From Acetobacter oryzoeni (lineage in GTDB: Bacteria; Pseudomonadota; Alphaproteobacteria; Acetobacterales; Acetobacteraceae): DNA of 64,000 nt. Shown here piece by piece: positions 1-64,000 of the stretch; the first letter of the stretch is position 1; every line of letters starts with the position of its first letter. The stretch lies in assembly GCF_004014775.2 (NCBI RefSeq), contig NZ_CP042808.1, positions 248,001-312,000 of the forward strand. The letters are read 5' to 3'. Below the pieces are notes generated by a model, which had not been told where the DNA came from, searched no databases, and saw only the letters and a program-made list of their open reading frames with translations. The position numbers and the translations under genes were made by a program.

Positions 1-467
1 GGTGCAAATAAATCTGGCAGCGGCAGTTCCCCATTGCGCTGGTTGGCCAGCGTGCTGGCGGCATGGCGCAATACGGAACAGATCAGCCGCAGAGCCGCAA
101 CAAACGTGCGCGCAGCAAACCCTTCACCGGGGGAAACAAAGGCCGCCAGATTAACAATAAAGCCCGGCGGACGGTCAAAACGGCAATGCCATACGGCTTC
201 TGTTGGGGCGGCCTGCCGCGTAAGCAGCATCCACACCAAAGATCGGGCCGTGGCATCATCTGGTGCCAGCGCATCAATCCAGCGGGAGGCAAGGCTGGGC
301 AGATCCAGCGCTTCATCTCCTGGTACAAGCTGGGCCAATGCCGTTGCGGCATCTGTATCCCATTCTGCGGGCAGCGTAACGGAGCGAAGGGGAGCGTCCG
401 GGTCTGCTGCGGCCTCTAGCGTGCTCATCAGCACGCCATTCCAGTGGCGTCTGGCTGTTGCGTTCAT
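1..467 (-). CDS. TSCPD / NrdJ-like protein, N-terminal part (partial)
   Basis: The reverse strand is open from an ATG at 467 to the window edge, giving the first ~155 residues; the gene continues outside. It starts MNATARRHWNGV and later has a 'PPGFIVNLAAFV' stretch. I associate this layout with alphaproteobacterial TSCPD-domain proteins related to the C-terminal region of B12-dependent (class II) ribonucleotide reductases, but this rests on memory of the family, and the TSCPD domain itself would lie outside the window. The gene is divergent from the NDUFA12 gene, with about 210 bp between them. No catalytic residue can be judged from this fragment. Confidence 0.5.
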   Translation of the reverse strand, partial: MNATARRHWNGVLMSTLEAAADPDAPLRSVTLPAEWDTDAATALAQLVPGDEALDLPSLASRWIDALAPDDATARSLVWMLLTRQAAPTEAVWHCRFDRPPGFIVNLAAFVSPGEGFAARTFVAALRLICSVLRHAASTLANQRNGELPLPDLFA

Positions 468-676
468 GCGGGCAGTTTATCGTTTCCGCCTATCGCGTCG
501 GAACCCGGAATCGTGCAGCCAAAAGGCAGTTAACACTCTGCATAATGAGGATATGGGGGATAACTTTTTGTGAGGTTGTGTTTCCCGTCCCAATACCGGC
601 TGCTCGAGCGCAGTTGATCGGAAACACGTGCATATTTCATGGACCGGGCATGGCGCGGAGTCCTATCATCCACAAC

Positions 677-1045
677 ATGGCAAACTTTGGAACATGGCTG
701 CATACGCGCCGGAAGGGGCGGCTGGTTGGCAAGGATGCCGATGGCCGCTGCTATTACGAATCAACAGGCCCGGCCCGTCAGGGTGGTGGGGTGGAACGGC
801 CCGAACGCTGGGTGATCTACCTGAAAGGGGAGGATCCTTCTGCCGTGCCGCCAGAATGGTGGGGGTGGCTGCACCACACGCTGGATGCGCCTATTCCGGC
901 AGAAGAACGCAAGCCGTGGCAGCTTCCGCATAAGCCAAATATGACAGGTACGGCACAAGCTTACAGGCCACCGGGAAGCCTGTATTCCACTGGTCAGCAC
1001 CCTCCCGCAACGGGAGATTACGAGGCATGGACACCTGATGCGTGA
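677..1045 (+). CDS. NADH:ubiquinone oxidoreductase subunit NDUFA12 family
   Basis: A 122-residue protein of the NDUFA12 (17.2 kDa) family, an accessory subunit at the matrix/cytoplasmic arm of complex I in alphaproteobacteria and mitochondria. Family features seen are the N-terminal GTWLHTRRKGRLVGKD stretch, the R-W-V-I-Y segment, the PPEWWGWLH core and a C-terminal YEAWTP tail. The start at 677 gives the usual family N terminus; an in-frame ATG at 650 would add nine residues, and neither has a clear Shine-Dalgarno sequence. It heads a same-strand run with mlaD, a small unknown gene and a DUF2155 gene, a neighbourhood I know from other alphaproteobacteria. The nuo operon is not in this window. 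Confidence 0.9.
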   Translation: MANFGTWLHTRRKGRLVGKDADGRCYYESTGPARQGGGVERPERWVIYLKGEDPSAVPPEWWGWLHHTLDAPIPAEERKPWQLPHKPNMTGTAQAYRPPGSLYSTGQHPPATGDYEAWTPDA

Positions 1046-1093
1046 TCTGCTGCGCATTTCCTGCTAAACCGAACAGGCAATACAGGGAGTGCG

Positions 1094-1639
1094 ATGCGGC
1101 TTATGGCTTCAGCAATGGCAGAAAAATCTCGGCGTAGTCTTACAGAACTGCTTACAGGCACTTTTGTGTTGGTGGCTATTGGCGGCATGCTGGTGGCTGC
1201 CGTGGTGGGCGAAGGCCGCAAGACAGACACAACCGGTTACCAGCTTAATGCTGATTTTACGCACATAGACGGGCTGGATATTGGCTCTGACGTGCGGCTG
1301 GCAGGCGTGACAGTCGGGCAGGTGGTGCGTGAAACCGTAGATCCGCACACCTTTAAGGCGCATGTCACCTTCACTGTGCGGTCCGATATTCATCTTTCAG
1401 ATGATACGGCAGCTATTATCACCAGTGATAGCCTGCTGGGTGGCAAGTATATTGCCCTCTCCCCCGGTGGGGATGACAAAACCCTTAAACCCGGTGAAAC
1501 AGTTGGGCAGACACAGGGCTCCATCAGTCTGGAGCAGTTGCTCAGCAAGTTTATTTTCTCGGTTACGGATACCCTCACACGTGCCAACAAGGCAGCACCT
1601 GCAAATGGTGGTGGCACGGGCGGGAATGATCTGCCCTGA
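1094..1639 (+). CDS. mlaD: MlaD, phospholipid-transport MCE protein
   Basis: A 181-residue MlaD homologue, the periplasmic substrate-binding (MCE) component of the Mla retrograde phospholipid transporter that keeps the outer membrane asymmetric. One N-terminal membrane segment (about residues 18-40) anchors it. The MCE domain follows at about 48-125, with the typical 'HIDGLDIGSDVRLAGV' core and 'SLLGGKYIAL' segment. The tail is Gly/Asn-rich. The start has an AGGGA box just upstream; Met5 and Met8 are in-frame alternatives. The ATPase, permease and other Mla genes are not here, so mlaD is separated from them, a layout I have seen in alphaproteobacteria where it neighbours NDUFA12. Confidence 0.9.
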   Translation: MRLMASAMAEKSRRSLTELLTGTFVLVAIGGMLVAAVVGEGRKTDTTGYQLNADFTHIDGLDIGSDVRLAGVTVGQVVRETVDPHTFKAHVTFTVRSDIHLSDDTAAIITSDSLLGGKYIALSPGGDDKTLKPGETVGQTQGSISLEQLLSKFIFSVTDTLTRANKAAPANGGGTGGNDLP

Positions 1640-1690
1640 AACAGACATAAAAATCCGTTAATTCAAAATTGAAGCCGGGAAACAAACAGC

Positions 1691-1912
1691 ATGGAAAAGC
1701 CACGCTTCTGGCCACAGGATGATGGAGACCCCATAACCTGCCATGAAAAACTGCGTGTTCTGGAAGAAAACTGGCAGGAAGTGCAGGACATTGTGCGCGA
1801 TGCGTTTGAGGATGCCATGCTGATGGGGGTGAGTGAGCAGTTTATGCGGGCGCGTTTGAAAGATATGGTTGATAGCCTTGCTTCTCCTAAAAACGGAGGG
1901 CAGGCAGTATGA
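1691..1912 (+). CDS. Small conserved acidic protein, function unknown
   Basis: A 73-residue ORF beginning MEKPRFWPQDDGDPITC. It is acidic and mostly helical in character, with no signal peptide or membrane segment. Its TGA overlaps the ATG of the DUF2155 gene by four bases (ATGA), which argues for translational coupling and that it is a real gene. I do not recognise a named family. Its position between mlaD and the DUF2155 gene suggests it is part of that operon. Confidence 0.75.
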   Translation: MEKPRFWPQDDGDPITCHEKLRVLEENWQEVQDIVRDAFEDAMLMGVSEQFMRARLKDMVDSLASPKNGGQAV

Positions 1913-2496
1913 GGCGCACAGTACCTAAAGCCGTGGCCTGTGGAGTTGTTCTGGCTGCAATGCCTATGCTGGCGCAGGCTGCCGGTACTGCTCTGGCACC
2001 TCCGGCAGTTTACGCACCTGATACGTGGCAAGGTAAAAATACAGCTGTTGTCAGGGTGCTAGACAGGCTGGATGCCCATGTAGAAGTTCTTTCTGTGCCA
2101 GTCGGTACAACGGCGCATTATAAAAGTCTGGACATTACGCCCTCACGTTGTCTGCAACGTCCCCCTACACTTTCGCCCGATGCCGCAGCATGGCTAGCTT
2201 TACAGGATAAACATCCCAACGGAGCTACTTTTCAAGGCTGGATGCTGGCAGCAGAGCCTGCATTAGGCGTGTTTGAAAGCCCTGTTTACGATGTGCGGAT
2301 GGTGCGGTGCGAAGGGGCGGATACAGAGCCTATGTTACCCCCATTGCCTAAGCCTGTTGCACCTGCTGCGCCGCCTACATCTGGTTCGGACACAGCCCCA
2401 GCACCTACGGGTGATAATTCATCTTCCAACCATGCAGGCAACCCGGATATTCCCGATGCCATACCAGACAAACAAGAAACCGGTGGCGTTTATTAG
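1909..2496 (+). CDS. DUF2155 domain protein, exported
   Basis: A 195-residue protein with a Sec signal peptide (about residues 1-24, ending AQAAG). The DUF2155 domain spans about 40-130: 'WQGKNTAVVRVLDRLDAHVE' near its start, 'CLQRPPT' in the middle and 'FQGWMLAAEPALGVFESPVYDVRMV' split across its end. The last 65 residues are Pro/Ala/Ser-rich and probably disordered. DUF2155 genes commonly sit near NDUFA12 or mlaD in alphaproteobacteria, and their role is not established. It overlaps the preceding gene by ATGA. A periplasmic envelope role is inferred from the signal peptide and neighbours only. Confidence 0.85.
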   Translation: MRRTVPKAVACGVVLAAMPMLAQAAGTALAPPAVYAPDTWQGKNTAVVRVLDRLDAHVEVLSVPVGTTAHYKSLDITPSRCLQRPPTLSPDAAAWLALQDKHPNGATFQGWMLAAEPALGVFESPVYDVRMVRCEGADTEPMLPPLPKPVAPAAPPTSGSDTAPAPTGDNSSSNHAGNPDIPDAIPDKQETGGVY

Positions 2497-2506
2497 CGTT
2501 GGGTAA

Positions 2507-2534
2507 GGAACCGTTTCAGTTTTGTGCCGGTTCC
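2507..2534 (+). terminator. Weak stem-loop after the DUF2155 gene
   Basis: A 7-bp perfect stem (GGAACCG at 2507-2513 with CGGTTCC at 2528-2534) begins 11 bases after the DUF2155 stop. There is no T-tract, so intrinsic termination is uncertain. Confidence 0.3.
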
Positions 2535-2672
2535 GCGCGGCAGGTCTGTAAGATCGGTGGTTGTCGAAGCAGGGGGTGTTCGGCAACGTGTTAAAATATC
2601 GTGGTCTGGCTGCAAGTGCCTAGCAGTCTTGTCATCAGGGCCGGCCATCACAACAAGAATTGAGGTGCAAAC

Positions 2673-3416
2673 GTGCTAGGTTCTCTCGGTGCGCAGGATT
2701 TCCGTTTCCATCTACCCCCGTTGAATGAAACTGCCTTTCTGCTCGATTTTGACGGTACTCTGGTTGATATTGCTCCCACACCAGAATCTGTTGTGGTGCC
2801 AAACGGGCTTCTTGATAGCCTGCGCCGCCTGCGTGAAGCATGTGGAGATGCCCTGGCCGTTGTTTCTGGCCGCCCGATTGATCAGATTGATCATTTTCTG
2901 GGCGATGTGCCTTTTGCCGTTGCGGGTGAGCACGGGGTGGCCATTCGGCATCGCCCCGGTGGCCCTATTGAACGCGCAGCATTGCCTACTCTCCCACCTG
3001 AATGGCTAGCTCAAGCGCGAGATCTGCTGGCAACACTGCCGGGCACACGCTTAGAGCATAAAGAAGGCGGTTTTGTTCTGCATTACCGTGCCGCACCAGA
3101 AGCTGCAGAAACATTGCGTAAGGCAGCGGATGAATGGGTTAAGCAATCTAAAGGCACATTCTTGCTTTTGCCGGCCAAAATGGCGTGGGAAATTCGCCCT
3201 GCCGGAATTGATAAGGGCTATGCCGTTTCCCTGTTAATGGAAAGTCCACCCTTTACGGGCAGAAAGCCTGTGTTTGTAGGGGATGACGTAACGGATGAAG
3301 ATGCCATAGCCGCTGTGCGTAGAATGGGGGGCGTGGGGCTGCGCATTCCATCTGATTTTCCAACACCTTCTATTTTTCGGGCCTGGCTGGCTTCCCTTAC
3401 AGGCGGGAGCCGATAA
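2673..3416 (+). CDS. otsB: Trehalose-6-phosphate phosphatase
   Basis: A 247-residue HAD-superfamily phosphatase that removes phosphate from trehalose 6-phosphate. The nucleophile motif is DFDGTLVDI with Asp25 and Asp27. 'VVSGRP' is motif II, 'DKGYAVSLL' supplies the conserved Lys, and GDDVTDEDA begins at about Asp204 (motif IV). The length is normal for the family. Translation most likely starts at the GTG at 2673, preceded by GAGG. The gene lies 3 bp before otsA, so the pair is an otsBA operon making trehalose as a stress and compatible solute. Confidence 0.95.
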   Translation: MLGSLGAQDFRFHLPPLNETAFLLDFDGTLVDIAPTPESVVVPNGLLDSLRRLREACGDALAVVSGRPIDQIDHFLGDVPFAVAGEHGVAIRHRPGGPIERAALPTLPPEWLAQARDLLATLPGTRLEHKEGGFVLHYRAAPEAAETLRKAADEWVKQSKGTFLLLPAKMAWEIRPAGIDKGYAVSLLMESPPFTGRKPVFVGDDVTDEDAIAAVRRMGGVGLRIPSDFPTPSIFRAWLASLTGGSR

Positions 3417-3419
3417 GGG

Positions 3420-4766
3420 ATGGGGCGTCTTGTTATTGTTTCCAATCGCGTTCCGGCTGTACGCGACCGTGCTCAACCTGCTGGAGGGTTGGCTGTTGCC
3501 CTGCGTGATGCCGTGCAAGGGCAGGAATGCCTTTGGTTTGGGTGGTCCGGCCAACAAATCCCAGATGATGAAGGGGAAGATCGGCGCGTTAGCATAGACA
3601 CGGTGGAGAATGTAACCTACGCCACCGTAGATCTCACCCAGTCTGAATATAATGGATTTTACGAAGGGTATTCCAACGGAATCCTCTGGCCACTTTGCCA
3701 TTATCGCGCCGGGTTAATGAATTATAGCCGGCAGGATAGGCATACATATCATGCCGTAAACACCATGTTTGCGCAGAAACTTGCTCCCTTATTGAAATCT
3801 GATGATTTGATATGGGTGCATGATTACCATCTATTCCCACTTGGGCTTGCGCTGCGTGAATTAGGCATAAAATGCCGTATCGGCTTTTTCCTGCACATTC
3901 CGTTTCCACCATGGAGTTTGATGCGGGCCTTGCCGGGCGCAGAAAAGCTCATGCGGTCTTTGCGTGCCTATGATGTGATGGGTGTGCAGACAGAAGACGA
4001 TGCCCGGAATGTTAACGAAGGCTTTTCCGCTGTGGGTGTGCCTGCGCAGGCACGGGTATTCCCTATTGGAATAGACCCCGAAAGTTTTCAGAAGCAGGCT
4101 TCTTCTGGTTTGGATAACCCGGAGGTGCAGAAGCTTGAAAAAAGCCTGCGCGGTCTGCCGTTGATTATCGGCGTGGACCGTATGGATTATTCCAAGGGGC
4201 TGCCAGAGCGTTTTCGGGCGTATGAAACGTTCTTGCGCAAATACCCAGAATATCGCGGGAAGGTTATTTACCTTCAGATCACCCCGGTTTCTCGCGGCAG
4301 TGTGCCAGAATACAAGATGCTGCGTGAAGAACTGGATGGTGTGGTTGGCCATATTAACGGCACGTATGGAGATTTTGACTGGGTTCCTATCCGCTACCTC
4401 ACGCACCCTGTCCCGCGTGAACTGTTGGCGCCGTTTTTCCGCCTTTCTCGCGCAGCGTTGGTAACGCCCTTGCGGGATGGTATGAATCTGGTTGCCAAGG
4501 AATATGTCGCGGCTCAGGATGAGGAAGATCCCGGCGTGCTTATTCTCTCCCGTTTTGCTGGTGCTGCGCCAGAAATGGAAGATGCGCTTTTGGTAAACCC
4601 GCATGATGCAGATGAAGTGGCGGATGCCTTGCATAAATCACTCAGCATGTCTCTTTCAGAAAGACAGGTGCGGTGGAAACGGCTGAAGCCAGATGTCTGG
4701 CGTGTTACGGCTGGCAGTTGGGCGCGTTCTTTTATTACGGCATTGGCAGAGGTGCGGTCTGAATGA
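3420..4766 (+). CDS. otsA: Trehalose-6-phosphate synthase
   Basis: A 448-residue GT20 glycosyltransferase that joins UDP-glucose and glucose 6-phosphate. It has the N-terminal 'PAGGLAVAL' loop (phospho-sugar binding), the HDYHL motif, 'GVDRMDYSKGLP' and the C-terminal 'RDGMNLVAKEYVA' sugar-nucleotide site, all diagnostic of OtsA. The length agrees with the family. It follows otsB by three bases and its TGA overlaps the dsbB ATG by four bases, so the three genes are probably co-transcribed. Confidence 0.96.
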   Translation: MGRLVIVSNRVPAVRDRAQPAGGLAVALRDAVQGQECLWFGWSGQQIPDDEGEDRRVSIDTVENVTYATVDLTQSEYNGFYEGYSNGILWPLCHYRAGLMNYSRQDRHTYHAVNTMFAQKLAPLLKSDDLIWVHDYHLFPLGLALRELGIKCRIGFFLHIPFPPWSLMRALPGAEKLMRSLRAYDVMGVQTEDDARNVNEGFSAVGVPAQARVFPIGIDPESFQKQASSGLDNPEVQKLEKSLRGLPLIIGVDRMDYSKGLPERFRAYETFLRKYPEYRGKVIYLQITPVSRGSVPEYKMLREELDGVVGHINGTYGDFDWVPIRYLTHPVPRELLAPFFRLSRAALVTPLRDGMNLVAKEYVAAQDEEDPGVLILSRFAGAAPEMEDALLVNPHDADEVADALHKSLSMSLSERQVRWKRLKPDVWRVTAGSWARSFITALAEVRSE

Positions 4767-5278
4767 GGGGGAGCCACGCATCTCGGCCACTGGCGCTATT
4801 TTTGGCAGGTGCAGCATTATTGGCGCTGGGGGTGGTGTGGTACACCCAACATGTTTTGCAAATTATGCCGTGCGAGTTGTGCCTGTGGGAGCGTTGGCCG
4901 TGGCGCCTGCTGCTTGGTACAGCCATTGTGGCTGCTATGTTGCCAGATAAAGTGACACGGCAGCTTTTGTGGTTAACAGTGCCTTTTATGGTGGCAGATA
5001 TCGGGCTTTCTATCTGCCATGTAGGGGTGGAGTGGCAATGGTGGCCAAGCCCACTGCCGGCATGCCATGCGCCGCATATATCTGGGCACACTATGGCGGA
5101 GCGTCTGGCATCCATGCCTTTGCTGCCTTCCAAACCCTGTGATGCAGCTACGTATCTGGTGCCGGAGGTTCCGGTTTCCATGGCGGCAATGGGCGGCCTG
5201 TATGCTGCTGCCGTGTTATGGATTTTTATGGTCTGGCGTAAAAAGCTGGAACGTGTAACGCGTCGTATTTTCCATTAA
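4763..5278 (+). CDS. dsbB: Disulfide bond formation protein DsbB
   Basis: A 171-residue inner-membrane protein with four hydrophobic segments (about 9-29, 48-63, 67-85 and 145-160). The first periplasmic loop has the redox pair Cys37-x-x-Cys40 in 'PCELCLWER', and the second loop has Cys101 and Cys126. This is the full set needed to reoxidise DsbA and pass electrons to quinone. It starts inside the otsA stop (ATGA). The pairing with trehalose genes has no obvious functional logic; it may simply share the transcript. Confidence 0.92.
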   Translation: MRGSHASRPLALFLAGAALLALGVVWYTQHVLQIMPCELCLWERWPWRLLLGTAIVAAMLPDKVTRQLLWLTVPFMVADIGLSICHVGVEWQWWPSPLPACHAPHISGHTMAERLASMPLLPSKPCDAATYLVPEVPVSMAAMGGLYAAAVLWIFMVWRKKLERVTRRIFH

Positions 5279-5346
5279 ATATTACAGTTTAAGTGTTAGG
5301 TTTTTATTGTTGCAGGCGTGGTCACTTCGTTGCCGTATTGTAGCGG

Positions 5347-5374
5347 TTGAAGCACCACGTATAAATCTTATACT
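5347..5374 (+). promoter_or_regulatory. Candidate housekeeping promoter
   Basis: TTGAAG at 5347-5352, a 16-bp spacer and TATACT at 5369-5374 resemble a sigma-70 promoter. Transcription would start near 5381, which leaves room for the ribosome-binding site AGGA (5395-5398) before the ATG at 5406 and argues against the upstream ATG at 5385. Confidence 0.45.
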
Positions 5375-5405
5375 GTGTGCCTGAATGAAATGTCAGGATA
5401 TCTCT

Positions 5406-8342
5406 ATGTCTTTAAGCGGTAATATTAAAAAAATCGATTGGAGCGTATTTGACGCAACATGGTACGCAGAAAAATATGAGGATGTTCTGAAATTTCTGGG
5501 TATTGAAGGTGCAGAGGCATTAGAGGCATTTTATAGGGAAAAGGGGCCTGCGCTCCGCCATTCACCCAATCCATATTTTGATGAAGATTGGTATTTGCGG
5601 CGTTATCCTGCTGTTGCTGATGCCGTAAGCAAAGGTGAATGGCAATCTGGGTTTGACCATTATTGCCGCACGGGTTCTTCTTCCCATAATCCACACTGGC
5701 TTTTTGATCGTGAATTCTATTTCAAACAGCAGCCAGCTCTTCAACCTGCGGTATTGGAAGAAGCCGGATTTCGAAATCTTTATGATCATTACCTAAATGT
5801 GGGTGATGAGCAGTTTTTGACGGGGTCATGGTTTTTTAACCCAACAGCGTATCTCAAAAGCGGCCATGCACGTATTGAAGGCTTGGGTGCTTTTGCACAA
5901 TGCGTACGTAATCTGGAACCTGAGCAGGGATATGGGCACCGTTTGTCCTGGTATTTTGACCCTGAATGGTATCTGGAAACCTATCCACATGTCAGGAAGG
6001 AACTGGATTCAGGGCGTTGGCTTTCTGCCCTGCACCATTATTTGTCTAATTCCGCACCAACAGATTACAATCCGAACGCGTACTTTTCGGAAGAGTTTTA
6101 TGGCAGCGTTAACCATGATGTAAGTGGTGCGGTTGAAAGCGGAAACTTCCGTAATTTTTATGAACATTTTTTACGTTATGGTGTGCATGAACTGCGTAAA
6201 CCAAGCGCCAATGTTGATTTGGAAGGCTACTATCGTAATGCGGTTGTGCAAAAGGAAGTTACCCGTGGTGATTTCCCAGATGCATTCGCGCATTATATTG
6301 CCCATAACGGCAGGTTAGAAGATGATGTGGCAGGGCTGAAGGAAAGCGAAGCTCTTTCCAAAAAGCTTTATCATGAAATGTGTCAAATTCGGTTGCCTGT
6401 TCTGTTGAATCAGACATTGGATTTCACATACGATGTGCCAGATTTAAGCGTTATTATTGTAGCGCATAACCTGTTTGCCATGACCATGAGCGCATTGGCC
6501 TCGTTACGTGCCAACTATAATGGCCAAATGCAGGTTATTGTGGTGGACTCTGGTTCTACAGATGGTGTGCGCCATATTGAACGTTATGTGCGTGGTTTGG
6601 ATGTTGTACGTTTTCCAGGCAATGTTGGTTTCTTGTTGGGTTGCAATGCCGCATTGGAAAAAGTGCGTGGTCCATTCATGCTTTATCTGAATAACGATAC
6701 AGAGTTGATGCCAGAAGCCATTGGCAATGCCTTGGCACGGCTACGCTACAAAATGAAAATAGGGGCCGTTGGTGGCAAACTTGTGCGCACCAATGGCTTG
6801 TTGCAGGAAGCAGGGAGTATTGTCTGGCGCGATGGTTCTGTGTGCGGTTATCTGCGTGACCAGCGGCCGGATGTGCCAGAAGCTAACTTTGTAAGATCCG
6901 TAGATTATTGCGCCGGTGCATTTTTGATGGTGCGTACATCTTTGCTGCGCCAACTAGGTGGCTTTGATACGGATTATGCCCCAGCGTATTTTGAAGAAAC
7001 AGATCTGTGCCTGCGTATTCATGAAGCTGGGTTTGATGTTGTGTACGACCCTTCGGTGGTTGTGGTGCATTATGAATACGGTACATCCAGTTTTATGAGC
7101 GGTGCTTCCATGATAGCGCGCAATCAGGATGTATTTCGCCGTAAGCATACAGCATATTTGCGCCAGAAAAGCCTGAACAACCCAAGAATGCTGATAAAGG
7201 CCCGTTTCAGCAGGCAGGATCAGAAACGCATTTTATTTATTGAAGACAGATTACCCTATCGGTTTTTGGGGTCAGGCTTTACGCGTTCAAATGATATTGT
7301 GCGCAGCATGATTGCTGCAGGATGCCAGGTAACGGTGTATCCGGTGTTTAGACCCACAGAATCTCAGGAAGATATCTGCATGGCTTTTCCCGATCAGACA
7401 GAGGTGATCTGGGATAGGGAGCTGCCAGAACTGGAAGATTTTATTAAATCCCGCGCCGGATATTACGATGCTATCTGGATTGCACGCACGCATAATGCAG
7501 ACCGTCTGGCCCCAGTGCTGATGGATTGTGCTGATGCCCTAACAGGCACAATGGTGATTATTGATACTGAAGCCGTATCGGCCCCGCGTGAGTACCGTAA
7601 AATGGAATTACGGGGGCAAACGCCAGAAAACACAGTAGATGATCTTCTGAAGCACGAATTCAGACATCTGTTCATGGCTGAAAAAATTATTGCAGTGAAC
7701 AGCAAGGATTCAAAAATCCTTAATGCGCATGGTTTTTCGAATGTTCATGTTCTTGGGCATTTGCAAAATGCTTCAACATGGTCTCCCGGATGGGAAGAGC
7801 GTCGGAATATTCTTTTTCTGGGGGCTATGCACGATCAGGATTCACCTAATGTAGATTCTCTTGCCTGGTTTAGCGGAGAAGTGTTGCCATTGCTGGATGA
7901 TCGTTTGCCAGAGGATGTTAAGTTTACAGTTTGTGGCTATGTAAACCCGCGTGTTGATCTTACGCCGCTTCTTAACAATCCACGCGTTGTGGTGACGGGG
8001 CGGGTAGAGGATGTAACCCCTGTTTACAATAGCCACCGAGTATTTGTGGCACCAACCCGATATGCGGCGGGCATTCCCTACAAACTGCACGAAGCCGCAG
8101 CACATGGTATTCCTATTGTAGCAACGGATATCTTGTGTGAGCAGGTTGGATGGGTGCCGGGTGAAGATATGCTGTGCGCCAGTATCTCAGACGCACAGGG
8201 TTTTGCAGATGCCATTGTCCGACTGTATGAAGACAAGCAGATGTGGGAAAAAGTGCATGTGCGTGAACTCAAGCGGATTTCTACAGAGAACACGCAAGAG
8301 AATTATGTAAAAGCAATAAAGGAAATTTTAGAAATTTCCTGA
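5406..8342 (+). CDS. Aromatic-repeat protein with GT2 and GT-B glycosyltransferase domains
   Basis: A 978-residue protein. Residues ~15-310 hold six or seven divergent repeats of about 42 residues, each opening like 'YFDEDWYLRRYP' and ending in an H-Y-x3-G-type segment. A GT2 domain runs from ~346 to ~580 ('DLSVIIVAHN', 'VVDSGSTDG', the acidic motif LNNDTE, 'YFEETDLCLR'). A GT-B/GT4-like domain covers ~605-975 ('ILFLGAMHDQDSPNVDSLAWF', shortened here to its key ILFLGA and PNVDS parts, and 'GIPYKLHEAAAHGIPIVATD'). It should build a surface polysaccharide, but donor and product cannot be read from sequence. The start at 5406 has AGGA seven bases upstream; an in-frame ATG at 5385 lies too close to the predicted transcription start. 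The repeats recur in the proteins at 16667 and 19404. Confidence 0.85.
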   Translation: MSLSGNIKKIDWSVFDATWYAEKYEDVLKFLGIEGAEALEAFYREKGPALRHSPNPYFDEDWYLRRYPAVADAVSKGEWQSGFDHYCRTGSSSHNPHWLFDREFYFKQQPALQPAVLEEAGFRNLYDHYLNVGDEQFLTGSWFFNPTAYLKSGHARIEGLGAFAQCVRNLEPEQGYGHRLSWYFDPEWYLETYPHVRKELDSGRWLSALHHYLSNSAPTDYNPNAYFSEEFYGSVNHDVSGAVESGNFRNFYEHFLRYGVHELRKPSANVDLEGYYRNAVVQKEVTRGDFPDAFAHYIAHNGRLEDDVAGLKESEALSKKLYHEMCQIRLPVLLNQTLDFTYDVPDLSVIIVAHNLFAMTMSALASLRANYNGQMQVIVVDSGSTDGVRHIERYVRGLDVVRFPGNVGFLLGCNAALEKVRGPFMLYLNNDTELMPEAIGNALARLRYKMKIGAVGGKLVRTNGLLQEAGSIVWRDGSVCGYLRDQRPDVPEANFVRSVDYCAGAFLMVRTSLLRQLGGFDTDYAPAYFEETDLCLRIHEAGFDVVYDPSVVVVHYEYGTSSFMSGASMIARNQDVFRRKHTAYLRQKSLNNPRMLIKARFSRQDQKRILFIEDRLPYRFLGSGFTRSNDIVRSMIAAGCQVTVYPVFRPTESQEDICMAFPDQTEVIWDRELPELEDFIKSRAGYYDAIWIARTHNADRLAPVLMDCADALTGTMVIIDTEAVSAPREYRKMELRGQTPENTVDDLLKHEFRHLFMAEKIIAVNSKDSKILNAHGFSNVHVLGHLQNASTWSPGWEERRNILFLGAMHDQDSPNVDSLAWFSGEVLPLLDDRLPEDVKFTVCGYVNPRVDLTPLLNNPRVVVTGRVEDVTPVYNSHRVFVAPTRYAAGIPYKLHEAAAHGIPIVATDILCEQVGWVPGEDMLCASISDAQGFADAIVRLYEDKQMWEKVHVRELKRISTENTQENYVKAIKEILEIS

Positions 8343-8356
8343 ATGATATCTGCACG

Positions 8357-8818
8357 TCAGATGAGGTGAGTCGGATCTTCCATTTTCAGAATCTGACGTG
8401 CCAGACTATGCAGCCGTGCGCTGGCACGTGCCCCTAATGTGCTGATGTCCTGATAGGAAAACCAGCGTGCTTCCAAGGCATCATCACCAGCCTGTACCGG
8501 GTTCTGGGTGTGTTCGTGCTCCTCACATCTTACGGCAAGAATGATGTAATGGAACGCCAGTTTTCCATCGGTATCATAATGCAAGCTGTCAAATGCATCT
8601 ATTACAGAAGTTGCTTTTGCAGGTAAGGATGTTTCTTCTAATAATTCACGTTCTGCGGCATGGAAAATTGTTTCTCCCGGTTCAATCCGTCCTCCCGGGA
8701 AACCCCATAACCCGGCATCTGGTGCATTGGCGCGCCGAACAAGCAAAAAATTATTCTGCCTGCGTACAATAGCAAGAACACCGGAGCGGGGGAGACAGGA
8801 ATGGCATGATGTTTTCAT
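8357..8818 (-). CDS. Nudix hydrolase
   Basis: A 153-residue Nudix hydrolase. The Nudix box spans about residues 43-65, starting 'GRIEPGE' and ending 'RELLEET', with the metal-binding glutamates in place. The 'GLWGFPGG' lead-in is typical of ADP-ribose or NTP pyrophosphohydrolases; the exact substrate cannot be told. I chose the ATG at 8818 although no clear ribosome-binding site precedes it; an in-frame TTG at 8854 is possible but has poor spacing. The gene converges on the glycosyltransferase at 8342. Confidence 0.85.
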   Translation of the reverse strand: MKTSCHSCLPRSGVLAIVRRQNNFLLVRRANAPDAGLWGFPGGRIEPGETIFHAAERELLEETSLPAKATSVIDAFDSLHYDTDGKLAFHYIILAVRCEEHEHTQNPVQAGDDALEARWFSYQDISTLGARASARLHSLARQILKMEDPTHLI

Positions 8819-8987
8819 GATCGGGAAGTGTAGAAGGTCATGAATGCTGGTCAACCCTTATCTGCGTAAAAGGGATTGGGCTGTTTTTTCCCTTTGCCCC
8901 AATGCAGAAAATGCGTGTTAAATACAGCCATAACCGTGTGGATGTTGCGCACGGAAAATACAAACCAGCTATCAAGGAGCGCATCTT

Positions 8988-9971
8988 ATGTCGGCAGATA
9001 CAATTGCCATTCCGGGTATAGCCAAACCTGCTTCTCGCATTGCGCTAGGTACGTGGGCCATTGGTGGTTCCATGTGGGGCGGTGCAGATGATGCAAACGC
9101 CAGTAAGACGATAGATGAAGCTCTGGAGCTTGGTATCAATATGATTGATACAGCACCAGTCTATGGATTTGGGCATTCTGAAGAAGTTATTGGTAAAGCT
9201 TTGGAGGGCCGACGTGGCCGCGTTATTCTGGCCACCAAGGTTGGCCTGAACTGGCAGGACGGCAAGGTTTTCAGGGATAGTCGGCCAGCACGGATTGAAG
9301 AAGAAGTTGAAAAATCTTTAAGCCGTTTGCGCACAGATTATATTGATCTGTATCAGGTTCATTGGCCCGATACGCGCACGCCGTTTGAAGAAACAGCCCG
9401 TGCTCTGGAAAATCTGGTTAAAAGCGGCAAGGTTAAAGCCTTGGGGCTGAGCAATTTCTCACCTGCGCAGATGGATGAATTCCGCAAGTTTGCCCCGGTT
9501 TCTGCCGTGCAGCCGCCATACAACCTGTTTGAGCGTGAAATAGAGCGCGATGTTCTGCCGTATGCAGAAAAGAACAATCTGGTTGTGCTGGCTTATGGTC
9601 CGCTGTGCCGTGGCCTGCTTTCTGGCCGCATGACGGCAGACCGGAAGTTTGAAGGAGATGATCTGCGCAAAACAGACCCCAAGTTCCAGCAGCCGCGTTT
9701 TGGGCAGTATTTGCAGGCGGTGGAAGATCTTAAAGCCATTGCCAACAAGTACGGCAAAAGCATGTTGGCTCTGGCTATCCGCTGGGTGTTGGATCGTGGT
9801 CCAACTATTGCGTTGTGGGGTGCGCGTAAGCCAGAACAGATTGCAGGCGTGGATGATGCCTTTGGCTGGAAGCTGGATGCAGAAGACATGAAAGCTATTG
9901 ATGCCATCTTGGCCAAGGATATCAAAGATCCGGTAGGCCCAGAGTTTATGGCTCCTCCACTGCGGGCCTAA
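8988..9971 (+). CDS. Aldo/keto reductase
   Basis: A 327-residue NADPH-dependent oxidoreductase of the AKR superfamily. The catalytic tetrad is visible: Asp54 and Tyr59 in 'DTAPVYG', Lys84 in 'LATKVG' and His125 in 'VHWPD'. 'KALGLSNFS' and the C-terminal 'ALWGARKPEQ' complete the barrel and cofactor site. It resembles the subfamily including YhdN/GSP69-type general-stress AKRs. The start is well supported by AAGGAG. It is a single-gene unit, closed by a terminator at 9987. Confidence 0.92.
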   Translation: MSADTIAIPGIAKPASRIALGTWAIGGSMWGGADDANASKTIDEALELGINMIDTAPVYGFGHSEEVIGKALEGRRGRVILATKVGLNWQDGKVFRDSRPARIEEEVEKSLSRLRTDYIDLYQVHWPDTRTPFEETARALENLVKSGKVKALGLSNFSPAQMDEFRKFAPVSAVQPPYNLFEREIERDVLPYAEKNNLVVLAYGPLCRGLLSGRMTADRKFEGDDLRKTDPKFQQPRFGQYLQAVEDLKAIANKYGKSMLALAIRWVLDRGPTIALWGARKPEQIAGVDDAFGWKLDAEDMKAIDAILAKDIKDPVGPEFMAPPLRA

Positions 9972-9986
9972 TTCGGCGTAACAGGC

Positions 9987-10014
9987 ACAGGGCTGGCTCC
10001 TCCAGCCCTGTTCT
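9987..10014 (+). terminator. Intrinsic terminator after the aldo/keto reductase
   Basis: A 10-bp perfect stem (ACAGGGCTGG, 9987-9996) with a 5-base loop and its complement at 10002-10011, then a short T-rich stretch. Confidence 0.65.
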
Positions 10015-10082
10015 CGCCGCAAGGCTGGCGGTGGCCCATACGCATTGACTCAGATGCGGCTTTTTTCGCACTCTATTAAGTT

Positions 10083-10535
10083 ATGAAAGAGCCGCATCCT
10101 CCTTATCAGGCTGAGCCTGAGCAGGCGACAGTCTGTATGTTTCCGCTTCAGCAGGTGTTGGGGCGTGTAGAGGCTGCGGAATATTTGGGTATTCCTACCC
10201 GTAGGCTCAGATTTCTTGAAATGTTTGGGCGTGGGCCTAAATCTGTTTCTCAGCGGGCAGGGGCCATTCAATTTCGTAAAGAAGACTTGGATAACTATAG
10301 CGCCCAGCAGTTTAGCCGTGCCGGATTAGGGGCAGATGCGCTTTCGCGTTATCGGAGTATGCGCGCACTGGCTGATTATAAAGGGCTGGATCCGTTTATG
10401 GATATGGCCAGCCGAGATGAACTTTCTCAGGCATGCACCTATATTGGCGGGCGTGTGGGTATTGGGCTGGGGCTGGTGGTGATTGTGCTTTCTCATACCC
10501 CGTTGTCCCGCATTTTGTTCCATGTAGTGCGTTAA
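10083..10535 (+). CDS. Unknown protein, HTH-like N terminus and C-terminal membrane segment
   Basis: A 150-residue protein I do not recognise by name. Residues ~25-85 ('GRVEAAEYLGIPTRRLRFLE' ... 'IQFRKEDLDNY') look like an excisionase or MerR-type winged helix that ends by naming a row or position. A single hydrophobic segment at about 122-140 ('VGIGLGLVVIVLSH') would tether it to the membrane. This combination suggests a membrane-anchored DNA-binding protein, but that is inference. It precedes uvrB on the same strand with a 69-bp gap. No strong ribosome-binding site is visible. Confidence 0.7.
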   Translation: MKEPHPPYQAEPEQATVCMFPLQQVLGRVEAAEYLGIPTRRLRFLEMFGRGPKSVSQRAGAIQFRKEDLDNYSAQQFSRAGLGADALSRYRSMRALADYKGLDPFMDMASRDELSQACTYIGGRVGIGLGLVVIVLSHTPLSRILFHVVR

Positions 10536-10604
10536 GGCGGTTTTGTCGCGGTCTGGGCGCTTTCATATCTTGCGCAAGGCGCTGTGGCAGCCCATGTTTG
10601 GGCA

Positions 10605-12851
10605 ATGGCTTCCAAAACTTCTTCCTCTGCGGCACGTGGTAAAAAGCGCCCTTCATTAAGCGAGCGCGCCGCTAGCCTTCCCCCAGTTCTGTTCGAGCCG
10701 GAAAAGCAGGCTCCACGTCCACGCCTCAAGCGCATGGAAGTGGTATCGGAATACGAACCGGCGGGGGATCAGCCGCAGGCTATCAGTGAACTGGTAGCAG
10801 GGGTGGAAGCTGGCGAACGCGATCAGGTTCTGCTGGGGGTTACGGGTTCTGGTAAAACCTTTTCCATGGCCAAGATTATTGAGGCCACACAAAAGCCTAC
10901 GCTTATTTTAGCACCCAACAAAACATTGGCAGCCCAGCTTTATGGGGAAATGAAGCAGTTTTTCCCCAATAACGCAGTTGAATACTTTGTTAGCTATTAC
11001 GATTACTATCAGCCAGAAGCCTATGTGCCACGTTCTGATACGTATATTGAAAAAGACAGCCAGATAAACGAACAGATTGACCGTATGCGTCATGCCGCCA
11101 CACAGGCGCTGCTGGAGCGGAACGATGTCATTATTGTAGCTTCTGTTTCCTGTATTTACGGTATCGGATCTGTAGAAACCTATTCCCGCATGGTGGTGAA
11201 GCTGGAACTAGGCGGAGAGATAGACCGGGATAAGCTGATAAAAAGCCTTGTTGAACTCCAGTACCGTCGGAATGATGCCGCATTTGCGCGAGGCACTTTC
11301 CGTGTGCGTGGTGAAACAATAGATATCTTTCCCGTGCAGAATGAGGATAGAGCCTGGCGTGTTTCCCTATTTGGGGATGAGGTTGACGGGCTGATAGAGT
11401 TTGACCCCCTGACAGGTGAAAAAACGGCTGATCTGCAGGAAATTACCATTTACGCAAACAGCCATTACGTAACCCCACGCCCTACGTTGAATCAGGCCAT
11501 TAAAGGCATCAAGCAGGAACTGCGCGAACAGCTTGATGTGTTTACAAAGGCTGGCAAGCTGCTGGAAGCAGAACGGCTGGACCAACGCACCACCTTTGAT
11601 CTGGAAATGCTGGAAACAACAGGTGTGTGTAAGGGGATCGAAAACTATTCCCGCTATCTTTCAGGCCGCAAACCGGGGGATCCACCACCAACCCTGTTTG
11701 AATATCTGCCTGAAGATGCGCTGTTGATTGTAGATGAAAGCCACGTAACCGTGCCGCAGATTGGCGGCATGGAACGAGGAGACCATGCGCGCAAATCCGT
11801 TCTGGCGGAGTTTGGGTTTCGGCTTCCTTCCTGTCTGGATAACCGGCCTTTGAATTTTGCGGAGTGGGACAAGTTTCGCCCACAAAGCATTTTTGTAAGT
11901 GCCACGCCGGGTCCGTGGGAAATGGAACGCACAGGCGGCGTATTTGCTGAGCAGGTTATTCGTCCCACCGGGTTGGTGGACCCCATTACAATTATCCGGC
12001 CTGTTGAGCATCAGGTAGATGATCTGTTGGCAGAATGTCGCACCACCATTGGCAAGGGTGGGCGCGTGTTGGTGACAACGCTGACCAAACGCATGGCGGA
12101 AGACTTAACCGATTACATGAACGAAGCCGGTATTCGGGTAAGATATTTGCATTCCGATGTAGATACACTGGAACGGATAGAAATTATTCGAGACCTGCGC
12201 ATGGGTGCATTTGATGTGCTTATTGGTATTAACTTACTGCGAGAAGGTTTGGATATTCCAGAATGTTCGCTGGTTGCTATTCTGGATGCAGATAAGGAAG
12301 GGTTCTTGCGTTCGCGCACCTCTCTTATCCAGACCATTGGCCGTGCGGCCCGAAATGTAGAAGGCCGGGTTCTGCTTTATGCAGACAAAATGACGGATTC
12401 CCTGACATACGCCGTAGAGGAAACAGCCCGTAGGCGTGAAAAACAGATGGCGTGGAACACAGAGCACGGCATTACGCCACAAAGCGTGCGCAAGAATATC
12501 AGCGATATTGTCTCTTCTGTGTTTGAGCAGGATTACGTCACCATCGCGCCGGATGAAGATACCGGCGTTGCAGAGTTTGTGGGGCAAGATTTGGGCGCGG
12601 CCATTGCCGGGTTGGAAAAGCGTATGCGCTCCGCAGCAGCAGAGTTGGAGTTTGAAACTGCTGCCCGCCTGCGAGATGAAATTCAGCGATTGGAAGCCTT
12701 GCAGCTTGGGTTGGAACCACCCCCGGTAGCGGCTTCAACCGCAGGAAAAGCGCAGACAAGTGGCCGTAAACCCAAAAAAGACAAGGTGCCACGGCCATTG
12801 GGGCCAGGTGGGGGTGGGTATGACCCGGCAGCCAGACGAAAAAAGCGGTAA
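10605..12851 (+). CDS. uvrB: Excinuclease ABC subunit B
   Basis: A 748-residue DNA helicase-like subunit of UvrABC nucleotide excision repair. Walker A GVTGSGKT is at residues 78-85. The beta-hairpin region '[12 protein letters not shown]' follows, then 'DESHV' (motif II), '[13 protein letters not shown]', the 'LREGLDIPE' and 'QTIGRAARN' motifs, and a C-terminal UVR domain (~655-690) that contacts UvrC. There is a basic, disordered extension of about 45 residues at each end. The ATG at 10605 gives the plain N terminus; a GTG at 10584 with AAGG upstream is an alternative. I saw no convincing LexA box upstream. Confidence 0.97.
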
Positions 12852-12982
12852 CCTAAAGAAAGACGGCAGGTATCGGCCAAAAATATAGCGAAACACCGTA
12901 AGCGTTCGGGCAGGCCTTGTTTCTGCCGCTTATCCCTTCTACCGTCCGCAGAGCAAACCCTTATTTGTGCGGACATTACGGC

Positions 12983-13648
12983 ATGACAACGTCAGATACT
13001 TTTATCCAGCCGGATTATACAGCACTGGAGCAAGCGCCTGTTGCGCCAGATCCTTTCCCGCATGTGGTGGTGCCGCATTTTATCCGGTCAGAAGATCTGG
13101 GGCGTTTGTTTGCGCATCGGCCGCATATTGTGTCTGGCGGATCTTTCCCGCCAGAGTCCTTGCAGCTCTCTCCTCTTATGCAACATCTGGTAGAAGAACT
13201 GGAAGGCCCGCGTTTAAAGGCGATTGTTGCGGAAAAATTTCATCTCAATCTCGATCATGCGCCTTCCATGCTCACCATTCGTGGGCGTACGCGTGAAAAA
13301 GATGGGCGCATCCACACAGATTCATTGGCCAAACGCGTAACCATTTTGCTGTACCTGAACCCATCGGGGGCCGGTGAGGCATGGGAGCGGCAGGCAGGCT
13401 GTTTGCGCCTTTTGCGTGGCCCGCATGATATTGAAGATTACGCCAAGGAAGTGCCACCAGTAGATGGCACCTTGCTGATTTTTCCCAACGGTCCAACCAC
13501 ATGGCATGGGCATAAGCAGTTTGTGGGGCAGCGCTATACCATCCAGTTAAATTACATGACAGAAGATGCACGTGCCCGGTCTGAACTCCGGCGGCATAAA
13601 CTTTCTGCCTTGGTTAAAAAGTTGCCTTTGCCGCAATTGGGGCAGTAA
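12983..13648 (+). CDS. 2OG-Fe(II) oxygenase family protein
   Basis: A 221-residue protein with the jelly-roll iron site of 2-oxoglutarate dioxygenases. His111 and Asp113 lie in 'RIHTDSLAKRVT', a distal His (175 or 177) in 'TWHGHKQF', and Arg184 follows for 2-oxoglutarate. 'LLYLNP' and 'TLLIFPN' are typical core strands. The substrate cannot be predicted. An upstream in-frame ATG at 12917 would add 22 unlikely residues. The gene lies between uvrB and the M16 peptidase, all on the plus strand, with no tight overlap to either. Confidence 0.85.
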   Translation: MTTSDTFIQPDYTALEQAPVAPDPFPHVVVPHFIRSEDLGRLFAHRPHIVSGGSFPPESLQLSPLMQHLVEELEGPRLKAIVAEKFHLNLDHAPSMLTIRGRTREKDGRIHTDSLAKRVTILLYLNPSGAGEAWERQAGCLRLLRGPHDIEDYAKEVPPVDGTLLIFPNGPTTWHGHKQFVGQRYTIQLNYMTEDARARSELRRHKLSALVKKLPLPQLGQ

Positions 13649-13691
13649 CTTTCCTTTTTTGATCTGTTGCTGCATTGAACAGGAAACCTGA

Positions 13692-16436
13692 ATGATTTTC
13701 CGCAAGCCGTCTGCTGCCCGTAAACACTTTTCACTGCTGGCCGTAACGCTGGCCCTGTTGGGAGGAACAGCCCTTTCTCCCACACTGGCTCATGCTCAGG
13801 ACGCCGCACCGGGTATGCCGTCTGCTCTTGTACCCCCTAGCCTGAGCAGTGCGCAGGTTGTGCGGGCCACTCTTCCGAATGGCCTTAAGGTTGTGATCGT
13901 CCCTAACCGGTTGGCTCCGGTTGTTACAACGGAAATCAACTATCTTGTCGGCTCGGCAGAAGTGCCAGAAGGCTTTCCCGGCACGGCACATGCGCTGGAA
14001 CATATGATGTTTCGTGGCAGCAAGGGGTTGGATAAGGATCAGCTTGCAGCTATCGGCACGCGCTTGGGCGGCAGTTATAATGCAGATACAACAGAAGACG
14101 TAACGCAGTATTTCTATACAGCGCAGGCGCAGGATTTGCCTGTTTTGCTGAAAATTGAAGCCCTGCGCATGAACGGCTTAACCCTGTCTGAAGCGGATTG
14201 GGAAAAAGAGCGCGGCGCGATTGAGCAGGAAGTTGCGCGTGATCTTTCCAGCCCGGCATATCGGTATCTGGAACAGTTACAGGGTATTCTGTTTGCAGGT
14301 ACGCCCTACGAACACGATGCACTGGGCACACGGCCTTCCTTTGATAAAACCACGGCCGCTGATCTGAGAGATTTTTACCAGAAGTGGTATGGCCCCAACA
14401 ATGCCGTGCTGGTTATTGTGGGTGATATTAACCCGGTTTCTACCTTGCAGTTGGTGCAGGATACGTTTGCCGATATCCCGCGCAAGGATTTACCGCAGCG
14501 CCACAAGGTAACTCCGGTGGCACCGCCGGCTAAAACACTTACGCTTTCTACAGATTACCCTGTTGGGTTTGCAACGCTTGCCTTCCCCATGGCAGGCAGT
14601 TCTTCATCAGATTTCGCAACGGCGGATATTCTGTCAGACGTGCTCTCCAGCCAGCGTGGTGCGCTGTATGATCTGGTGCCGCAGGGCAAGGCGTTATACG
14701 CAGGGTTTGAATACGCCCCTAAAAAAGAAGCGGGTTTTGGTTTGGCGCTTGCGGCTTTCCCCAAAGGTGCAGATGCTTCTGGCCCCATGAATGCCATGAA
14801 AGCTGTGCTGGAAAAAATCCGTAAGGAAGGCGTACCAGCAGAACTTGTTGAAGCTGCCAAGCAAAAAGAAATTGCCCAGCTTCAGTTTTCCGCCAACTCT
14901 GTAAGTGGTCTGGCATCTATTTGGTCTAACGCCTTGGCATTTCAGAATCTGGATAGCCCGGGAGATCTGGTAGCCGCCTATCAGGCCGTCACACCAAAGG
15001 CCGTGAATGATCTGGCCGCAAAGCTGCTTGATCCGGCACATGCTGTGTCTGCTATTCTTACCCCAGAAGCATCCGGCAAGGCCGTTTCTGGCAAAGGCTT
15101 TGGCGGGGCAGAATCTTTTGCAACAGCTCCAGATAAACCAGTAAAACTGCCGCAATGGGCAGAAAAAGCTCTGGCCAAACTGGAAGAACCAAAACCTACA
15201 CCACTGCCTGCAGTCAGCACCTTATCGAACGGCATCAAGCTGATTGTCTGGCCATCTCATGTCAGCCACACCATTCAGCTTTCTGGCCAAATTCGTCAGA
15301 CACCCGAATTGCAGGAACCCAAGGGCAAGGAAGGTGTGCATAGCTTAACAGAGGCTCTGTTCTCCTATGGCACAACGCAGCATGATCGTCTGGCTTTTCA
15401 GAAAGCACTAGATGATGTGCCTGCATGGGAAGATGCAGGGGGCAATTTTTCTTTGCAAGTTCTTACGCCTGATTTTGAAAAAGGTGTGGAACTGCTTGCA
15501 GAAAATGAATTGCACCCGGCATTCCCAGAAAAAGATTTTACGGTTGTACGCACACAGTTGGCACAGGCACAGGCTGGGGAGCTGGTATCTCCTGGGCATC
15601 TGTTTGATAAAGCTATCAAGGCCGCCATTCTGCCGGAAACAGATCCGACACAGCGTGATGCTACACCTGAATCTATTATGAACGTAACCCGTGATGATGT
15701 GCTGCATTATTACCAAAGTGCATGGCGCCCAGATCTGACAACTATTGTTGTAACGGGTGATATCTCACCAGAAAAAGCACAGGCTGTATTAGAAAAAGCT
15801 TTTGGTAGCTGGAAAGCAGAAGGACCAGTACCTGATGTTAATCTGCCGACTGTACCGCTGAGCAAAACATCCCGCGCAACAGTGCCTGATAAGAGTAGTG
15901 TGCAGAATGATGTTGTACTGGCAGAAACATTAGGGCTGACAGCACAAAATCCTGATCACTTCCTGCTGCAGTTGGGCAATGAGGTGCTAGGCGGCGGGCT
16001 GTTCTCTTCACGTCTGTATAGAGATATGCGGGTGAAGACAGGCTATGTTTATTCTGTAAGCAGTTCTTTTGATTGGGGGCGTACGCGCGGGGCCTATACT
16101 GTCAACTATGGTGCTGATCCGGATAAAGTTGGTAAAGCGCAGAGTGTTGTTATGAAAGATCTGAAGGCCATGCAGTCTGCACCTCCTACAGCAGAGGAAC
16201 TTTCTTTGGCCAAAGCCTCACTGTTGCGGAGCCTACCTCTTGCCAGAGCCAGTTTGGGCCGGATTGCTGCGCAGTATCTTTACTTGGAAGATCTGGGCTT
16301 GCCGCTTGATAATGCTGATCGTGGGGCAAAAGTATATTACAAAGCCACTGGTGCAGAAGTGCAGGCAGCGTTCCGTAAATGGATCAGACCAGATGATCTT
16401 GCTGTTATTGTAAAGGGTCCTACGCCTACTTGGTAA
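13692..16436 (+). CDS. M16 family zinc metallopeptidase, exported
   Basis: A 914-residue insulinase/pitrilysin-family peptidase with a signal peptide (about 1-35, ending AHAQD). The inverted zinc motif HxxEH is His100-Ala-Leu-Glu-His104, and the third ligand is a Glu in 'GAIEQEV' (178 or 180). Two tandem M16 repeats are present. The second begins near residue 510 and has lost the zinc motif, as usual for fused M16B enzymes. It should act in the periplasm on peptides or small proteins. The gene ends just before the inverted repeats that open the AT-rich glycan island. Confidence 0.93.
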   Translation: MIFRKPSAARKHFSLLAVTLALLGGTALSPTLAHAQDAAPGMPSALVPPSLSSAQVVRATLPNGLKVVIVPNRLAPVVTTEINYLVGSAEVPEGFPGTAHALEHMMFRGSKGLDKDQLAAIGTRLGGSYNADTTEDVTQYFYTAQAQDLPVLLKIEALRMNGLTLSEADWEKERGAIEQEVARDLSSPAYRYLEQLQGILFAGTPYEHDALGTRPSFDKTTAADLRDFYQKWYGPNNAVLVIVGDINPVSTLQLVQDTFADIPRKDLPQRHKVTPVAPPAKTLTLSTDYPVGFATLAFPMAGSSSSDFATADILSDVLSSQRGALYDLVPQGKALYAGFEYAPKKEAGFGLALAAFPKGADASGPMNAMKAVLEKIRKEGVPAELVEAAKQKEIAQLQFSANSVSGLASIWSNALAFQNLDSPGDLVAAYQAVTPKAVNDLAAKLLDPAHAVSAILTPEASGKAVSGKGFGGAESFATAPDKPVKLPQWAEKALAKLEEPKPTPLPAVSTLSNGIKLIVWPSHVSHTIQLSGQIRQTPELQEPKGKEGVHSLTEALFSYGTTQHDRLAFQKALDDVPAWEDAGGNFSLQVLTPDFEKGVELLAENELHPAFPEKDFTVVRTQLAQAQAGELVSPGHLFDKAIKAAILPETDPTQRDATPESIMNVTRDDVLHYYQSAWRPDLTTIVVTGDISPEKAQAVLEKAFGSWKAEGPVPDVNLPTVPLSKTSRATVPDKSSVQNDVVLAETLGLTAQNPDHFLLQLGNEVLGGGLFSSRLYRDMRVKTGYVYSVSSSFDWGRTRGAYTVNYGADPDKVGKAQSVVMKDLKAMQSAPPTAEELSLAKASLLRSLPLARASLGRIAAQYLYLEDLGLPLDNADRGAKVYYKATGAEVQAAFRKWIRPDDLAVIVKGPTPTW

Positions 16437-16444
16437 ATAATGAC

Positions 16445-16499
16445 ATGTATTCGTAAATATTTTATGAATGGGTTTTTCATATGCATTTTACGGATACAT
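16445..16499. terminator. Nested inverted repeat after the M16 peptidase
   Basis: Outer arms of 13 bases (16445-16457 and 16487-16499) pair with a single G-T wobble. An inner 6-bp stem lies within (16463-16468 with 16476-16481). The structure starts nine bases after the peptidase stop codon, so termination is a reasonable reading, although no T-tract follows directly. Confidence 0.5.
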
Positions 16500-16515
16500 T
16501 GTAAATTATCTTTTC

Positions 16516-16551
16516 CCACTCGTATTTAGAAATTAAAAATAGTACGAGTGG
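16516..16551. repeat. Perfect 9-bp inverted repeat
   Basis: CCACTCGTA at 16516-16524 is matched by TACGAGTGG at 16543-16551 across an 18-base AT-rich loop. It lies in the 230-bp AT-rich spacer upstream of the small repeat protein. It could be an operator or a second termination structure; nothing decides between them. Confidence 0.4.
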
Positions 16552-16666
16552 ATTGGGTGTCAGTATTTTCTGGACAGAAAAATAATTATGCTTGTATTAG
16601 ATTTATCAGAAAATCATTTATGTATCGAAGAGCTTGCTATGCAGAAGATCACGAGGGGGTGTTGTG

Positions 16667-17146
16667 ATGTCCGGTGAAAAAAAGCCTGTCAGTAAGGTTC
16701 GTTCTTCTCGTGTGAAAGTGGCGCGTAAAAAAGTTGTGGCCCCAACAGCGTCAGAAACACATGAACCAGAAGTGGTGCCTCAAGTTGAAGAACAGGTGGC
16801 AGCAGACCCTGTAGCCAAGCCTGCACAGGCTCCGGCGGCAGAACAAATTGCATTAGCACTTCAGTCTCAGGCGAGTATTGTGGAACAAGAAGCTGAAAAA
16901 GAACGTCGGGCCGCTATCTTTTTTGATAGCCAGTGGTACCTTAATGCATATCCAGATATTTGTGAGGCGGGTGTAGATCCGCTGGAACACTTTCTGGATT
17001 ACGGTGCTAAGGAAGGTAGAAACCCGAATGCGCTGTTCAATAGCCTTTCCTATTTACGGGTAAATCCAGATGTAGCTGGGTTTGGGCCGGGGCCTTTTAT
17101 CCATTACATCTGTTATGGTTTTCAGGAAGGTCGTCCACTACGCTAG
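16667..17146 (+). CDS. Small aromatic-repeat protein with basic/Pro-Ala-rich N terminus
   Basis: A 159-residue protein of unknown function. Residues 1-82 are low-complexity, basic then Pro/Ala/Glu-rich, and probably disordered. Two copies of the aromatic repeat follow: residues ~85-122 ('FFDSQWYLNAYPDI' ... 'EGRNP') and ~124-159 ('FNSLSYLRVNPDVAG' ... 'EGRPL'). The same repeat precedes the glycosyltransferase domains at 5406 and 19404. No enzyme domain, signal peptide or membrane segment is present, which suggests an adaptor or scaffold role (inference). The ATG at 16667 has GAGGGGG seven bases upstream. A terminator follows immediately. Confidence 0.8.
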   Translation: MSGEKKPVSKVRSSRVKVARKKVVAPTASETHEPEVVPQVEEQVAADPVAKPAQAPAAEQIALALQSQASIVEQEAEKERRAAIFFDSQWYLNAYPDICEAGVDPLEHFLDYGAKEGRNPNALFNSLSYLRVNPDVAGFGPGPFIHYICYGFQEGRPLR

Positions 17147-17160
17147 GATGCGCTAAATTT

Positions 17161-17205
17161 AAAAAAAGGGCGTATGGTTATTAAACCATACGCCCTTTTT
17201 TATTA
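17161..17205. terminator. Strong bidirectional terminator
   Basis: A perfect 12-bp stem (GGGCGTATGGTT, 17168-17179, with its complement at 17184-17195) carries a 4-base loop and is flanked by an A-run on the left and a T-run on the right. It serves both the plus-strand gene ending at 17146 and the minus-strand gene ending at 17224. Confidence 0.9.
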
Positions 17206-17223
17206 TTATATAAAAGATATTTT

Positions 17224-19074
17224 TTATATTTCTTCAACAACTTCTATATGAGACGGAAACTCTACTTCTTTATTTTCATCCAGAATATAATAGTGAATAT
17301 TTTCAGAAACCCAATCTTCCCGGAAATCACAATCCTTATAAATGTTACGGCATGGCGTATTATCTGGAAGATCATGAATAGATGCCGTTACACGAACATC
17401 TCCATGTTTTTCTCTAACGTGGCTGACAACATCAGCAATAATACTCTTTTCTACTTCCATGCCCAAAACACGGCAGCTCATAACAAACTGTACAATTTCA
17501 TTATTGCGTAGGTATATTACGCTTACCAATCCATATTTAGTGAATTTGTCCTGAACAGTTGCAACAATAACTTCTCCGCCTTCAGCAAGAAAGCGTGTGA
17601 GTTCTTCAAATGTCCAACGTTTACCAGATGTGTTGAACTGATTGGTCTTGTTGGTAAGTTCTAAGGCACGTGCCAGTTCTGGTTGTTCTGCATCTGTGAT
17701 GTAGGTGAGGCAGACCGTACATTCCAACGATGCCAGAAATTCTTCACGGTTCAGGTTGGTGCGTGTTTCTTCACGGGCAATTTGTCCTCGGATCATGGTT
17801 TCCCGTTGGACTGATTCCTGTGTCAGGCGAGCAACCTGCGTTTCGGGGGACCACAAAAGAATACGACGCGTGAGATACGGGTTGCCGCCAATTGTACGAA
17901 TTTCAGGAAACGCCGTATTAACAGCAGCGCGTTCTACAGGGTTATCATCTACAAACACAACGCTTTTGGGTTTGATGTTAAATTCCTGGCAGATGGCAGC
18001 AATATTTTCTGGTTTGGGCGTCCAGTTAATTTTAACAGAGGCAAAATCTTCCAATTTAATAAACTGCGGGTTGATAATATCATCCCACCGTTCACGCACA
18101 TAGGCTTCATCATTTTTGGAGCAAATGGCCACCAGAATACCGCGTGCGCGCAAGGTATGGATAGTTTCCCACAAACCTACAGGCCAACCATCGGTACGTG
18201 GCCAAGGTTGTACTTCTGGGCGGTAATGTTCCGCTATCTGGCCGCGCCATAGGGTGTTGTCCAGATCAAAAATAACGGCCTTAACCTGATCTACCTGATG
18301 TACAGTGCGATGAGCTGCAACAATCTGGCGGAAAATGGTTTTAATAAATTCTTCCCGGTGAATAGGATAAATGGTTTCTAGTGCAGGAATGGGTTCATTG
18401 CGTTCAATGGCACCGAAATCATCCCAATCCTGAAAAGACAAACCGCCATGAGTATGGAAGTAAATAACATCATCCAGCACATAGCATTTGCCTAAAGAAG
18501 ACACGACGGAATCAACGTCTAGTACATAGGCATTTTTATAACTGGAAATTTTTTTGGCCAGATGCATGTTCAAGCGCCTGACCATATAGGTCAGGTCTAC
18601 TTCTGTACCTTGTGAGAGCAAGCTGGAAGCTGTGCTTATTTGCGGAACTATAAAGTTAGAGACAAATGTTAATAACCCATGTTTGCGGTTGTAAAGCAGT
18701 GCCGCATCTAGCATGACATCTAGCGTGTTTAAGGCATCGTGCAGAATACTCTCTGCAAATGCTGGGTCGTTAAGCCTAAACCCTTCTATCACACGGTCAC
18801 TTAAAACAGTGCGTAATGGAATTTGTACATATTGTAGATCGTACTGATCTGCCGGTACGGGTGGGGTTTCAGGTAAAATACTTACAAAATTATAAGGGAT
18901 GTAATCAAAATTGATATCTGGATAATATCCCTTAAAGGCTTCCAAATATAAAGAAGTTAAGCATGAGCCAACCAAGAGAATGCGATTGATCTTGCGCTCT
19001 GTTTTTTGAAGATCTGTAGGAAATAGAAAATCCGGAGATGCAAGAGGAGAATTATTGTTTGTTGTTGTCGACAT
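17224..19074 (-). CDS. FkbH-like HAD-IIIC family protein
   Basis: A 616-residue protein. The N-terminal ~230 residues match the SGNH-like/unknown domain usual in this family. A HAD-IIIC domain follows with the nucleophile motif 'FDLDNTLW' (Asp270, Asp272), 'AICSKNDE' and 'VFVDDNPVERAAV'. The C-terminal GNAT-like part has 'LELTNKTNQFN'. FkbH-type enzymes take 1,3-bisphosphoglycerate and load a glyceryl unit onto a carrier or themselves; relatives also occur in surface-glycan loci. The start at 19074 has GGAG seven bases upstream; five more in-frame residues could precede it. No acyl carrier protein is nearby. It lies between the small repeat protein and the glycosyltransferases, so decoration of a glycan is the likely context. 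Confidence 0.85.
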   Translation of the reverse strand: MSTTTNNNSPLASPDFLFPTDLQKTERKINRILLVGSCLTSLYLEAFKGYYPDINFDYIPYNFVSILPETPPVPADQYDLQYVQIPLRTVLSDRVIEGFRLNDPAFAESILHDALNTLDVMLDAALLYNRKHGLLTFVSNFIVPQISTASSLLSQGTEVDLTYMVRRLNMHLAKKISSYKNAYVLDVDSVVSSLGKCYVLDDVIYFHTHGGLSFQDWDDFGAIERNEPIPALETIYPIHREEFIKTIFRQIVAAHRTVHQVDQVKAVIFDLDNTLWRGQIAEHYRPEVQPWPRTDGWPVGLWETIHTLRARGILVAICSKNDEAYVRERWDDIINPQFIKLEDFASVKINWTPKPENIAAICQEFNIKPKSVVFVDDNPVERAAVNTAFPEIRTIGGNPYLTRRILLWSPETQVARLTQESVQRETMIRGQIAREETRTNLNREEFLASLECTVCLTYITDAEQPELARALELTNKTNQFNTSGKRWTFEELTRFLAEGGEVIVATVQDKFTKYGLVSVIYLRNNEIVQFVMSCRVLGMEVEKSIIADVVSHVREKHGDVRVTASIHDLPDNTPCRNIYKDCDFREDWVSENIHYYILDENKEVEFPSHIEVVEEI

Positions 19075-19403
19075 AAAGAACTCCGCCAAGATAGCTCTTA
19101 TTCTATTTAGATTCGTAATGAAGAGATTGCTTGTTCAGTGAGGGAAATGAGTAAGAGCGTAAGGCCTCATTGAAAGTTTATAAAAAATTAATTCATACAA
19201 CACAATGAACCTCTTTATAGTCTCCCGCCAACATGAAGGAAAGTATTTTTAGGCAATGAATTCAGGGAGGGGAATGAGAAAATTATAGATAAACAGAATA
19301 ATTTTCATGTAGAGAAATAGTTAACTGTTGTATTTTCTAACATAAAAATTTATATTCTGAATAAGAACCTGCAAATAGAGATAGCATTCAAACGGAAGAT
19401 GCA
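19075..19403. other. AT-rich divergent intergenic region
   Basis: A 329-bp gene-free stretch between two divergent genes, the FkbH-like gene (minus) and the repeat glycosyltransferase (plus). It is visibly richer in A and T than the surrounding genes. I found one good promoter candidate for the plus-strand gene (19328-19356) and the GGAG ribosome-binding site of the minus-strand gene. I saw no strong inverted repeat or RNA gene. Confidence 0.6.
19328..19356 (+). promoter_or_regulatory. Candidate housekeeping promoter
   Basis: TTGTAT (19328-19333), a 17-bp spacer and TATATT (19351-19356) fit a sigma-70-type promoter for the glycosyltransferase starting at 19404. Chance matches are more likely in AT-rich DNA. 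Confidence 0.4.
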
Positions 19404-20954
19404 ATGGTAAGTTTAACTGCCTGGAATAAAAAAGACATAAAATCAATAATTGATTCAGGAAAATTCGATATTGAATTTTATTTAAAAGAAAATCCAGATG
19501 TGAAAAAATCTGGTCTTGATCCAATTATACATTATGTTCTTTACGGGGTGCATGAAAACCGTAATCCTAATGATAATTTCAATACAGAAATATATTATAA
19601 TCTTTATAAAAATGTGATCGGGAAGAATGAGAATCCCTTTGCTCATTATATAAGAAATAATGACCATATGTTTTTCTTTGAAAAAGGTCTATTGCAGGAA
19701 TATTCGTATGTTTCCATTACGAATGCATTGAACAGATTAAAGAAATATCCGTTCTTTAATGAAGAAGATTATGTGCGTATGAACAGCGATGTTTCATCCG
19801 CCAGTATGCCAACTGCCCGCCATGCTTTGCTGTATGGTATTGGCGAAGGGAGAGAAATTTTTTCCAAGCGTTCAATCATGCGCTTTTTGGGTAATGAATG
19901 TAAGCACGACGTTAATTACAAGATAACTGATAAAGTTTATGGTAAGAATTTTCCTAAAACAATTGGGGTATTCTACCACTCTGAAGGTAATTCCTTTATT
20001 CAGGAACTGGCCGAGTGTTTAAGCGACTATCTGTGCGATGCCGGTTTGAATGCCAAGGTGCTGACCGAAAAAACGCCAGAGGAAGAAACACCTGAACTCT
20101 GCATTTTCTGTGCTCCGCATGAGTTCTTCTTTCTGGATGGCAATGAAATCTGGAAGCGTGATGAGATTATTAGAAAATCCATCATGTTCAATACAGAACA
20201 ACCTCAGACACTCTGGTTTACACGTGGCATTCTGTACATCCTTATGTCAGCTGGGGTGATGGATCTGTGTTATCAAAATCTCAAATCCTTTTCAGATGTC
20301 GGGCTTCCGGTCTTCCACTTTGATCCGCCGGTTAAAATAGAGGCTTGCAAACTTTCCGAGGCAGACAAAAAGCATCCCTTGTTCCGTATTTTGCCAGAAA
20401 AGGCCAAAACAGGTTCTACGCCATTCCGACCAATTGCCGAGCGTGATATTGATGTCAGCTTTTTTGGGAATGCTTCCCGCAAGCGCGAAAAGTTCTTTTC
20501 ACGTTCAGCAGCTTTCTTTTCCAACTACCAGTGCTTCTTGTATTACCGTAAGGCAGATGGGCCTATCCCCTCTACCGGTGTTTACGACATTCTTTCGCGC
20601 CTTCCACGCTATGTCGCAGAAAACTCCAAGGTAGCGTTAAACATTCATCGTGATGATAACTGCTTTTTTGAATGGCATCGTATTGTCAAGCAGGGTCTGG
20701 CTTCCGGTACTATCGTTGTTACAGAAGAATGTTTCCCGCATCCGCTGTATAAGGCAGGTGAGCACTTTCTGTCTGAAACGCCGCGGCATATGCCCAATCT
20801 GGTGGAATGGTTGATTCAGACTGAGGATGGGCAAAAAGAGGCAGCCAGAATTCAGCAGAATATCTTTGATTTGCTGCAAGATGAAAAAATATTCAATTCC
20901 AAGAATATCGATCTCAAAAACTATATTTCTGCTGTGTGGAGCACTGTGAAATGA
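19404..20954 (+). CDS. Aromatic-repeat glycosyltransferase, CgeB-like C terminus
   Basis: A 516-residue protein. Residues ~20-160 contain three aromatic repeats, the clearest being 'FDIEFYLKENPDVKKSGLDP' ending in 'ENRNPN', with a weaker copy near 118-155 ('GIGEGRE'). The rest looks like a GT-B glycosyltransferase of the CgeB/family-1 type: 'DVSFFGNASRKREKFF', 'VALNIHRDDNCFFEWHRI' and 'LASGTIVVTEECFPHPLY'. Donor and acceptor are unknown. Codons are AT-richer than in the flanking housekeeping genes. Its TGA overlaps the next ATG by four bases, so it is translationally coupled to the GT2 gene. Confidence 0.8.
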   Translation: MVSLTAWNKKDIKSIIDSGKFDIEFYLKENPDVKKSGLDPIIHYVLYGVHENRNPNDNFNTEIYYNLYKNVIGKNENPFAHYIRNNDHMFFFEKGLLQEYSYVSITNALNRLKKYPFFNEEDYVRMNSDVSSASMPTARHALLYGIGEGREIFSKRSIMRFLGNECKHDVNYKITDKVYGKNFPKTIGVFYHSEGNSFIQELAECLSDYLCDAGLNAKVLTEKTPEEETPELCIFCAPHEFFFLDGNEIWKRDEIIRKSIMFNTEQPQTLWFTRGILYILMSAGVMDLCYQNLKSFSDVGLPVFHFDPPVKIEACKLSEADKKHPLFRILPEKAKTGSTPFRPIAERDIDVSFFGNASRKREKFFSRSAAFFSNYQCFLYYRKADGPIPSTGVYDILSRLPRYVAENSKVALNIHRDDNCFFEWHRIVKQGLASGTIVVTEECFPHPLYKAGEHFLSETPRHMPNLVEWLIQTEDGQKEAARIQQNIFDLLQDEKIFNSKNIDLKNYISAVWSTVK

Positions 20955-21721
20955 GCGTTATCAAGCCATGGGACCCCAGCCCGGAAGTTGTTTTTTCCTA
21001 TAAGAAAAAATCTCGGAAGCCCAAAAACCTGATTACGGTCTGCGTTACCAACTTTAATTATGCTTCTGTTATTGAAGAGTGCCTGGATAGCATTGCAGAC
21101 CAAACGCATGCTGATCTGGAAATTGTGGTTGTTGATGATTGCTCCCAGCGAGATGATTCCGTTGATGTGATTGCGGAATGGATGGAAGAAAACAAGCAGC
21201 GTTTTTATAGCCTGCAGTGTTTGACCAACCCGCGGAATCAGGGGCCATCATTTTCGCGCAATATGGCGTTTGCACATGCGCAATCAGAGTATGTGTTTAT
21301 TATTGATGCCGATAATACCATTTATCCAACTGCGCTAGAAAAAATCTACACAGCGCTTTTGCAGGGTAAGTTTCCAGCGGTTTATACCCAGATTGAAGAG
21401 TTTGGAGATCGCAAAGGTATTGGCCATGCCGATATCTGGGATGCCGCACGCATGCGCAAGAACAACTATGTGGATGTGATGGCGCTTATCCGTAAAAGCG
21501 CGTGGGAAAAGGTTGGCGGCTTCTCACATATTGAAGAAGGTTGGGAAGATTATGATTTCTGGCTGAAGTTTATTGATGCAGGGTTAGAGCCCGGATATCT
21601 GCCAGAAATTCTGTGTCGCTACCGTGTGCATAATTCTTCCCGCACAGTAACGGAAGCATTGGCTGCACATTATGATCTGGAATTGGTGATGGAGTTCCGT
21701 CACCCAGATTTGGTTGAGTAA
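20951..21721 (+). CDS. GT2 family glycosyltransferase
   Basis: A 256-residue GT-A glycosyltransferase. The N-terminal nucleotide-binding fold has 'LITVCVTNFNYASVIEECL' and 'VVVDDCS', the DxD motif is in 'FIIDADN', and the acceptor-side motif is 'GWEDYDFWLKF'. It would add a sugar to a surface glycan. It starts within the preceding stop codon (ATGA). An in-frame ATG at 20936 is possible but less economical. A terminator follows. Confidence 0.9.
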   Translation: MSVIKPWDPSPEVVFSYKKKSRKPKNLITVCVTNFNYASVIEECLDSIADQTHADLEIVVVDDCSQRDDSVDVIAEWMEENKQRFYSLQCLTNPRNQGPSFSRNMAFAHAQSEYVFIIDADNTIYPTALEKIYTALLQGKFPAVYTQIEEFGDRKGIGHADIWDAARMRKNNYVDVMALIRKSAWEKVGGFSHIEEGWEDYDFWLKFIDAGLEPGYLPEILCRYRVHNSSRTVTEALAAHYDLELVMEFRHPDLVE

Positions 21722-21744
21722 TCAGGTATTCTAGATACAGCGTT

Positions 21745-21782
21745 ATAAAAAAGAGCGGAAGCAATTCCGCTCTTTTTTATTT
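21745..21782. terminator. Bidirectional terminator
   Basis: A perfect 10-bp stem (AAGAGCGGAA at 21751-21760, loop GCAA, complement at 21765-21774) has an A-run before it and a T-run after it. It separates the GT2 gene (plus) from the barrel gene (minus). Confidence 0.9.
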
Positions 21783-21796
21783 TTAATATGCAACGG

Positions 21797-22867
21797 TTAA
21801 AACACACTATTAAATGCCACCTGCGGTGAAACCGAAAACCCGGTATTGTGGCCGGCAAAATAGGTTGAAACACCAGCAATAACCCCAAAACGGGGGGACC
21901 AGTTGTATTCAACAGCAGGGGCTATCAGCCAGTCCCCTGAAGAACTGTTGATACGGTCTATCCGTTCTATTTTACCGCTTGTAGGCGTACGGCCTTTAAC
22001 GTGAGATCCATCGGCCCAGTCTCGCGCTAGATCCATGGCCAACACCCATTTCTGGTTGATGCCAAATTCTAGAGAAAACCCGCTTTCTCCATACATGCCG
22101 GGTTGCGCTGTGCCGCGGAATCCAACCTCAGTGCCATAACTGCTCACATTATGTAGATGTGCAGTTGTAAGTGCCCGGCGGAAAGTGCCCCACATACGCA
22201 AGCGCAGTTCATGCTGACCCGGCAGCGTGTAAGTGGATTGTTCCGTAAAGGCTAGGCGGAACGTATAAACACCAGAGCCAACACCATCTTCAGCCCGGCC
22301 CAGCCTTTGATAATTGCCGGTGGGGAAACCAACCCCGGCAAATACGCTGAGCGCTGGAATATAGCGTGCTGGATCTGCGTCCAGATAACGCCACATTAAA
22401 TCAACAGGCAGATCTCCAAATTTGAGCCCGCTGCTGGTGCCTGCTTTCTTCTTCCACAAGTAACTGATGGTAGGGGTTACCTGAATACTGATGGAATCAG
22501 TGATGGAATATTTATACAGCGTAAAATTGGAAACGGATTGCTGGCGTGGGTGGAGCGGGTGGCTGTTGCCATTAGCATCCAGGTACCCCACGGGCAGGTT
22601 GTAACTGACGTAAGGTTCCCACGCGAACACCCCAGATTTGGAAAGCGCACCAGAAGGTGAGACGAGAGATCCCGTATACCATTGCGGGCGTGCTTCCCCC
22701 GGAGCTTGAGACCCAGCAGCGGCACTGTTGCCTGTATCAGCAGCATGCGCGGTGGAAAGGCCGACAGAAAGCAACAATGTGCCAACCAGAGAGCGACAAA
22801 CAGCAGGGCAACACTTAACGCCTGCGCGCGGCTGGAGGGAGGAAAACACACTGGCTGCCTGAATCAT
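21797..22867 (-). CDS. Exported outer-membrane beta-barrel (transporter-like) protein
   Basis: A 356-residue protein with a signal peptide (about 1-42, ending AHAAD), many alternating aromatic/polar strands and a C-terminal phenylalanine, as in outer-membrane barrels. Segments such as 'YKYSITDSISIQVTPTISYLW' (first part) and 'PALSVFAGVGFPTG' resemble the MetA-pathway/'transporter' barrel family, whose substrates vary. It starts inside the TGA of the AnsP-like permease (ATGA overlap), so both are on one transcript. An outer-membrane route serving the inner-membrane permease is a plausible inference. Confidence 0.75.
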   Translation of the reverse strand: MIQAASVFSSLQPRAGVKCCPAVCRSLVGTLLLSVGLSTAHAADTGNSAAAGSQAPGEARPQWYTGSLVSPSGALSKSGVFAWEPYVSYNLPVGYLDANGNSHPLHPRQQSVSNFTLYKYSITDSISIQVTPTISYLWKKKAGTSSGLKFGDLPVDLMWRYLDADPARYIPALSVFAGVGFPTGNYQRLGRAEDGVGSGVYTFRLAFTEQSTYTLPGQHELRLRMWGTFRRALTTAHLHNVSSYGTEVGFRGTAQPGMYGESGFSLEFGINQKWVLAMDLARDWADGSHVKGRTPTSGKIERIDRINSSSGDWLIAPAVEYNWSPRFGVIAGVSTYFAGHNTGFSVSPQVAFNSVF

Positions 22868-24357
22868 GATCTGTCTGACCCTTCATGGGGAACCAAAAAA
22901 TCTTCCGTCAACACAACAGAAGGAACGGTTTGTGGCACGGCGTCATGTTCCGGGGCGGAGCGCATACGGCGCCAGCCCCATGCCAGCGCCAAAGCCAGCA
23001 GGGGAATGGCGCATATGGTTGCCGTTCCGGTTGGGTAATCAAACGCCATCAGCCCAACGATGCCAATAAAGAAGGCGAGAGCCAGCCAAGAGGTAAATGG
23101 CGCGCCCGGCATCGGGAAAGAGGTGGGGGCAATCTCTCCACAGCGAATTTTTTTGCGCAGTTGAATCTGGCACAGCACAATAAAACACCACGTGCTGAGA
23201 ATACCCAGTGAAGCCAGACTGAGCATAATTTCAAAAATCTGGCTGGGGATGAAGTAATTCAGTACCACGCCCACCAGATAGATGGCCACGGTGGAAAGAA
23301 TGGCCGCAGAAGGCACAGCCTGTTTGTTCATGCGGGCCAAATAACGTGGGGCAGCCCCATCCAGCGCCAGTGCACGCAGTACGCGGCCAGTAGAATAAAG
23401 GCCGGAGTTCAGGCTGGAGAGAGCTGCTGTGAGCACCACAACATTCATCACACTGTCTATGCCCGGCACGCCTAACTTGGAGAGGAAGGTAACAAAGGGG
23501 CTGACACCAGCCTGATACGTGTTCCACGGCAGCAGCAGTACAAGCAGTGTAATGGTGCCTACGTAAAAAATGGCAATACGCCAGATAACGTTGTTAATGG
23601 CTTGCGGCAGAACGGATTTAACATCCTCACATTCCCCCGCAGCAGTGCCAATCAGCTCAATACTGGTGTAGGCAAATACAACGCCTTGCACCAATACCAG
23701 TGCCGGCAAAAAGCCGTGGGGAAACATGCCACCATTTTCGGTAATCAGATGCAGCCCGGTTGCGTGCCCATCTACGGGATAACGCAAGGCCAGAATAACC
23801 AGCGCGATAACCAGAAATCCGCCCAAGGCCAGCACTTTGACCAAAGAAAGCCAGAATTCCAGCTCACCAAACCATTTTACGCCGGTCAGGTTCATGCCGG
23901 TTATCAGCACAAGGGCCAGCAGGGCAAAAAGCCATTGCGGTACGCTGGAAAAAACAGGCCAAAAGCGCATGTAAAGCGCCACGGCAGTAATATCCACAAT
24001 GCCTGTTACAGCCCAGTTAAAAAAGGCCATGGTGCCTGCAATATAAGAGGCTTTAGGGCCTAAAAATTCCCGCGTGTAGGAAACAAAGCTGCCACTGGTG
24101 GGGCGGTACATTACCAATTCCCCCAATGCGCGCAGCATCAGAAAAGCAAAAACACCACACACCAGATAAACCAAGGCGAGAGAAGGTCCGACAGCCTGCA
24201 GGCGAGAGCCAGCCCCCAAAAACAACCCGGTGCCGATAGCCCCGCCCAGCGAGATCATTTGGATTTGCCGCTTACCCAAACCACGATGGTATCCATCTTC
24301 AGTGCGTGCGCCTGCATTGGCAGGTGTATGCCCGTCTGAGGTGGGGGAAGCAGTCAT
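22864..24357 (-). CDS. ansP: Amino acid permease, AnsP (L-asparagine permease)-like
   Basis: A 497-residue, 12-helix transporter of the amino acid-polyamine-organocation (APC) superfamily. The N terminus has 'GLGKRQIQMISLGGAIGTGL', the classic AAT-family entry. 'GIVDITAVALYMRFWP' and 'VPQW' are shared with AnsP asparagine permeases, so asparagine is the most likely substrate; GabP or other AAT permeases are the alternative. It precedes and overlaps the barrel gene. Upstream (24358-24615) is an AT-rich stretch in which I assign no site. Confidence 0.85.
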   Translation of the reverse strand: MTASPTSDGHTPANAGARTEDGYHRGLGKRQIQMISLGGAIGTGLFLGAGSRLQAVGPSLALVYLVCGVFAFLMLRALGELVMYRPTSGSFVSYTREFLGPKASYIAGTMAFFNWAVTGIVDITAVALYMRFWPVFSSVPQWLFALLALVLITGMNLTGVKWFGELEFWLSLVKVLALGGFLVIALVILALRYPVDGHATGLHLITENGGMFPHGFLPALVLVQGVVFAYTSIELIGTAAGECEDVKSVLPQAINNVIWRIAIFYVGTITLLVLLLPWNTYQAGVSPFVTFLSKLGVPGIDSVMNVVVLTAALSSLNSGLYSTGRVLRALALDGAAPRYLARMNKQAVPSAAILSTVAIYLVGVVLNYFIPSQIFEIMLSLASLGILSTWCFIVLCQIQLRKKIRCGEIAPTSFPMPGAPFTSWLALAFFIGIVGLMAFDYPTGTATICAIPLLALALAWGWRRMRSAPEHDAVPQTVPSVVLTEDFLVPHEGSDRS

Positions 24358-24615
24358 CTCGTCAACCTTGATTACAAAATTATGTCAGAACCGATTGGTA
24401 TCGGGTGCATTGGATTTTGCAGGTTGTAAAGATGGAACCGTTAAATAATCGCAATTAAATACGAATAGTGAGCAAGAATGAAGTTGAATCGTATAAGGAA
24501 TATGCAGAATCCATATTAATATCAGAAAAGACAAATATGGATATTTTGTTTTGATATTGAAATAATTCAAATATAAGTACTGTTCATGAGGATAAAAATG
24601 TTATTTATTTGTTAT

Positions 24616-25695
24616 CTAAGAAAGTAAAGAGAGCTGCGTTGTGGCTTCCTGATCTTGTGGATTTAAAAGAGTGGAAAGTGTAATACCCAAAAGTCTTACC
24701 GGGGTGCGCACAGGCAGCAATGGCGCAAGTAACCGGCACGCCATTTCGGCCAGAATTTCTTGATCTTGTACCGGATCGGCCAGAGAGAGGCTGCGTGTGC
24801 ATTGTTCAAAATCTGTATAGCGTAATTTCAGGGTAATCGTGCGGCCTGTCAGGTTTCGTTTCTGGCACCCGGCCCACACTTTGCTAGCCAGTTCACGTAA
24901 TGCCGCATGTAATTCGGTTTGGGTGTGCAAATCCTGTTCGAACGTGACTTCCTTGCCGAGTGATTTGCGCGGCCTGTTTGGTTCTACCGGCCGATCATCT
25001 TTGCCGCGAGCAATGCCATAATAAAATGCTGCCGCCTTGCCAAAATGCTGGCGCAAAATATCCAGCGAAAAACGGCGTAAATCTGCCCCTGTATGAATGC
25101 CCAGTGTGTGCATCCGCCGGGCTGTGGCAGGGCCCACGCCATGAAAAGCATTTACGGGCAGGGCGGCTACAAAATCTTCCCCCCGGTTGGGTGGAATAAC
25201 AAACTGCCCATTGGGTTTGCGATAATCGGAGGCCAGTTTGGCCAGAAATTTGTTGTAAGAGACCCCTGCGGAAGCTGTGAGCCCTGTTTCTTGCAAAATG
25301 GTAGCACGTATTTCTTTCGCAATGGCCGTGGCAGAGGGGCGGGGAAGGAGCGGATGCGTGACGTCCAGATAGGCCTCATCTAATGAAAGAGGCTGAATAA
25401 GGGGCGTATAACGTGCAAAAATAGCGTGAATCTGGGCAGAAACGGCACGGTAAACATCAAAACGCGGTGGCACAAAAATAAGGTGTGGGCATTTGCGCTG
25501 TGCCTGAACCGAAGGCATGGCTGAACGGACGCCAAATTTCCGGGCTTCATAACTGGCAGCGGCAACCACACCGCGCTCCTGGCATCTGCCTACCGCTACA
25601 GGTTGGCCTTTAAGCGCTGGGTTGTCCCGTTGCTCAACAGATGCATAAAAAGCATCCATATCAATATGGATAATGCGGCGTACAACTGCGGTCAT
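24616..25695 (-). CDS. dinB: DNA polymerase IV
   Basis: A Y-family translesion polymerase of 359 residues. The catalytic motifs are 'IDMDAFYASVEQR' at the N terminus and 'SLDEAYLDV' in the palm. 'SAGVSYNKFLAKLASD' and the helix-hairpin-helix 'FHGVGPATARRMHTLGI' follow, and the little-finger domain ends the protein. It has no obvious C-terminal beta-clamp extension. The ATG at 25695 is preceded by AGG at short spacing, and a GTG lies one codon upstream. No clear LexA operator was found. Confidence 0.94.
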   Translation of the reverse strand: MTAVVRRIIHIDMDAFYASVEQRDNPALKGQPVAVGRCQERGVVAAASYEARKFGVRSAMPSVQAQRKCPHLIFVPPRFDVYRAVSAQIHAIFARYTPLIQPLSLDEAYLDVTHPLLPRPSATAIAKEIRATILQETGLTASAGVSYNKFLAKLASDYRKPNGQFVIPPNRGEDFVAALPVNAFHGVGPATARRMHTLGIHTGADLRRFSLDILRQHFGKAAAFYYGIARGKDDRPVEPNRPRKSLGKEVTFEQDLHTQTELHAALRELASKVWAGCQKRNLTGRTITLKLRYTDFEQCTRSLSLADPVQDQEILAEMACRLLAPLLPVRTPVRLLGITLSTLLNPQDQEATTQLSLLS

Positions 25696-25738
25696 CACCT
25701 AGGTGTGTTAGCAGAAGACCACACAAAAGGGAACAAAT

Positions 25739-25778
25739 AGACAACAAACTCGGCTGAAAATCCTACCAACCGAGTTTG
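25739..25778 (-). terminator. Terminator after the beta-hydroxylase gene
   Basis: A 9-bp perfect stem (CAAACTCGG, 25745-25753, with CCGAGTTTG, 25770-25778) lies 13 bases past the stop. Read on the minus strand it is followed by a T-rich segment. Confidence 0.6.
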
Positions 25779-25790
25779 CAAATTGAAACA

Positions 25791-26549
25791 TCAGGCGGCT
25801 TTCATTGTGCCCTGAAGTTGGTTCCATTGGGCAATGTTGTGCTGGGCATCCTTAACAAAAGCAGAATGGCGGATACCGTTTAAAAAGAGGTTTTGCACAA
25901 TTTTGCCGATGCCTTTGGTAGGGCGGCGGATTTGCATCAACAGCACGATGCGTGTGTCTGATGTGTTGTTGTGCACATCATGCTGGTACGTATCATCAAA
26001 CAGCAGGCACTGCCCGTTGTGCCACACCAGTTTTTGGCCTGCGACACGAATCCAGCAGTCATTGGCATTGCGGGGTACGGAAATTCCCAAATGGCAGGTT
26101 ATCAACCCTTTGGTTACGCCATAATGTGGGGGAATAACGGCACCGGGTTCCAGCACCGAGAAAAAGGCGGAATTCAAATCTGGAATACGAGAAATCAGTT
26201 CTGCTGTTTTGGGCATACGCGCGCAGTTTTCCGGAACTTTCACGCCATAGCCGTACAGAAAAAAGGATTTCCACCGTGTATCCGGGGCAATGCGGGTGTG
26301 ATCAGGAGAAAGAGCCCGTAACGGCGGAATAGCTGTTCCAGCAGCATTTAGGGTATGAAATTCGCGGGCAATATCCTGCCAGTAACGCTGTAGAATCTGG
26401 GTCCATGGAAAAATGTCCGGATTCAGAACCGGCGTATTGGGAATGAGAGAATCCCGTGCAATGAGCTTGTTAAAAACCGGACGCAGGGTTTTTCCGATCC
26501 GGATGAGGAATGGGCGCTTATTGGGCTGGGAAGATGGCAGATCTTTCAT
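25791..26549 (-). CDS. Aspartyl/asparaginyl beta-hydroxylase domain protein (LpxO-like)
   Basis: A 252-residue protein with the Asp/Asn beta-hydroxylase fold. The core runs from 'IPPHYGVTKGLITCHLGI' through 'DCWIRVAGQKLVWHNGQCLLF' (first part) to 'DDTYQHDVHNNTSDTRIVLL', giving two histidines and the arginine of the 2-oxoglutarate/iron site. Bacterial members include LpxO, which hydroxylates lipid A acyl chains. Whether that is the substrate here is open. I chose the ATG at 26549; an in-frame TTG at 26618 would add 23 residues. Confidence 0.8.
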   Translation of the reverse strand: MKDLPSSQPNKRPFLIRIGKTLRPVFNKLIARDSLIPNTPVLNPDIFPWTQILQRYWQDIAREFHTLNAAGTAIPPLRALSPDHTRIAPDTRWKSFFLYGYGVKVPENCARMPKTAELISRIPDLNSAFFSVLEPGAVIPPHYGVTKGLITCHLGISVPRNANDCWIRVAGQKLVWHNGQCLLFDDTYQHDVHNNTSDTRIVLLMQIRRPTKGIGKIVQNLFLNGIRHSAFVKDAQHNIAQWNQLQGTMKAA

Positions 26550-26650
26550 GGCTTCTATCTGTGTTCTTGCTTGGGGAAGCGCGAACAAAAGAGACCTGCC
26601 TTGCCACAGAACTTTCAAGAAAACGGCGCAGAAGGTCTCACCTTACACGT

Positions 26651-26693
26651 AAGGGAAAAACGCTTCCTGAGATTCAGTGTCACGTTTTCCCTT
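26651..26693. repeat. Imperfect inverted repeat between the hydroxylase and an unknown gene
   Basis: AAGGGAAAAACG at 26651-26662 pairs with CGTTTTCCCTT at 26683-26693, with one bulged A. It lies 21 bases past the stop of the minus-strand gene ending at 26714 and may act as its terminator; no T-run follows on that strand. Confidence 0.4.
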
Positions 26694-26713
26694 AGAAAAA
26701 ATTATTATCCTGA

Positions 26714-27331
26714 TCAAGATACCGGAAACCCTTGCGAGTGCTGGTATTTTGAGGTGGCCCGTTCCTGCCAGTGCGCCACCATTTGTCTGGGTTGCATATC
26801 CAGATCATGCCAGCGTGCAAGAGAAAGTGCTGCCGTGGCCGGGTAAGCCCCATAAGCAGAGGGGCGTTCCGATACCTTGGTGGGCACAACACGGCTGGAA
26901 CTATGAGAAAGCCAGTACCCCGCCCCGGCAAGGCAAGCCCCCAACGTTGTAATGGCAGAAGCAAGGCGTGCACGCAGGCCAGCAAAAGGTACCAGCGGCT
27001 TAAGCAGGGCGTCCATATCTGTATTGCGCTCATTCTGCGCGGCTTCTGTTGCCAATAAAAGACGATACTCTGTGCTGGTAACAGAAAGAGCACAGCCAAC
27101 CCGGATATCCAGCGCAGGCATTTCCAGCGCGGCCATATCTGTCAGCGCATCATGAAAGGTTTGTGCAACAGCCAGAAACTCCTGCCTGAAGCAGGGTAGA
27201 AACAGGCCGCCCGATGGCCCGGTTGTGGGCGTGCGCGGAGTTGTTTGTATTCCTGCAAGGCGGCGAATGGTCCAAAGTGTCAGCCGTTCGCTGCAGGCAA
27301 GATCCGTCAGGTAAACAGGTGAACGTGTCAT
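26714..27331 (-). CDS. Unknown protein behind a Fur box
   Basis: A 205-residue protein I do not recognise. It starts MTRSPVYLTDLACSERLTLW with AGGA seven bases before the ATG. One hydrophobic stretch lies near residues 118-142 ('ITTLGACLAGAGYWL'), and there are cysteines at 13, 47, 80 and 132. No enzyme motif is visible. A perfect Fur-type palindrome sits 64 bases upstream of its start, inside a plausible promoter, so the gene is probably repressed by iron (inference). Possibilities include a role in iron uptake or iron-stress adaptation. Confidence 0.7.
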   Translation of the reverse strand: MTRSPVYLTDLACSERLTLWTIRRLAGIQTTPRTPTTGPSGGLFLPCFRQEFLAVAQTFHDALTDMAALEMPALDIRVGCALSVTSTEYRLLLATEAAQNERNTDMDALLKPLVPFAGLRARLASAITTLGACLAGAGYWLSHSSSRVVPTKVSERPSAYGAYPATAALSLARWHDLDMQPRQMVAHWQERATSKYQHSQGFPVS

Positions 27332-27386
27332 GGCGCATTCCTGAAGGCAGAGGCCTTCATCCTTTGTGTGGCGTGTGCGATAACTC

Positions 27387-27416
27387 TCTTTAGATGAGAA
27401 TAATTCTCATTATCAA
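27387..27416 (-). promoter_or_regulatory. Candidate promoter with embedded Fur box
   Basis: A 17-bp palindrome (ATGAGAATAATTCTCAT, 27394-27410) is perfect around one central base and fits the 7-1-7 Fur pattern. On the minus strand a TTGATA (27416-27411) and a TAAAGA (27392-27387) flank it with an 18-bp spacer, so a bound repressor would cover the promoter of the gene at 27331. The divergent pyrD start is about 97 bp away and may also be affected. Confidence 0.75.
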
Positions 27417-27506
27417 GATAAAAATGCATCAACTTTTCTCACGCTTGTGTGGTGGCTCTGTTTTTTCTGCTTTTCTTGAGGCGGGGCTTGGGGCAGTACA
27501 CAAGGC

Positions 27507-28580
27507 ATGTCTGTGCTTGCCTCACTCTCTCTTCCGTTCCTGCGCCGGTTAGATCCGGAACAGGCCCATGAACTGGCTTTGGATGCCCTGACACTGGGCG
27601 TATCCGTGCCCATAAAGCGGCCCAAGGATGATCCCGCCCTTGCCACGCGCACGCTGGGCATGCGGTTTTCCAACCCCATCGGCATTGCCGCCGGGTTTGA
27701 TAAGAACGCCCGCGTTCTGCGCCCCTTGGCGCAATTGGGATTCGGGTTTGTAGAAGCCGGAACCGTTACGCCACGCCCGCAGGCTGGCAACCCCAAGCCC
27801 CGGCTTTTCCGCCTTACGGAAGATCGGGCGGTTATTAACCGCATGGGCTTTAACAATCAGGGTATCAACAAGTTTGCCGTACGTCTGGCACGTCTGTCTC
27901 GCCCATTGCCATCAGGCCGTGGTGGTGGGGCCGGGGTGCCTGTAGGTGCAAATATTGGCATTAACAAAACCGGTGCAGACCCGGAGCGTGATTATCCAGA
28001 ACTGGTGGCCCGCGTTAAGCCGTACGTTAATTACATTGTGCTCAATGTCTCTTCCCCCAACACGCCGGGCCTGCGCGGTTTGCAGGATGCCGCCCGCTTG
28101 CGTGGGATTCTGGATGCCATTTCTGCCCGCCATGCAGAACGGCCGCCGTTGCTGATTAAGCTGGCACCGGATCTGGAAGATGATGCCATCGGCCCGATTG
28201 TAGAAGCAGCCGTAGCCGGCGGCGCACAGGGGCTGATTGTTACCAACACCACACTGGCCCGCCCCGATTCCCTGCAAAGTCCGTATCGCACAGAAGCCGG
28301 AGGGCTTTCTGGCCGTCCGCTCAAACCACGTGCAACGGAAATGTTGCGTCTGGTTGCGCAGGCTGCGGCTGGCCGTCTGGCATTGGTGGCCTGTGGTGGC
28401 ATTGAAAGCGGTGAAGACATTCTGACCCGAATCCGACTTGGGGCGGATTTGGTGCAGGTTTACACCGCATTTGCCTATGAAGGCCCCGCATTGGTTGGAC
28501 GGCTAAAGCGTGAAATGCAGCAGATCATGCGCGCGCAGGGCATTGAAACGCTGGATGATATTCGGGGTAAGGATCTATGA
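27507..28580 (+). CDS. pyrD: Dihydroorotate dehydrogenase (quinone), class 2
   Basis: A 357-residue membrane-associated flavoenzyme that oxidises dihydroorotate in pyrimidine synthesis. The N-terminal helix 'LPFLRRLDPEQAHELALDAL' binds membrane and quinone. Then come 'GIAAGFDKNA', 'VEAGTVTPRPQ' with 'GNPKPRLFRL', 'NRMGFNNQG', 'LNVSSPNTPGL' (the catalytic Ser is in this class 2 loop) and FMN-phosphate motifs near the C terminus. It overlaps the HAD gene by ATGA, so the two are coupled. Confidence 0.95.
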   Translation: MSVLASLSLPFLRRLDPEQAHELALDALTLGVSVPIKRPKDDPALATRTLGMRFSNPIGIAAGFDKNARVLRPLAQLGFGFVEAGTVTPRPQAGNPKPRLFRLTEDRAVINRMGFNNQGINKFAVRLARLSRPLPSGRGGGAGVPVGANIGINKTGADPERDYPELVARVKPYVNYIVLNVSSPNTPGLRGLQDAARLRGILDAISARHAERPPLLIKLAPDLEDDAIGPIVEAAVAGGAQGLIVTNTTLARPDSLQSPYRTEAGGLSGRPLKPRATEMLRLVAQAAAGRLALVACGGIESGEDILTRIRLGADLVQVYTAFAYEGPALVGRLKREMQQIMRAQGIETLDDIRGKDL

Positions 28581-29455
28581 CAGCGCAACAAACTGTAGAA
28601 GATATGCAGCAGATTACAGGCCTTGCTGCGCTGGCAGATCAGTATGATGGCTACATTATAGATCTATGGGGCACGGTGCATGACGGTGTGCAGCCGTATC
28701 CCGGTGCTGTGGACTGTTTGCAGGCCCTGCGTGCATCTGGCAAAAAAATTGTCATGCTTTCCAATGCGCCTCGTCCGGCAGATGTGGTGTGCGCGCAGCT
28801 TGAAGCCTTTGGCATTTCTCGTGAACTGCATGATGGTGTGATGACAAGCGGTGAAGAAACGCGCCGCTTGTTAAAAGCGCGAACAGACCCTTGGTTTGCC
28901 AATCTGGGCCCAAAAGTGCTGCATATTGGTGGCACGCATGATCTGGGCCTGTATGATGGCTTGGATGTGCAGCGCGTGGCGCAGCCTGCCGATGCCGATT
29001 TTATCATGAACACCGGGCCAGATGCCGAACGCGGCGTAGGCTCACTAGATCCATATCTGCCAGAACTGCGCGCTTGTTTGGAACGTGGCCTGCCAATGGT
29101 ATGCGCCAACCCGGATATGGTGGTGGTAAAAGGCGGCAAACGGCAGATTTGCGCCGGTGCACTTGCCGCCTTTTATGCAGAGCAGGGCGGTAAGGTAAGC
29201 TGGATTGGCAAGCCATACCCCCGTGTGTACGAACCTGTTTTTGAGATGCTGAATGTGCCGCGCCAGCGTATTCTGGCCATTGGCGATGCACTGGCCACCG
29301 ATATGCGCGGTGCTTCTGCTGTAGGTGTGGCCGGGTTGTGGATTCTGGGTGGTATCCATCAGGAAATGATCGGGGATGATATCCAGTTGGCAAAAGAAGA
29401 AGCCAAAGCCGCAGGTTTGGCGCCAGTTGCCGCTATTAAAAGGTTGGTGTGGTGA
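28577..29455 (+). CDS. TIGR01459 family HAD-IIA hydrolase
   Basis: A 292-residue HAD phosphatase of the NagD-like IIA class. The first motif is changed to 'YIIDLWGTVHDG', where Trp replaces the usual aspartate-phenylalanine pattern typical of this TIGR01459 family. 'VMLSNAPRP' is motif II and 'LAIGDALATDMRGA' is the C-terminal metal site. Its substrate is unknown. It is coupled to pyrD upstream and to a Nudix gene downstream by short overlaps, so it may clean up a nucleotide metabolite (inference). Confidence 0.85.
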   Translation: MTAQQTVEDMQQITGLAALADQYDGYIIDLWGTVHDGVQPYPGAVDCLQALRASGKKIVMLSNAPRPADVVCAQLEAFGISRELHDGVMTSGEETRRLLKARTDPWFANLGPKVLHIGGTHDLGLYDGLDVQRVAQPADADFIMNTGPDAERGVGSLDPYLPELRACLERGLPMVCANPDMVVVKGGKRQICAGALAAFYAEQGGKVSWIGKPYPRVYEPVFEMLNVPRQRILAIGDALATDMRGASAVGVAGLWILGGIHQEMIGDDIQLAKEEAKAAGLAPVAAIKRLVW

Positions 29456-29871
29456 GCGCGCAGCCGACTTTACCAGCAGTAGGATGTGGCGCAGCTATTC
29501 TGAATGATGCTGGCCACATTCTGCTGATACGCCGCCTTAAACAGCCAGAAGCAGGGTGCTGGGGCTTACCGGGCGGGAAGGTGGATCCGTTTGAAACCGT
29601 ACCGGCTGCCGTTATCCGCGAAGTGCAGGAAGAAACCGGCTTAGCCGTGCAGTTGGGTGCGTTGCTTTGCGTGGTGGATCAGATTGATCCGGCAGCAGGC
29701 GCGCATTGGGTTGCCCCAGTTTACAAGGTGCGGCAGTACACCGGACAGCCCCATATCTGCGAGCCACATAAGCATGATGGGCTGGAATGGTTTGCGTTAG
29801 ATGCGCTGCCCCAGTCCCTTACCATTGCCACACAGCAAGCTGTAGCTGCCTTGAAAGATCAGTCAGCCTAA
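29452..29871 (+). CDS. Nudix hydrolase
   Basis: A 139-residue Nudix hydrolase with the box beginning 'GGKVDPFETV' and ending 'REVQEETGL', complete in its metal-binding glutamates. The 'WGLPGGK' lead-in and short length resemble MutT-type NTP or dinucleotide pyrophosphohydrolases. The GTG at 29452 overlaps the preceding TGA; a GTG at 29449 is one codon upstream, and AAAGG precedes both. It is likely the last gene of the pyrD transcript. Confidence 0.85.
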   Translation: MSAQPTLPAVGCGAAILNDAGHILLIRRLKQPEAGCWGLPGGKVDPFETVPAAVIREVQEETGLAVQLGALLCVVDQIDPAAGAHWVAPVYKVRQYTGQPHICEPHKHDGLEWFALDALPQSLTIATQQAVAALKDQSA

Positions 29872-29898
29872 AACAGCGCCACAAATGCCAAGCCTGAT

Positions 29899-30714
29899 TT
29901 AAAAATCAGGCAGCGTCTGGGCCAGCAGGCCACCTTGGCGCAGGGGAGCCACACGGCGGGCAAGGCCGGTGGCATCTTCTGTTTCCACCATAATTCCGCA
30001 TATTGTGGCTTCACCTTCAGCGGGTTGCAGGCGTTCGCCCGGCATCTTACGCACAAAGCGTGTAACTGCAGGTTCCTTGGTCATGCCAATAACGCTGTCG
30101 TAATCTCCGCACATGCCTGCATCTGTCTGGAACGCAGTGCCACCTGCCAGAATCCGATGGTCTGCCGTAGGGGTATGCGTATGCGTGCCCACAACCAAAG
30201 AAACGCGGCCATCCAGCATATGGCCCATAGCCCACTTTTCGCTCGTGGCTTCTGCATGCACATCCACAATGGCCGCCTGTATGGTGGCGCCAAGGCGATG
30301 CTTGTTTAACAGTTCATTCATGCACCGGAATGGGTCATCCAACGGGTCCATAAACAAACGGCCCATAACGTTGACCACAAGGACTTTGCGGCCATCTGCC
30401 AGTTCTACCACCACGCTCCCTTGGCCGGGCGTGCCGGGGGGATAGTTGAGTGGGCGCACAATGCGGGGTTCGGAGGTAATATGCCCGATCAGATCGCGCC
30501 TATCCCACGCATGGTTGCCCAGGGTGAGCACATCCACACCACCTTGCAGCAGAGAGGTGGCAATAGCGGGGGAAAGGCCAAAGCCATGGCTAGCGTTTTC
30601 GGCATTTACCACAACCAGATCCAGCGCCAGTTTTTCACGCAGAGCGGGCAGGCGGCTTAAAACGGCTTCACGGCCTGTGCGGCCAACAATATCACCCAGA
30701 AAAAGGAGTCTCAC
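29899..30714 (-). CDS. YmdB-family metallophosphoesterase (TIGR00282)
   Basis: A 271-residue binuclear metallophosphoesterase. It has 'FLGDIVGRTGRE', 'NAENASHG', 'LGNHAWDRRD', 'VDVHAEATSEK' and 'VVGTHTHTPTAD', the complete family signature. Bacillus YmdB is a 2',3'-cAMP phosphodiesterase. It lies 24 bases downstream of the folate cyclo-ligase gene in the same direction, an order common in alphaproteobacteria. Its role in this organism is not known. Confidence 0.93.
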   Translation of the reverse strand: MRLLFLGDIVGRTGREAVLSRLPALREKLALDLVVVNAENASHGFGLSPAIATSLLQGGVDVLTLGNHAWDRRDLIGHITSEPRIVRPLNYPPGTPGQGSVVVELADGRKVLVVNVMGRLFMDPLDDPFRCMNELLNKHRLGATIQAAIVDVHAEATSEKWAMGHMLDGRVSLVVGTHTHTPTADHRILAGGTAFQTDAGMCGDYDSVIGMTKEPAVTRFVRKMPGERLQPAEGEATICGIMVETEDATGLARRVAPLRQGGLLAQTLPDF

Positions 30715-30738
30715 GCCAAAGGTTTCCTGTGCTTGCAG

Positions 30739-31326
30739 TTAGTCAAAACGGAGAATCTCCTTTTCAGTCACAATACAGGAAAGTGGCCTGTCATACGGGC
30801 CAGTAGGCAGACTGTCTAATTCTTGGCAGGAGGGTGCGTATCCAATGCTGAGCGCATCGGGCAGGGCGGCCAGAGTGCGATCATAATATCCGCCGCCATA
30901 TCCTAGCCGGTTGCCTGTGCGGTCAAACCCCAGCAAAGGCACCAATATGATGGCGGGTTGCAGCACAGGCCCTGCGGGAAATTCTGTGCCAAAACGGCCT
31001 TGCATCATGGGGGTATCGGGTGTCCAGCGCCGAAAAATAAGCGGCTGCCCACGTGGGGGTGTTTCAGGCAGCACCATGGTTGCACCTGCATCCACCAATA
31101 TGTGGCACAGTGGGCATAAGTTTACTTCATGCGGCAGTGGCCACACGCCAGCCACAACGGCAGGCAACTGCGGGTACAGCATTGTATGCAAATGGGTGAG
31201 AATACCGCTGTCCAGCGCCTCATCACGCGCCTTTAGCGTGGCCATGCAGTGCTGGCGCAATTCTTTTTTGCGCGCGGCAACAGCAGGCGAATCACCTTGA
31301 GGGGAAGAAATGTGCGGAGCCACCAT
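30739..31326 (-). CDS. 5-formyltetrahydrofolate cyclo-ligase
   Basis: A 195-residue enzyme that converts 5-formyl-THF to 5,10-methenyl-THF using ATP. The basic N-terminal 'ARKKELRQHC', 'PLLGFDRTGNRLGYGGGYYD' (split) and the final Asp/Arg-rich segment are diagnostic. The ATG at 31326 is the best start, and it lies inside the predicted 3' part of the 6S RNA. The gene corresponds to E. coli ygfA, which also follows 6S RNA. Upstream in-frame codons up to 31398 fall in the RNA and are rejected. Confidence 0.9.
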   Translation of the reverse strand: MVAPHISSPQGDSPAVAARKKELRQHCMATLKARDEALDSGILTHLHTMLYPQLPAVVAGVWPLPHEVNLCPLCHILVDAGATMVLPETPPRGQPLIFRRWTPDTPMMQGRFGTEFPAGPVLQPAIILVPLLGFDRTGNRLGYGGGYYDRTLAALPDALSIGYAPSCQELDSLPTGPYDRPLSCIVTEKEILRFD

Positions 31327-31447
31327 GAACCGTGGGTCTTTCAACCTCCAGGACCTGCGAGTGCAGGTGGGCGCCGGGTAATGTGACCAGGGCCACAACA
31401 GAGCCAGCTCCCTAGGAAGTGCTTATCGGCCCAGGGGATGACTTGCC
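31312..31447 (-). ncRNA. ssrS: 6S RNA
   Basis: The minus strand between zapA and the folate cyclo-ligase carries CCCCTGGGCCGATA near 31424-31438, the same box as the 5' part of E. coli 6S RNA (CCCCTGAGCCGATA). A long GC-rich hairpin region then occupies the rest. The position, just after zapA and before ygfA, is the classic 6S location. 6S RNA mimics an open promoter and sequesters housekeeping RNA polymerase. The ends are estimates. Confidence 0.8.
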
Positions 31448-31816
31448 TCACGCGTTGGGCAGCCCCGCCCCATCTATGTAGGCGCGCTCAAGCTCCGCTG
31501 CAAGAGATTCCGCACGTTCGGCCAAATCTGCCAAACGGCTGGTGGTCAAAGCCTGTTCTGCCCGCAGGCGTTCGGCATCTTTTGCAGCCTGTATGGTGGC
31601 ATCTGGCACGCGGCTGCCAGAAAGATCCTGTATTTCATCTGCCATTAAAAGGGCGGCCAGCACCAGCACCCGGGCATCTCCGCTAAAGCCCATGTCCCGC
31701 ACACGCTGCACGCGGCGTTCTACCTGCTGGGCCATGGCCTGAACGTGGCGTTCCTGCCCGTTATCGCACCCTACCGTATAGCTGTGACCGTTAATCCGAA
31801 CCGAAACAAGTGCCAT
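31448..31816 (-). CDS. zapA: Cell division protein ZapA
   Basis: A 122-residue FtsZ-ring stabiliser. The N-terminal globular part reads 'VSVRINGHSYTVGCDNGQE', followed by 'VLVLAALLMADEIQDL' and a C-terminal coiled coil (~75-115), the usual ZapA order. It is followed directly by the 6S RNA and preceded six bases upstream by the small coiled-coil gene, so all three probably share a transcript. Confidence 0.92.
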   Translation of the reverse strand: MALVSVRINGHSYTVGCDNGQERHVQAMAQQVERRVQRVRDMGFSGDARVLVLAALLMADEIQDLSGSRVPDATIQAAKDAERLRAEQALTTSRLADLAERAESLAAELERAYIDGAGLPNA

Positions 31817-31822
31817 GCTCTA

Positions 31823-32125
31823 TCAGTTTCCCTGTTCGTGTTCTGCCGGGTTGTAAAACGTAAGGGGAGATGGCTTGTCTGCCCGTTCCAGCGCATCACG
31901 CACGCGGGAGAGAAGGGCATCTACATTGGCCACCAGTTCCTGCTTTTCTGCACCTGTACGGGTTTGCTGTTGCAGCCCTTTTTCAACAGCAAAGGAAATG
32001 CGTTGCAAGGCACGATCCAGCCGGGCTATGGGGTCTTGCCCAGCCAGCGGCTGCGTGGCCGGGTGCTGTTTACCAGCGTGTTCGTCAGTCTGGGGCAAAG
32101 ACGGCTCCACGGCTTGATCCTGCAT
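31823..32125 (-). CDS. DUF4164-like small coiled-coil protein
   Basis: A 100-residue acidic protein with a helical 'ARLDRALQRISFAVEKGLQQ' centre and a heptad-like pattern to residue ~85. Small coiled-coil (DUF4164-type) genes commonly precede zapA in alphaproteobacteria, and this fits that place, six bases upstream. The match to DUF4164 is by position and character more than by motif. The ATG at 32125 is preferred to a TTG at 32140. Confidence 0.7.
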   Translation of the reverse strand: MQDQAVEPSLPQTDEHAGKQHPATQPLAGQDPIARLDRALQRISFAVEKGLQQQTRTGAEKQELVANVDALLSRVRDALERADKPSPLTFYNPAEHEQGN

Positions 32126-32168
32126 TCTTGTTTTTGTCAACTGCGCTCAGGAATCACCCGCAAACGCG

Positions 32169-32711
32169 ATGGCGTCAAGCATGCTAACCAAAAACGCTTC
32201 ACTTTTCTTGCCAAAATTGCAGCCAGACAGGCTGTTTACGATTGATGGATACGAATCTGGCATGGCTGCCTGTCGGGCTGCGCGTGAAGTGGAGAGCATG
32301 ATAGACGGCACAAGCGCGCGTTTTGGTTTTCTTTCTGCCCCAGGTGCGGCTGGGTTTATGGGGGCAGGGTGGTGGTTGGCCCTTATTGCGGCGCTGGAGG
32401 ATTCGGTAGGCTGTGCATTTTGGCATGCGCTGGATTGCGGTGGCAGCGCAGCTTATGCATTGGGGGCTGTACGCATGGGGCAAAAACATGCTGTGTTGCA
32501 GGCTCCTACAGCCCAGTTTAAGGCGGTAAAAGCGGTTTATTTGCAGGAATCTGGCATGCTGTTGAGTGCTCGGCCGCCATCATTTCACCTTATACCGTTA
32601 TTATGTCACACGTCTTCTCTTGTCGGGTATTTCACCGACGGTTATTGCCAATCCTCAGATCCGGAAAATAAACTGCCGGACACAAGGCAAAAAAAGGATT
32701 GTTACCCATGA
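32169..32711 (+). CDS. Unknown conserved protein upstream of fba
   Basis: A 180-residue protein without a named domain. The central part, 'FLSAPGAAGFMGAGWWLALI' through 'LDCGGSAAYALGAVRMGQKH' to 'LLSARPP', resembles a conserved rhodospirillalean protein that I recall but cannot name. The last ~40 residues look less conserved and run into the fba ribosome-binding region. Its TGA overlaps the fba ATG by four bases, which favours coupling. It diverges from the zapA gene cluster. Confidence 0.65.
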   Translation: MASSMLTKNASLFLPKLQPDRLFTIDGYESGMAACRAAREVESMIDGTSARFGFLSAPGAAGFMGAGWWLALIAALEDSVGCAFWHALDCGGSAAYALGAVRMGQKHAVLQAPTAQFKAVKAVYLQESGMLLSARPPSFHLIPLLCHTSSLVGYFTDGYCQSSDPENKLPDTRQKKDCYP

Positions 32712-33622
32712 CACTTACCCCCAAGGTTAAGGCTATTCTCGACCAGTACGAGAGCGATAATCCCGGCACCAAGATGAATCTGGCGCGGCTGCTTAACGCA
32801 GGTAAGCTGGGTGGCACGGGTAAGCTGGTGATTCTGCCGGTTGATCAGGGGTTTGAGCATGGCCCGGCCCGTTCCTTTGCAGCCAATCCGGCAGCGTATG
32901 ATCCGCATTATCACTTTGAACTGGCTATTGAAGCTGGCCTGAGCGGCTATGCAGCCCCTCTGGGCATGCTGGAATGCGGCGCAGCAACATATGCTGGCGA
33001 AATTCCGCTGATTCTGAAGTGCAACAGTTCCAACAGCCTTGCGACAGAAAAAGATCAGGCTGTAACGGGCACAGTGTCTGATGCGCTGCGTCTGGGCTGC
33101 TCCGGTATTGGTTTCACCATCTATCCGGGTTCCGAGTACTGCTTCGAGCAGATGGAAGAGCTGCGTGAACTGGCAGCAGAAGCCAAAGCTGCCGGTCTGG
33201 CCGTTATTGTATGGAGCTACCCACGTGGCCCCGTGCTGGACAAAAAGGCTGAAACCGCAGTGGATGTATGCGCTTATGCCGCACATATGGCTGCGCTGAC
33301 GGGCGCGCATATCATCAAGGTAAAGCCGCCGACGGATGTGGTGGCGTTGGATGCCAACAAGCCCGTGTATGAGCAGAACAAGATTGACGTTGCCACTCTG
33401 GCTGCCCGCGTGCAGCATGTGGTGCAGTCCTGCTTTGCTGGCCGCCGTATCGTGATCTTCTCTGGTGGTGCGCATACCAGCACGGATGAACTGCTGCAGA
33501 CCATTCAGGGTATTCAGGATGGTGGCGGCTTCGGTTCCATTATCGGCCGTAACGTGTTCCAGCGTCCGAAGGCAGAAGCTCTGGCTCTGCTGGACAAAAT
33601 CACCACCATTTTCAAAGGCTAA
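32708..33622 (+). CDS. fbaB: Class I fructose-bisphosphate aldolase (DhnA/FbaB type)
   Basis: A 304-residue Schiff-base aldolase of the archaeal/DhnA type. 'VILPVDQGFEHGP' begins the barrel; 'VIVWSYPRG' and 'HIIKVKPPTD' hold the catalytic lysine region; and 'IFSGGAHTSTDEL' and 'GSIIGRNVFQRP' bind the phosphates. It cleaves or forms fructose 1,6-bisphosphate. AAAGGA precedes the ATG at 32708. It is followed 44 bases later by the ThiE-like gene, an association I know from other alphaproteobacteria. Confidence 0.93.
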   Translation: MTLTPKVKAILDQYESDNPGTKMNLARLLNAGKLGGTGKLVILPVDQGFEHGPARSFAANPAAYDPHYHFELAIEAGLSGYAAPLGMLECGAATYAGEIPLILKCNSSNSLATEKDQAVTGTVSDALRLGCSGIGFTIYPGSEYCFEQMEELRELAAEAKAAGLAVIVWSYPRGPVLDKKAETAVDVCAYAAHMAALTGAHIIKVKPPTDVVALDANKPVYEQNKIDVATLAARVQHVVQSCFAGRRIVIFSGGAHTSTDELLQTIQGIQDGGGFGSIIGRNVFQRPKAEALALLDKITTIFKG

Positions 33623-33666
33623 AACAGCCGTAGTATCTGCGCAGCGGGCATGAGATAAGGAGCGCT

Positions 33667-34239
33667 ATGTCTGATCTTTATCTTGTCACGCCTGCTGTGT
33701 CTGATGCGCAGGCTTTTTTACCTGTCCTTGAGGCAGGTTTGGCCCACCATCAGCCCGCAGCTTTGTTGCTGCGGCTGGCGGATATGCCTGCCTCTACAGC
33801 CCGGCAGGCCGTGCTGCTTCTTAAGCCGGTTATTCAGGCGCGTGATATCGCCCTGATGCTGGAAAACGCTCCCACTCTTGCGCAGGAAACCGGGTGCGAT
33901 GGCGTGCACCTGTCTGCGTCATATACAGCGGCTTCTGTAAAAGATGTGCGGCGTATTATTGGGCCGGACCTCCAGCTTGGTGTGGCTGTAGGGGAAAGCC
34001 GTGATGCCGCCATGTGCGCTGGTGAAGATGGCGCAGATTACATCTGCTTTGGCGCAGAAGATGGGGCATCGCTTGAAACTGTTTCTGCTCTTACACGCTG
34101 GTGGTCTTTAATGATGGAACTGCCCGTGGTGGCGCAGGCGCAAACACCGGCTGATCTGGCGGTGTTAAATGCCAGCGGGGCAGATTTTGTTATGCCCTCC
34201 AAACAGTGGTGGCAGCAGCCAGATGCGTGGCAGGGCTGA
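33667..34239 (+). CDS. ThiE-like protein, active site degenerate
   Basis: A 190-residue TIM-barrel protein related to thiamine phosphate synthase. The order of segments matches ThiE: 'LYLVTPA', 'CDGVHLSASY', 'ADYICFGA' and 'PVVAQAQTPADL'. Yet the usual ThiE residues are replaced: the Gln and Asp after 'GVHL', the 'GPVFPT' loop and the 'GGI' phosphate-binding turn are all missing. It is therefore unlikely to be the working ThiE. AAGGAG precedes the start. Linkage to fba suggests another sugar-phosphate-related role (inference). Confidence 0.75.
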   Translation: MSDLYLVTPAVSDAQAFLPVLEAGLAHHQPAALLLRLADMPASTARQAVLLLKPVIQARDIALMLENAPTLAQETGCDGVHLSASYTAASVKDVRRIIGPDLQLGVAVGESRDAAMCAGEDGADYICFGAEDGASLETVSALTRWWSLMMELPVVAQAQTPADLAVLNASGADFVMPSKQWWQQPDAWQG

Positions 34240-34376
34240 TTTTTGTCGGGTTTGATACGGTTTTTTGCCATGTTTGCGGGCAATGCTAAGTATCAGAACG
34301 CGCTTTCTGATCAAACAGATCATGCTGATCTGCGGATGAAGGAAGCGGCACGATTATCGAGAACTGGATATTTTCC

Positions 34377-34826
34377 ATGCTGAATAAAAAAACATTCCTG
34401 ATGCTGGCTATGGCTGCTGGTGTTGTGGCTGCTCCGGCTGTGCATGCACAGGGTTTTGGTGGTGGACTGGGCTCTATCGGCAAAAGTGCTCTGTCTGGTG
34501 CTGAAAGCGGTGTGGAAAGCCAGGGTGCAAGCATGGCATCCAGCATGTTGCCAAGCCTTTCTTCTGCCAGCACGGGCAACCTGGCCGGTATTCTTGGTTA
34601 CTGCGTGCAGAACAATGTGCTCCAGCAGAGCTCTTCTACAGCGCAATCCGTTCTGGGTAGCCTGACACAGCAGCCGGGTGTGACATCTTCCAGCGCATAT
34701 GAAGCTGGCCAGCGCGGCCTGTTGCAGACCGGCAATAACCAGATGTTCTCCTTGGCGAACCTTAAGGGTGAACTCAAAACCAAGCTGTGCAGCATGGTGC
34801 TGGATAAGGCGCAGTCTGCCCTTTAA
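34377..34826 (+). CDS. DUF2501 family exported protein
   Basis: A 149-residue protein with a signal peptide (about 1-24, ending VHAQG). The mature part has 'STGNLAGILGYCVQNN' and 'LKTKLCSMVLDKAQSAL', which match DUF2501 (E. coli YjjA family). The mature protein is small, Ser/Gly-rich and has two cysteines, Cys81 and Cys138, that could form a disulfide. Its function is unknown. A strong terminator follows. Confidence 0.85.
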   Translation: MLNKKTFLMLAMAAGVVAAPAVHAQGFGGGLGSIGKSALSGAESGVESQGASMASSMLPSLSSASTGNLAGILGYCVQNNVLQQSSSTAQSVLGSLTQQPGVTSSSAYEAGQRGLLQTGNNQMFSLANLKGELKTKLCSMVLDKAQSAL

Positions 34827-34867
34827 TTCTGCGATGATGTTAGCAGGCCTTCTGTCTGCTCCATCTG

Positions 34868-34909
34868 TAAAAAAGCCCCTGCCAGTATTTACACTGGCAG
34901 GGGCTTTTT
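34868..34909. terminator. Bidirectional terminator
   Basis: A 15-bp perfect stem (34872-34886 with 34893-34907) with a 6-base loop, an A-run before and T-run after. It serves the DUF2501 gene and, on the other strand, the fasciclin lipoprotein gene. Confidence 0.92.
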
Positions 34910-34928
34910 GCGTGTTCTCAAACTGTTT

Positions 34929-35900
<972 letters not shown>

Positions 35901-35972
35901 GGATGTCTCCTAAAAGATCATGCCGCTGAAAAAAGTCTGGCTTCATGAAGTAGAAGACTGCACCGGGCATAC

Positions 35973-36383
35973 TCAGCACCCGTCTCCTCGCATTGTCCAG
36001 GCTGTTACAATACCGTTTACCAGTTCAAACGTGGTTTGGCAGGTGTAGGTATAGGCTGTGCCCATGCCACCGCCCATGCCGCCCCAACCGCCATCCCAGC
36101 CGCCCATACCCCAGCCAGGGCCATATCCGCCCCAGCCGCCCCAGCCGCCATCCCATCCCCATCCGCTCATGGGCATGGTGTAATCGGTTTGCTGGTTGAT
36201 ATAGGCCAGAAAGGTGTGGTTGCCAGAAACAAATTGCCGCGTAGGCACGCCGAATGTACGCACTACATCGGTTGTTTGTTTGCCGATCATGGAATCAAGC
36301 TGGCGCCGTTCCTTTTTACTGGGAACTTGGCAACCCGTTAGGGCCAGAGCGCCCAGCAGCAGGATAAATCTTTTATGCATCAT
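35973..36383 (-). CDS. Gly/Trp-rich lipoprotein, unknown function
   Basis: A 136-residue lipoprotein with the lipobox LALTGC (Cys18). Residues ~25-70 form a SmpA/OmlA-like pattern ('MIGKQTTDVVRTFGVPTRQF'), in which small outer-membrane proteins position a hairpin. Residues ~74-110 are an extreme Gly/Trp/Met-rich run (GWGWDGGWGGWGGYGPG and similar). A 'CQTTFELVNGIVTAW' C terminus resembles the last strand of that fold. Met2 is an alternative start. Its role is unknown; it lies near a second lipoprotein in the same direction. Confidence 0.75.
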   Translation of the reverse strand: MMHKRFILLLGALALTGCQVPSKKERRQLDSMIGKQTTDVVRTFGVPTRQFVSGNHTFLAYINQQTDYTMPMSGWGWDGGWGGWGGYGPGWGMGGWDGGWGGMGGGMGTAYTYTCQTTFELVNGIVTAWTMRGDGC

Positions 36384-36474
36384 GGCAGCTCTGGCTCCCG
36401 CCGGCAGTTTTGTAACCGGGCATCATACGGATGAATGTTGAACAGCATATTATGGTTGCGCCAAATGTTGCAGA

Positions 36475-37500
36475 CTAACCGTTTATCCACAAGACGTTCT
36501 GTATACGTGTTGTGCCGCAAGCCAGCATAACTAACCTATCAAACCCCAATGCAATGCCAGAACAGGTGGGCATATGGGGCAGGGCGCTGAGCAGTTTTTC
36601 ATCTACGGGCCATTCGGGCCGGTCGGGGTAGAGGGTTTTGCGCTGGTGGCGGTCGGCCTCAAAACGGGAGCGTTGTTCTGTGGCGTCTGTCAGTTCTTCA
36701 AAAGCGTTCGCTAACTCCATGCCTGCGGCATAAAGTTCAAACCGTAGAGCCACACGGGGGTCTTGCGGGCTTTTGCGCGCCAGTGCGGCTTGGCTGGCGG
36801 GCCAGTGGGTTAGAAAAGTTGGGCGTGTGCGGCCAATAGCGGGTTCTATGCGCTCCATCAGCAGGCGGAAGAACAGGTCCTCCCACGTTTCACCATCACG
36901 CAAAGTGCAGCCCGCTGCTTTTGCCAAAGCCTGCGCATTTCCTTCTGTTGGCAGAAGGTCGATACCGGCATGGCGATGGAAGGCTTCTTGCATGGTCAGC
37001 CGCTCAAACGGGCCGGATATGTTCAGGCTATGGCCAGAATGGTGGAGAATCGGCGGCAATACGGCTTGCAAAAGGGCTTCGGTTTCATCCATCAGCCCAT
37101 CCAGCGTCATGTTGGGTTGATACCATTCCAGCATGGTAAATTCTGGAGCATGCAGGTGGCTGCCCTCGCCATTTCGCCAGACACGCGCAAACTGAAAAAC
37201 AGGCAATCCGGTAGCCGCCACAATACGCTTCATGGCAAATTCCGGGCTGGTGTGCAGGAACAGGTTTTGTTGCACGCCATCAGGTGCTTCCTGCACTGTA
37301 TGAAAAGGTTGGAGGTGTACCTCCTCCCCCGGTGTAGGCACGGCGTAAGGCGTTTCCACTTCCACACAACCACGCGCTTCCAGAAAGGCACGTGTCCCGC
37401 GCAAAACCAGATTACGGCGCAGCAGAAAAGGAAGCCGGTCAAGAATATGATCGGGGTCTTTCATACCCGGATCAGGCTGAACAGTTGCAGAGTCTGACAT
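36475..37500 (-). CDS. epmA: EF-P lysine aminoacylase EpmA (GenX/PoxA)
   Basis: A 341-residue paralogue of the class II lysyl-tRNA synthetase catalytic core, lacking the anticodon-binding domain. Motif 2 is around 'FQFARVWRNGEGSHLHAPEF', followed by 'TMLEWYQP'; motif 3 is 'SGIALGFDRLVML'. EpmA attaches (R)-beta-lysine to elongation factor P. It is divergent from epmB, with the two start codons 20 bp apart, so both enzymes of the modification share a control region. The efp gene is not in this window. Confidence 0.93.
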   Translation of the reverse strand: MSDSATVQPDPGMKDPDHILDRLPFLLRRNLVLRGTRAFLEARGCVEVETPYAVPTPGEEVHLQPFHTVQEAPDGVQQNLFLHTSPEFAMKRIVAATGLPVFQFARVWRNGEGSHLHAPEFTMLEWYQPNMTLDGLMDETEALLQAVLPPILHHSGHSLNISGPFERLTMQEAFHRHAGIDLLPTEGNAQALAKAAGCTLRDGETWEDLFFRLLMERIEPAIGRTRPTFLTHWPASQAALARKSPQDPRVALRFELYAAGMELANAFEELTDATEQRSRFEADRHQRKTLYPDRPEWPVDEKLLSALPHMPTCSGIALGFDRLVMLACGTTRIQNVLWING

Positions 37501-37520
37501 GAGAGGAGTAGAGGCGTGAC

Positions 37521-38570
37521 ATGTCTTTCCCGGTCAAGCCCTCTTTTTCGCGGCGCAAAACATTGCGCACCCCGGATGATCTGATAGCAGCCGGTTTGGT
37601 GCCCCCCAAACAGCGCGAGATGTTGGATGCTGTTGCCCAGCATTATGCCACGGCCATTCCACCAGCTTTTCTGGATGTAATCACCGCGCCAGATGATCCG
37701 ATAGGTGTGCAGGTTGTGCCCTCCGCGCAGGAACTGGAGATTGCTCCAGAGGAACGCTCTGACCCTATTGGGGATAACGCGCTTTCACCTGTTCCCGGCA
37801 TTGTGCACCGTTATGCAGATCGGGCGCTGTTGAAGCCCTTGCTGATCTGCCCGCTTTATTGTCGGTTCTGTTTTAGGCGCGAGCATGTGGGGCCAGATGG
37901 CGGTGTGTTGGATGATGCCGCACTGGAACAGGCGCTGGAGTGGCTGCGCACGCATGAGCAGATTCGCGAAGTGATTCTGACGGGGGGAGATCCACTTATG
38001 CTCTCTCCGCGCCGGCTGGGGGATATTGTGGCAGCGCTTTCAGCCATGCCGCATGTCACCACCATTCGGGTGCATAGCCGCGTGCCCGTGGCCGACCCTG
38101 AGCGTGTAACAGATGCCCTGCTGGATGCGCTGGAAACAGATAAAGCTATGTGGATGGCCGTGCACATCAACCACGCGCGGGAAATGTCCGAACCCGCACG
38201 GGCATGTCTTAAGCGCATTGTGCGCAGGGGTATTCCGCTACTGGGGCAGTCTGTTTTGCTGCGTGGTGTGAATGATAGCGAGCAGGCGCTGGAAGATCTG
38301 TTCCGCGCCATGGTGGAAACCCGTATGCGCCCGTATTATTTGCACCAGCTGGACCCGGCCCCCGGCACAGCGCATTTTCATGTGCCGGTAGAGGAAGGGC
38401 AGCGCTTGCTGGCAGGTTTGCGCGGGCGCGTAACCGGTTTGGCGTGGCCGCTCTATGTGCTGGATATTCCCGGGGGCTACGGCAAGGTGCCGTTGGGGCC
38501 TGAGTATGTGCAAGGCCCCAAGCAGGTGAAAGACCCTAAAGGAACCACCCACAAGTTGGACCGGCTATAG
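37521..38570 (+). CDS. epmB: EF-P beta-lysylation protein EpmB (lysine 2,3-aminomutase-like)
   Basis: A 349-residue radical-SAM enzyme that isomerises lysine for EpmA. The CxxxCxxC cluster motif is Cys110, Cys114 and Cys117 in 'CPLYCRFCFRR'. The PLP lysine lies in the C-terminal 'IPGGYGKVPLG'. The length (349) matches EpmB rather than the longer KamA. Its stop is only two bases from the ggt stop on the other strand. Confidence 0.92.
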   Translation: MSFPVKPSFSRRKTLRTPDDLIAAGLVPPKQREMLDAVAQHYATAIPPAFLDVITAPDDPIGVQVVPSAQELEIAPEERSDPIGDNALSPVPGIVHRYADRALLKPLLICPLYCRFCFRREHVGPDGGVLDDAALEQALEWLRTHEQIREVILTGGDPLMLSPRRLGDIVAALSAMPHVTTIRVHSRVPVADPERVTDALLDALETDKAMWMAVHINHAREMSEPARACLKRIVRRGIPLLGQSVLLRGVNDSEQALEDLFRAMVETRMRPYYLHQLDPAPGTAHFHVPVEEGQRLLAGLRGRVTGLAWPLYVLDIPGGYGKVPLGPEYVQGPKQVKDPKGTTHKLDRL

Positions 38571-38572
38571 GC

Positions 38573-40393
38573 TTACTCACCTATAGCGGCACCCCCGGGG
38601 TGGCGCCTGTCATACCCTCCAAAATAAGGAGGAGCACCTGTGGTTTGGTCTGTTAAGCGTGGGCCGCCTGTCAGAATGCCCTCCGGTATGCCCCACGGCG
38701 CATGAGGGGCAAAATGGTAGCCCTCATGCTCCAGTGTCTGTTCTACAGATGAGGAAACTGCGCCGGATTCTATTTCCACTGCATCAGGCATCCACTGTTC
38801 ATGCAGGCGCGGCAGATCAATGGCCTGCTGGATGTCTAATCCGTAATCCACAACACCCAGAATAACAGACAGCACAATGGTGGGAATGCGCGAGCCACCG
38901 GGGCTGCCTATCACCATAATGGGCTTGCCATTGCGGGAGAGAATGGTGGGTGTCATGGAAGAAAGAGGCGTTTTACCCGGAGCAATGGCATTGGCTGTGC
39001 TGCCGGGAATACCAAACATATTGGGCGCGCCGGGTTTGATGGAAAAATCATCCATCTCATCATTCATGAAAATGCCGGTATTGCCCCCCATCACCTTGGC
39101 CCCAAACCATCCGTTCAGTGTGTATGTGGTGGAAATGGCAAAGCCATTTTTGTCCATCACAGAAAACTGCGTGGTTTCAGGTTTTTCGGCAGAAGCATCC
39201 CCGGCTTTCAGGGATGTAGAAGGCACAGCGTGATCTGTGGGAATGTGCGCCCGTATTTCGGCTGCGTAAGTTGTGTCTAGCAAATGCTGGCTGGGGTTGG
39301 GCACAAAAGCCGGATCACCCAGATCACGCCTGTCAGAATAAGCGTGGCGCATGGCTTCTATTTCGCGCTGCAAAGCTGGGGCTGTGTGCAAACCAAGGGT
39401 TTGCATGTTGTAGCCACCCAGAATGTTCAGCATTTCACACAAGGCAACGCCACCGGCACTTGGGGGCGGTGCAGTTTCCACTTCCAGCCCGCGATAATGA
39501 CACGTTAGCGGAGAAAGTTCGCGCGGTGCGTAACGCGCAAAATCTGAAAGGGTGAGGATGCCACCATTTTTGCGAGAGGCATCTACAATGGCGTGGGCAA
39601 TGGGGCCTTTGTAAAAAGCATCTGCACCGTGGCGGGCAATCTGTTCCAACGAGCGAGCAAGGTCTTTTTGCACCAGTTTATCTCCCACCTGCAGGGGGGA
39701 GCCATCGGGGCGCAGGAAAATAGCCCGTGCATAGGAGTCTTTACGAAAAGCCTCGGTCGAGGTGTTCAGTAACGCCACATCTCCGGTTTCCAGCACAAAG
39801 CCTTCACGCGCTAGCCGAATGGCTGGGGCTAGCACAGCCTGACGCGGCAATTTGCCCCAGCGTTTATGCACTTCCTCCAGCCCAGCCACAGTGCCGGGAA
39901 TGGCAACAGCCTTCCAGCCGGTTACAGATTGATCGGGCAGCACATTGCCGTGTTCATCCAAAAACATGGTGGGGGTGGCCGCAGCAGGAGCTTTTTCCCG
40001 AAAATCCAGAAAAACACTTTGCTGTTTGCCCGGTGGGCGCAGCAGCATAAAGCCACCACCGCCCAGATTGCCCGCGGCAGGGTAAACAACAGCCAATGCA
40101 TAACCCATGGCCACGGCGGCATCTGCTGCGTTGCCGCCTTGGGCCAGAATGTGCGCTCCGGCTTCAGATGCAAGGCGCTGGGCAGAAACGGCCATGCCAT
40201 GCGCCCCACGCGTGGGTGCTAAAGGTGGGAGGTGATCAGGCTGTGTTGTGCTGAATGCCAGCGGGTCTGGCGCAGATGCCACGGGGGCCGCTGCCCATAC
40301 CGGCTGGATGGTGGTGGCCCCCACTCCCATACAAAGCACTGCCATCGCCACCAAACGGGAGGGGAGGGAGAAGCGCTGTATGGGAGCAGGCAT
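38573..40393 (-). CDS. ggt: Gamma-glutamyltransferase
   Basis: A 606-residue exported enzyme that cleaves glutathione and transfers gamma-glutamyl groups. A signal peptide (~1-34) ends VWAAA. The large and small subunits are generated by self-cleavage before the nucleophile Thr in 'ETTQFSVMD'; the usual His after the Thr pair is Gln here. 'GNLGGGGFMLL' and 'GSPGGSRIPT' are the conserved oxyanion loops, and 'MTPTIL' is intact. It is convergent with epmB (2 bp). The map gene lies just upstream, seven bases away, so both may be co-transcribed. Confidence 0.93.
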   Translation of the reverse strand: MPAPIQRFSLPSRLVAMAVLCMGVGATTIQPVWAAAPVASAPDPLAFSTTQPDHLPPLAPTRGAHGMAVSAQRLASEAGAHILAQGGNAADAAVAMGYALAVVYPAAGNLGGGGFMLLRPPGKQQSVFLDFREKAPAAATPTMFLDEHGNVLPDQSVTGWKAVAIPGTVAGLEEVHKRWGKLPRQAVLAPAIRLAREGFVLETGDVALLNTSTEAFRKDSYARAIFLRPDGSPLQVGDKLVQKDLARSLEQIARHGADAFYKGPIAHAIVDASRKNGGILTLSDFARYAPRELSPLTCHYRGLEVETAPPPSAGGVALCEMLNILGGYNMQTLGLHTAPALQREIEAMRHAYSDRRDLGDPAFVPNPSQHLLDTTYAAEIRAHIPTDHAVPSTSLKAGDASAEKPETTQFSVMDKNGFAISTTYTLNGWFGAKVMGGNTGIFMNDEMDDFSIKPGAPNMFGIPGSTANAIAPGKTPLSSMTPTILSRNGKPIMVIGSPGGSRIPTIVLSVILGVVDYGLDIQQAIDLPRLHEQWMPDAVEIESGAVSSSVEQTLEHEGYHFAPHAPWGIPEGILTGGPRLTDQTTGAPPYFGGYDRRHPGGAAIGE

Positions 40394-40399
40394 GGGGGC

Positions 40400-41200
40400 T
40401 TATCCTTTTACAGGGTAGGGTGGGCAGGTGTAGCCAGCAGGAGAAAGCGTGAAAATTTCATAACCTTTTTCGGTTACGGCCAGCATGTGCTCAAACTGGG
40501 CGGAAAGGGAGCGGTCACGCGTTACTGCCGTCCACCCATCTTCCAGAATTTTTACATCTGCTTTGCCAATGTTCAGCATGGGTTCAATGGTAAACACCAT
40601 GCCTGCCTTTAGCTTCATGCCTTCGCCGGGGCGGCCATAGTGCAGAATGTTGGGTTCGGTATGAAAGGTCTGGCCAATGCCGTGACCGCAGAAGTCTTCT
40701 ACAATGGAATAGCGGTGTTTTTCTGCATAGCTCTGGATAGCGTAGCCAATATCACCCAGCGTGGCGCCAGGGCGTACGGCCTCAATCCCGCGCATCATGC
40801 TTTCATAGGTTGCTGTAATCAGCTTGGCCGCTTTGATGGATACTTTGCCCACCGTGTACATACGGCTGCTATCACCAAACCAACCGTTCAGCTTGGGGGT
40901 AACGTCAATATTCACGATATCCCCTTCCTGCAGAACGCGATCACCGGGAATGCCGTGGCACACAACATGGTTAACGGAAATGCAGCAGGATTTGGGGTAA
41001 CCGCGATAATTCAGCGGGCCGGGCACGGCATCATGCGCCAGCGTGTAGTCATGAATAATACGATCAAGTTCCCCTGTGGTAACACCGGGTTTGACGTAAG
41101 GGGTAATCATATCCAGCGTAGAAGCTGCCAGACGGCCGGCAGCACGCAACATTTTAAAATCTTCTTCAGTATGCAGAATAATTCCGCCTCTGCCGGCCAT
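40400..41200 (-). CDS. map: Methionine aminopeptidase, type I
   Basis: A 266-residue metalloprotease that removes N-terminal methionine. The five metal ligands are in the usual places: 'VNIDVTPKLNGWFGDSSRMY' (two Asp), 'CGHGIGQTFH' (His), 'FTIEPML' and 'AQFEHMLAVT' (Glu). There is no N-terminal extension, as in type Ia enzymes. It ends seven bases before the ggt start in the same direction. Confidence 0.96.
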   Translation of the reverse strand: MAGRGGIILHTEEDFKMLRAAGRLAASTLDMITPYVKPGVTTGELDRIIHDYTLAHDAVPGPLNYRGYPKSCCISVNHVVCHGIPGDRVLQEGDIVNIDVTPKLNGWFGDSSRMYTVGKVSIKAAKLITATYESMMRGIEAVRPGATLGDIGYAIQSYAEKHRYSIVEDFCGHGIGQTFHTEPNILHYGRPGEGMKLKAGMVFTIEPMLNIGKADVKILEDGWTAVTRDRSLSAQFEHMLAVTEKGYEIFTLSPAGYTCPPYPVKG

Positions 41201-41325
41201 AATGGTGCTCCCTAAATTTTGCAGGCGTTAAACGAGTCAGCCGCAAGATGGAGCCAGCAGGCAGCAAAGGCAACCCGCTTATACCGTTGCGGATCGCCTA
41301 AGCCTGCAGAATCGGCAGAAAAAAC

Positions 41326-42474
41326 TCAGGTATGGTTATGCGTTGCATGGTGTTTGGTTGCGCTTCTGGAAGATGTAGCCGTTGCTGGCCGCACCTTGGC
41401 ACCAATTAACCGTACATGGTGGCCGCCAGAAACAGGCATGGCCATAACGTGTCGGCCACGGCGTGCTGCAGGGGCGGAGGCCACTTCTACCACACGGCGG
41501 TGGGCAGATGCCGCCATGATAAGTGCATGATGGTTGCGGGCTGTGCGTGTGCCAATCTGGGCACGGGCTAGCATAAGAGGCCGTGCAACCGGGGCTACAC
41601 CTTCTGCATCAAACCCACGGTCTAGCTGATTGGCCATAACCAGAGAACGCTGGTTGTTGCTGGAAGCCCCCATAACCACGCCCACAAGGCGCACGTTATC
41701 ACGGATGGCGGAGGTAACAAGGTTACGCCCGGCTTCCTGCGTGTAACCGGTTTTCATGCCATCTGCCCCTGCGTACACTTTGAGCATGGGGTTGTGGTTG
41801 GGAATGATGCGGCGGTGGAAGCTGAAATACGGCGTTGAAAAGTAGTGATAATATTCGGGGAAATCAGAAATCAGACGGCGGCCTAGGGTGGCCAGATCGC
41901 GTGCTGTTGTCATCTGGTCCGGGTCAGGCAGGCCAGAAGCATTGCGGAAGGTGGTGTTGCTCATGCCCAGGTAGTGGGCCTGCTGCGTCATCATTGCGGC
42001 AAACTGGGGTTCGCTTCCGCCACCAATCAATTCACCCAATGCGCAGGCAGCATCGTTGGCGGATTTGGTAACAAGAGCCAGAATTGCCTGTTCAACAGTA
42101 AGATGTGAACCGGGAACCAATCCGAGTTTGGAAGGTTCCATAGTAGAGGCATGGATGGAAACAGGTACAGCTTGATCTAGCGAGATGGCACCAGCGCGCA
42201 GGGCGTTGAATGTCATATACAGGGTCATCAGCTTTGTCAGGCTGGCCGGGTAGCGGCGGAGGTCTGGATCATCTTGCGAAAGAACAGCACCGGTGCGTGC
42301 ATCCACCACAATGGAGCTTAACTGCCCTGCATACTGGGCCTGCGCTTTGCCATAAGTAACTGTGGTGCCAATAGCCAAGCCTGCCAACAGGCCAACCCAT
42401 TTGCGCAAAGAGGGTGTTTTTTTACGTTTCAGCTTGGGCAGCATATTATTTTCTGCCGTTGTTGCGTGCCGCAT
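41326..42474 (-). CDS. dacA: D-alanyl-D-alanine carboxypeptidase (DacA/PBP5-6 family)
   Basis: A 382-residue S11 serine peptidase that trims peptidoglycan pentapeptides. A basic N terminus and hydrophobic segment (to ~50) serve as signal. The three catalytic motifs are present: 'SLTKLM' (SxxK), 'SAN' in 'KSANDAAC' and 'KTGYT' in 'ADGMKTGYT'. The C terminus is Ala/Arg/His-rich and lacks a typical amphipathic anchor helix. AGGA lies five bases upstream of the ATG at 42474; a GTG at 42504 and an ATG at 42444 are alternatives. Confidence 0.9.
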   Translation of the reverse strand: MRHATTAENNMLPKLKRKKTPSLRKWVGLLAGLAIGTTVTYGKAQAQYAGQLSSIVVDARTGAVLSQDDPDLRRYPASLTKLMTLYMTFNALRAGAISLDQAVPVSIHASTMEPSKLGLVPGSHLTVEQAILALVTKSANDAACALGELIGGGSEPQFAAMMTQQAHYLGMSNTTFRNASGLPDPDQMTTARDLATLGRRLISDFPEYYHYFSTPYFSFHRRIIPNHNPMLKVYAGADGMKTGYTQEAGRNLVTSAIRDNVRLVGVVMGASSNNQRSLVMANQLDRGFDAEGVAPVARPLMLARAQIGTRTARNHHALIMAASAHRRVVEVASAPAARRGRHVMAMPVSGGHHVRLIGAKVRPATATSSRSATKHHATHNHT

Positions 42475-42786
42475 TACTGTCCTGTTTGCCACTGCCACCC
42501 CCACCTGCTTCCTGCAGGGTTACTATTCCGTCTGCCGCTTAAGATCGCAAGCCCACGACTGCATAAATCTGGAAAAATCCGAATCAGGGTTTCAGTTTTA
42601 GCGGCGTGGTAGTGTATATTTTCGTGTGTTCTGCCTATGTGGCACAAATATGGCAGTGCACGGGGCATAGCCACGTTATAAAGGTATGGCGTGGTATGTC
42701 CTCTTCCATATGGGGTTGCCGTAACCGATATGGTGGAAGATACAGCCTTATGATTTTGTCTGACCTGCTGCCGGAGTTTGCCCATA
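42475..42786. other. Intergenic region between dacA and clpS
   Basis: A 312-bp gene-free region between divergent genes. It should hold the promoters of both. I saw no conserved small gene, no strong inverted repeat and no motif clear enough to name. The clpS end carries GGAG ten bases before the ATG at 42787. Confidence 0.6.
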
Positions 42787-43164
42787 ATGGTTCTGTATCG
42801 CGATCCTGTTTTGCATACGGGTAATGGGCCTTTGCGCCGTGGCGGAGGCACGGATTCTTCGGATGATGGTGCTGATATTGGCGTAGTGGTGCGGGCCAAA
42901 CCCAAAACCCGCAAGCCGGCCATGTACAAAGTGCTGATGCTGAATGATGATTACACCCCAATGGAATTTGTGGTGTACGTGCTCGAACGCTTTTTTCAGA
43001 AGAATCGGGAAGAGGCCACAGACATCATGCTCAATGTGCATCGGCGCGGTGTTGGGGTGTGTGGTGTGTTCACTTATGAAGTAGCCGAAACCAAGGTGGC
43101 GCAAGTTATGGACTTGGCGCGGCAAAACCAGCACCCGTTACAGTGTACGATCGAAAAAGACTGA
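42787..43164 (+). CDS. clpS: ATP-dependent Clp protease adaptor ClpS
   Basis: A 125-residue adaptor that delivers N-end-rule substrates to ClpAP. A variable, Gly/Asp-rich N-terminal extension (~1-40) precedes the ClpS core: '[20 protein letters not shown]', then '[18 protein letters not shown]' and 'QCTIEKD'. The residues lining the hydrophobic N-degron pocket are present. clpA lies 166 bp downstream, outside any overlap. Confidence 0.95.
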
Positions 43165-43330
43165 TCACTTCTGCAAGGTTATTGCTAAAAAACGGCATGG
43201 TACGCGTTTTTTACGCGGAATAAGACTCGCATTTCCTGAAGAAGCAGCCAAATATGATAACAAGGGCTGCGGGTATGGTGGGTAGCGTTGCTACCGTGCC
43301 TGCAATGTCTGGGGAAAGGAGCGTCTCGTC

Positions 43331-45676
43331 ATGTTGTCACGCAATCTCGAACAGACTCTACATCGGGCGCTCATTCTGGCCGGTGAACGGCATCATGAAT
43401 ACGCCACGCTTGAGCATCTGCTTCTTGCCCTGGTTGATGATGCGGACGCCGTTACGGTGTTCCGGGCGTGCGGGGTGGATCTGGACCGCCTGCGCACGGA
43501 TCTGACAGGTTTTCTGGATAAGGATCTGGCTGGGCTGGCATCTGATCGGCCAACAGAACCAAAACCTACCGCCGCGTTCCAGCGCGTTATTCAGCGGGCG
43601 GCTATTCATGTGCAATCTACCGGGCGGGATGAGGTAACAGGTGCAAACGTGCTTGTGGCCCTGTTTGCCGAGCGGGAAAGCCATGCAGTGTATTTCCTGC
43701 AGCTGCAGGATATGACGCGTCTGGATGCTGTTAACTTTCTGTCTCACGGTATTGCCAAAGCGCCGGATCGTTCTACTCGCCGCCCGGTGGCGGGTACGGA
43801 ATCGAACGCAGAAAAGGGTGAAGAACCCGAGCGGACTGAAAGCAAGAGCCAGAAGGGCAATCAGGATGCGCTTTCTACCTATTGCGTTAATCTGAACGAT
43901 AAGGCGATTGCCGGTAAGGTAGATCCGCTTATCGGGCGTGATACGGAAATTGAGCGCACTATTCAGATTCTGTGCCGCCGCACCAAGAACAACCCGCTGT
44001 ATGTGGGGGACCCGGGAGTAGGTAAAACCGCCATTGCGGAAGGGCTTGCCCGCCGTATTGTGGAAGGTAACGTGCCAGAAGTGCTGCTGAAATCCACCAT
44101 CTATTCGCTGGATATGGGCGCATTGCTGGCAGGCACACGCTACCGCGGTGATTTTGAAGAACGCCTGAAAGCTGTGGTGACAGAGCTGGATCAGGACCCG
44201 CACGCCATCCTGTTTATTGATGAAATCCACACCGTTATTGGTGCCGGGGCAACATCAGGCGGCGCGATGGATGCCTCCAACCTGCTTAAACCCGCTTTGG
44301 CAGCAGGCACTCTGCGTTGCATTGGCTCTACAACGTATAAGGAATTCCGGCAGCACTTTGAAAAAGACCGCGCACTTGTGCGGCGCTTCCAGAAGATTGA
44401 TGTGCCAGAACCCACAATTGATGATGCGGTGAAGATTCTGCGCGGCCTGAAAGGCAGCTACGAAAAACATCACAAGGTGCGTTACACGGAAGAAGCTATC
44501 CGTGCGGCAGTGGAACTGTCTGCCAAGTATATTCATGATCGTAAGCTGCCCGATAAGGCAATTGACGTGATTGATGAGGTAGGCGCTTCCCGCATGCTTC
44601 AGCCTGAAGGCCGCCGCCGCAAGACGGTGAACCTGAAGGATGTGGAAGACATTATCGCGCGTATTGCCCGCATTCCGCCCAAAAGCATTTCTGCGGATGA
44701 CAAGGAAGTGCTGCGCTCTTTGGAACGCGATCTGAAAGGTATGGTGTTCGGGCAGGATCAGGCGATTGATGCCTTGTCTGCTGCCATCAAGCTGGCACGT
44801 GCTGGCCTGCGTGATGCAGAAAAGCCGATTGGCAACTACCTGTTCTCTGGCCCCACCGGGGTTGGTAAAACAGAAGTGGCCCGCCAGCTGGCAACAGCGC
44901 TGGGGATTGAGCTGGTTCGCTTCGATATGTCCGAATACATGGAGCGGCATTCCATCTCTCGTCTGTTGGGTGCGCCTCCGGGGTATGTCGGGTTCGATCA
45001 GGGCGGTTTGCTGACAGATGCCATTGATCAGCATCCACACGCAGTGCTGCTTCTGGATGAAATCGAAAAAGCACATCCAGATCTGTACAACGTGCTGTTG
45101 CAGGTGATGGATAACGGAAAGCTGACGGACCATAACGGCAAGACGGTCGATTTCCGCAACGTTATCCTGATCATGACCACCAATGCTGGTGCGTCGGATA
45201 TGAGCAAGGAAGCTGTGGGCTTTGGCCGTCAGGTGCGAGAAGGTGAGGATGAAGAGGCCATTAAACGCCTGTTCACACCAGAGTTCCGCAACCGTCTGGA
45301 TGCCATTATTCCGTTTGCACATCTCTCGCCTGAAATTGTGGGGCAGGTGGTTGAAAAGTTTGTGCTGCAGTTGGAAGCACAGCTTGCAGACCGCAACGTA
45401 ACCATTGAACTGTCTTCCGCAGCCAAGGAATGGCTGGCAGAGCGCGGGTATGACAGGTTGTATGGCGCACGGCCTCTGGGGCGCGTTATTCAGGAATCCA
45501 TCAAGAAGCCGCTGGCTGAAGAACTGCTGTTTGGCAAGTTGGCAAAGGGTGGAGCCGTGAAAATCGGCCTGAAGAACGGTGAACTGGCGTTTGATATTGT
45601 TGAAAGCAGCAATAGCTCTTCCAGCAATGGGGAAGACACTCACGGTAGTGAACATGAGGAAGAAGCAACGGGCTGA
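43331..45676 (+). CDS. clpA: ATP-dependent Clp protease ATP-binding subunit ClpA
   Basis: A 781-residue double AAA+ unfoldase. The N domain (~1-145) binds ClpS. AAA-1 has Walker A 'GDPGVGKTA' and Walker B 'LFIDEIHT', AAA-2 has 'GPTGVGKTE' and '[10 protein letters not shown]', and there is a ClpP loop between them. The C-terminal tail is acidic and Ser-rich ('[17 protein letters not shown]'). AAAGGAG lies upstream of the start. A terminator follows. ClpP is not encoded here. Confidence 0.97.
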
Positions 45677-45705
45677 TGAATATCTGCCACGTGCGTAAAT
45701 AACAG

Positions 45706-45742
45706 CAGGGCCGCCAGAAAATATCTGGCGGCCCTGTTTGTA
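45706..45742 (+). terminator. Terminator after clpA
   Basis: A 13-bp perfect stem (45706-45718 with 45724-45736) with a 5-base loop, then TTTG. It also faces the end of the DUF3465 gene on the minus strand. Confidence 0.85.
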
Positions 45743-45767
45743 TGTGCTGTGTGGAACTGAAAAAAGA

Positions 45768-46271
45768 TCAGTCGTACTTGGTGCCATTAACCGTAACAGA
45801 ACCCGGAATTGGCCAGGATTTGCCAGTGCCGCGGTGTGTCCAGTCAATGCCCTGCTTGCGGTAGGAATCGTAGTAATAACGGCCCACCACTTCCACCTGG
45901 TCTCCCTTATTCACCCACGGCCATGATGGCGTGTGCATTTCATCTAGATTGGTCACAATGCGGATGGAAATGTTGGGGGCAACGGTTACGTAAAAATACC
46001 CATGCCACCCACTGCGGGTATGGCGCGCCTTGGGGCTGACTGCGCGCACGGTACCGCAGATATGAACAGGTGTATCCCCTTTGGCGCCGCCGTTTTCATA
46101 ATCCTGCTGTTTGTTCAGGAAATCCTGATTATTGCAGGTTGCGGGCATGGAGGATGCAGCAGGGGCTTCCTGCTTCCATCCCCATCGGGCTTGTGCGGGG
46201 GAGGAGAGGAAAGAGGCTGTCAAACCCGTAAGGCCTGCCAGCATAAGTGCGGGAAAACGTGAAGACATCAT
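45768..46271 (-). CDS. DUF3465 family exported protein
   Basis: A 167-residue protein with a signal peptide (~1-28, ending AQAR). The mature part matches the DUF3465 OB-like fold: 'HICGTVRAVSPKARHTRSGW', 'VNKGDQVEVVGRYYYDS', 'IDWTHRGTGKSWP' and 'GSVTVNGTKYD'. Two cysteines (about 46 and 72) could form a disulfide. The family's role is unknown; some members may bind nucleic acid or sugar. It lies six bases after the PPK2 gene. Confidence 0.8.
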   Translation of the reverse strand: MMSSRFPALMLAGLTGLTASFLSSPAQARWGWKQEAPAASSMPATCNNQDFLNKQQDYENGGAKGDTPVHICGTVRAVSPKARHTRSGWHGYFYVTVAPNISIRIVTNLDEMHTPSWPWVNKGDQVEVVGRYYYDSYRKQGIDWTHRGTGKSWPIPGSVTVNGTKYD

Positions 46272-46277
46272 TCAGGT

Positions 46278-47195
46278 TCAGTTTTGTGGTGTGGGAATCT
46301 GGCCTTTTTCAGCCAGAAGATGGGCGCGGTATTCATCCAGAAAGTGTTCAACCTCTGGCGCGGGCTTGGGTGTAACCTGATGCAGGTTTCTAAGGGCACG
46401 AATAATGGTGCCAATCACCACAAGGCGCGCATACCATTTGTGGTTGGAAGGTACGATAATCCACGGTGCATAAGGGCGTGCTGTTTCAGCAATGGCATCC
46501 TGATAAGCCGTGGCATATTCCTTCCAGAATTCACGCTCCTTCAAATCGGAAGGTGAGAATTTCCAGCGCTTTTCCGGAATATCCAGCCGGGCCAACAGGC
46601 GTTTCCGCTGTTCTTCGGGCGAGATATTCAGGAAAAACTTGAGCACCACAGTACCTTGGCGGCTGAAATAGTGTTCCAGGTGGCGGATATCGCTAAAGCG
46701 GCCTTTCCAGAATTCAGGAGTGTTCACCTCTCCCGTCAGATGGGCGTTCTGGAGCAATTCCGGATGCACACGGGTTACAAGCACATCTTCATACTGGCTG
46801 CGGTTAAAAATGACGATCCGCCCTGCCTGCGGTGCCGCAGTATGGATCCGCCATAAAAAACCGTGTTGCAGTTCAGTCGGGCCGGGTTGTTTGAAGGATG
46901 TTACGGACACACCCTGAGGGTTCACGCCAGACATCACATGCTTGATGGTGCCATCTTTGCCCGCAGCATCCATGCCTTGCAAAATGATGAGCAAAGAGTG
47001 GGTTTGGTTTGCGTAAAGAAGTTCCTGCAATATTTGCAAAAGGCTTTTGACTTTGCGCAGCAGAAGTTTTCCATCTGCTTTTGTCAGGCCCAGATTGCCG
47101 TCATCATTCGGATTATGCGCGCTCAGTTTAAACTTGCTGCCATCCGTAACATGATAGCTGTCTAGCGCATCCAGAAAGCGCGAAAGAGTATTCAT
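46278..47195 (-). CDS. ppk2: Polyphosphate kinase 2 family protein
   Basis: A 305-residue kinase that transfers phosphate between polyphosphate and nucleotides. Walker A is 'LQGMDAAGKDGT', the lid contains 'FNRSQYEDVLVTRVHP', and 'RFSDIRHLEHYF' and 'WKFSPSDLKEREFWKEY' are family segments. The single kinase domain of about 300 residues fits class I or III PPK2; whether GDP, ADP or AMP is the acceptor cannot be judged. It is upstream of the DUF3465 gene. Confidence 0.92.
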   Translation of the reverse strand: MNTLSRFLDALDSYHVTDGSKFKLSAHNPNDDGNLGLTKADGKLLLRKVKSLLQILQELLYANQTHSLLIILQGMDAAGKDGTIKHVMSGVNPQGVSVTSFKQPGPTELQHGFLWRIHTAAPQAGRIVIFNRSQYEDVLVTRVHPELLQNAHLTGEVNTPEFWKGRFSDIRHLEHYFSRQGTVVLKFFLNISPEEQRKRLLARLDIPEKRWKFSPSDLKEREFWKEYATAYQDAIAETARPYAPWIIVPSNHKWYARLVVIGTIIRALRNLHQVTPKPAPEVEHFLDEYRAHLLAEKGQIPTPQN

Positions 47196-47308
47196 GCTAT
47201 AATTGCCTTACAAAATATTTGCCCTTCACGGAGTGTGGCGGGGCATATGTCAGTCATAAAGGCAGGGGCAATCTTGTCAAAAAAAGAGGCGCTTCTCATA
47301 TTCTAAGT

Positions 47309-47917
47309 ATGATATCCGTACATTCTTCTATTTCTGCACCTTCCAAACCAGAAGAGACACACTCTCTTGCAGGTATGCTGCTGGTGGCTTCTCCCATGTT
47401 GGCGCAAACCCCTTTTGCTCAGAGTGTGATTTATATCTGCGCACATGCGCCAGATACCGGCACCATGGGGCTGGTGGTGAACAAACGTCTGGCTGTGGCC
47501 AGCTTTGATGAATTGTTAGCCCAACTTGATATCCAGCCCATGCCTCCTGTCAGGCGCATTGGTTTGTGTGCTGGTGGCCCAGTAGATGCCGGGCGGGGCC
47601 TTGTGTTGCATTCTGCTGAATGGGAAGGGGAAAATAGCCTGAGTGTCAGCCCCAATGTTGCCCTGACAGGCAGCGTGGATGTGCTGAAGGAAATTGCTGC
47701 AGGCAAAGGCCCGCAAGAAGCCCTGTTGGCTATGGGCCATGCCAGTTGGACAGCCGGGCAGCTTGAAGAGGAAATTCTGCAGCACGATGCCTGGTTGGTG
47801 GCACCCGCCACGCGGGATATTGTGTTTGGAAGTGACCATGCAGCCAAGTGGCGGCGTGCCTTGGCTTCTATCAATATTGACCCATTGCGCTTGAGCGGAC
47901 AGGTGGGGCACGCCTGA
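47309..47917 (+). CDS. YqgE/AlgH family protein
   Basis: A 202-residue protein of the UPF0301 (YqgE/AlgH) family. The markers are 'LLVASPMLAQTPFAQSVIYI', 'GTMGLVVNKRL', 'GGPVDAGRGLVLH', 'ALTGSVDVLKEIAAG' and 'GHASWTAGQLEEEI'. AlgH was named for alginate regulation in Pseudomonas, but its molecular role is unclear. The ATG at 47309 is chosen; 30 in-frame residues upstream look untranslated. It converges on rapZ. Confidence 0.9.
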   Translation: MISVHSSISAPSKPEETHSLAGMLLVASPMLAQTPFAQSVIYICAHAPDTGTMGLVVNKRLAVASFDELLAQLDIQPMPPVRRIGLCAGGPVDAGRGLVLHSAEWEGENSLSVSPNVALTGSVDVLKEIAAGKGPQEALLAMGHASWTAGQLEEEILQHDAWLVAPATRDIVFGSDHAAKWRRALASINIDPLRLSGQVGHA

Positions 47918-47942
47918 TGGCAGTCTATGCTCCTGCTTAAAA

Positions 47943-48923
47943 TTAGAGCGTGCGGGAGGAATCAGACAGGGCAGGCTCCACAGGTTTTCTGGCCCACCGC
48001 CAAGAGGTAATGCCCTGCCGGGCCAGTTCACGGTGCATAACCATGATGGGCCATTTTCCCGCGCCCTCGTAATGTCCCATTCCATCAGGCGCCGAAAGTC
48101 TTTTGGCCAAGGCTTCTACAATGGTTACGGAGCGATGCCGCCCGCCGGAACAGCCAATGGCAATGGTGGCATACTTCTTGCCTTCCCGCACAAAGCGCGG
48201 AAGCACCAGTTGCAGCATGGCATGAATCTGGTTCAGGAACGGCAGGTAATCGCGGTCTTCCGCTACATATTCCGCAACATCAGAATCCAGCCCGGTTTTG
48301 GGGGCCAGTTCGGGCACATAATGTGGGTTGCGCAAAAAGCGGGCATCAAAAACAATATCAGCTTCACGCGGCAAGCCTGCAGGGTAGGCAAAAGACATGA
48401 GCGCTACGGTCAGGCCTTCCTGCGCGCCACCAGTCCAAGGGCTGAAACGGCTTTCTACAAACTGGCGTAGCTCCGGCGGGGGCATGTCTGTTGTATCAAT
48501 CACCAGATCAGCCGCAGCCCGTAGCGGCGCTGTCAGGGCTATTTCTTCTTCAATGCCTTCTTTGATACTGCCGTGCGGGGCCAGCGGGTGGCGGCGGCGT
48601 GTTGCCGTATAGCGGCGTAGCAGCACGCTTTCATCTGCTGTGGCATAAATTAGCTCAACACGCAGGTGCGGGTTCATGCGCAGGCGGGCCATGGCTTCCA
48701 GCACGGCGGAAGCATCAAACCCACGGGTGCGGGAATCTACCCCAATGGCAACTGGGCGTTCTGCACGGGCTACAATATCATCCAACATCCCAAGTGGGGG
48801 GTTGTCGATAACTTCGTGTTCCAGATCTTCCAGAATCCGCAGGATGGAGGATTTGCCCGCCCCAGATAGGCCGGACACCAGCAGAATGCGGCGTGGTGCA
48901 GGCGTATCATCTGCCGTAACCAT
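47943..48923 (-). CDS. rapZ: RNase adapter protein RapZ
   Basis: A 326-residue nucleotide-binding protein. Walker A is 'GLSGAGKSS' and the C-terminal domain contains 'TIAIGCSGGRHRSVTIVEAL', the RapZ signature. In E. coli RapZ guides RNase E to the GlmZ small RNA to control cell-wall amino-sugar synthesis. In alphaproteobacteria it usually sits beside hprK and PTS genes, which are missing here. The start at 48923 has GAGAGG upstream; 35 extra residues could precede it in frame but are unlikely. Confidence 0.92.
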   Translation of the reverse strand: MVTADDTPAPRRILLVSGLSGAGKSSILRILEDLEHEVIDNPPLGMLDDIVARAERPVAIGVDSRTRGFDASAVLEAMARLRMNPHLRVELIYATADESVLLRRYTATRRRHPLAPHGSIKEGIEEEIALTAPLRAAADLVIDTTDMPPPELRQFVESRFSPWTGGAQEGLTVALMSFAYPAGLPREADIVFDARFLRNPHYVPELAPKTGLDSDVAEYVAEDRDYLPFLNQIHAMLQLVLPRFVREGKKYATIAIGCSGGRHRSVTIVEALAKRLSAPDGMGHYEGAGKWPIMVMHRELARQGITSWRWARKPVEPALSDSSRTL

Positions 48924-49187
48924 GAACGGCTTTTCCTCTCCATCTTGAGGCTGGCAGGTGCTGGTTGATGATGCAAAAAGATGCCAGAACCCGCAATCAG
49001 CCAGTAAACCAGTTAAGCGCTTTGCCAAGCCACTTTACTGCAGTTTGGCCCGTTGTGAGAAGGCATTATACTCAAGGCAGGCATCACTTCGTAACACATC
49101 GTTGCGTTTTGTGACGTAAAACAAGGCGTTTGTTACGAAAGAGAAAATTGCGGTTCGTTCGTTCTTGCCTTACGTCCTGACATTGTG

Positions 49188-49586
49188 ATGACGCAAAAAC
49201 AACAGGCAGATCGGGCTTTGGTGAAACAGCATACACCACATCTTAAACATATAACGGGTGGATTTGTTCTTTCAGGCATAACGGCTCCGCATATCAAAGG
49301 GCTGGATATGGCTGAGCAGTGCCGGGCAGCATTGGAGCAGGGGGTAGAGCTTCTGGCCAAACAGGGGCATGCTTTGCATGATGTCACCCATATTCTCTGC
49401 ACCGTTGCCGATGCTGAAAATTTTCCGTCTTGTTTTCCTGTTTTCAGGCAGTTTTTTCCTTCCATTTCCCCAACCATGACACTGATGTGGTTGAAGGATG
49501 CACCTTCTTCCCAGCCCAAAATCATTTTTGAGCTGGTTGTGCAGGAAGAAATTCTTGAGGCGCAGGAAGAAGATTACGCCTTCTGA
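49188..49586 (+). CDS. RidA-like (YjgF family) protein
   Basis: A 132-residue protein related to RidA/YjgF enamine deaminases: 'DMAEQCRAALEQGVELLAKQ', 'LHDVTHILCTVADAENF' and 'FFPSISPTMTLMWL' follow the family order. The usual catalytic arginine near the C terminus (in R-V-x-V-E) is not seen; the corresponding segment is 'KDAPSSQPKIIFELVV'. It may be a divergent, non-canonical member. It lies on the opposite strand between chvG and rapZ, where hprK is expected. The start is the ATG at 49188 or the GTG at 49185. Confidence 0.7.
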   Translation: MTQKQQADRALVKQHTPHLKHITGGFVLSGITAPHIKGLDMAEQCRAALEQGVELLAKQGHALHDVTHILCTVADAENFPSCFPVFRQFFPSISPTMTLMWLKDAPSSQPKIIFELVVQEEILEAQEEDYAF

Positions 49587-49605
49587 TATGCCCAGTTTTA
49601 CCAGC

Positions 49606-51408
49606 CTAGCGGGTGACACTCACCCGTGGCAGCTGGATGGTGAAACAGGCCCCAATAACCTGCCCATTCTGGTTGTGCAGATTATCAACAGAAATTGTGC
49701 CATGCAGGGCTTCTATAATCTGCCGACTGATGGAAAGCCCCAAGCCTGAGTGTTGGCCGAAGTTTTCATTCTTCGGGCGCTCGGAATAAAAACGGTCAAA
49801 AATCGAATCCAGCTTGGCCTGAGGAATGCCCGGGCCTTCATCCGCAACAGAAATGGTTACCATCTTACCCGTTGGCATAGCTGAAAGCGTGATGTGGCCG
49901 TTGGGCGGAGAAAAGGAAATGGCATTGCCAATCAGGTTGCGTAAAACCTGCACAAGCCGGTCTTCTACCGCCAGAACTTCCAGTGGGCTTTCTGGGGTAT
50001 CACCCTGCACATTTGTTTGCACAATGGGTTGTCCATCTTGCCGCGTGGCCTGCTGAATTTCTGCTAAAACAGAAAGCAACGGCGCAATGGCAACAGGCTC
50101 AGCCTTTGCGCGAGACATTTCGGCATCCAGACGGCTGGCATCTGAGATATCAGTTATCAGCCTATCCAACCTGCGCACATCATCATTGATAATGGTCAGC
50201 AGGCGGCGCTGCTGGTTCAGGTCTTCAATACGCAGCAGTGTTTCAATGGCTGAGCGGATCGAGGATAGCGGATTTTTAATTTCGTGGCTGACATCGGCGG
50301 CAAAGCGCTCAATGGCATCCATTCGCTTCCAGAGCGCTTGCGCACTGGCTTGTAGGGCACGCGCCACATCGCCAATTTCATCACGTCTGGCCAGCAGTCG
50401 TGCGGGTACGGTGCCAGTGCGCCCTGTTGCATCACGCATAACCTGTGCTGATGCTGCCAGCCGCAATAATGGCCGGGCAATGGTGAGTGAGAGGTACCAC
50501 GAGAGCAGTACCGTCAGCACAAGTGCCATCAGAAAAACGGACAGAATGGAAGAGCGAATGGCAAACAGGGAGCGATCAACCTGTGAGGCCACGCGGGTAA
50601 GCTGAATAATGCCAATGGTGCTGCCATCGTGCATAACGGGTTCAGCCACCGTAATAATCAGGCGCCCCCGAGCAGTACGCCGGATATAGGGCGGCGCTTC
50701 CTGCGGTGGAGGTGGCGGGGCGCCTTGTGTGCCGATGGCAGTGCCAGACGGCCGGGCAGGAATATCTTCCTCATCCGTGTTCAGCGTAACAATGCCCGAA
50801 TTATGGCTCCCCCATAGCCATGTGAGAAACCGTTCATAAATGCCGGGCTGCGTGGCTGGCGGAAAAGGGATGGTTTTTACACGTTGCTCGTTGCGCGGTG
50901 TGGCTGGAGCGGGTTCTGCCGTTTCGGGCCAGTCTGCCAGGTTGTCGGCCACCAAGCGGCCATCCGGCCCAAACAGGCGGGCATGGGCATTGGGGCTTGG
51001 TTCTGTAAGCCGCAGCAGCAGTGGGCGGGCTAGAGATTCTTCTAGCACATAGCCCCGATCCTGCGGGTTAGTGGCGTGGGGGTGCGTTGCGCGTACGGCA
51101 CTTTGCCCCAACGCGCCTGCATAAATCCGGGCCTGTTCACGCAGGGCTGTGACTTCTGTTGCCAGAAGACCGTTCCGAAACTGGTTCAGAAACAGAATGG
51201 TTACGCCCAGCAGAGCGATAGGCAAGATATTCACCAGCAAGACCCGCCGCATCAGCGGAGAAATCAGCCGTGTGCGAGAGGCCTGATAAGCCGCTGTGGC
51301 TTCTATACTGCCTTTGCGGGGCTTGTTGCCCGGCATAGACAGATAATGCAGGCCACCAATGCGGCCTGCCAGCGCCTTAAAAAAAGAAGGGGCGGGCTGG
51401 CTGGTCAT
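49606..51408 (-). CDS. chvG: Sensor histidine kinase ChvG family
   Basis: A 600-residue membrane histidine kinase. Two transmembrane segments (~55-75 and ~285-310) bracket a periplasmic sensor with a Pro-rich stretch. HAMP comes next, then the H-box 'FAADVSHEIKNPLSS', the N-box 'LRNLIGNAISF', and the G-boxes 'DEGPGIP' and 'SGLGLSI'. ChvG/ExoS responds to acid or envelope stress in alphaproteobacteria. It lies downstream of its partner chvI with 9 bp between them. Confidence 0.92.
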   Translation of the reverse strand: MTSQPAPSFFKALAGRIGGLHYLSMPGNKPRKGSIEATAAYQASRTRLISPLMRRVLLVNILPIALLGVTILFLNQFRNGLLATEVTALREQARIYAGALGQSAVRATHPHATNPQDRGYVLEESLARPLLLRLTEPSPNAHARLFGPDGRLVADNLADWPETAEPAPATPRNEQRVKTIPFPPATQPGIYERFLTWLWGSHNSGIVTLNTDEEDIPARPSGTAIGTQGAPPPPPQEAPPYIRRTARGRLIITVAEPVMHDGSTIGIIQLTRVASQVDRSLFAIRSSILSVFLMALVLTVLLSWYLSLTIARPLLRLAASAQVMRDATGRTGTVPARLLARRDEIGDVARALQASAQALWKRMDAIERFAADVSHEIKNPLSSIRSAIETLLRIEDLNQQRRLLTIINDDVRRLDRLITDISDASRLDAEMSRAKAEPVAIAPLLSVLAEIQQATRQDGQPIVQTNVQGDTPESPLEVLAVEDRLVQVLRNLIGNAISFSPPNGHITLSAMPTGKMVTISVADEGPGIPQAKLDSIFDRFYSERPKNENFGQHSGLGLSISRQIIEALHGTISVDNLHNQNGQVIGACFTIQLPRVSVTR

Positions 51409-51417
51409 GAACCGCGA

Positions 51418-52131
51418 TCAGTCTTCCCGATATCGGTAACCGATACCGTATAGGGTTTCGATCTGGTTGAATTCGTCATCCACCTGGCGGAACTTTTTGC
51501 GCACACGCTTGATATGGCTGTCGATGGTGCGGTCATCCACATACACGGTGTCGCCATACGCAGCATCAATCAGCTGATCGCGGGATTTCACCAGTCCGGG
51601 CCGCTGGGCCAGTGTTTTTACCAGCAGAAACTCCGTTACGGTCAGGGGCACATCTTCCCCTTTCCATGTGCATTTGTGGCGTAGTTCATCCAGGGAAAGG
51701 TTGCCACGCACCAATGCACCACCCGTAGGTTCCCCATTGGCTTCTGCTCGGCTTACTTCATTCCGGCGCAGCAGGGCGCGGATGCGTTCCAGCAAAAGGC
51801 GTTGGGAGAACGGCTTGGTGATGTAATCATCCGCCCCAAGGCGCAGGCCCATAAGCTGGTCCACTTCCTCGTTTTTGGAGGATAGGAAAATGACAGGCAG
51901 GTTGGAGCGGGTGCGCAACCGTTGCAGAAGTTCCATGCCATCCATGCGGGGCATCTTGATGTCCAGAACAGCCAGATCAACCGGATAGGCCGTTAAGCCC
52001 TGCAGCGCCGATTCGCCGTCTGTATATGTGCGAACATTGAAGCCTTCTGCCTCCAGCGTCATCTGCACCGATGTCAGGATATTGCGGTCATCATCCACTA
52101 GCGCAATTGTCTGCTTGGTGCGCTCTGTCAT
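51418..52131 (-). CDS. chvI: Response regulator ChvI family
   Basis: A 237-residue OmpR/PhoB-type regulator. The receiver domain has '[11 protein letters not shown]' and the phospho-acceptor in '[14 protein letters not shown]'; the lysine lies in 'DDYITKPFS'. The winged-helix output domain ends with '[13 protein letters not shown]' and '[10 protein letters not shown]'. The start at 52131 gives the normal receiver N terminus. It is the first gene of the chvI-chvG pair. Confidence 0.94.
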
Positions 52132-52324
52132 TGTCTGCGTTGTCCTTCCCTGCTGCCATGCGAGCAAGCCCTATAGACTAGGACGTGCCATCCTATCCTG
52201 CCAAGTGCCCCTGTCCAGAATCGGCCAGCTTTTTTCTGTATTGTGTAGATGGGGCATAAAATCATGCACATGGCAGGGGTGGCGGGTCTTGTCGGCGGCG
52301 TTTGTGTTGCTTACTTCAAAAGGC

Positions 52325-52921
52325 ATGACCCAAGATACAGATCCCACACAGGTCGAAACGCCGGCAGCACAGCCGGCCCCGGCCGAGCAGACGGCTCCGG
52401 AACACGAAGCCGCTGCTGAAGCTGCGCAGAACGGTCAGCCAAGCGGCCCGGAAGCGCGTATTCAGGAACTTGAGCAGGCCGCTGCTGACTTTAAGGAAAA
52501 GTGGCTGCGCTCAGAGGCTGAAAACCAGAACCTGCGCGCCCGCGCCAAGCGTGATCTGGATGATGCCCGCCAGTACGCCGTGCAGAAATTTGCGCGTGAC
52601 GTTGTAGAGGCCGCAGAAAACCTGCGCCGTGCGCTGGCCAGCCTGCCACCTGCGCAGGAAGGTGAAGATTCTGTGCTGACCAAAATGCGTGAAGGCATTG
52701 AAAGCACGGAACGTTCCTTCATTTCCATTCTGGAACGCCATGGCATCAAGTGTGATGACCCGTCAGGCAAGCCATTTGATGCCAACCTGCATCAGGCAAT
52801 GGCGGAGCAGCCCAGTGCTGAGCACGAACCCGGTACGGTCATGCAGGCATGGACGCCAACATGGACGCTGCACGGGCGCCTGCTTAAGCCAGCCATGGTG
52901 GTGGTTGCCAAGGCTTCCTGA
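52325..52921 (+). CDS. grpE: Nucleotide exchange factor GrpE
   Basis: A 198-residue DnaK cofactor. The Ala/Gln/Glu-rich N terminus (~1-45) is disordered; a long coiled coil follows ('QELEQAAADFKEKWLRSEAE'); the C-terminal beta-domain has 'CDDPSGKPFDANLHQAM' and 'GTVMQ...WTLHGRLLKPAMV'. The start at 52325 is inferred from the family N terminus. dnaK lies 205 bp downstream. No hrcA gene precedes it here. Confidence 0.95.
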   Translation: MTQDTDPTQVETPAAQPAPAEQTAPEHEAAAEAAQNGQPSGPEARIQELEQAAADFKEKWLRSEAENQNLRARAKRDLDDARQYAVQKFARDVVEAAENLRRALASLPPAQEGEDSVLTKMREGIESTERSFISILERHGIKCDDPSGKPFDANLHQAMAEQPSAEHEPGTVMQAWTPTWTLHGRLLKPAMVVVAKAS

Positions 52922-52980
52922 TCAGGAGGTTACGGCATGGCGGCAGGTAAAAAATCCTGCCCGCCAAGGTGTTTTCCCTT

Positions 52981-53007
52981 CTTGAAAAAGAGAAAACGCC
53001 ACCATAC
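52981..53007 (+). promoter_or_regulatory. Candidate heat-shock sigma (RpoH) promoter of dnaK
   Basis: CTTGAAA at 52981-52987, a 12-bp spacer and CACCATAC at 53000-53007 resemble the sigma-32 consensus (CTTGAAA ... CCCCATNT). Transcription would start about 110 bp before the dnaK ATG. No CIRCE element is present. Confidence 0.6.
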
Positions 53008-53126
53008 ATCAGGTTTATCATTCAGGCCTGCTTTTACCTTATTACGGGCAGAGCGGGCGGGTAAATGAAAGCAAGGGCCTTTTCTGGTGCTTCGGGCCAG
53101 ATAGGGTCGCTGAAAGGGAATATATA

Positions 53127-55031
53127 ATGAGTAAAGTTATTGGTATCGACCTTGGTACGACCAACTCCTGCGTTGCAGTGCGTGAAGGTAACGAAACTAA
53201 GGTTATCGAAAACAGCGAAGGCGCACGCACCACCCCGTCTATGGTGGCTTTCACCGAAAGTGGTGAAATGCTGGTGGGTCAGGCTGCAAAGCGTCAGGCA
53301 GTTACCAATCCGGCCAACACTTTCTACGCTGTTAAGCGTCTGATCGGTCGTCGTTTTGATGATCCGACAGTCCAGAAAGACAAGGAAATGGTGCCCTACG
53401 CCATCGTTCAGGGTGACAATGGCGACGCATGGGTTGAGGCGCGCGGCAAAAAATATGCCCCCTCACAGATTTCCGCCTTCGTTCTGGGCAAGATGAAGGA
53501 AACGGCTGAATCCTATCTGGGTGAAAAAGTTTCTCAGGCGGTTATCACCGTTCCGGCTTACTTTAACGATGCCCAGCGTCAGGCAACCAAGGATGCAGGT
53601 AAGATTGCCGGCCTTGAAGTGCTGCGTATCATCAACGAACCCACAGCAGCTGCTCTGGCTTACGGGCTGGAAAAGAAAAGCGGCGGCACCGTGGCTGTGT
53701 ATGACCTTGGTGGTGGCACGTTTGACGTTTCCGTCCTGGAAATTTCCGATGGCGTGATCGAAGTGAAATCCACTAACGGTGATACGTTCCTGGGTGGTGA
53801 AGACTTTGATAACCGTATCATCGGTTACTTGGCAGACGAGTTCAAACGCGAACAGGGTATTGATCTGCGGTCTGATAAGCTGGCTCTGCAGCGTCTGAAA
53901 GAAGCAGCAGAAAAAGCCAAGATCGAACTGTCTTCCTCCAAGGAAACAGAAATCAACCTGCCGTTCATCACGGCCGATGCATCTGGCCCGAAACACCTTG
54001 TTCTGAAGCTGACCCGCGCCAAGCTGGAAAGCCTTGTGGACGATCTGGTGCAGCGTACGCTGGAACCCTGTAAGGCAGCGCTGAAGGATGCTGGCCTGTC
54101 TGCTTCTCAGATTGACGAAGTCATTCTGGTTGGCGGTATGACCCGTATGCCCAAGGTTATCGAAACGGTTAAAGGCTTCTTTGGCAAAGACCCAGCCCGT
54201 AACGTGAACCCCGATGAAGTTGTGGCCATTGGTGCTGCTATTCAGGGTGCCGTTCTGAAGGGTGATGTTAAAGACGTTCTGCTGCTGGACGTAACTCCGC
54301 TTTCTCTGGGTATTGAAACGCTGGGTGGTGTGTTCACCCGTCTGATCGACCGCAACACAACCATCCCGACCAAGAAGAGCCAGGTGTTCTCCACAGCGGA
54401 AGATAACCAGAGCGCTGTGACCATTAAGGTCTATCAGGGCGAACGCGAAATGGCAGCTGATAACAAGCTGCTGGGTAACTTCGACCTGACCGGTATTCCT
54501 GCAGCTCCGCGTGGCGTGCCGCAGATTGAAGTGACCTTCGATATCGATGCCAACGGCATTGTGTCCGTGTCCGCTAAGGACAAGGCAACCGGTAAGGAAC
54601 AGCAGATCAAGATCCAGGCTTCTGGTGGTCTGTCCGATACCGATATCGACAAGATGGTGAAGGACGCTGAAGCTAACGCTGAAGCCGACAAAGCCAAGCG
54701 TGAGCAGGTAGAACTGCGCAACAATGCCGAAGCTCTGGTGCATCAGACTGAAAAGTCTCTGACTGAAGCTGGTGACAAGGTTCCGGCTGCTGAAAAGAGC
54801 GAAGCAGAAAGCGCCATTGCCGCTGTTAAGGCCGCTATGGAAGGCACAGATGCAGAAGCTCTGAAAAGCGCAACCGAACGCCTGACACAGGCAGCCATGA
54901 AGGTGGGTGAAGCCGCTTACAAGGCTGGTCAGGCTGGTGAAGCTGCTCCGGAAGCAGAAGCTGCAAAGCCGGACGAAAAAGAAATCGTTGACGCTGACTT
55001 TGAAGACGTGAACGACAGCAAGAAGTCCTGA
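53127..55031 (+). CDS. dnaK: Molecular chaperone DnaK (Hsp70)
   Basis: A 634-residue Hsp70. The ATPase domain has '[14 protein letters not shown]', '[13 protein letters not shown]' and '[12 protein letters not shown]'; the substrate domain starts near '[14 protein letters not shown]'. The C terminus is acidic ('DADFEDVND'). It folds and protects proteins with DnaJ and GrpE. GGGAAT precedes the ATG, and a strong terminator follows, so transcription into dnaJ is limited. Confidence 0.98.
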
Positions 55032-55046
55032 TCGGACGCTATGCAC

Positions 55047-55084
55047 AAGGGTGACTATGTGACAAACATAGTCACCCTTTACTT
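55047..55084 (+). terminator. Strong terminator after dnaK
   Basis: A 14-bp perfect stem (55047-55060 with 55066-55079) and a 5-base loop followed by TTT. A second weaker hairpin (about 55093-55128) ends in TTTTT. Confidence 0.88.
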
Positions 55085-55186
55085 TATTTCTGGCGTCCGC
55101 GCTTCATTGTAAGGCGGGCGCTTTTTGTTGTTTCGGACAAATGCTGTGCTCATGCTTTAGAGGCAGCCCCCGACAAGAGGACTTCC

Positions 55187-56329
55187 ATGGCCACTCAGCT
55201 CGATTACTACGCAATTCTTGAGGTTTCCCGAACAGCCACGGCTGATGAAATCAAGAAATCCTATCGCAAGCTGGCCATGAAGTATCATCCCGATCGGAAC
55301 CCGGGGGATGATGCAGCAGAAGCCAAGTTCAAAGAAATCAACCAAGCCTACGATATCCTGAAGGACGAACAAAAACGCGCTGCGTATGACCAGTACGGCC
55401 ATGCCGCGTTTGAAGGCGGTGGCCCTGGCCCCGGCGGGTTTGACTTTGGCGGTGGCTTTGGTGGCGGTGGTCTGGGCGATATTTTCGAACAGATGTTTGG
55501 TGACATGATGGGCGGTCGCCGTGGTGGCCGTGCACGCACTGGCAACGATATCCAGACCCATGTTGAAATCACGCTGGAAGAAGCTTTTACCGGCGTGAAG
55601 AAAGATGTGCGGGTCATTACCCGCGTGGCGTGCGAATCCTGTCACGGCACAGGTTCTAACGATGGCGCATCGGGCGTTGAAGTCTGCCCAAGCTGCCACG
55701 GTGCAGGCAAGGTGCGGGCGCAGCAGGGCTTTTTTGTTGTGGAACGCCCATGCCCAACCTGCCATGGCGCAGGCAAGGTGGTGAAAAACCCCTGCAAGGT
55801 TTGCCACGGCGAAGGCACAGTGGAAAAGGAACGCACGGTTGAAGTGCAGATTCCTGCCGGTGTGGAAGACGGCACGCGCATCCGTCTTTCTGGTGAAGGG
55901 GAAGCCGGAGGCAACGGTGTGCCGCCGGGTGATCTGTATATCCACGTTTCCGTTGCAGAACATGGCATTTTCCAGCGTGATGGTGCCAACATTTATTGCC
56001 GCGTGCCGTTGCGCATGGCGCAGGCTGCTTTGGGCACAGAAATTGAAGTGCCTGTTATTGATGGCTCCCGCACCAAGGTAAAAATTCCGGCCGGCACACA
56101 AACCGGTGCACATTTCCGCCTGCGCGGTAAAGGCTTCTCGGTTCTGCGCTCTACGGCCCGCGGCGATATGTACATTCAGGTTACGGTGGAAACGCCGCAA
56201 AACCTCAGCAAGCGCCAGCGTGAACTGTTGGAAGAATTTGAAAAAGAAGCCGGTGAGGATGTGAAGCAGAGCCCCGAACATACGGGCTTCTTCCGCCGCG
56301 TGCGGGACTTTTTTGAAGGGAAGGAATAA
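55187..56329 (+). CDS. dnaJ: Chaperone protein DnaJ
   Basis: A 380-residue type I Hsp40. The J domain (~5-70) has the HPD motif in '[10 protein letters not shown]'. A Gly/Phe-rich linker follows. Four CxxCxGxG zinc repeats are present ([32 protein letters not shown]), then the C-terminal substrate domain. It stimulates the DnaK ATPase. It is followed by dapB after only six bases. Confidence 0.97.
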
Positions 56330-56335
56330 GTGCTC

Positions 56336-57115
56336 ATGCGTATCGGTATTGCAGGCATAACGGGGCGCGTGGGCCGTTTGTTGGTGGAAGAAGTGCAGGC
56401 TGCAGGGGCAACCCTTTCTGGTGGCACAACACGTAAGCCAGAAGCCGCCAGTGGTCTGCCCCAAGGTGTGCCGCTGTTTAAGGATATGGCCGAATTAGCT
56501 GCCAACAGCGATGTGGTGATTGATTTCACCCACGCTGATACGGTTATCCCGAATGCACAGGCATTGGCCGCAGCAGGCACGGCATGGGTGCTGGGTACAA
56601 CTGGCCTTTCAGCAGAGCAGCAGTCAGCCGTAAACAAAGCAGCAGAAAAAATTGCTGTGGTGCATGCTGCCAATTACTCCCCCGGCGTTACATTGGTGCA
56701 GCGTTTGGCGCAGATGATGGCACGTGTGCTGCCAGCAGACTCCTACGATGCTGAAATTGTGGAAATGCACCACCGGCAGAAAGTGGATGCGCCATCTGGC
56801 ACGGCCTTGGCTATTGGTGAGGCCGTGGCGCAGGGGCGTGGTGTAAAGCTGGCAGACGTGCGTGAAAGTGGGCGTGATGGCCATACTGGCCCCCGCAAGG
56901 AAGGGGCTATTGGCTTTGCAGCTTTGCGCGGTGGGCAGATTGTGGGCGAACATGAAGTATTGTTCACATCAGCGGATGAGCAGATTGTTCTGGGGCACCG
57001 CGCCTTTGATCGGCGCATTTTTGCCACTGGTGCGGTGCGTGCCGCAAAGTGGGTAAAAGGGCACAAACCCGGCCTTTACAGCATGGAAGACGTGCTGGGC
57101 CTGCCCCCACTATAA
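56336..57115 (+). CDS. dapB: 4-hydroxy-tetrahydrodipicolinate reductase
   Basis: A 259-residue enzyme of lysine and diaminopimelate synthesis. The N-terminal nucleotide loop is 'MRIGIAGITGRVGRLL', and the catalytic motif is 'IVEMHHRQKVDAPSGTA'. It reduces the DapA product with NAD(P)H. AAGGAA precedes the ATG at 56336; a GTG at 56330 is in frame. Its position directly after dnaJ is known from other alphaproteobacteria. Confidence 0.95.
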   Translation: MRIGIAGITGRVGRLLVEEVQAAGATLSGGTTRKPEAASGLPQGVPLFKDMAELAANSDVVIDFTHADTVIPNAQALAAAGTAWVLGTTGLSAEQQSAVNKAAEKIAVVHAANYSPGVTLVQRLAQMMARVLPADSYDAEIVEMHHRQKVDAPSGTALAIGEAVAQGRGVKLADVRESGRDGHTGPRKEGAIGFAALRGGQIVGEHEVLFTSADEQIVLGHRAFDRRIFATGAVRAAKWVKGHKPGLYSMEDVLGLPPL

Positions 57116-57127
57116 GGCCAGCTTAAA

Positions 57128-57148
57128 GGGGCGGGCAGCGTCCGCCCC
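57128..57148 (+). terminator. GC-rich hairpin after dapB
   Basis: GGGGCGG (57128-57134) pairs with CCGCCCC (57142-57148) across a 7-base loop, about 13 bases after the stop. There is no T-tract. Confidence 0.4.
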
Positions 57149-57204
57149 GCGTTGGGTGCAAGGCTGAAAACGGCGTTTCTTACTGGCCTGTTTGGCCAAT
57201 ACTC

Positions 57205-57233
57205 TTGACCGCTGCTTGCTATCCCTTCATACG
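57205..57233 (+). promoter_or_regulatory. Weak promoter candidate for metK
   Basis: TTGACC (57205-57210), a 17-bp spacer and CATACG (57228-57233). The -35 box is good, the -10 box poor. No SAM riboswitch motif was recognised in the 5' leader. Confidence 0.3.
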
Positions 57234-57304
57234 ACCTCGTCCCCCCTTTTTTAGGGCGGGCTTCTGTTTCCTTTTTCACAGTGCGTGGGGCAAACGGCAC
57301 CATC

Positions 57305-58492
57305 ATGCGTAAAGACGGCGATTTTCTGTTTACTTCGGAGTCTGTTTCCGAAGGCCATCCCGATAAAGTTGCTGACCGGATCAGCGATACCGTTCTGGAC
57401 GCTTATCTTGCGGCAGATCCGGAAGCCCGCGTTGCCTGTGAAACGCTGGTAACCACCAACCGCATCATTCTTGCGGGTGAAGTACGTGGCCCATCTTCCG
57501 TTACATCGGACAAGCTGATTGAACTGGCGCGCGAAGCTGTCAAAGATATCGGTTACGATCAGGAAGGTTTCTCCTGGCGCCGTGCGGAAGCTGCCAATTA
57601 CCTGCATGCGCAGTCTGCTGATATTGCAGTAGGCGTTGATAGCGCAGGTGAAAAAGACGAAGGCGCAGGCGATCAGGGGATCATGTTCGGGTATGCCTCG
57701 AACGAAACCGATACCCTTATGCCAGCTCCCATCTACTATGCGCACCGCATTCTGCATGAAATGCGTGATCTGCGCCGTGCGGGTGACCCGATTGTGGCAG
57801 GCCTGCAGCCGGATGCCAAAAGCCAGGTGACCCTGCGCTACGTCAATGGCCGCCCGGTTGGTGCAACCTCTGTGGTGATTTCCACCCAGCATGATGAAGG
57901 CATCAATCAGGAAGAACTGCGTGGCCGTCTGGGCCAGGTGGTTAAGAATGTGCTGCCAGAAGGTTGGGTGCCGCCGGAAAAAGAATTCTACGTCAACCCC
58001 ACGGGTGTGTTCGTAATTGGCGGCCCGGATGGTGACTGCGGGCTGACAGGCCGTAAGATTATTGTGGATACCTATGGTGGTGCAGCCCCGCATGGTGGTG
58101 GTGCATTCTCCGGTAAGGACCCCACGAAGGTGGACCGTTCCGCAGCTTATGCCTGCCGCTATCTGGCTAAAAACGTTGTGGCCGCTGGTCTGGCAGACCG
58201 TTGCACCATTCAGCTTTCCTACGCCATTGGCGTGTCTCATCCGCTGTCCGTCTATGTGGATCTGGATGAAACCGGTAAAGATGTAGATGAAAACCGTCTG
58301 GGTGACGTGCTGCGTGAAGTGATGGATCTTACCCCGCGTGGTATCCGTAAGCACCTGCGCCTGAATCGTCCGATTTATGCTGTGACATCTGCTTATGGTC
58401 ACTTTGGCCGCCAGCCAGATGCCAAGCTGGACACCTTTACGTGGGAACAGACCGATCTGGTTGATGCCCTGCGTAGCGCGCTGAACCGCTAA
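57305..58492 (+). CDS. metK: S-adenosylmethionine synthetase
   Basis: A 395-residue enzyme that makes SAM from methionine and ATP. The N-terminal '[20 protein letters not shown]' with the His of 'GHPDK', the central '[12 protein letters not shown]' and the C-terminal '[19 protein letters not shown]' are the three family signatures. The ATG at 57305 gives the normal start; eight more residues are open upstream. trmB follows after 18 bases. Confidence 0.97.
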
Positions 58493-58510
58493 GTTTAGGG
58501 CGTTTTGTTC

Positions 58511-59248
58511 ATGGCGGAGGCTAAAGGTTCGGCTGAAAATGGTCAGCCTGTGGTAGCAGATGTTAAACCCCCGCCGGAGCGGCTGTACGGCCGCCAGCGC
58601 GGGCATCCGTTGCGCCCCCGTCAGGAACGGCTGCTGGATGAAACCCTGCCGCGTATGCGCTTTCCGCTAGAGCGCGCGGCAGATCCGGCTTCTGTTTTTG
58701 GCCATAAGCCAGAACAGATCTGGTTTGAGGTTGGCTTTGGTGGTGGTGAGCACGTGCTTGCCCAAACCAATGCACACCCCGAAGTGGGGTATATTGCCTC
58801 CGAAGTTTTCCATAATGGTTTGTGCTCCCTGTTAAGCCGCCTTGTGCCGGTGGGGGAAGAAGCAACGGCTCCCGTGCCAGAAATGCTGCGGCTGTGGGAT
58901 GATGACGCCCGGCAAGTGCTGAATGTGCTGCCCGATGCGTGTCTGGACAGGTTGTTCCTGATGTTTCCAGATCCGTGGCCCAAGGCACGCCATGCCAAGC
59001 GGCGCTTTGTGCATCCGCAAAATGTGGCGTTGGCCGCCCGTGTGCTTAAGCCCGGTGCCGTGTGGCGCGTTGCTAGTGATGATCCTACCTATCAGGCATG
59101 GGTGCAGGAAGTTATGGCAGCTCAGGATTACTTTGAAGCGCCAAAACCCGTTTTAACCCGGCCGGAAGGCTGGTTCCCCACGCGGTATGAGGCCAAGGCC
59201 ATTGCTGCTGGCCGCCAGCCTATGTACTGGACATTTACCCGCCGCTAA
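58511..59248 (+). CDS. trmB: tRNA (guanine-N7)-methyltransferase TrmB
   Basis: A 245-residue SAM-dependent methyltransferase that modifies G46 of tRNA. It has the SAM motif 'WFEVGFGGGEH', the 'DRLFLMFPDPWPKARHAKRR' segment and the 'PTRYEAKA' C terminus. The N-terminal 60 residues are a basic extension. It lies directly downstream of metK, so the SAM source and a SAM user share a transcript. Its stop codon lies inside a terminator stem. Confidence 0.93.
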   Translation: MAEAKGSAENGQPVVADVKPPPERLYGRQRGHPLRPRQERLLDETLPRMRFPLERAADPASVFGHKPEQIWFEVGFGGGEHVLAQTNAHPEVGYIASEVFHNGLCSLLSRLVPVGEEATAPVPEMLRLWDDDARQVLNVLPDACLDRLFLMFPDPWPKARHAKRRFVHPQNVALAARVLKPGAVWRVASDDPTYQAWVQEVMAAQDYFEAPKPVLTRPEGWFPTRYEAKAIAAGRQPMYWTFTRR

Positions 59249-59259
59249 GGCGGGTTTTG
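59237..59259 (+). terminator. Terminator overlapping the trmB stop codon
   Basis: ACCCGCC (59237-59243) pairs with GGCGGGT (59249-59255), loop GCTAA containing the TAA stop, followed by TTTT. Confidence 0.7.
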
Positions 59260-59346
59260 TCGTTTTTTACCCCTCGGCTGATGGTCTGCATGTGACATGT
59301 TGGGTCATCAGCCCGCATTACGTTTTTGCCATGCGAAAGGTCCGCC

Positions 59347-60924
59347 ATGAGCCAGACGACGCTGCCTATCCGTCGTGCCCTTGTTTCTGTTTCCGATAAA
59401 ACAGGTCTGCTTGATCTTGCCCGCGCTCTTGCGGCGCAGGGGGCAGAAATTCTTTCTACCGGGGGGTCTGCCAAGGCGCTGCGCGATGCAGGCATCCCTG
59501 TTACGGAAGTTTCGGATTACACGGGCTTTCCCGAAATTCTGGATGGCCGGGTAAAAACACTGGTGCCCAAAATCCATGGTGGCATTCTGGGCCGGCGTGA
59601 TCTTCCTGCGCACGTGGCCCAGATGGAAGAACACGGCATTGGCCCGATCGATCTGGTGGCTGTCAATCTGTATCCGTTTGAAAAAACGGTTGCTTCTGGC
59701 GCAGATGCAGACACCTGCATTGAAAACATTGATATCGGTGGCCCTGCACTTATTCGCGCAGCCGCCAAAAACCATGCCCATGTGGTGGTGCTGACAGATC
59801 CGGCCCAGTATGAAGGGCTGATTGATGCGTTGGGTGATGGCGGTACCACGTTGGAAATGCGCCGTGCCTATGCTGGTGCTGCGTATGCCCGTACTGCTGC
59901 GTATGATGCCGCCATTGCTGCATGGTTTGCCAAGCAGGCTCAGCAGCCTTTCCCCGAACGCTTCATTATGGCTGGCCAGCGTGCGGAAATTCTGCGTTAC
60001 GGTGAAAACCCGCACCAGAAGGCCGCTTTCTATCGTGATGGCACAGTGCGCCCCGGCGTGGCTACGGCACAGCAGGTGCAGGGTAAGTCTCTCTCTTATA
60101 ACAACATCAATGATACCGATGCTGCGTTTGAGGCTGTTGCCGAATTTGATAGCCCGGCCGTTGTGATTGTAAAACATGCCAACCCTTGTGGCGTGGCTGT
60201 TGCACCTTCACTGACAGCCGCGTGGGATCAGGCTCTGCGGTGCGATCCGGTTTCTGCCTTTGGGGGCATTGTGGCCCTAAACCGCACGCTGGATGCGGCT
60301 ACGGCAGAAAAGATTTCCACTATCTTTACGGAAGTGATTGTGGCTCCAGATGCGGAAGAAGATGCCAAGGCGCTTCTGTCTCGCAAAAAGAACCTGCGTC
60401 TGCTGCTAACCGGTGGCCTGCCTAACCCTGCGGCAGAAGGCATTGTGGTGCGTTCTGTAGCCGGTGGTTTTTTGGCGCAAACGCGTGATAACGGCCAGAT
60501 CAGCCGTGAAGGCCTGAAGGTGGTGACAAAGCGCGCCCCTACGGAACAGGAAATGCAGGATCTGATCTTTGCATTCCGCGTGGCCAAGCACGTTAAGTCT
60601 AACGCTATTGTGTACGCCAAGGATGGCGCCACAGTGGGCATTGGCGCTGGCCAGATGAGCCGTGTGGATTCTGCGCGTATTGCGGCTTCCAAAAGTGGTG
60701 AGGCCGCAAAGGCTGCCGGGCAGGATACGCCGCTTACGCAGGGTTCTGTTGCTGCGTCTGATGCGTTCTTCCCGTTTGCAGATGGTCTGGAAACCATTGT
60801 TGCCGCTGGGGCCACTGCGGTTATTCAGCCGGGTGGTTCCATCCGTGATAACGAGGTGATTGCCGCAGCAGATGCCGCCGGTATTGCCATGGTGTTTACT
60901 GGTATGCGCCATTTCCGCCACTGA
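59347..60924 (+). CDS. purH: Bifunctional AICAR formyltransferase/IMP cyclohydrolase
   Basis: A 525-residue enzyme catalysing the last two steps of IMP synthesis. The N-terminal MGS/cyclohydrolase domain has '[18 protein letters not shown]' and '[20 protein letters not shown]' (first part); the formyltransferase domain has '[14 protein letters not shown]', '[10 protein letters not shown]' and '[10 protein letters not shown]'. The start at 59347 has AAAGG six bases upstream. A short hairpin (60932-60949) follows the stop. Confidence 0.97.
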
Positions 60925-61045
60925 CACGCTTTTCCCGCTCTTGCGGGAATGACAGTTCGTGGCAAAGAATAGGGCCACGAATCTCACGCAATGCTGTCCC
61001 CCGTGCACATATGGGCGGGGGCGGCGTTTCATAATCGGTTGGGCT

Positions 61046-61804
61046 ATGCGCTATCTGCTTTCTTTGTCTGCTGCATTATTGGTGTCTTCCGTGGCTGTAG
61101 CCGCGCCAGCACATAAAACGCCTGCCTCCAAGGCAGAGTCCTTTTCTGCTCGGCAGACACACACAGAAAAGCAGGCAGATGGTGTATATGATCTTTCTGG
61201 CTTGCCTTCCTTTAGCGGTAAGGTCGCGCAGTTTCTGCCATCCCCTCATGGGGGTGTGTTTGGGCTGGTGCTGGAAGATGGCACGCAGGTTTTTGTTTCC
61301 CCAGAACAAACGCATGCATTGGCTGGGCTGGTTAAACCGGGGGATATTATTTCTATCCGCGGGTTAAAAGGCCGCACATTGCCTATTATTCGGGCGTTTG
61401 GAATTACCAGCCCGCGTGGCCGTGGCATGCAGGACAATTTTATTGCCATGCCCGTGCACTCTACTGAAATGATTGCTGGCCCGGATTTGGTGCTGCATGG
61501 CGAAATCTGGCAGCAGCTTTACAATGCCAATGGGGAACTTTCCGGTGTGATTTTGAAAGATCACTCCGTTATCTGCATTACCCCGCGTGAAGCTGCGCGT
61601 GTGGCTAATCTGCTTACACCGGGCCAAATGCTCTATGCTGTTGGCACAGGCAGTAGTGGTGAGCTTGGCACGGCCATTGATGCACGAGAAATTGGTACAT
61701 CAGCCGAAAAAATGGTGGGTATTGCTGTGGGTGATGCGCCGCCACCCGGCCCACCTGCTGGCAGCCCGGCTTATGATATTATTCCCGGTGCAGAAGAACA
61801 CTAA
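61046..61804 (+). CDS. Exported protein of unknown function
   Basis: A 252-residue protein with a signal peptide (~1-21, ending AVAAP). Two similar halves are seen: 'FSGKVAQFLPSPHGGVFGLV' with 'QVFVSPEQTHALAGLVKPG' and, later, 'LHGEIWQQLYNANGELSGVI' with 'CITPREAARVANLLTPG'. Both look like duplicated small beta-domains that end in a P-G turn. I do not recognise the family. It may be periplasmic. It lies alone between purH and a small membrane gene. Confidence 0.7.
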   Translation: MRYLLSLSAALLVSSVAVAAPAHKTPASKAESFSARQTHTEKQADGVYDLSGLPSFSGKVAQFLPSPHGGVFGLVLEDGTQVFVSPEQTHALAGLVKPGDIISIRGLKGRTLPIIRAFGITSPRGRGMQDNFIAMPVHSTEMIAGPDLVLHGEIWQQLYNANGELSGVILKDHSVICITPREAARVANLLTPGQMLYAVGTGSSGELGTAIDAREIGTSAEKMVGIAVGDAPPPGPPAGSPAYDIIPGAEEH

Positions 61805-61934
61805 AGTCGCCCTATAGGCGTGCAGCGTAAGCGCAAAGTGGCAAGCAAACTGTTGCCGCTTTTGTGCGTTAGCCTTTCTACTACAGGTGACTAACAGTCA
61901 TACGTGTTGACGTGTGGCGGAAGGGAGAAAGTAG

Positions 61935-62105
61935 ATGGCTATTTTACGCTGGGTTCTGATTTTTCTAATTTTTGCCCTTCTGGCATCCATATTCGGGTTT
62001 TCTGGCGCGGCAGGCAACTTTACAGAAATAGCTAAAATTCTGCTGTTTGTGTTTGTGGTGCTGCTGGTAATCAGCCTCTTTTTTGGCCGTACACCCCGAA
62101 CCTGA
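61935..62105 (+). CDS. DUF1328 family small membrane protein
   Basis: A 56-residue protein (MAILRWVLIFLIFALLASIF...) with two hydrophobic helices and a central 'GFSGAAG' turn, typical of the DUF1328 (YtjA) family. AGGGAGAAAG precedes the ATG. Family members often respond to stress but have no known function. Confidence 0.85.
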   Translation: MAILRWVLIFLIFALLASIFGFSGAAGNFTEIAKILLFVFVVLLVISLFFGRTPRT

Positions 62106-62114
62106 TTTCAGCCT

Positions 62115-63074
62115 TTATTCAGATGTGTTGTGTGGTGTGCGGTGGGCTGCCGTGCACCACAGCACACCTGTTATCAGGCAGATAATGGCGCAAAACTCTA
62201 CAAGACTGGGCCAGCGATGCGCCCATACAAAGCTGTAAAGCAGGGCAAACAGCGTTTCAAAAATAATCATTTGCCCGGAAAGCGTGAGCGGCAGCAGGCG
62301 GGAGGCTCGGTTCCATAACCCGTTGGCCACCACAGAAGCCAAAAGCGCCGTAGCACTACACACGCCCCAAAAACGTGCCCAATCTAGCCAGGCATGGGGC
62401 GCAGCATGCAAAACAAAGGCAGGAATAACCAGCACAAGAGCAAGTGCGCCGGTAACAACGCCTGTTAGCAGAGACCAGTCATGGTCACTCACGGTAGAGG
62501 TTTTTAACAGCCAGCGCGTGTTTTCAACGGCATATAATGTCCATGATGCCAAAGCCCCTACAGCACAAAGCAATCCAATAACTTGGGTAGAAAAAGCCAC
62601 CGGGTGCGCCGGAGTGGCTGCTGCATGAGCTGTAAAACTGCGCGAGACAATAAGCAGAATACCAATAATACTAAGGCTCATGGGGGCAGCAATCTGTTTG
62701 ATACGGATGCTACTGCCCGCCCGTATGCCCATAATCAGCACAGCAATGGGTAAAAACCCAATAATAAGCGTGGTTACAGGGCCGCCTACGGTTGTAATGG
62801 CAGTGGAAAGCAGAATGTAATACAGAACATTGCCCAGAATAGATAAGCGGATAAGCGCAATCCACTCGGCTTTTCCCAGAATGTTTTTAAGAATATTCCA
62901 ACGGGGCAATAACAGGGCCAGAGAGATCAGACCATAAACAATGTAACGCCCGGCTGTCATTTGCAGAGATGTAAAATCATGCAGCAGCAGGGGAACAATA
63001 AATACAGTGCCCCATAACGCACCGCTTCCCATACCATTAAGCACACCAAGGGTGAGAGAGCGGGAAGATGTCAT
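62115..63074 (-). CDS. DMT superfamily (EamA-like) transporter
   Basis: A 319-residue protein with ten predicted helices in two EamA repeats ('GALWGTVFIVPLLL' ... and 'GALASWTLYAVENTRWLL'). Such proteins usually export small metabolites or amino acids; the substrate is unknown. It converges on the DUF1328 gene ending at 62105. Confidence 0.85.
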   Translation of the reverse strand: MTSSRSLTLGVLNGMGSGALWGTVFIVPLLLHDFTSLQMTAGRYIVYGLISLALLLPRWNILKNILGKAEWIALIRLSILGNVLYYILLSTAITTVGGPVTTLIIGFLPIAVLIMGIRAGSSIRIKQIAAPMSLSIIGILLIVSRSFTAHAAATPAHPVAFSTQVIGLLCAVGALASWTLYAVENTRWLLKTSTVSDHDWSLLTGVVTGALALVLVIPAFVLHAAPHAWLDWARFWGVCSATALLASVVANGLWNRASRLLPLTLSGQMIIFETLFALLYSFVWAHRWPSLVEFCAIICLITGVLWCTAAHRTPHNTSE

Positions 63075-63240
63075 TTTATTCTACCATGCAAAAAACCGGA
63101 AAAGGCCAATTCCAGCTTTGTTTTGCCGGAGAAAGGTTCATGCCTGTCTAAAAGAGTATTGGGGCAGACACTATGCTTTTTGCAGGTATCAGCTACACGC
63201 CTGCGTGCAACGCATTGTGTGGGGTTTTTGCGGGCAGATT

Positions 63241-63280
63241 TAACGTGGCTTGCTGCGTTTACAGGCAGCAAGCCACGTTA
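63241..63280. terminator. Perfect 16-bp inverted repeat
   Basis: TAACGTGGCTTGCTGC (63241-63256) and its exact complement (63265-63280) with an 8-base loop. It lies 15 bases after the glyS stop (63296, minus strand) and probably ends that transcript, although the following T-run is short. Confidence 0.6.
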
Positions 63281-63295
63281 AGATAATGTGGGTAA

Positions 63296-64000
63296 TTACC
63301 CCTCAATCTGGCTGAAATCTGCAATCAGCCGCATCATACGTACAACGCGGGAAAGCAGCTTCAAGCGGTTTAGCCGCAGTTCTGGTTCTGGAGCATTTAC
63401 CGTTACCACTTCAAAGAACTTATCCAACGGCTCGCGCAGGCTGGCGGCTTCGCGCATGGCATCGGTAAAGCGTTCGGCGGCAAAGTCCTTTTCTACGGCA
63501 GGTTCCACACGTTCCAGAGCGTCAAACAGGGCGCGCTCCTCATCCTGCGTGAACAGGGCGGGGTCTGGCGTATCTTCGTGCGGGCCGTCTTTCTTGTCTT
63601 CAATCCGCAGAATGTTGGCAGCGCGGCGCGTGGCGGCCAGCAGGTTTTTGCCGTCTTCTGTTTCCAGCATGTCCTGCAAGGCATGGGCACGGGCTAGTAG
63701 GCGCACGATATCCGTATCGGAATTATCAACGGAAATTGCGGCCAGACAATCATGCCGCGCCCCTTCAGAGCGTACCTGCACGCGCAGACGTTCGGCAATG
63801 AACTGCGGTAGCAGATCCAGATCAGGCGCATCTTGCAAATCGGCAGGCAGAGCTTCGGCTGCCAAAACAAACAGGCGCACCAGATCAAGCCGCAGATTGT
63901 TTTCACGGATCAGGCGGATAACACCCAAGGCTGCACGGCGCAGGCCGAACGGATCTCCCGAACCCGAAGGTTTTTCACCCGCAGCAAAGAAGGCTACCAG
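63296..64000 (-). CDS. glyS: Glycyl-tRNA synthetase beta subunit, C-terminal part (partial)
   Basis: The reverse strand is open from the window edge to a stop at 63296, about 234 residues. The edge segment 'GDPFGLRRAALGVIRLI' is a GlyS signature. The rest is the C-terminal DALR-type anticodon-binding region ('RRAANILRIEDKKDG', 'FFEVVTVNAPEPELRLNRL' and a final 'MMRLIADFSQIEG'). GlyS works with GlyQ to charge tRNA-Gly; the catalytic part is outside the window. Confidence 0.93.
   Translation of the reverse strand: MVAFFAAGEKPSGSGDPFGLRRAALGVIRLIRENNLRLDLVRLFVLAAEALPADLQDAPDLDLLPQFIAERLRVQVRSEGARHDCLAAISVDNSDTDIVRLLARAHALQDMLETEDGKNLLAATRRAANILRIEDKKDGPHEDTPDPALFTQDEERALFDALERVEPAVEKDFAAERFTDAMREAASLREPLDKFFEVVTVNAPEPELRLNRLKLLSRVVRMMRLIADFSQIEG

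Follow-up and report, generated by a model that had tools for sequence, protein, structure and literature searches.

Enzymes of the FkbH type load a carrier protein with a glyceroyl group taken from 1,3-bisphosphoglycerate, and FlmG is a TPR protein; both bear on a locus of Acetobacter oryzoeni that we analysed within a window of 64,000 nucleotides. FlmG is a modular flagellin glycosyltransferase of Caulobacter (PMC7591256). The repeat-bearing enzymes of this locus resemble it in their build, a cytoplasmic glycosyltransferase with a distinct domain at the N-terminus, although the repeat here is not a TPR by Pfam. Among acetic acid bacteria, Kozakia baliensis is reported to have a gum-type heteropolysaccharide cluster (PMC5553594, PMC5050591). 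Its product is a surface heteropolysaccharide of an acetic acid bacterium, as is proposed here; K. baliensis has its own gene cluster, whereas the island in the window holds only transferases.

Organization of the Locus

The island consists of four genes, all of which had been recognized in a sequence-only reading and are confirmed here: a small two-repeat protein of 159 aa (16667–17146, forward strand), an FkbH-like HAD-IIIC enzyme of 616 aa (17224–19074, reverse strand), the 516-aa protein GTB, with N-terminal repeats and a predicted, CgeB-like GT-B domain (19404–20954, forward strand), and a GT2 glycosyltransferase of 256 aa (20951–21721, forward strand; PF00535, 4.7e-29). A third repeat-bearing protein, the glycosyltransferase at 5406 (GT985, 5406–8342, forward strand), is equally real; its 985-aa ORF runs from 5385, with 5406 as an alternative start, and the GT985 ORF of A. 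farinalis starts at residue 8 of the 985-aa ORF. Pfam places a GT2 domain (PF00535) at residues 355–469 of GT985 and a GT4-like domain (PF13692) at 807–950.

The same reading had placed all four genes between strong terminators, and this did not hold. Two bidirectional terminator hairpins, one at 17162–17201 (−27.5 kcal/mol, z −7.7) between the convergent small-protein and FkbH genes and one after GT2 at 21745–21780 (−21.5 kcal/mol, z −6.6), enclose only FkbH, GTB and GT2. As the first hairpin separates off the small gene and FkbH is antisense, the island is not a single operon; with one terminator internal, its four genes form three transcription units. The terminator scan found none between 16436 and 16667, upstream of the small gene. 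The hairpins are exceptional by folding energy and not by site number, the count of terminator-like sites being 5 against a shuffle mean of 5.5. No sugar-nucleotide, flippase or polymerase gene is present in the island by ORF list and Pfam.

The FkbH protein is like other TIGR01686 enzymes in its score over residues 264–585 (212.8 bits against a cut-off of 146.65) and in its HAD motifs, DLDNT at 270 and DDNP at 376; it differs from them in lying among glycosyltransferase genes, with no polyketide gene or carrier-protein ORF noticed by eye in the island. It had been counted as a member of the system, yet FkbH adjoins GTB in only 11 of the 21 genomes of the genus that have GTB, and it is absent or split in relatives; it is an optional, lineage-specific extra.

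GTB carries three repeats followed, at residues of about 181–516, by a predicted GT-B fold like that of the CgeB family and of GT4-type GT-B enzymes (PimA, BshA, SenB), and some of its relatives are named "CgeB family protein" by NCBI. It shares 7–14% identity with the listed solved GT-B enzymes and departs from CgeB and GT4-type proteins in its N-terminal repeats and in matching no Pfam family at E 1, PF13524 and other GT4 models included.

A Repeat Shared by Glycosyltransferases of the Acetobacteraceae

The existence of the repeat is borne out by a search of this genome with the 19404 protein (GTB) as lone query, which recovers the small protein by its repeats (E 3.6e-11). A model built from nine rows (A1) finds nine strong copies across the small protein, GTB and GT985, all on the forward strand, and because these copies are the model's own training set, the following E-values are circular: the two repeats of the small protein at 16919–17140 (2.0e-19, 2.4e-16), GTB repeats 1–2 at 19461–19676 (4.7e-19, 3.5e-14) and repeat 3 at 19752–19862 (1.0e-15), and GT985 repeats 1–2 at 5574–5831 (3.1e-17, 2.2e-15) and 3–4 at 5952–6209 (9e-17, 4.6e-17). 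GT985 also has weak copies at 5448–5495 and 6246–6302 (forward strand; E 4.5 and 2.0), and two further proteins of the genome carry copies with A1 E-values of 3.5e-8 and 1.6e-4.

Each repeat is predicted to fold as three short helices and has conserved aromatic, His and Arg positions. It has no match in Pfam or NCBIfam and, in a Foldseek search with the short model of the small protein, none in the PDB at E 10; assignment to the TPR or Sel1 families was rejected, the small and 19404 proteins having no Pfam family at all at E 1. No paper containing its sequence letters, and none recognizable as dealing with this locus, was found in the open-licence literature searched.

The repeat is present in 98 of 120 Acetobacteraceae genomes and is carried by RTX, TPR, methyltransferase and unclassified proteins too, so it is not the module of one system that it had been taken for. 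The prospect of random occurrence with unrelated domains, raised beforehand as an argument against a common system, proved partly true in that some unrelated domains do bear the repeat, but the skew is strongly towards glycosyltransferases, which make up at least 52 of 81 sampled repeat proteins by Pfam scan. This sample covers 80 loci taken in order from the best matches listed, omitting loci already in hand; they hold 85 repeat-bearing ORFs, of which 81 were scanned (L095, L122_1789, L162_3283 and one ORF below 20 bits were left out).

The Coupled Pair and Its Partner

GTB and GT2 are the firm unit of the island. Their genes overlap by ATGA at the GTB stop codon, the second product passes the PF00535 cut-off (101.9 against 23.3 bits), and GT2 adjoins GTB in 27 of 27 named loci, in keeping with the coupling first suggested for this locus, and in all eight family genomes with GTB at E < 1e-60 (these eight include the genome studied here, and A. 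farinalis is counted in both sets). Eight plasmid loci were found, and in all four that were opened the pair is intact; six of the plasmid matches are outside the family, two of them opened. One of these two, a conjugative plasmid of Novosphingobium, has rfbABCD some 2.5 kb away from the pair; in the other, from Aminobacter, genes for a DegT aminotransferase, GNAT, methyltransferase and acyltransferase come after the pair. The proposed surface-glycan role is backed by gene context, and the pair is best read as a mobile surface-glycan cassette.

In both extra-family loci that were opened, the pair is near dTDP-rhamnose or aminosugar genes. In A. oeni a GT17 gene lies directly 3′ of the pair. 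Phase variation of GTB or FkbH was considered as a candidate cause of the split frames in L072, L074, L089 and L070/L051; these splits have no single tract in common and may be draft errors.

The connection of GT985 to the pair is supported. The three genes are contiguous on Gluconobacter and A. aceti plasmids and in genomes of two other genera (G037 and G079), and among the 49 genomes of the genus examined, GT985 is found in all 21 that have GTB. The idea of one system survives in part: GTB-GT2 and GT985 are tied together, whereas FkbH is optional and the small protein also occurs without the pair.

The Small Protein

The small protein begins with a disordered tail that includes basic residues in one stretch (residues 1–54), followed by a helix (55–82) and two repeats that run to the C-terminus, modelled at pLDDT 93–97 from residue 61 onward; a Pfam scan finds no catalytic domain. 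Foldseek gave no match at E 10 with this short model and its disordered tail (a second look had 2 chains), and the best hit in a viral library had E 2.3. Database searching yields 21 relatives at E 1e-4. Relatives are found in many genera of Acetobacteraceae.

Within the genus, small-protein and GT985 copy numbers are equal in 44 of 49 genomes (33 with both, 1 with the small gene only, 2 with GT985 only, 13 with neither), counts that, like those for GTB, were made by hand without taking phylogeny into account, so that few independent events may lie behind them. The exceptions are G117 and G165, in which GT985 is present and a separate small gene is not, G144 (two small, one GT985), G149 (one small, two GT985; a second small match, being a fragment of a different protein, is not counted) and G145 (a weak small match without GT985). 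The small protein tracks GT985 more closely than it tracks GTB; in most genomes its gene is not next to GT985, and in 16 of the 21 genomes that have GTB it is found no more than 6 kb from GTB. In other genera its relatives precede mltB-rlpA-dacC or adjoin radA, neighbours that do not suggest polysaccharide synthesis.

A basic tail stretch, defined as a net charge of +5 or more in 30 residues, is seen in 24 of the 26 family members examined, the window's own included, against 28% of 443 background ORFs, some of them mechanical; proteins at contig edges or of a different kind were omitted (L179, L187, L188, L192 and the L074 fragments), and L063 was treated apart. The tails of L064 and L075 lack the stretch. 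In L063 the domain order is reversed, and its C-terminal tail has a basic stretch of +11 while being −5 overall; the window's own tail is only +1 net, with a stretch of +7. The repeat part is net negative in 24 of the 26. The small protein belongs to an older set defined by a basic tail and two repeats.

A Model for the Locus and Its Alternatives

From the genes, repeat, pairing, co-occurrence and contexts observed, together with folds that are predicted, we infer the following model, to which we give a probability of about 45%. GTB and GT2 would be translationally coupled cytoplasmic glycosyltransferases that, with the separately encoded GT985, add sugars during assembly of a surface glycan, candidates being an exopolysaccharide, a capsule or an LPS side chain; part of the cell's surface coat is probably the work of these sugar-transfer enzymes. 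The pair would be a horizontally moving cassette, set here in a variable slot between M16-peptidase and small-protein genes on one side and amino-acid permease and dinB on the other. The slot's variation shows in the close relative G149, which lacks the cassette: two other glycosyltransferase genes adjoin the small gene there, and one of them encodes a Lys/Arg-rich C-terminal tail. FkbH would be an optional decorating enzyme, probably the source of a glycerate-derived group. The repeat would serve as a short three-helix docking module at the N-terminus of GTB and GT985, and the small protein, its two repeats pairing with theirs and its tail bearing the basic stretch, may act as an adaptor that tethers these transferases at the acidic inner-membrane surface.

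It is also conceivable, if on balance unlikely, that the genes share no function: a glycosyltransferase cassette, FkbH and a small, long-established protein of the envelope or nucleoid would have met in one insertion-prone slot, the repeat being generic and helical. The three transcription units, the presence of FkbH in 11 of 21 GTB genomes, the repeat in 98 of 120 genomes and the radA and mltB-rlpA-dacC neighbours of small-protein relatives all fit this, as does a close relative (G149, M16 95% identical) in which the small gene is present at the slot and the cassette absent. Such an account sits poorly with the near equality of small and GT985 copy number, the proximity of the small gene to GTB and the skew of the repeats to glycosyltransferases.

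Improbable, in our estimate, is that the repeats bind protein acceptors and that the enzymes glycosylate secreted AIDA/Hint adhesins in the cytoplasm before export, in the manner of FlmG. An AIDA-Hint-GT4 fusion does lie directly upstream of GTB-GT2 in A. oeni and A. musti, a Hint protein is upstream of the cluster in G037, the Gluconobacter plasmid has two Hint genes at least 6 kb upstream, and the genome has 21 Hint_2 matches, none in the window; this evidence draws partly on the best 120 of 611 matches (7995 candidates scored). Hint_2 is found in 96 of 120 family genomes, however, so some of these neighbours will have arisen by chance, and both extra-family loci that were opened have rfb or aminosugar genes close to the pair. 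With our own Hint model, a Hint gene was present in only 2 of 80 repeat loci and 3 of 35 GTB loci (27 named and 8 from family genomes, A. farinalis being in both sets and the flanks differing in length); with no enrichment, the association was rejected as a general rule. Least plausible, and in our view very unlikely, is that the repeats are a carbohydrate-binding module for the glycan or a lipid-linked acceptor, conferring processivity. Their conserved aromatic, His and Arg positions and their attachment to glycosyltransferase domains would suit such a role, but the aromatics lie inside the predicted short helices, where they may belong to the core, the small protein stands alone with no enzyme attached, and the repeat part is mostly net negative.

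A bolder and doubtful extension of the docking model is that the repeat works in the cytoplasm of Acetobacteraceae as a docking code of a new kind. Many kinds of glycosyltransferases would bear it at the N-terminus, and the two-repeat, basic-tail protein would be their general adaptor, bringing them together at the inner membrane in assembly lines of changeable make-up, incoming glycan cassettes plugging in by bringing the repeat alone. If the repeat does dock glycosyltransferases, it would show how unlinked, horizontally acquired sugar transferases are ordered in space, an open question in polysaccharide assembly, and it would do so in bacteria that serve vinegar and cellulose making. Even without docking, a repeat lacking a Pfam entry is described from about four fifths of the sampled family genomes, together with a coupled glycosyltransferase pair and GT985 as its frequent partner enzyme.

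Layout of the Island

The island lies in a 3.15 Mb genome whose source is a relative of Acetobacter pasteurianus; its CgeB-like glycosyltransferase, GTB (19404–20954, +; three N-terminal repeats and a predicted GT-B fold), shares 96% identity with the corresponding protein of LMG 1262. The four genes reported in the sequence-only reading are all present at the coordinates claimed, in the order small protein (16667–17146, +; 159 aa), FkbH (17224–19074, −), GTB and GT2 (20951–21721, +), the last two being joined by an ATGA overlap. The claim that strong terminators enclose all four holds only in part: there are two strong bidirectional terminators, at 17162–17201 and 21745–21780, and the small gene falls outside the first, apart from the other three genes. 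Terminator-like sites in the region number 5 against 5.5 in shuffled sequences, so that their count shows no excess.

A Conserved Glycosyltransferase Pair and Its Third Member

GTB and GT2 are a conserved pair, found on plasmids as well as chromosomes. GT2 adjoins GTB in all 27 named loci, 14 of them from Acetobacter and 13 from Komagataeibacter, and in each of the eight genomes having GTB in a sample of 120 (E below 1e-60), a count that includes the present genome and shares A. farinalis with the 27. Eight plasmid matches to GTB were found, six of them outside the Acetobacteraceae, and GT2 was adjacent in all four that were opened, two of these being from outside the family: on a conjugative plasmid of Novosphingobium the pair lies about 2.5 kb from rfbABCD, on one of Aminobacter it is placed before aminosugar genes, and each of these two GTBs carries a repeat. 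On the other two, from Gluconobacter oxydans and A. aceti, GT985 (the 985-aa repeat-bearing glycosyltransferase encoded at 5406 in the window) directly follows the pair, with transposase genes nearby. The same arrangement occurs in two other genera (genomes G037 and G079), making GT985 a contiguous third member in four loci. Within the genus GT985 is never missing where GTB is present (21 of 21, out of 49 genomes); it is nearly full length in 35 of the 49, with an in-frame stop in a few.

FkbH adjoins the pair in seven of the 14 named Acetobacter loci (it is split in A. farinalis) and GTB in 11 of the 21 genus genomes with GTB. It is optional in the system. Judged by its motifs the gene in the window is intact; the most plausible role for its product is that of a dispensable decorating enzyme, which may transfer glycerate, the chemistry of its family. 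We put the probability that the product of the system is a surface glycan at about 0.75; rival proposals are that the glycosyltransferases glycosylate Hint/AIDA adhesin proteins and that the island genes are neighbours by chance.

The place occupied by the pair, between M16-peptidase/small-protein genes and aa-permease/dinB genes, varies as a variable surface-glycan slot would be expected to. Relative to its flanks, GTB–GT2 is found in either orientation. In genome G149, where the small gene adjoins an M16 peptidase gene (95% identity), FkbH–GTB–GT2 is replaced by a GT92-like gene and one for an 868-aa protein that has two GT2 domains and a C-terminus rich in Lys and Arg (L178:124–2730); the contig stops at these genes, so that the comparison covers the near flank only.

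Elsewhere in the genome, a 62%-identical FkbH paralogue lies at 1.80–1.84 Mb among further FkbH-like, GT92-like and GT17 genes. This region, downstream of groEL (C1:1804000–1842000; L017–L019), is a second, larger glycan region, in which the GT92-like and GT17-F5/8C genes accompany a number of FkbH-like genes, three of them ORFs of 743 aa (the island FkbH has 616 aa) and others split into pieces. The sole other in-genome match of the GT2 at 20951 (E 1e-25) is the GT2 part of a 1008-aa GT4+GT2 protein, whose gene is divergent from that of an RTX-type repeat protein (L062; C1:2899–7666).

The Repeat

The repeat, a predicted three-helix module with the consensus YFDEAWYLARNPDVAAAGLNPLEHYLRYGAREGRDPN (second-round model, 235 aligned stretches), has no Pfam entry and is carried mostly by glycosyltransferases. 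No Pfam family was matched at E 1 by the small protein or GTB, the Pfam matches of GT985 are to glycosyltransferase families only, and none of the three passed NCBIfam cut-offs. The repeat was found in 98 of 120 Acetobacteraceae genomes (E 1e-5). Among 85 repeat-bearing ORFs, 81 were scanned for domains, and a glycosyltransferase domain is present in at least 52: 18 of 35 scanned singly, two of a further eight (deduced from a PF00535 total of 14, 12 of them known from the single scans) and, in the remaining 38, at least 32; one of the glycosyltransferase proteins also has a methyltransferase (L138). Other ORFs carry RTX (L149) or TPR (L150) domains, and some have no Pfam domain. The repeat is therefore skewed to glycosyltransferases, but it is not confined to one system. 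That it serves for docking is a tentative reading, to which we give rather less than even odds; a rival is that it binds glycan.

Its carriers in the present genome are the three window proteins and two others. One is a methyltransferase fusion (L015:1396–2523; C1:478156) with an adjoining GT61 gene on the opposite strand (L015:236–1354). The second, of 220 aa, resembles the GT985 N-terminus and has no Pfam domain (L014:1213–1875; C1:2242347–2242601); its gene sits upstream of one that we read from sequence as pdxA-like.

The Small Protein

The two-repeat protein with its basic stretch follows GT985 in copy number. By hand count the copy numbers are equal in 44 of 49 genus genomes (the exceptions being G144, G145, G149, G117 and G165); 33 genomes have both genes, one the small gene only, two GT985 only and 13 neither. 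Fisher tests, uncorrected for phylogeny, gave 5e-9 for small gene and GT985, 0.011 for small gene and GTB, and 7e-5 for GT985 and GTB. In 16 of the 21 genomes with GTB the small gene is no more than 6 kb from GTB, and the small gene is also present in all 14 genomes with GT985 but without GTB. G123 has no small gene, and of GT985 it shows just a C-terminal part, at the end of a contig; this is compatible with joint loss of the two, or may reflect an assembly gap.

A basic stretch, taken as a net charge of +5 or more within 30 residues, is present in the tails of 24 of the 26 small-protein relatives examined, the window's own protein counted in, against 28% of 443 background ORFs; the repeat part is net negative in 24 of the 26. 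Taken whole, the tail of the window protein has a net charge of +1, and its basic stretch reaches +7. In G040 (L063) the repeats precede the tail, the reverse of the usual order; that C-terminal tail sums to −5 and contains a stretch of +11. A role as membrane adaptor is conceivable, if somewhat doubtful.

Relatives of the small protein adjoin a radA-like gene in L176, L180 and L189, and in L176 and L189 the opposite flank holds a comEC-like gene; in several genera (L177, L181, L190) a relative is the first gene before mltB-rlpA-dacC, and in L182 and L184 an mltB-like gene lies directly 3′ of it. The gene names are our own; Pfam was used to check the families at two loci only, L176 and L190. 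Through the mltB-rlpA-dacC context a link between the repeat and peptidoglycan enzymes is possible.

Hint-Containing Proteins

In A. oeni (L076:6131–9562) and A. musti (L077:6273–9686) one protein unites a GT4 glycosyltransferase domain with a Hint autoprocessing domain and the stalk of an AIDA adhesin. By our own count Hint and glycosyltransferase domains occur together in 108 of the best 120 of 611 relatives, some of which lack AIDA and have an extracellular-nuclease domain (PF03372). A protein of this kind, pairing Hedgehog-like autoprocessing with its own sugar transferase, would merit separate study. Hint_2 has 21 matches in the present genome (e.g., C1:503879–553957) and at least one in 96 of 120 family genomes.
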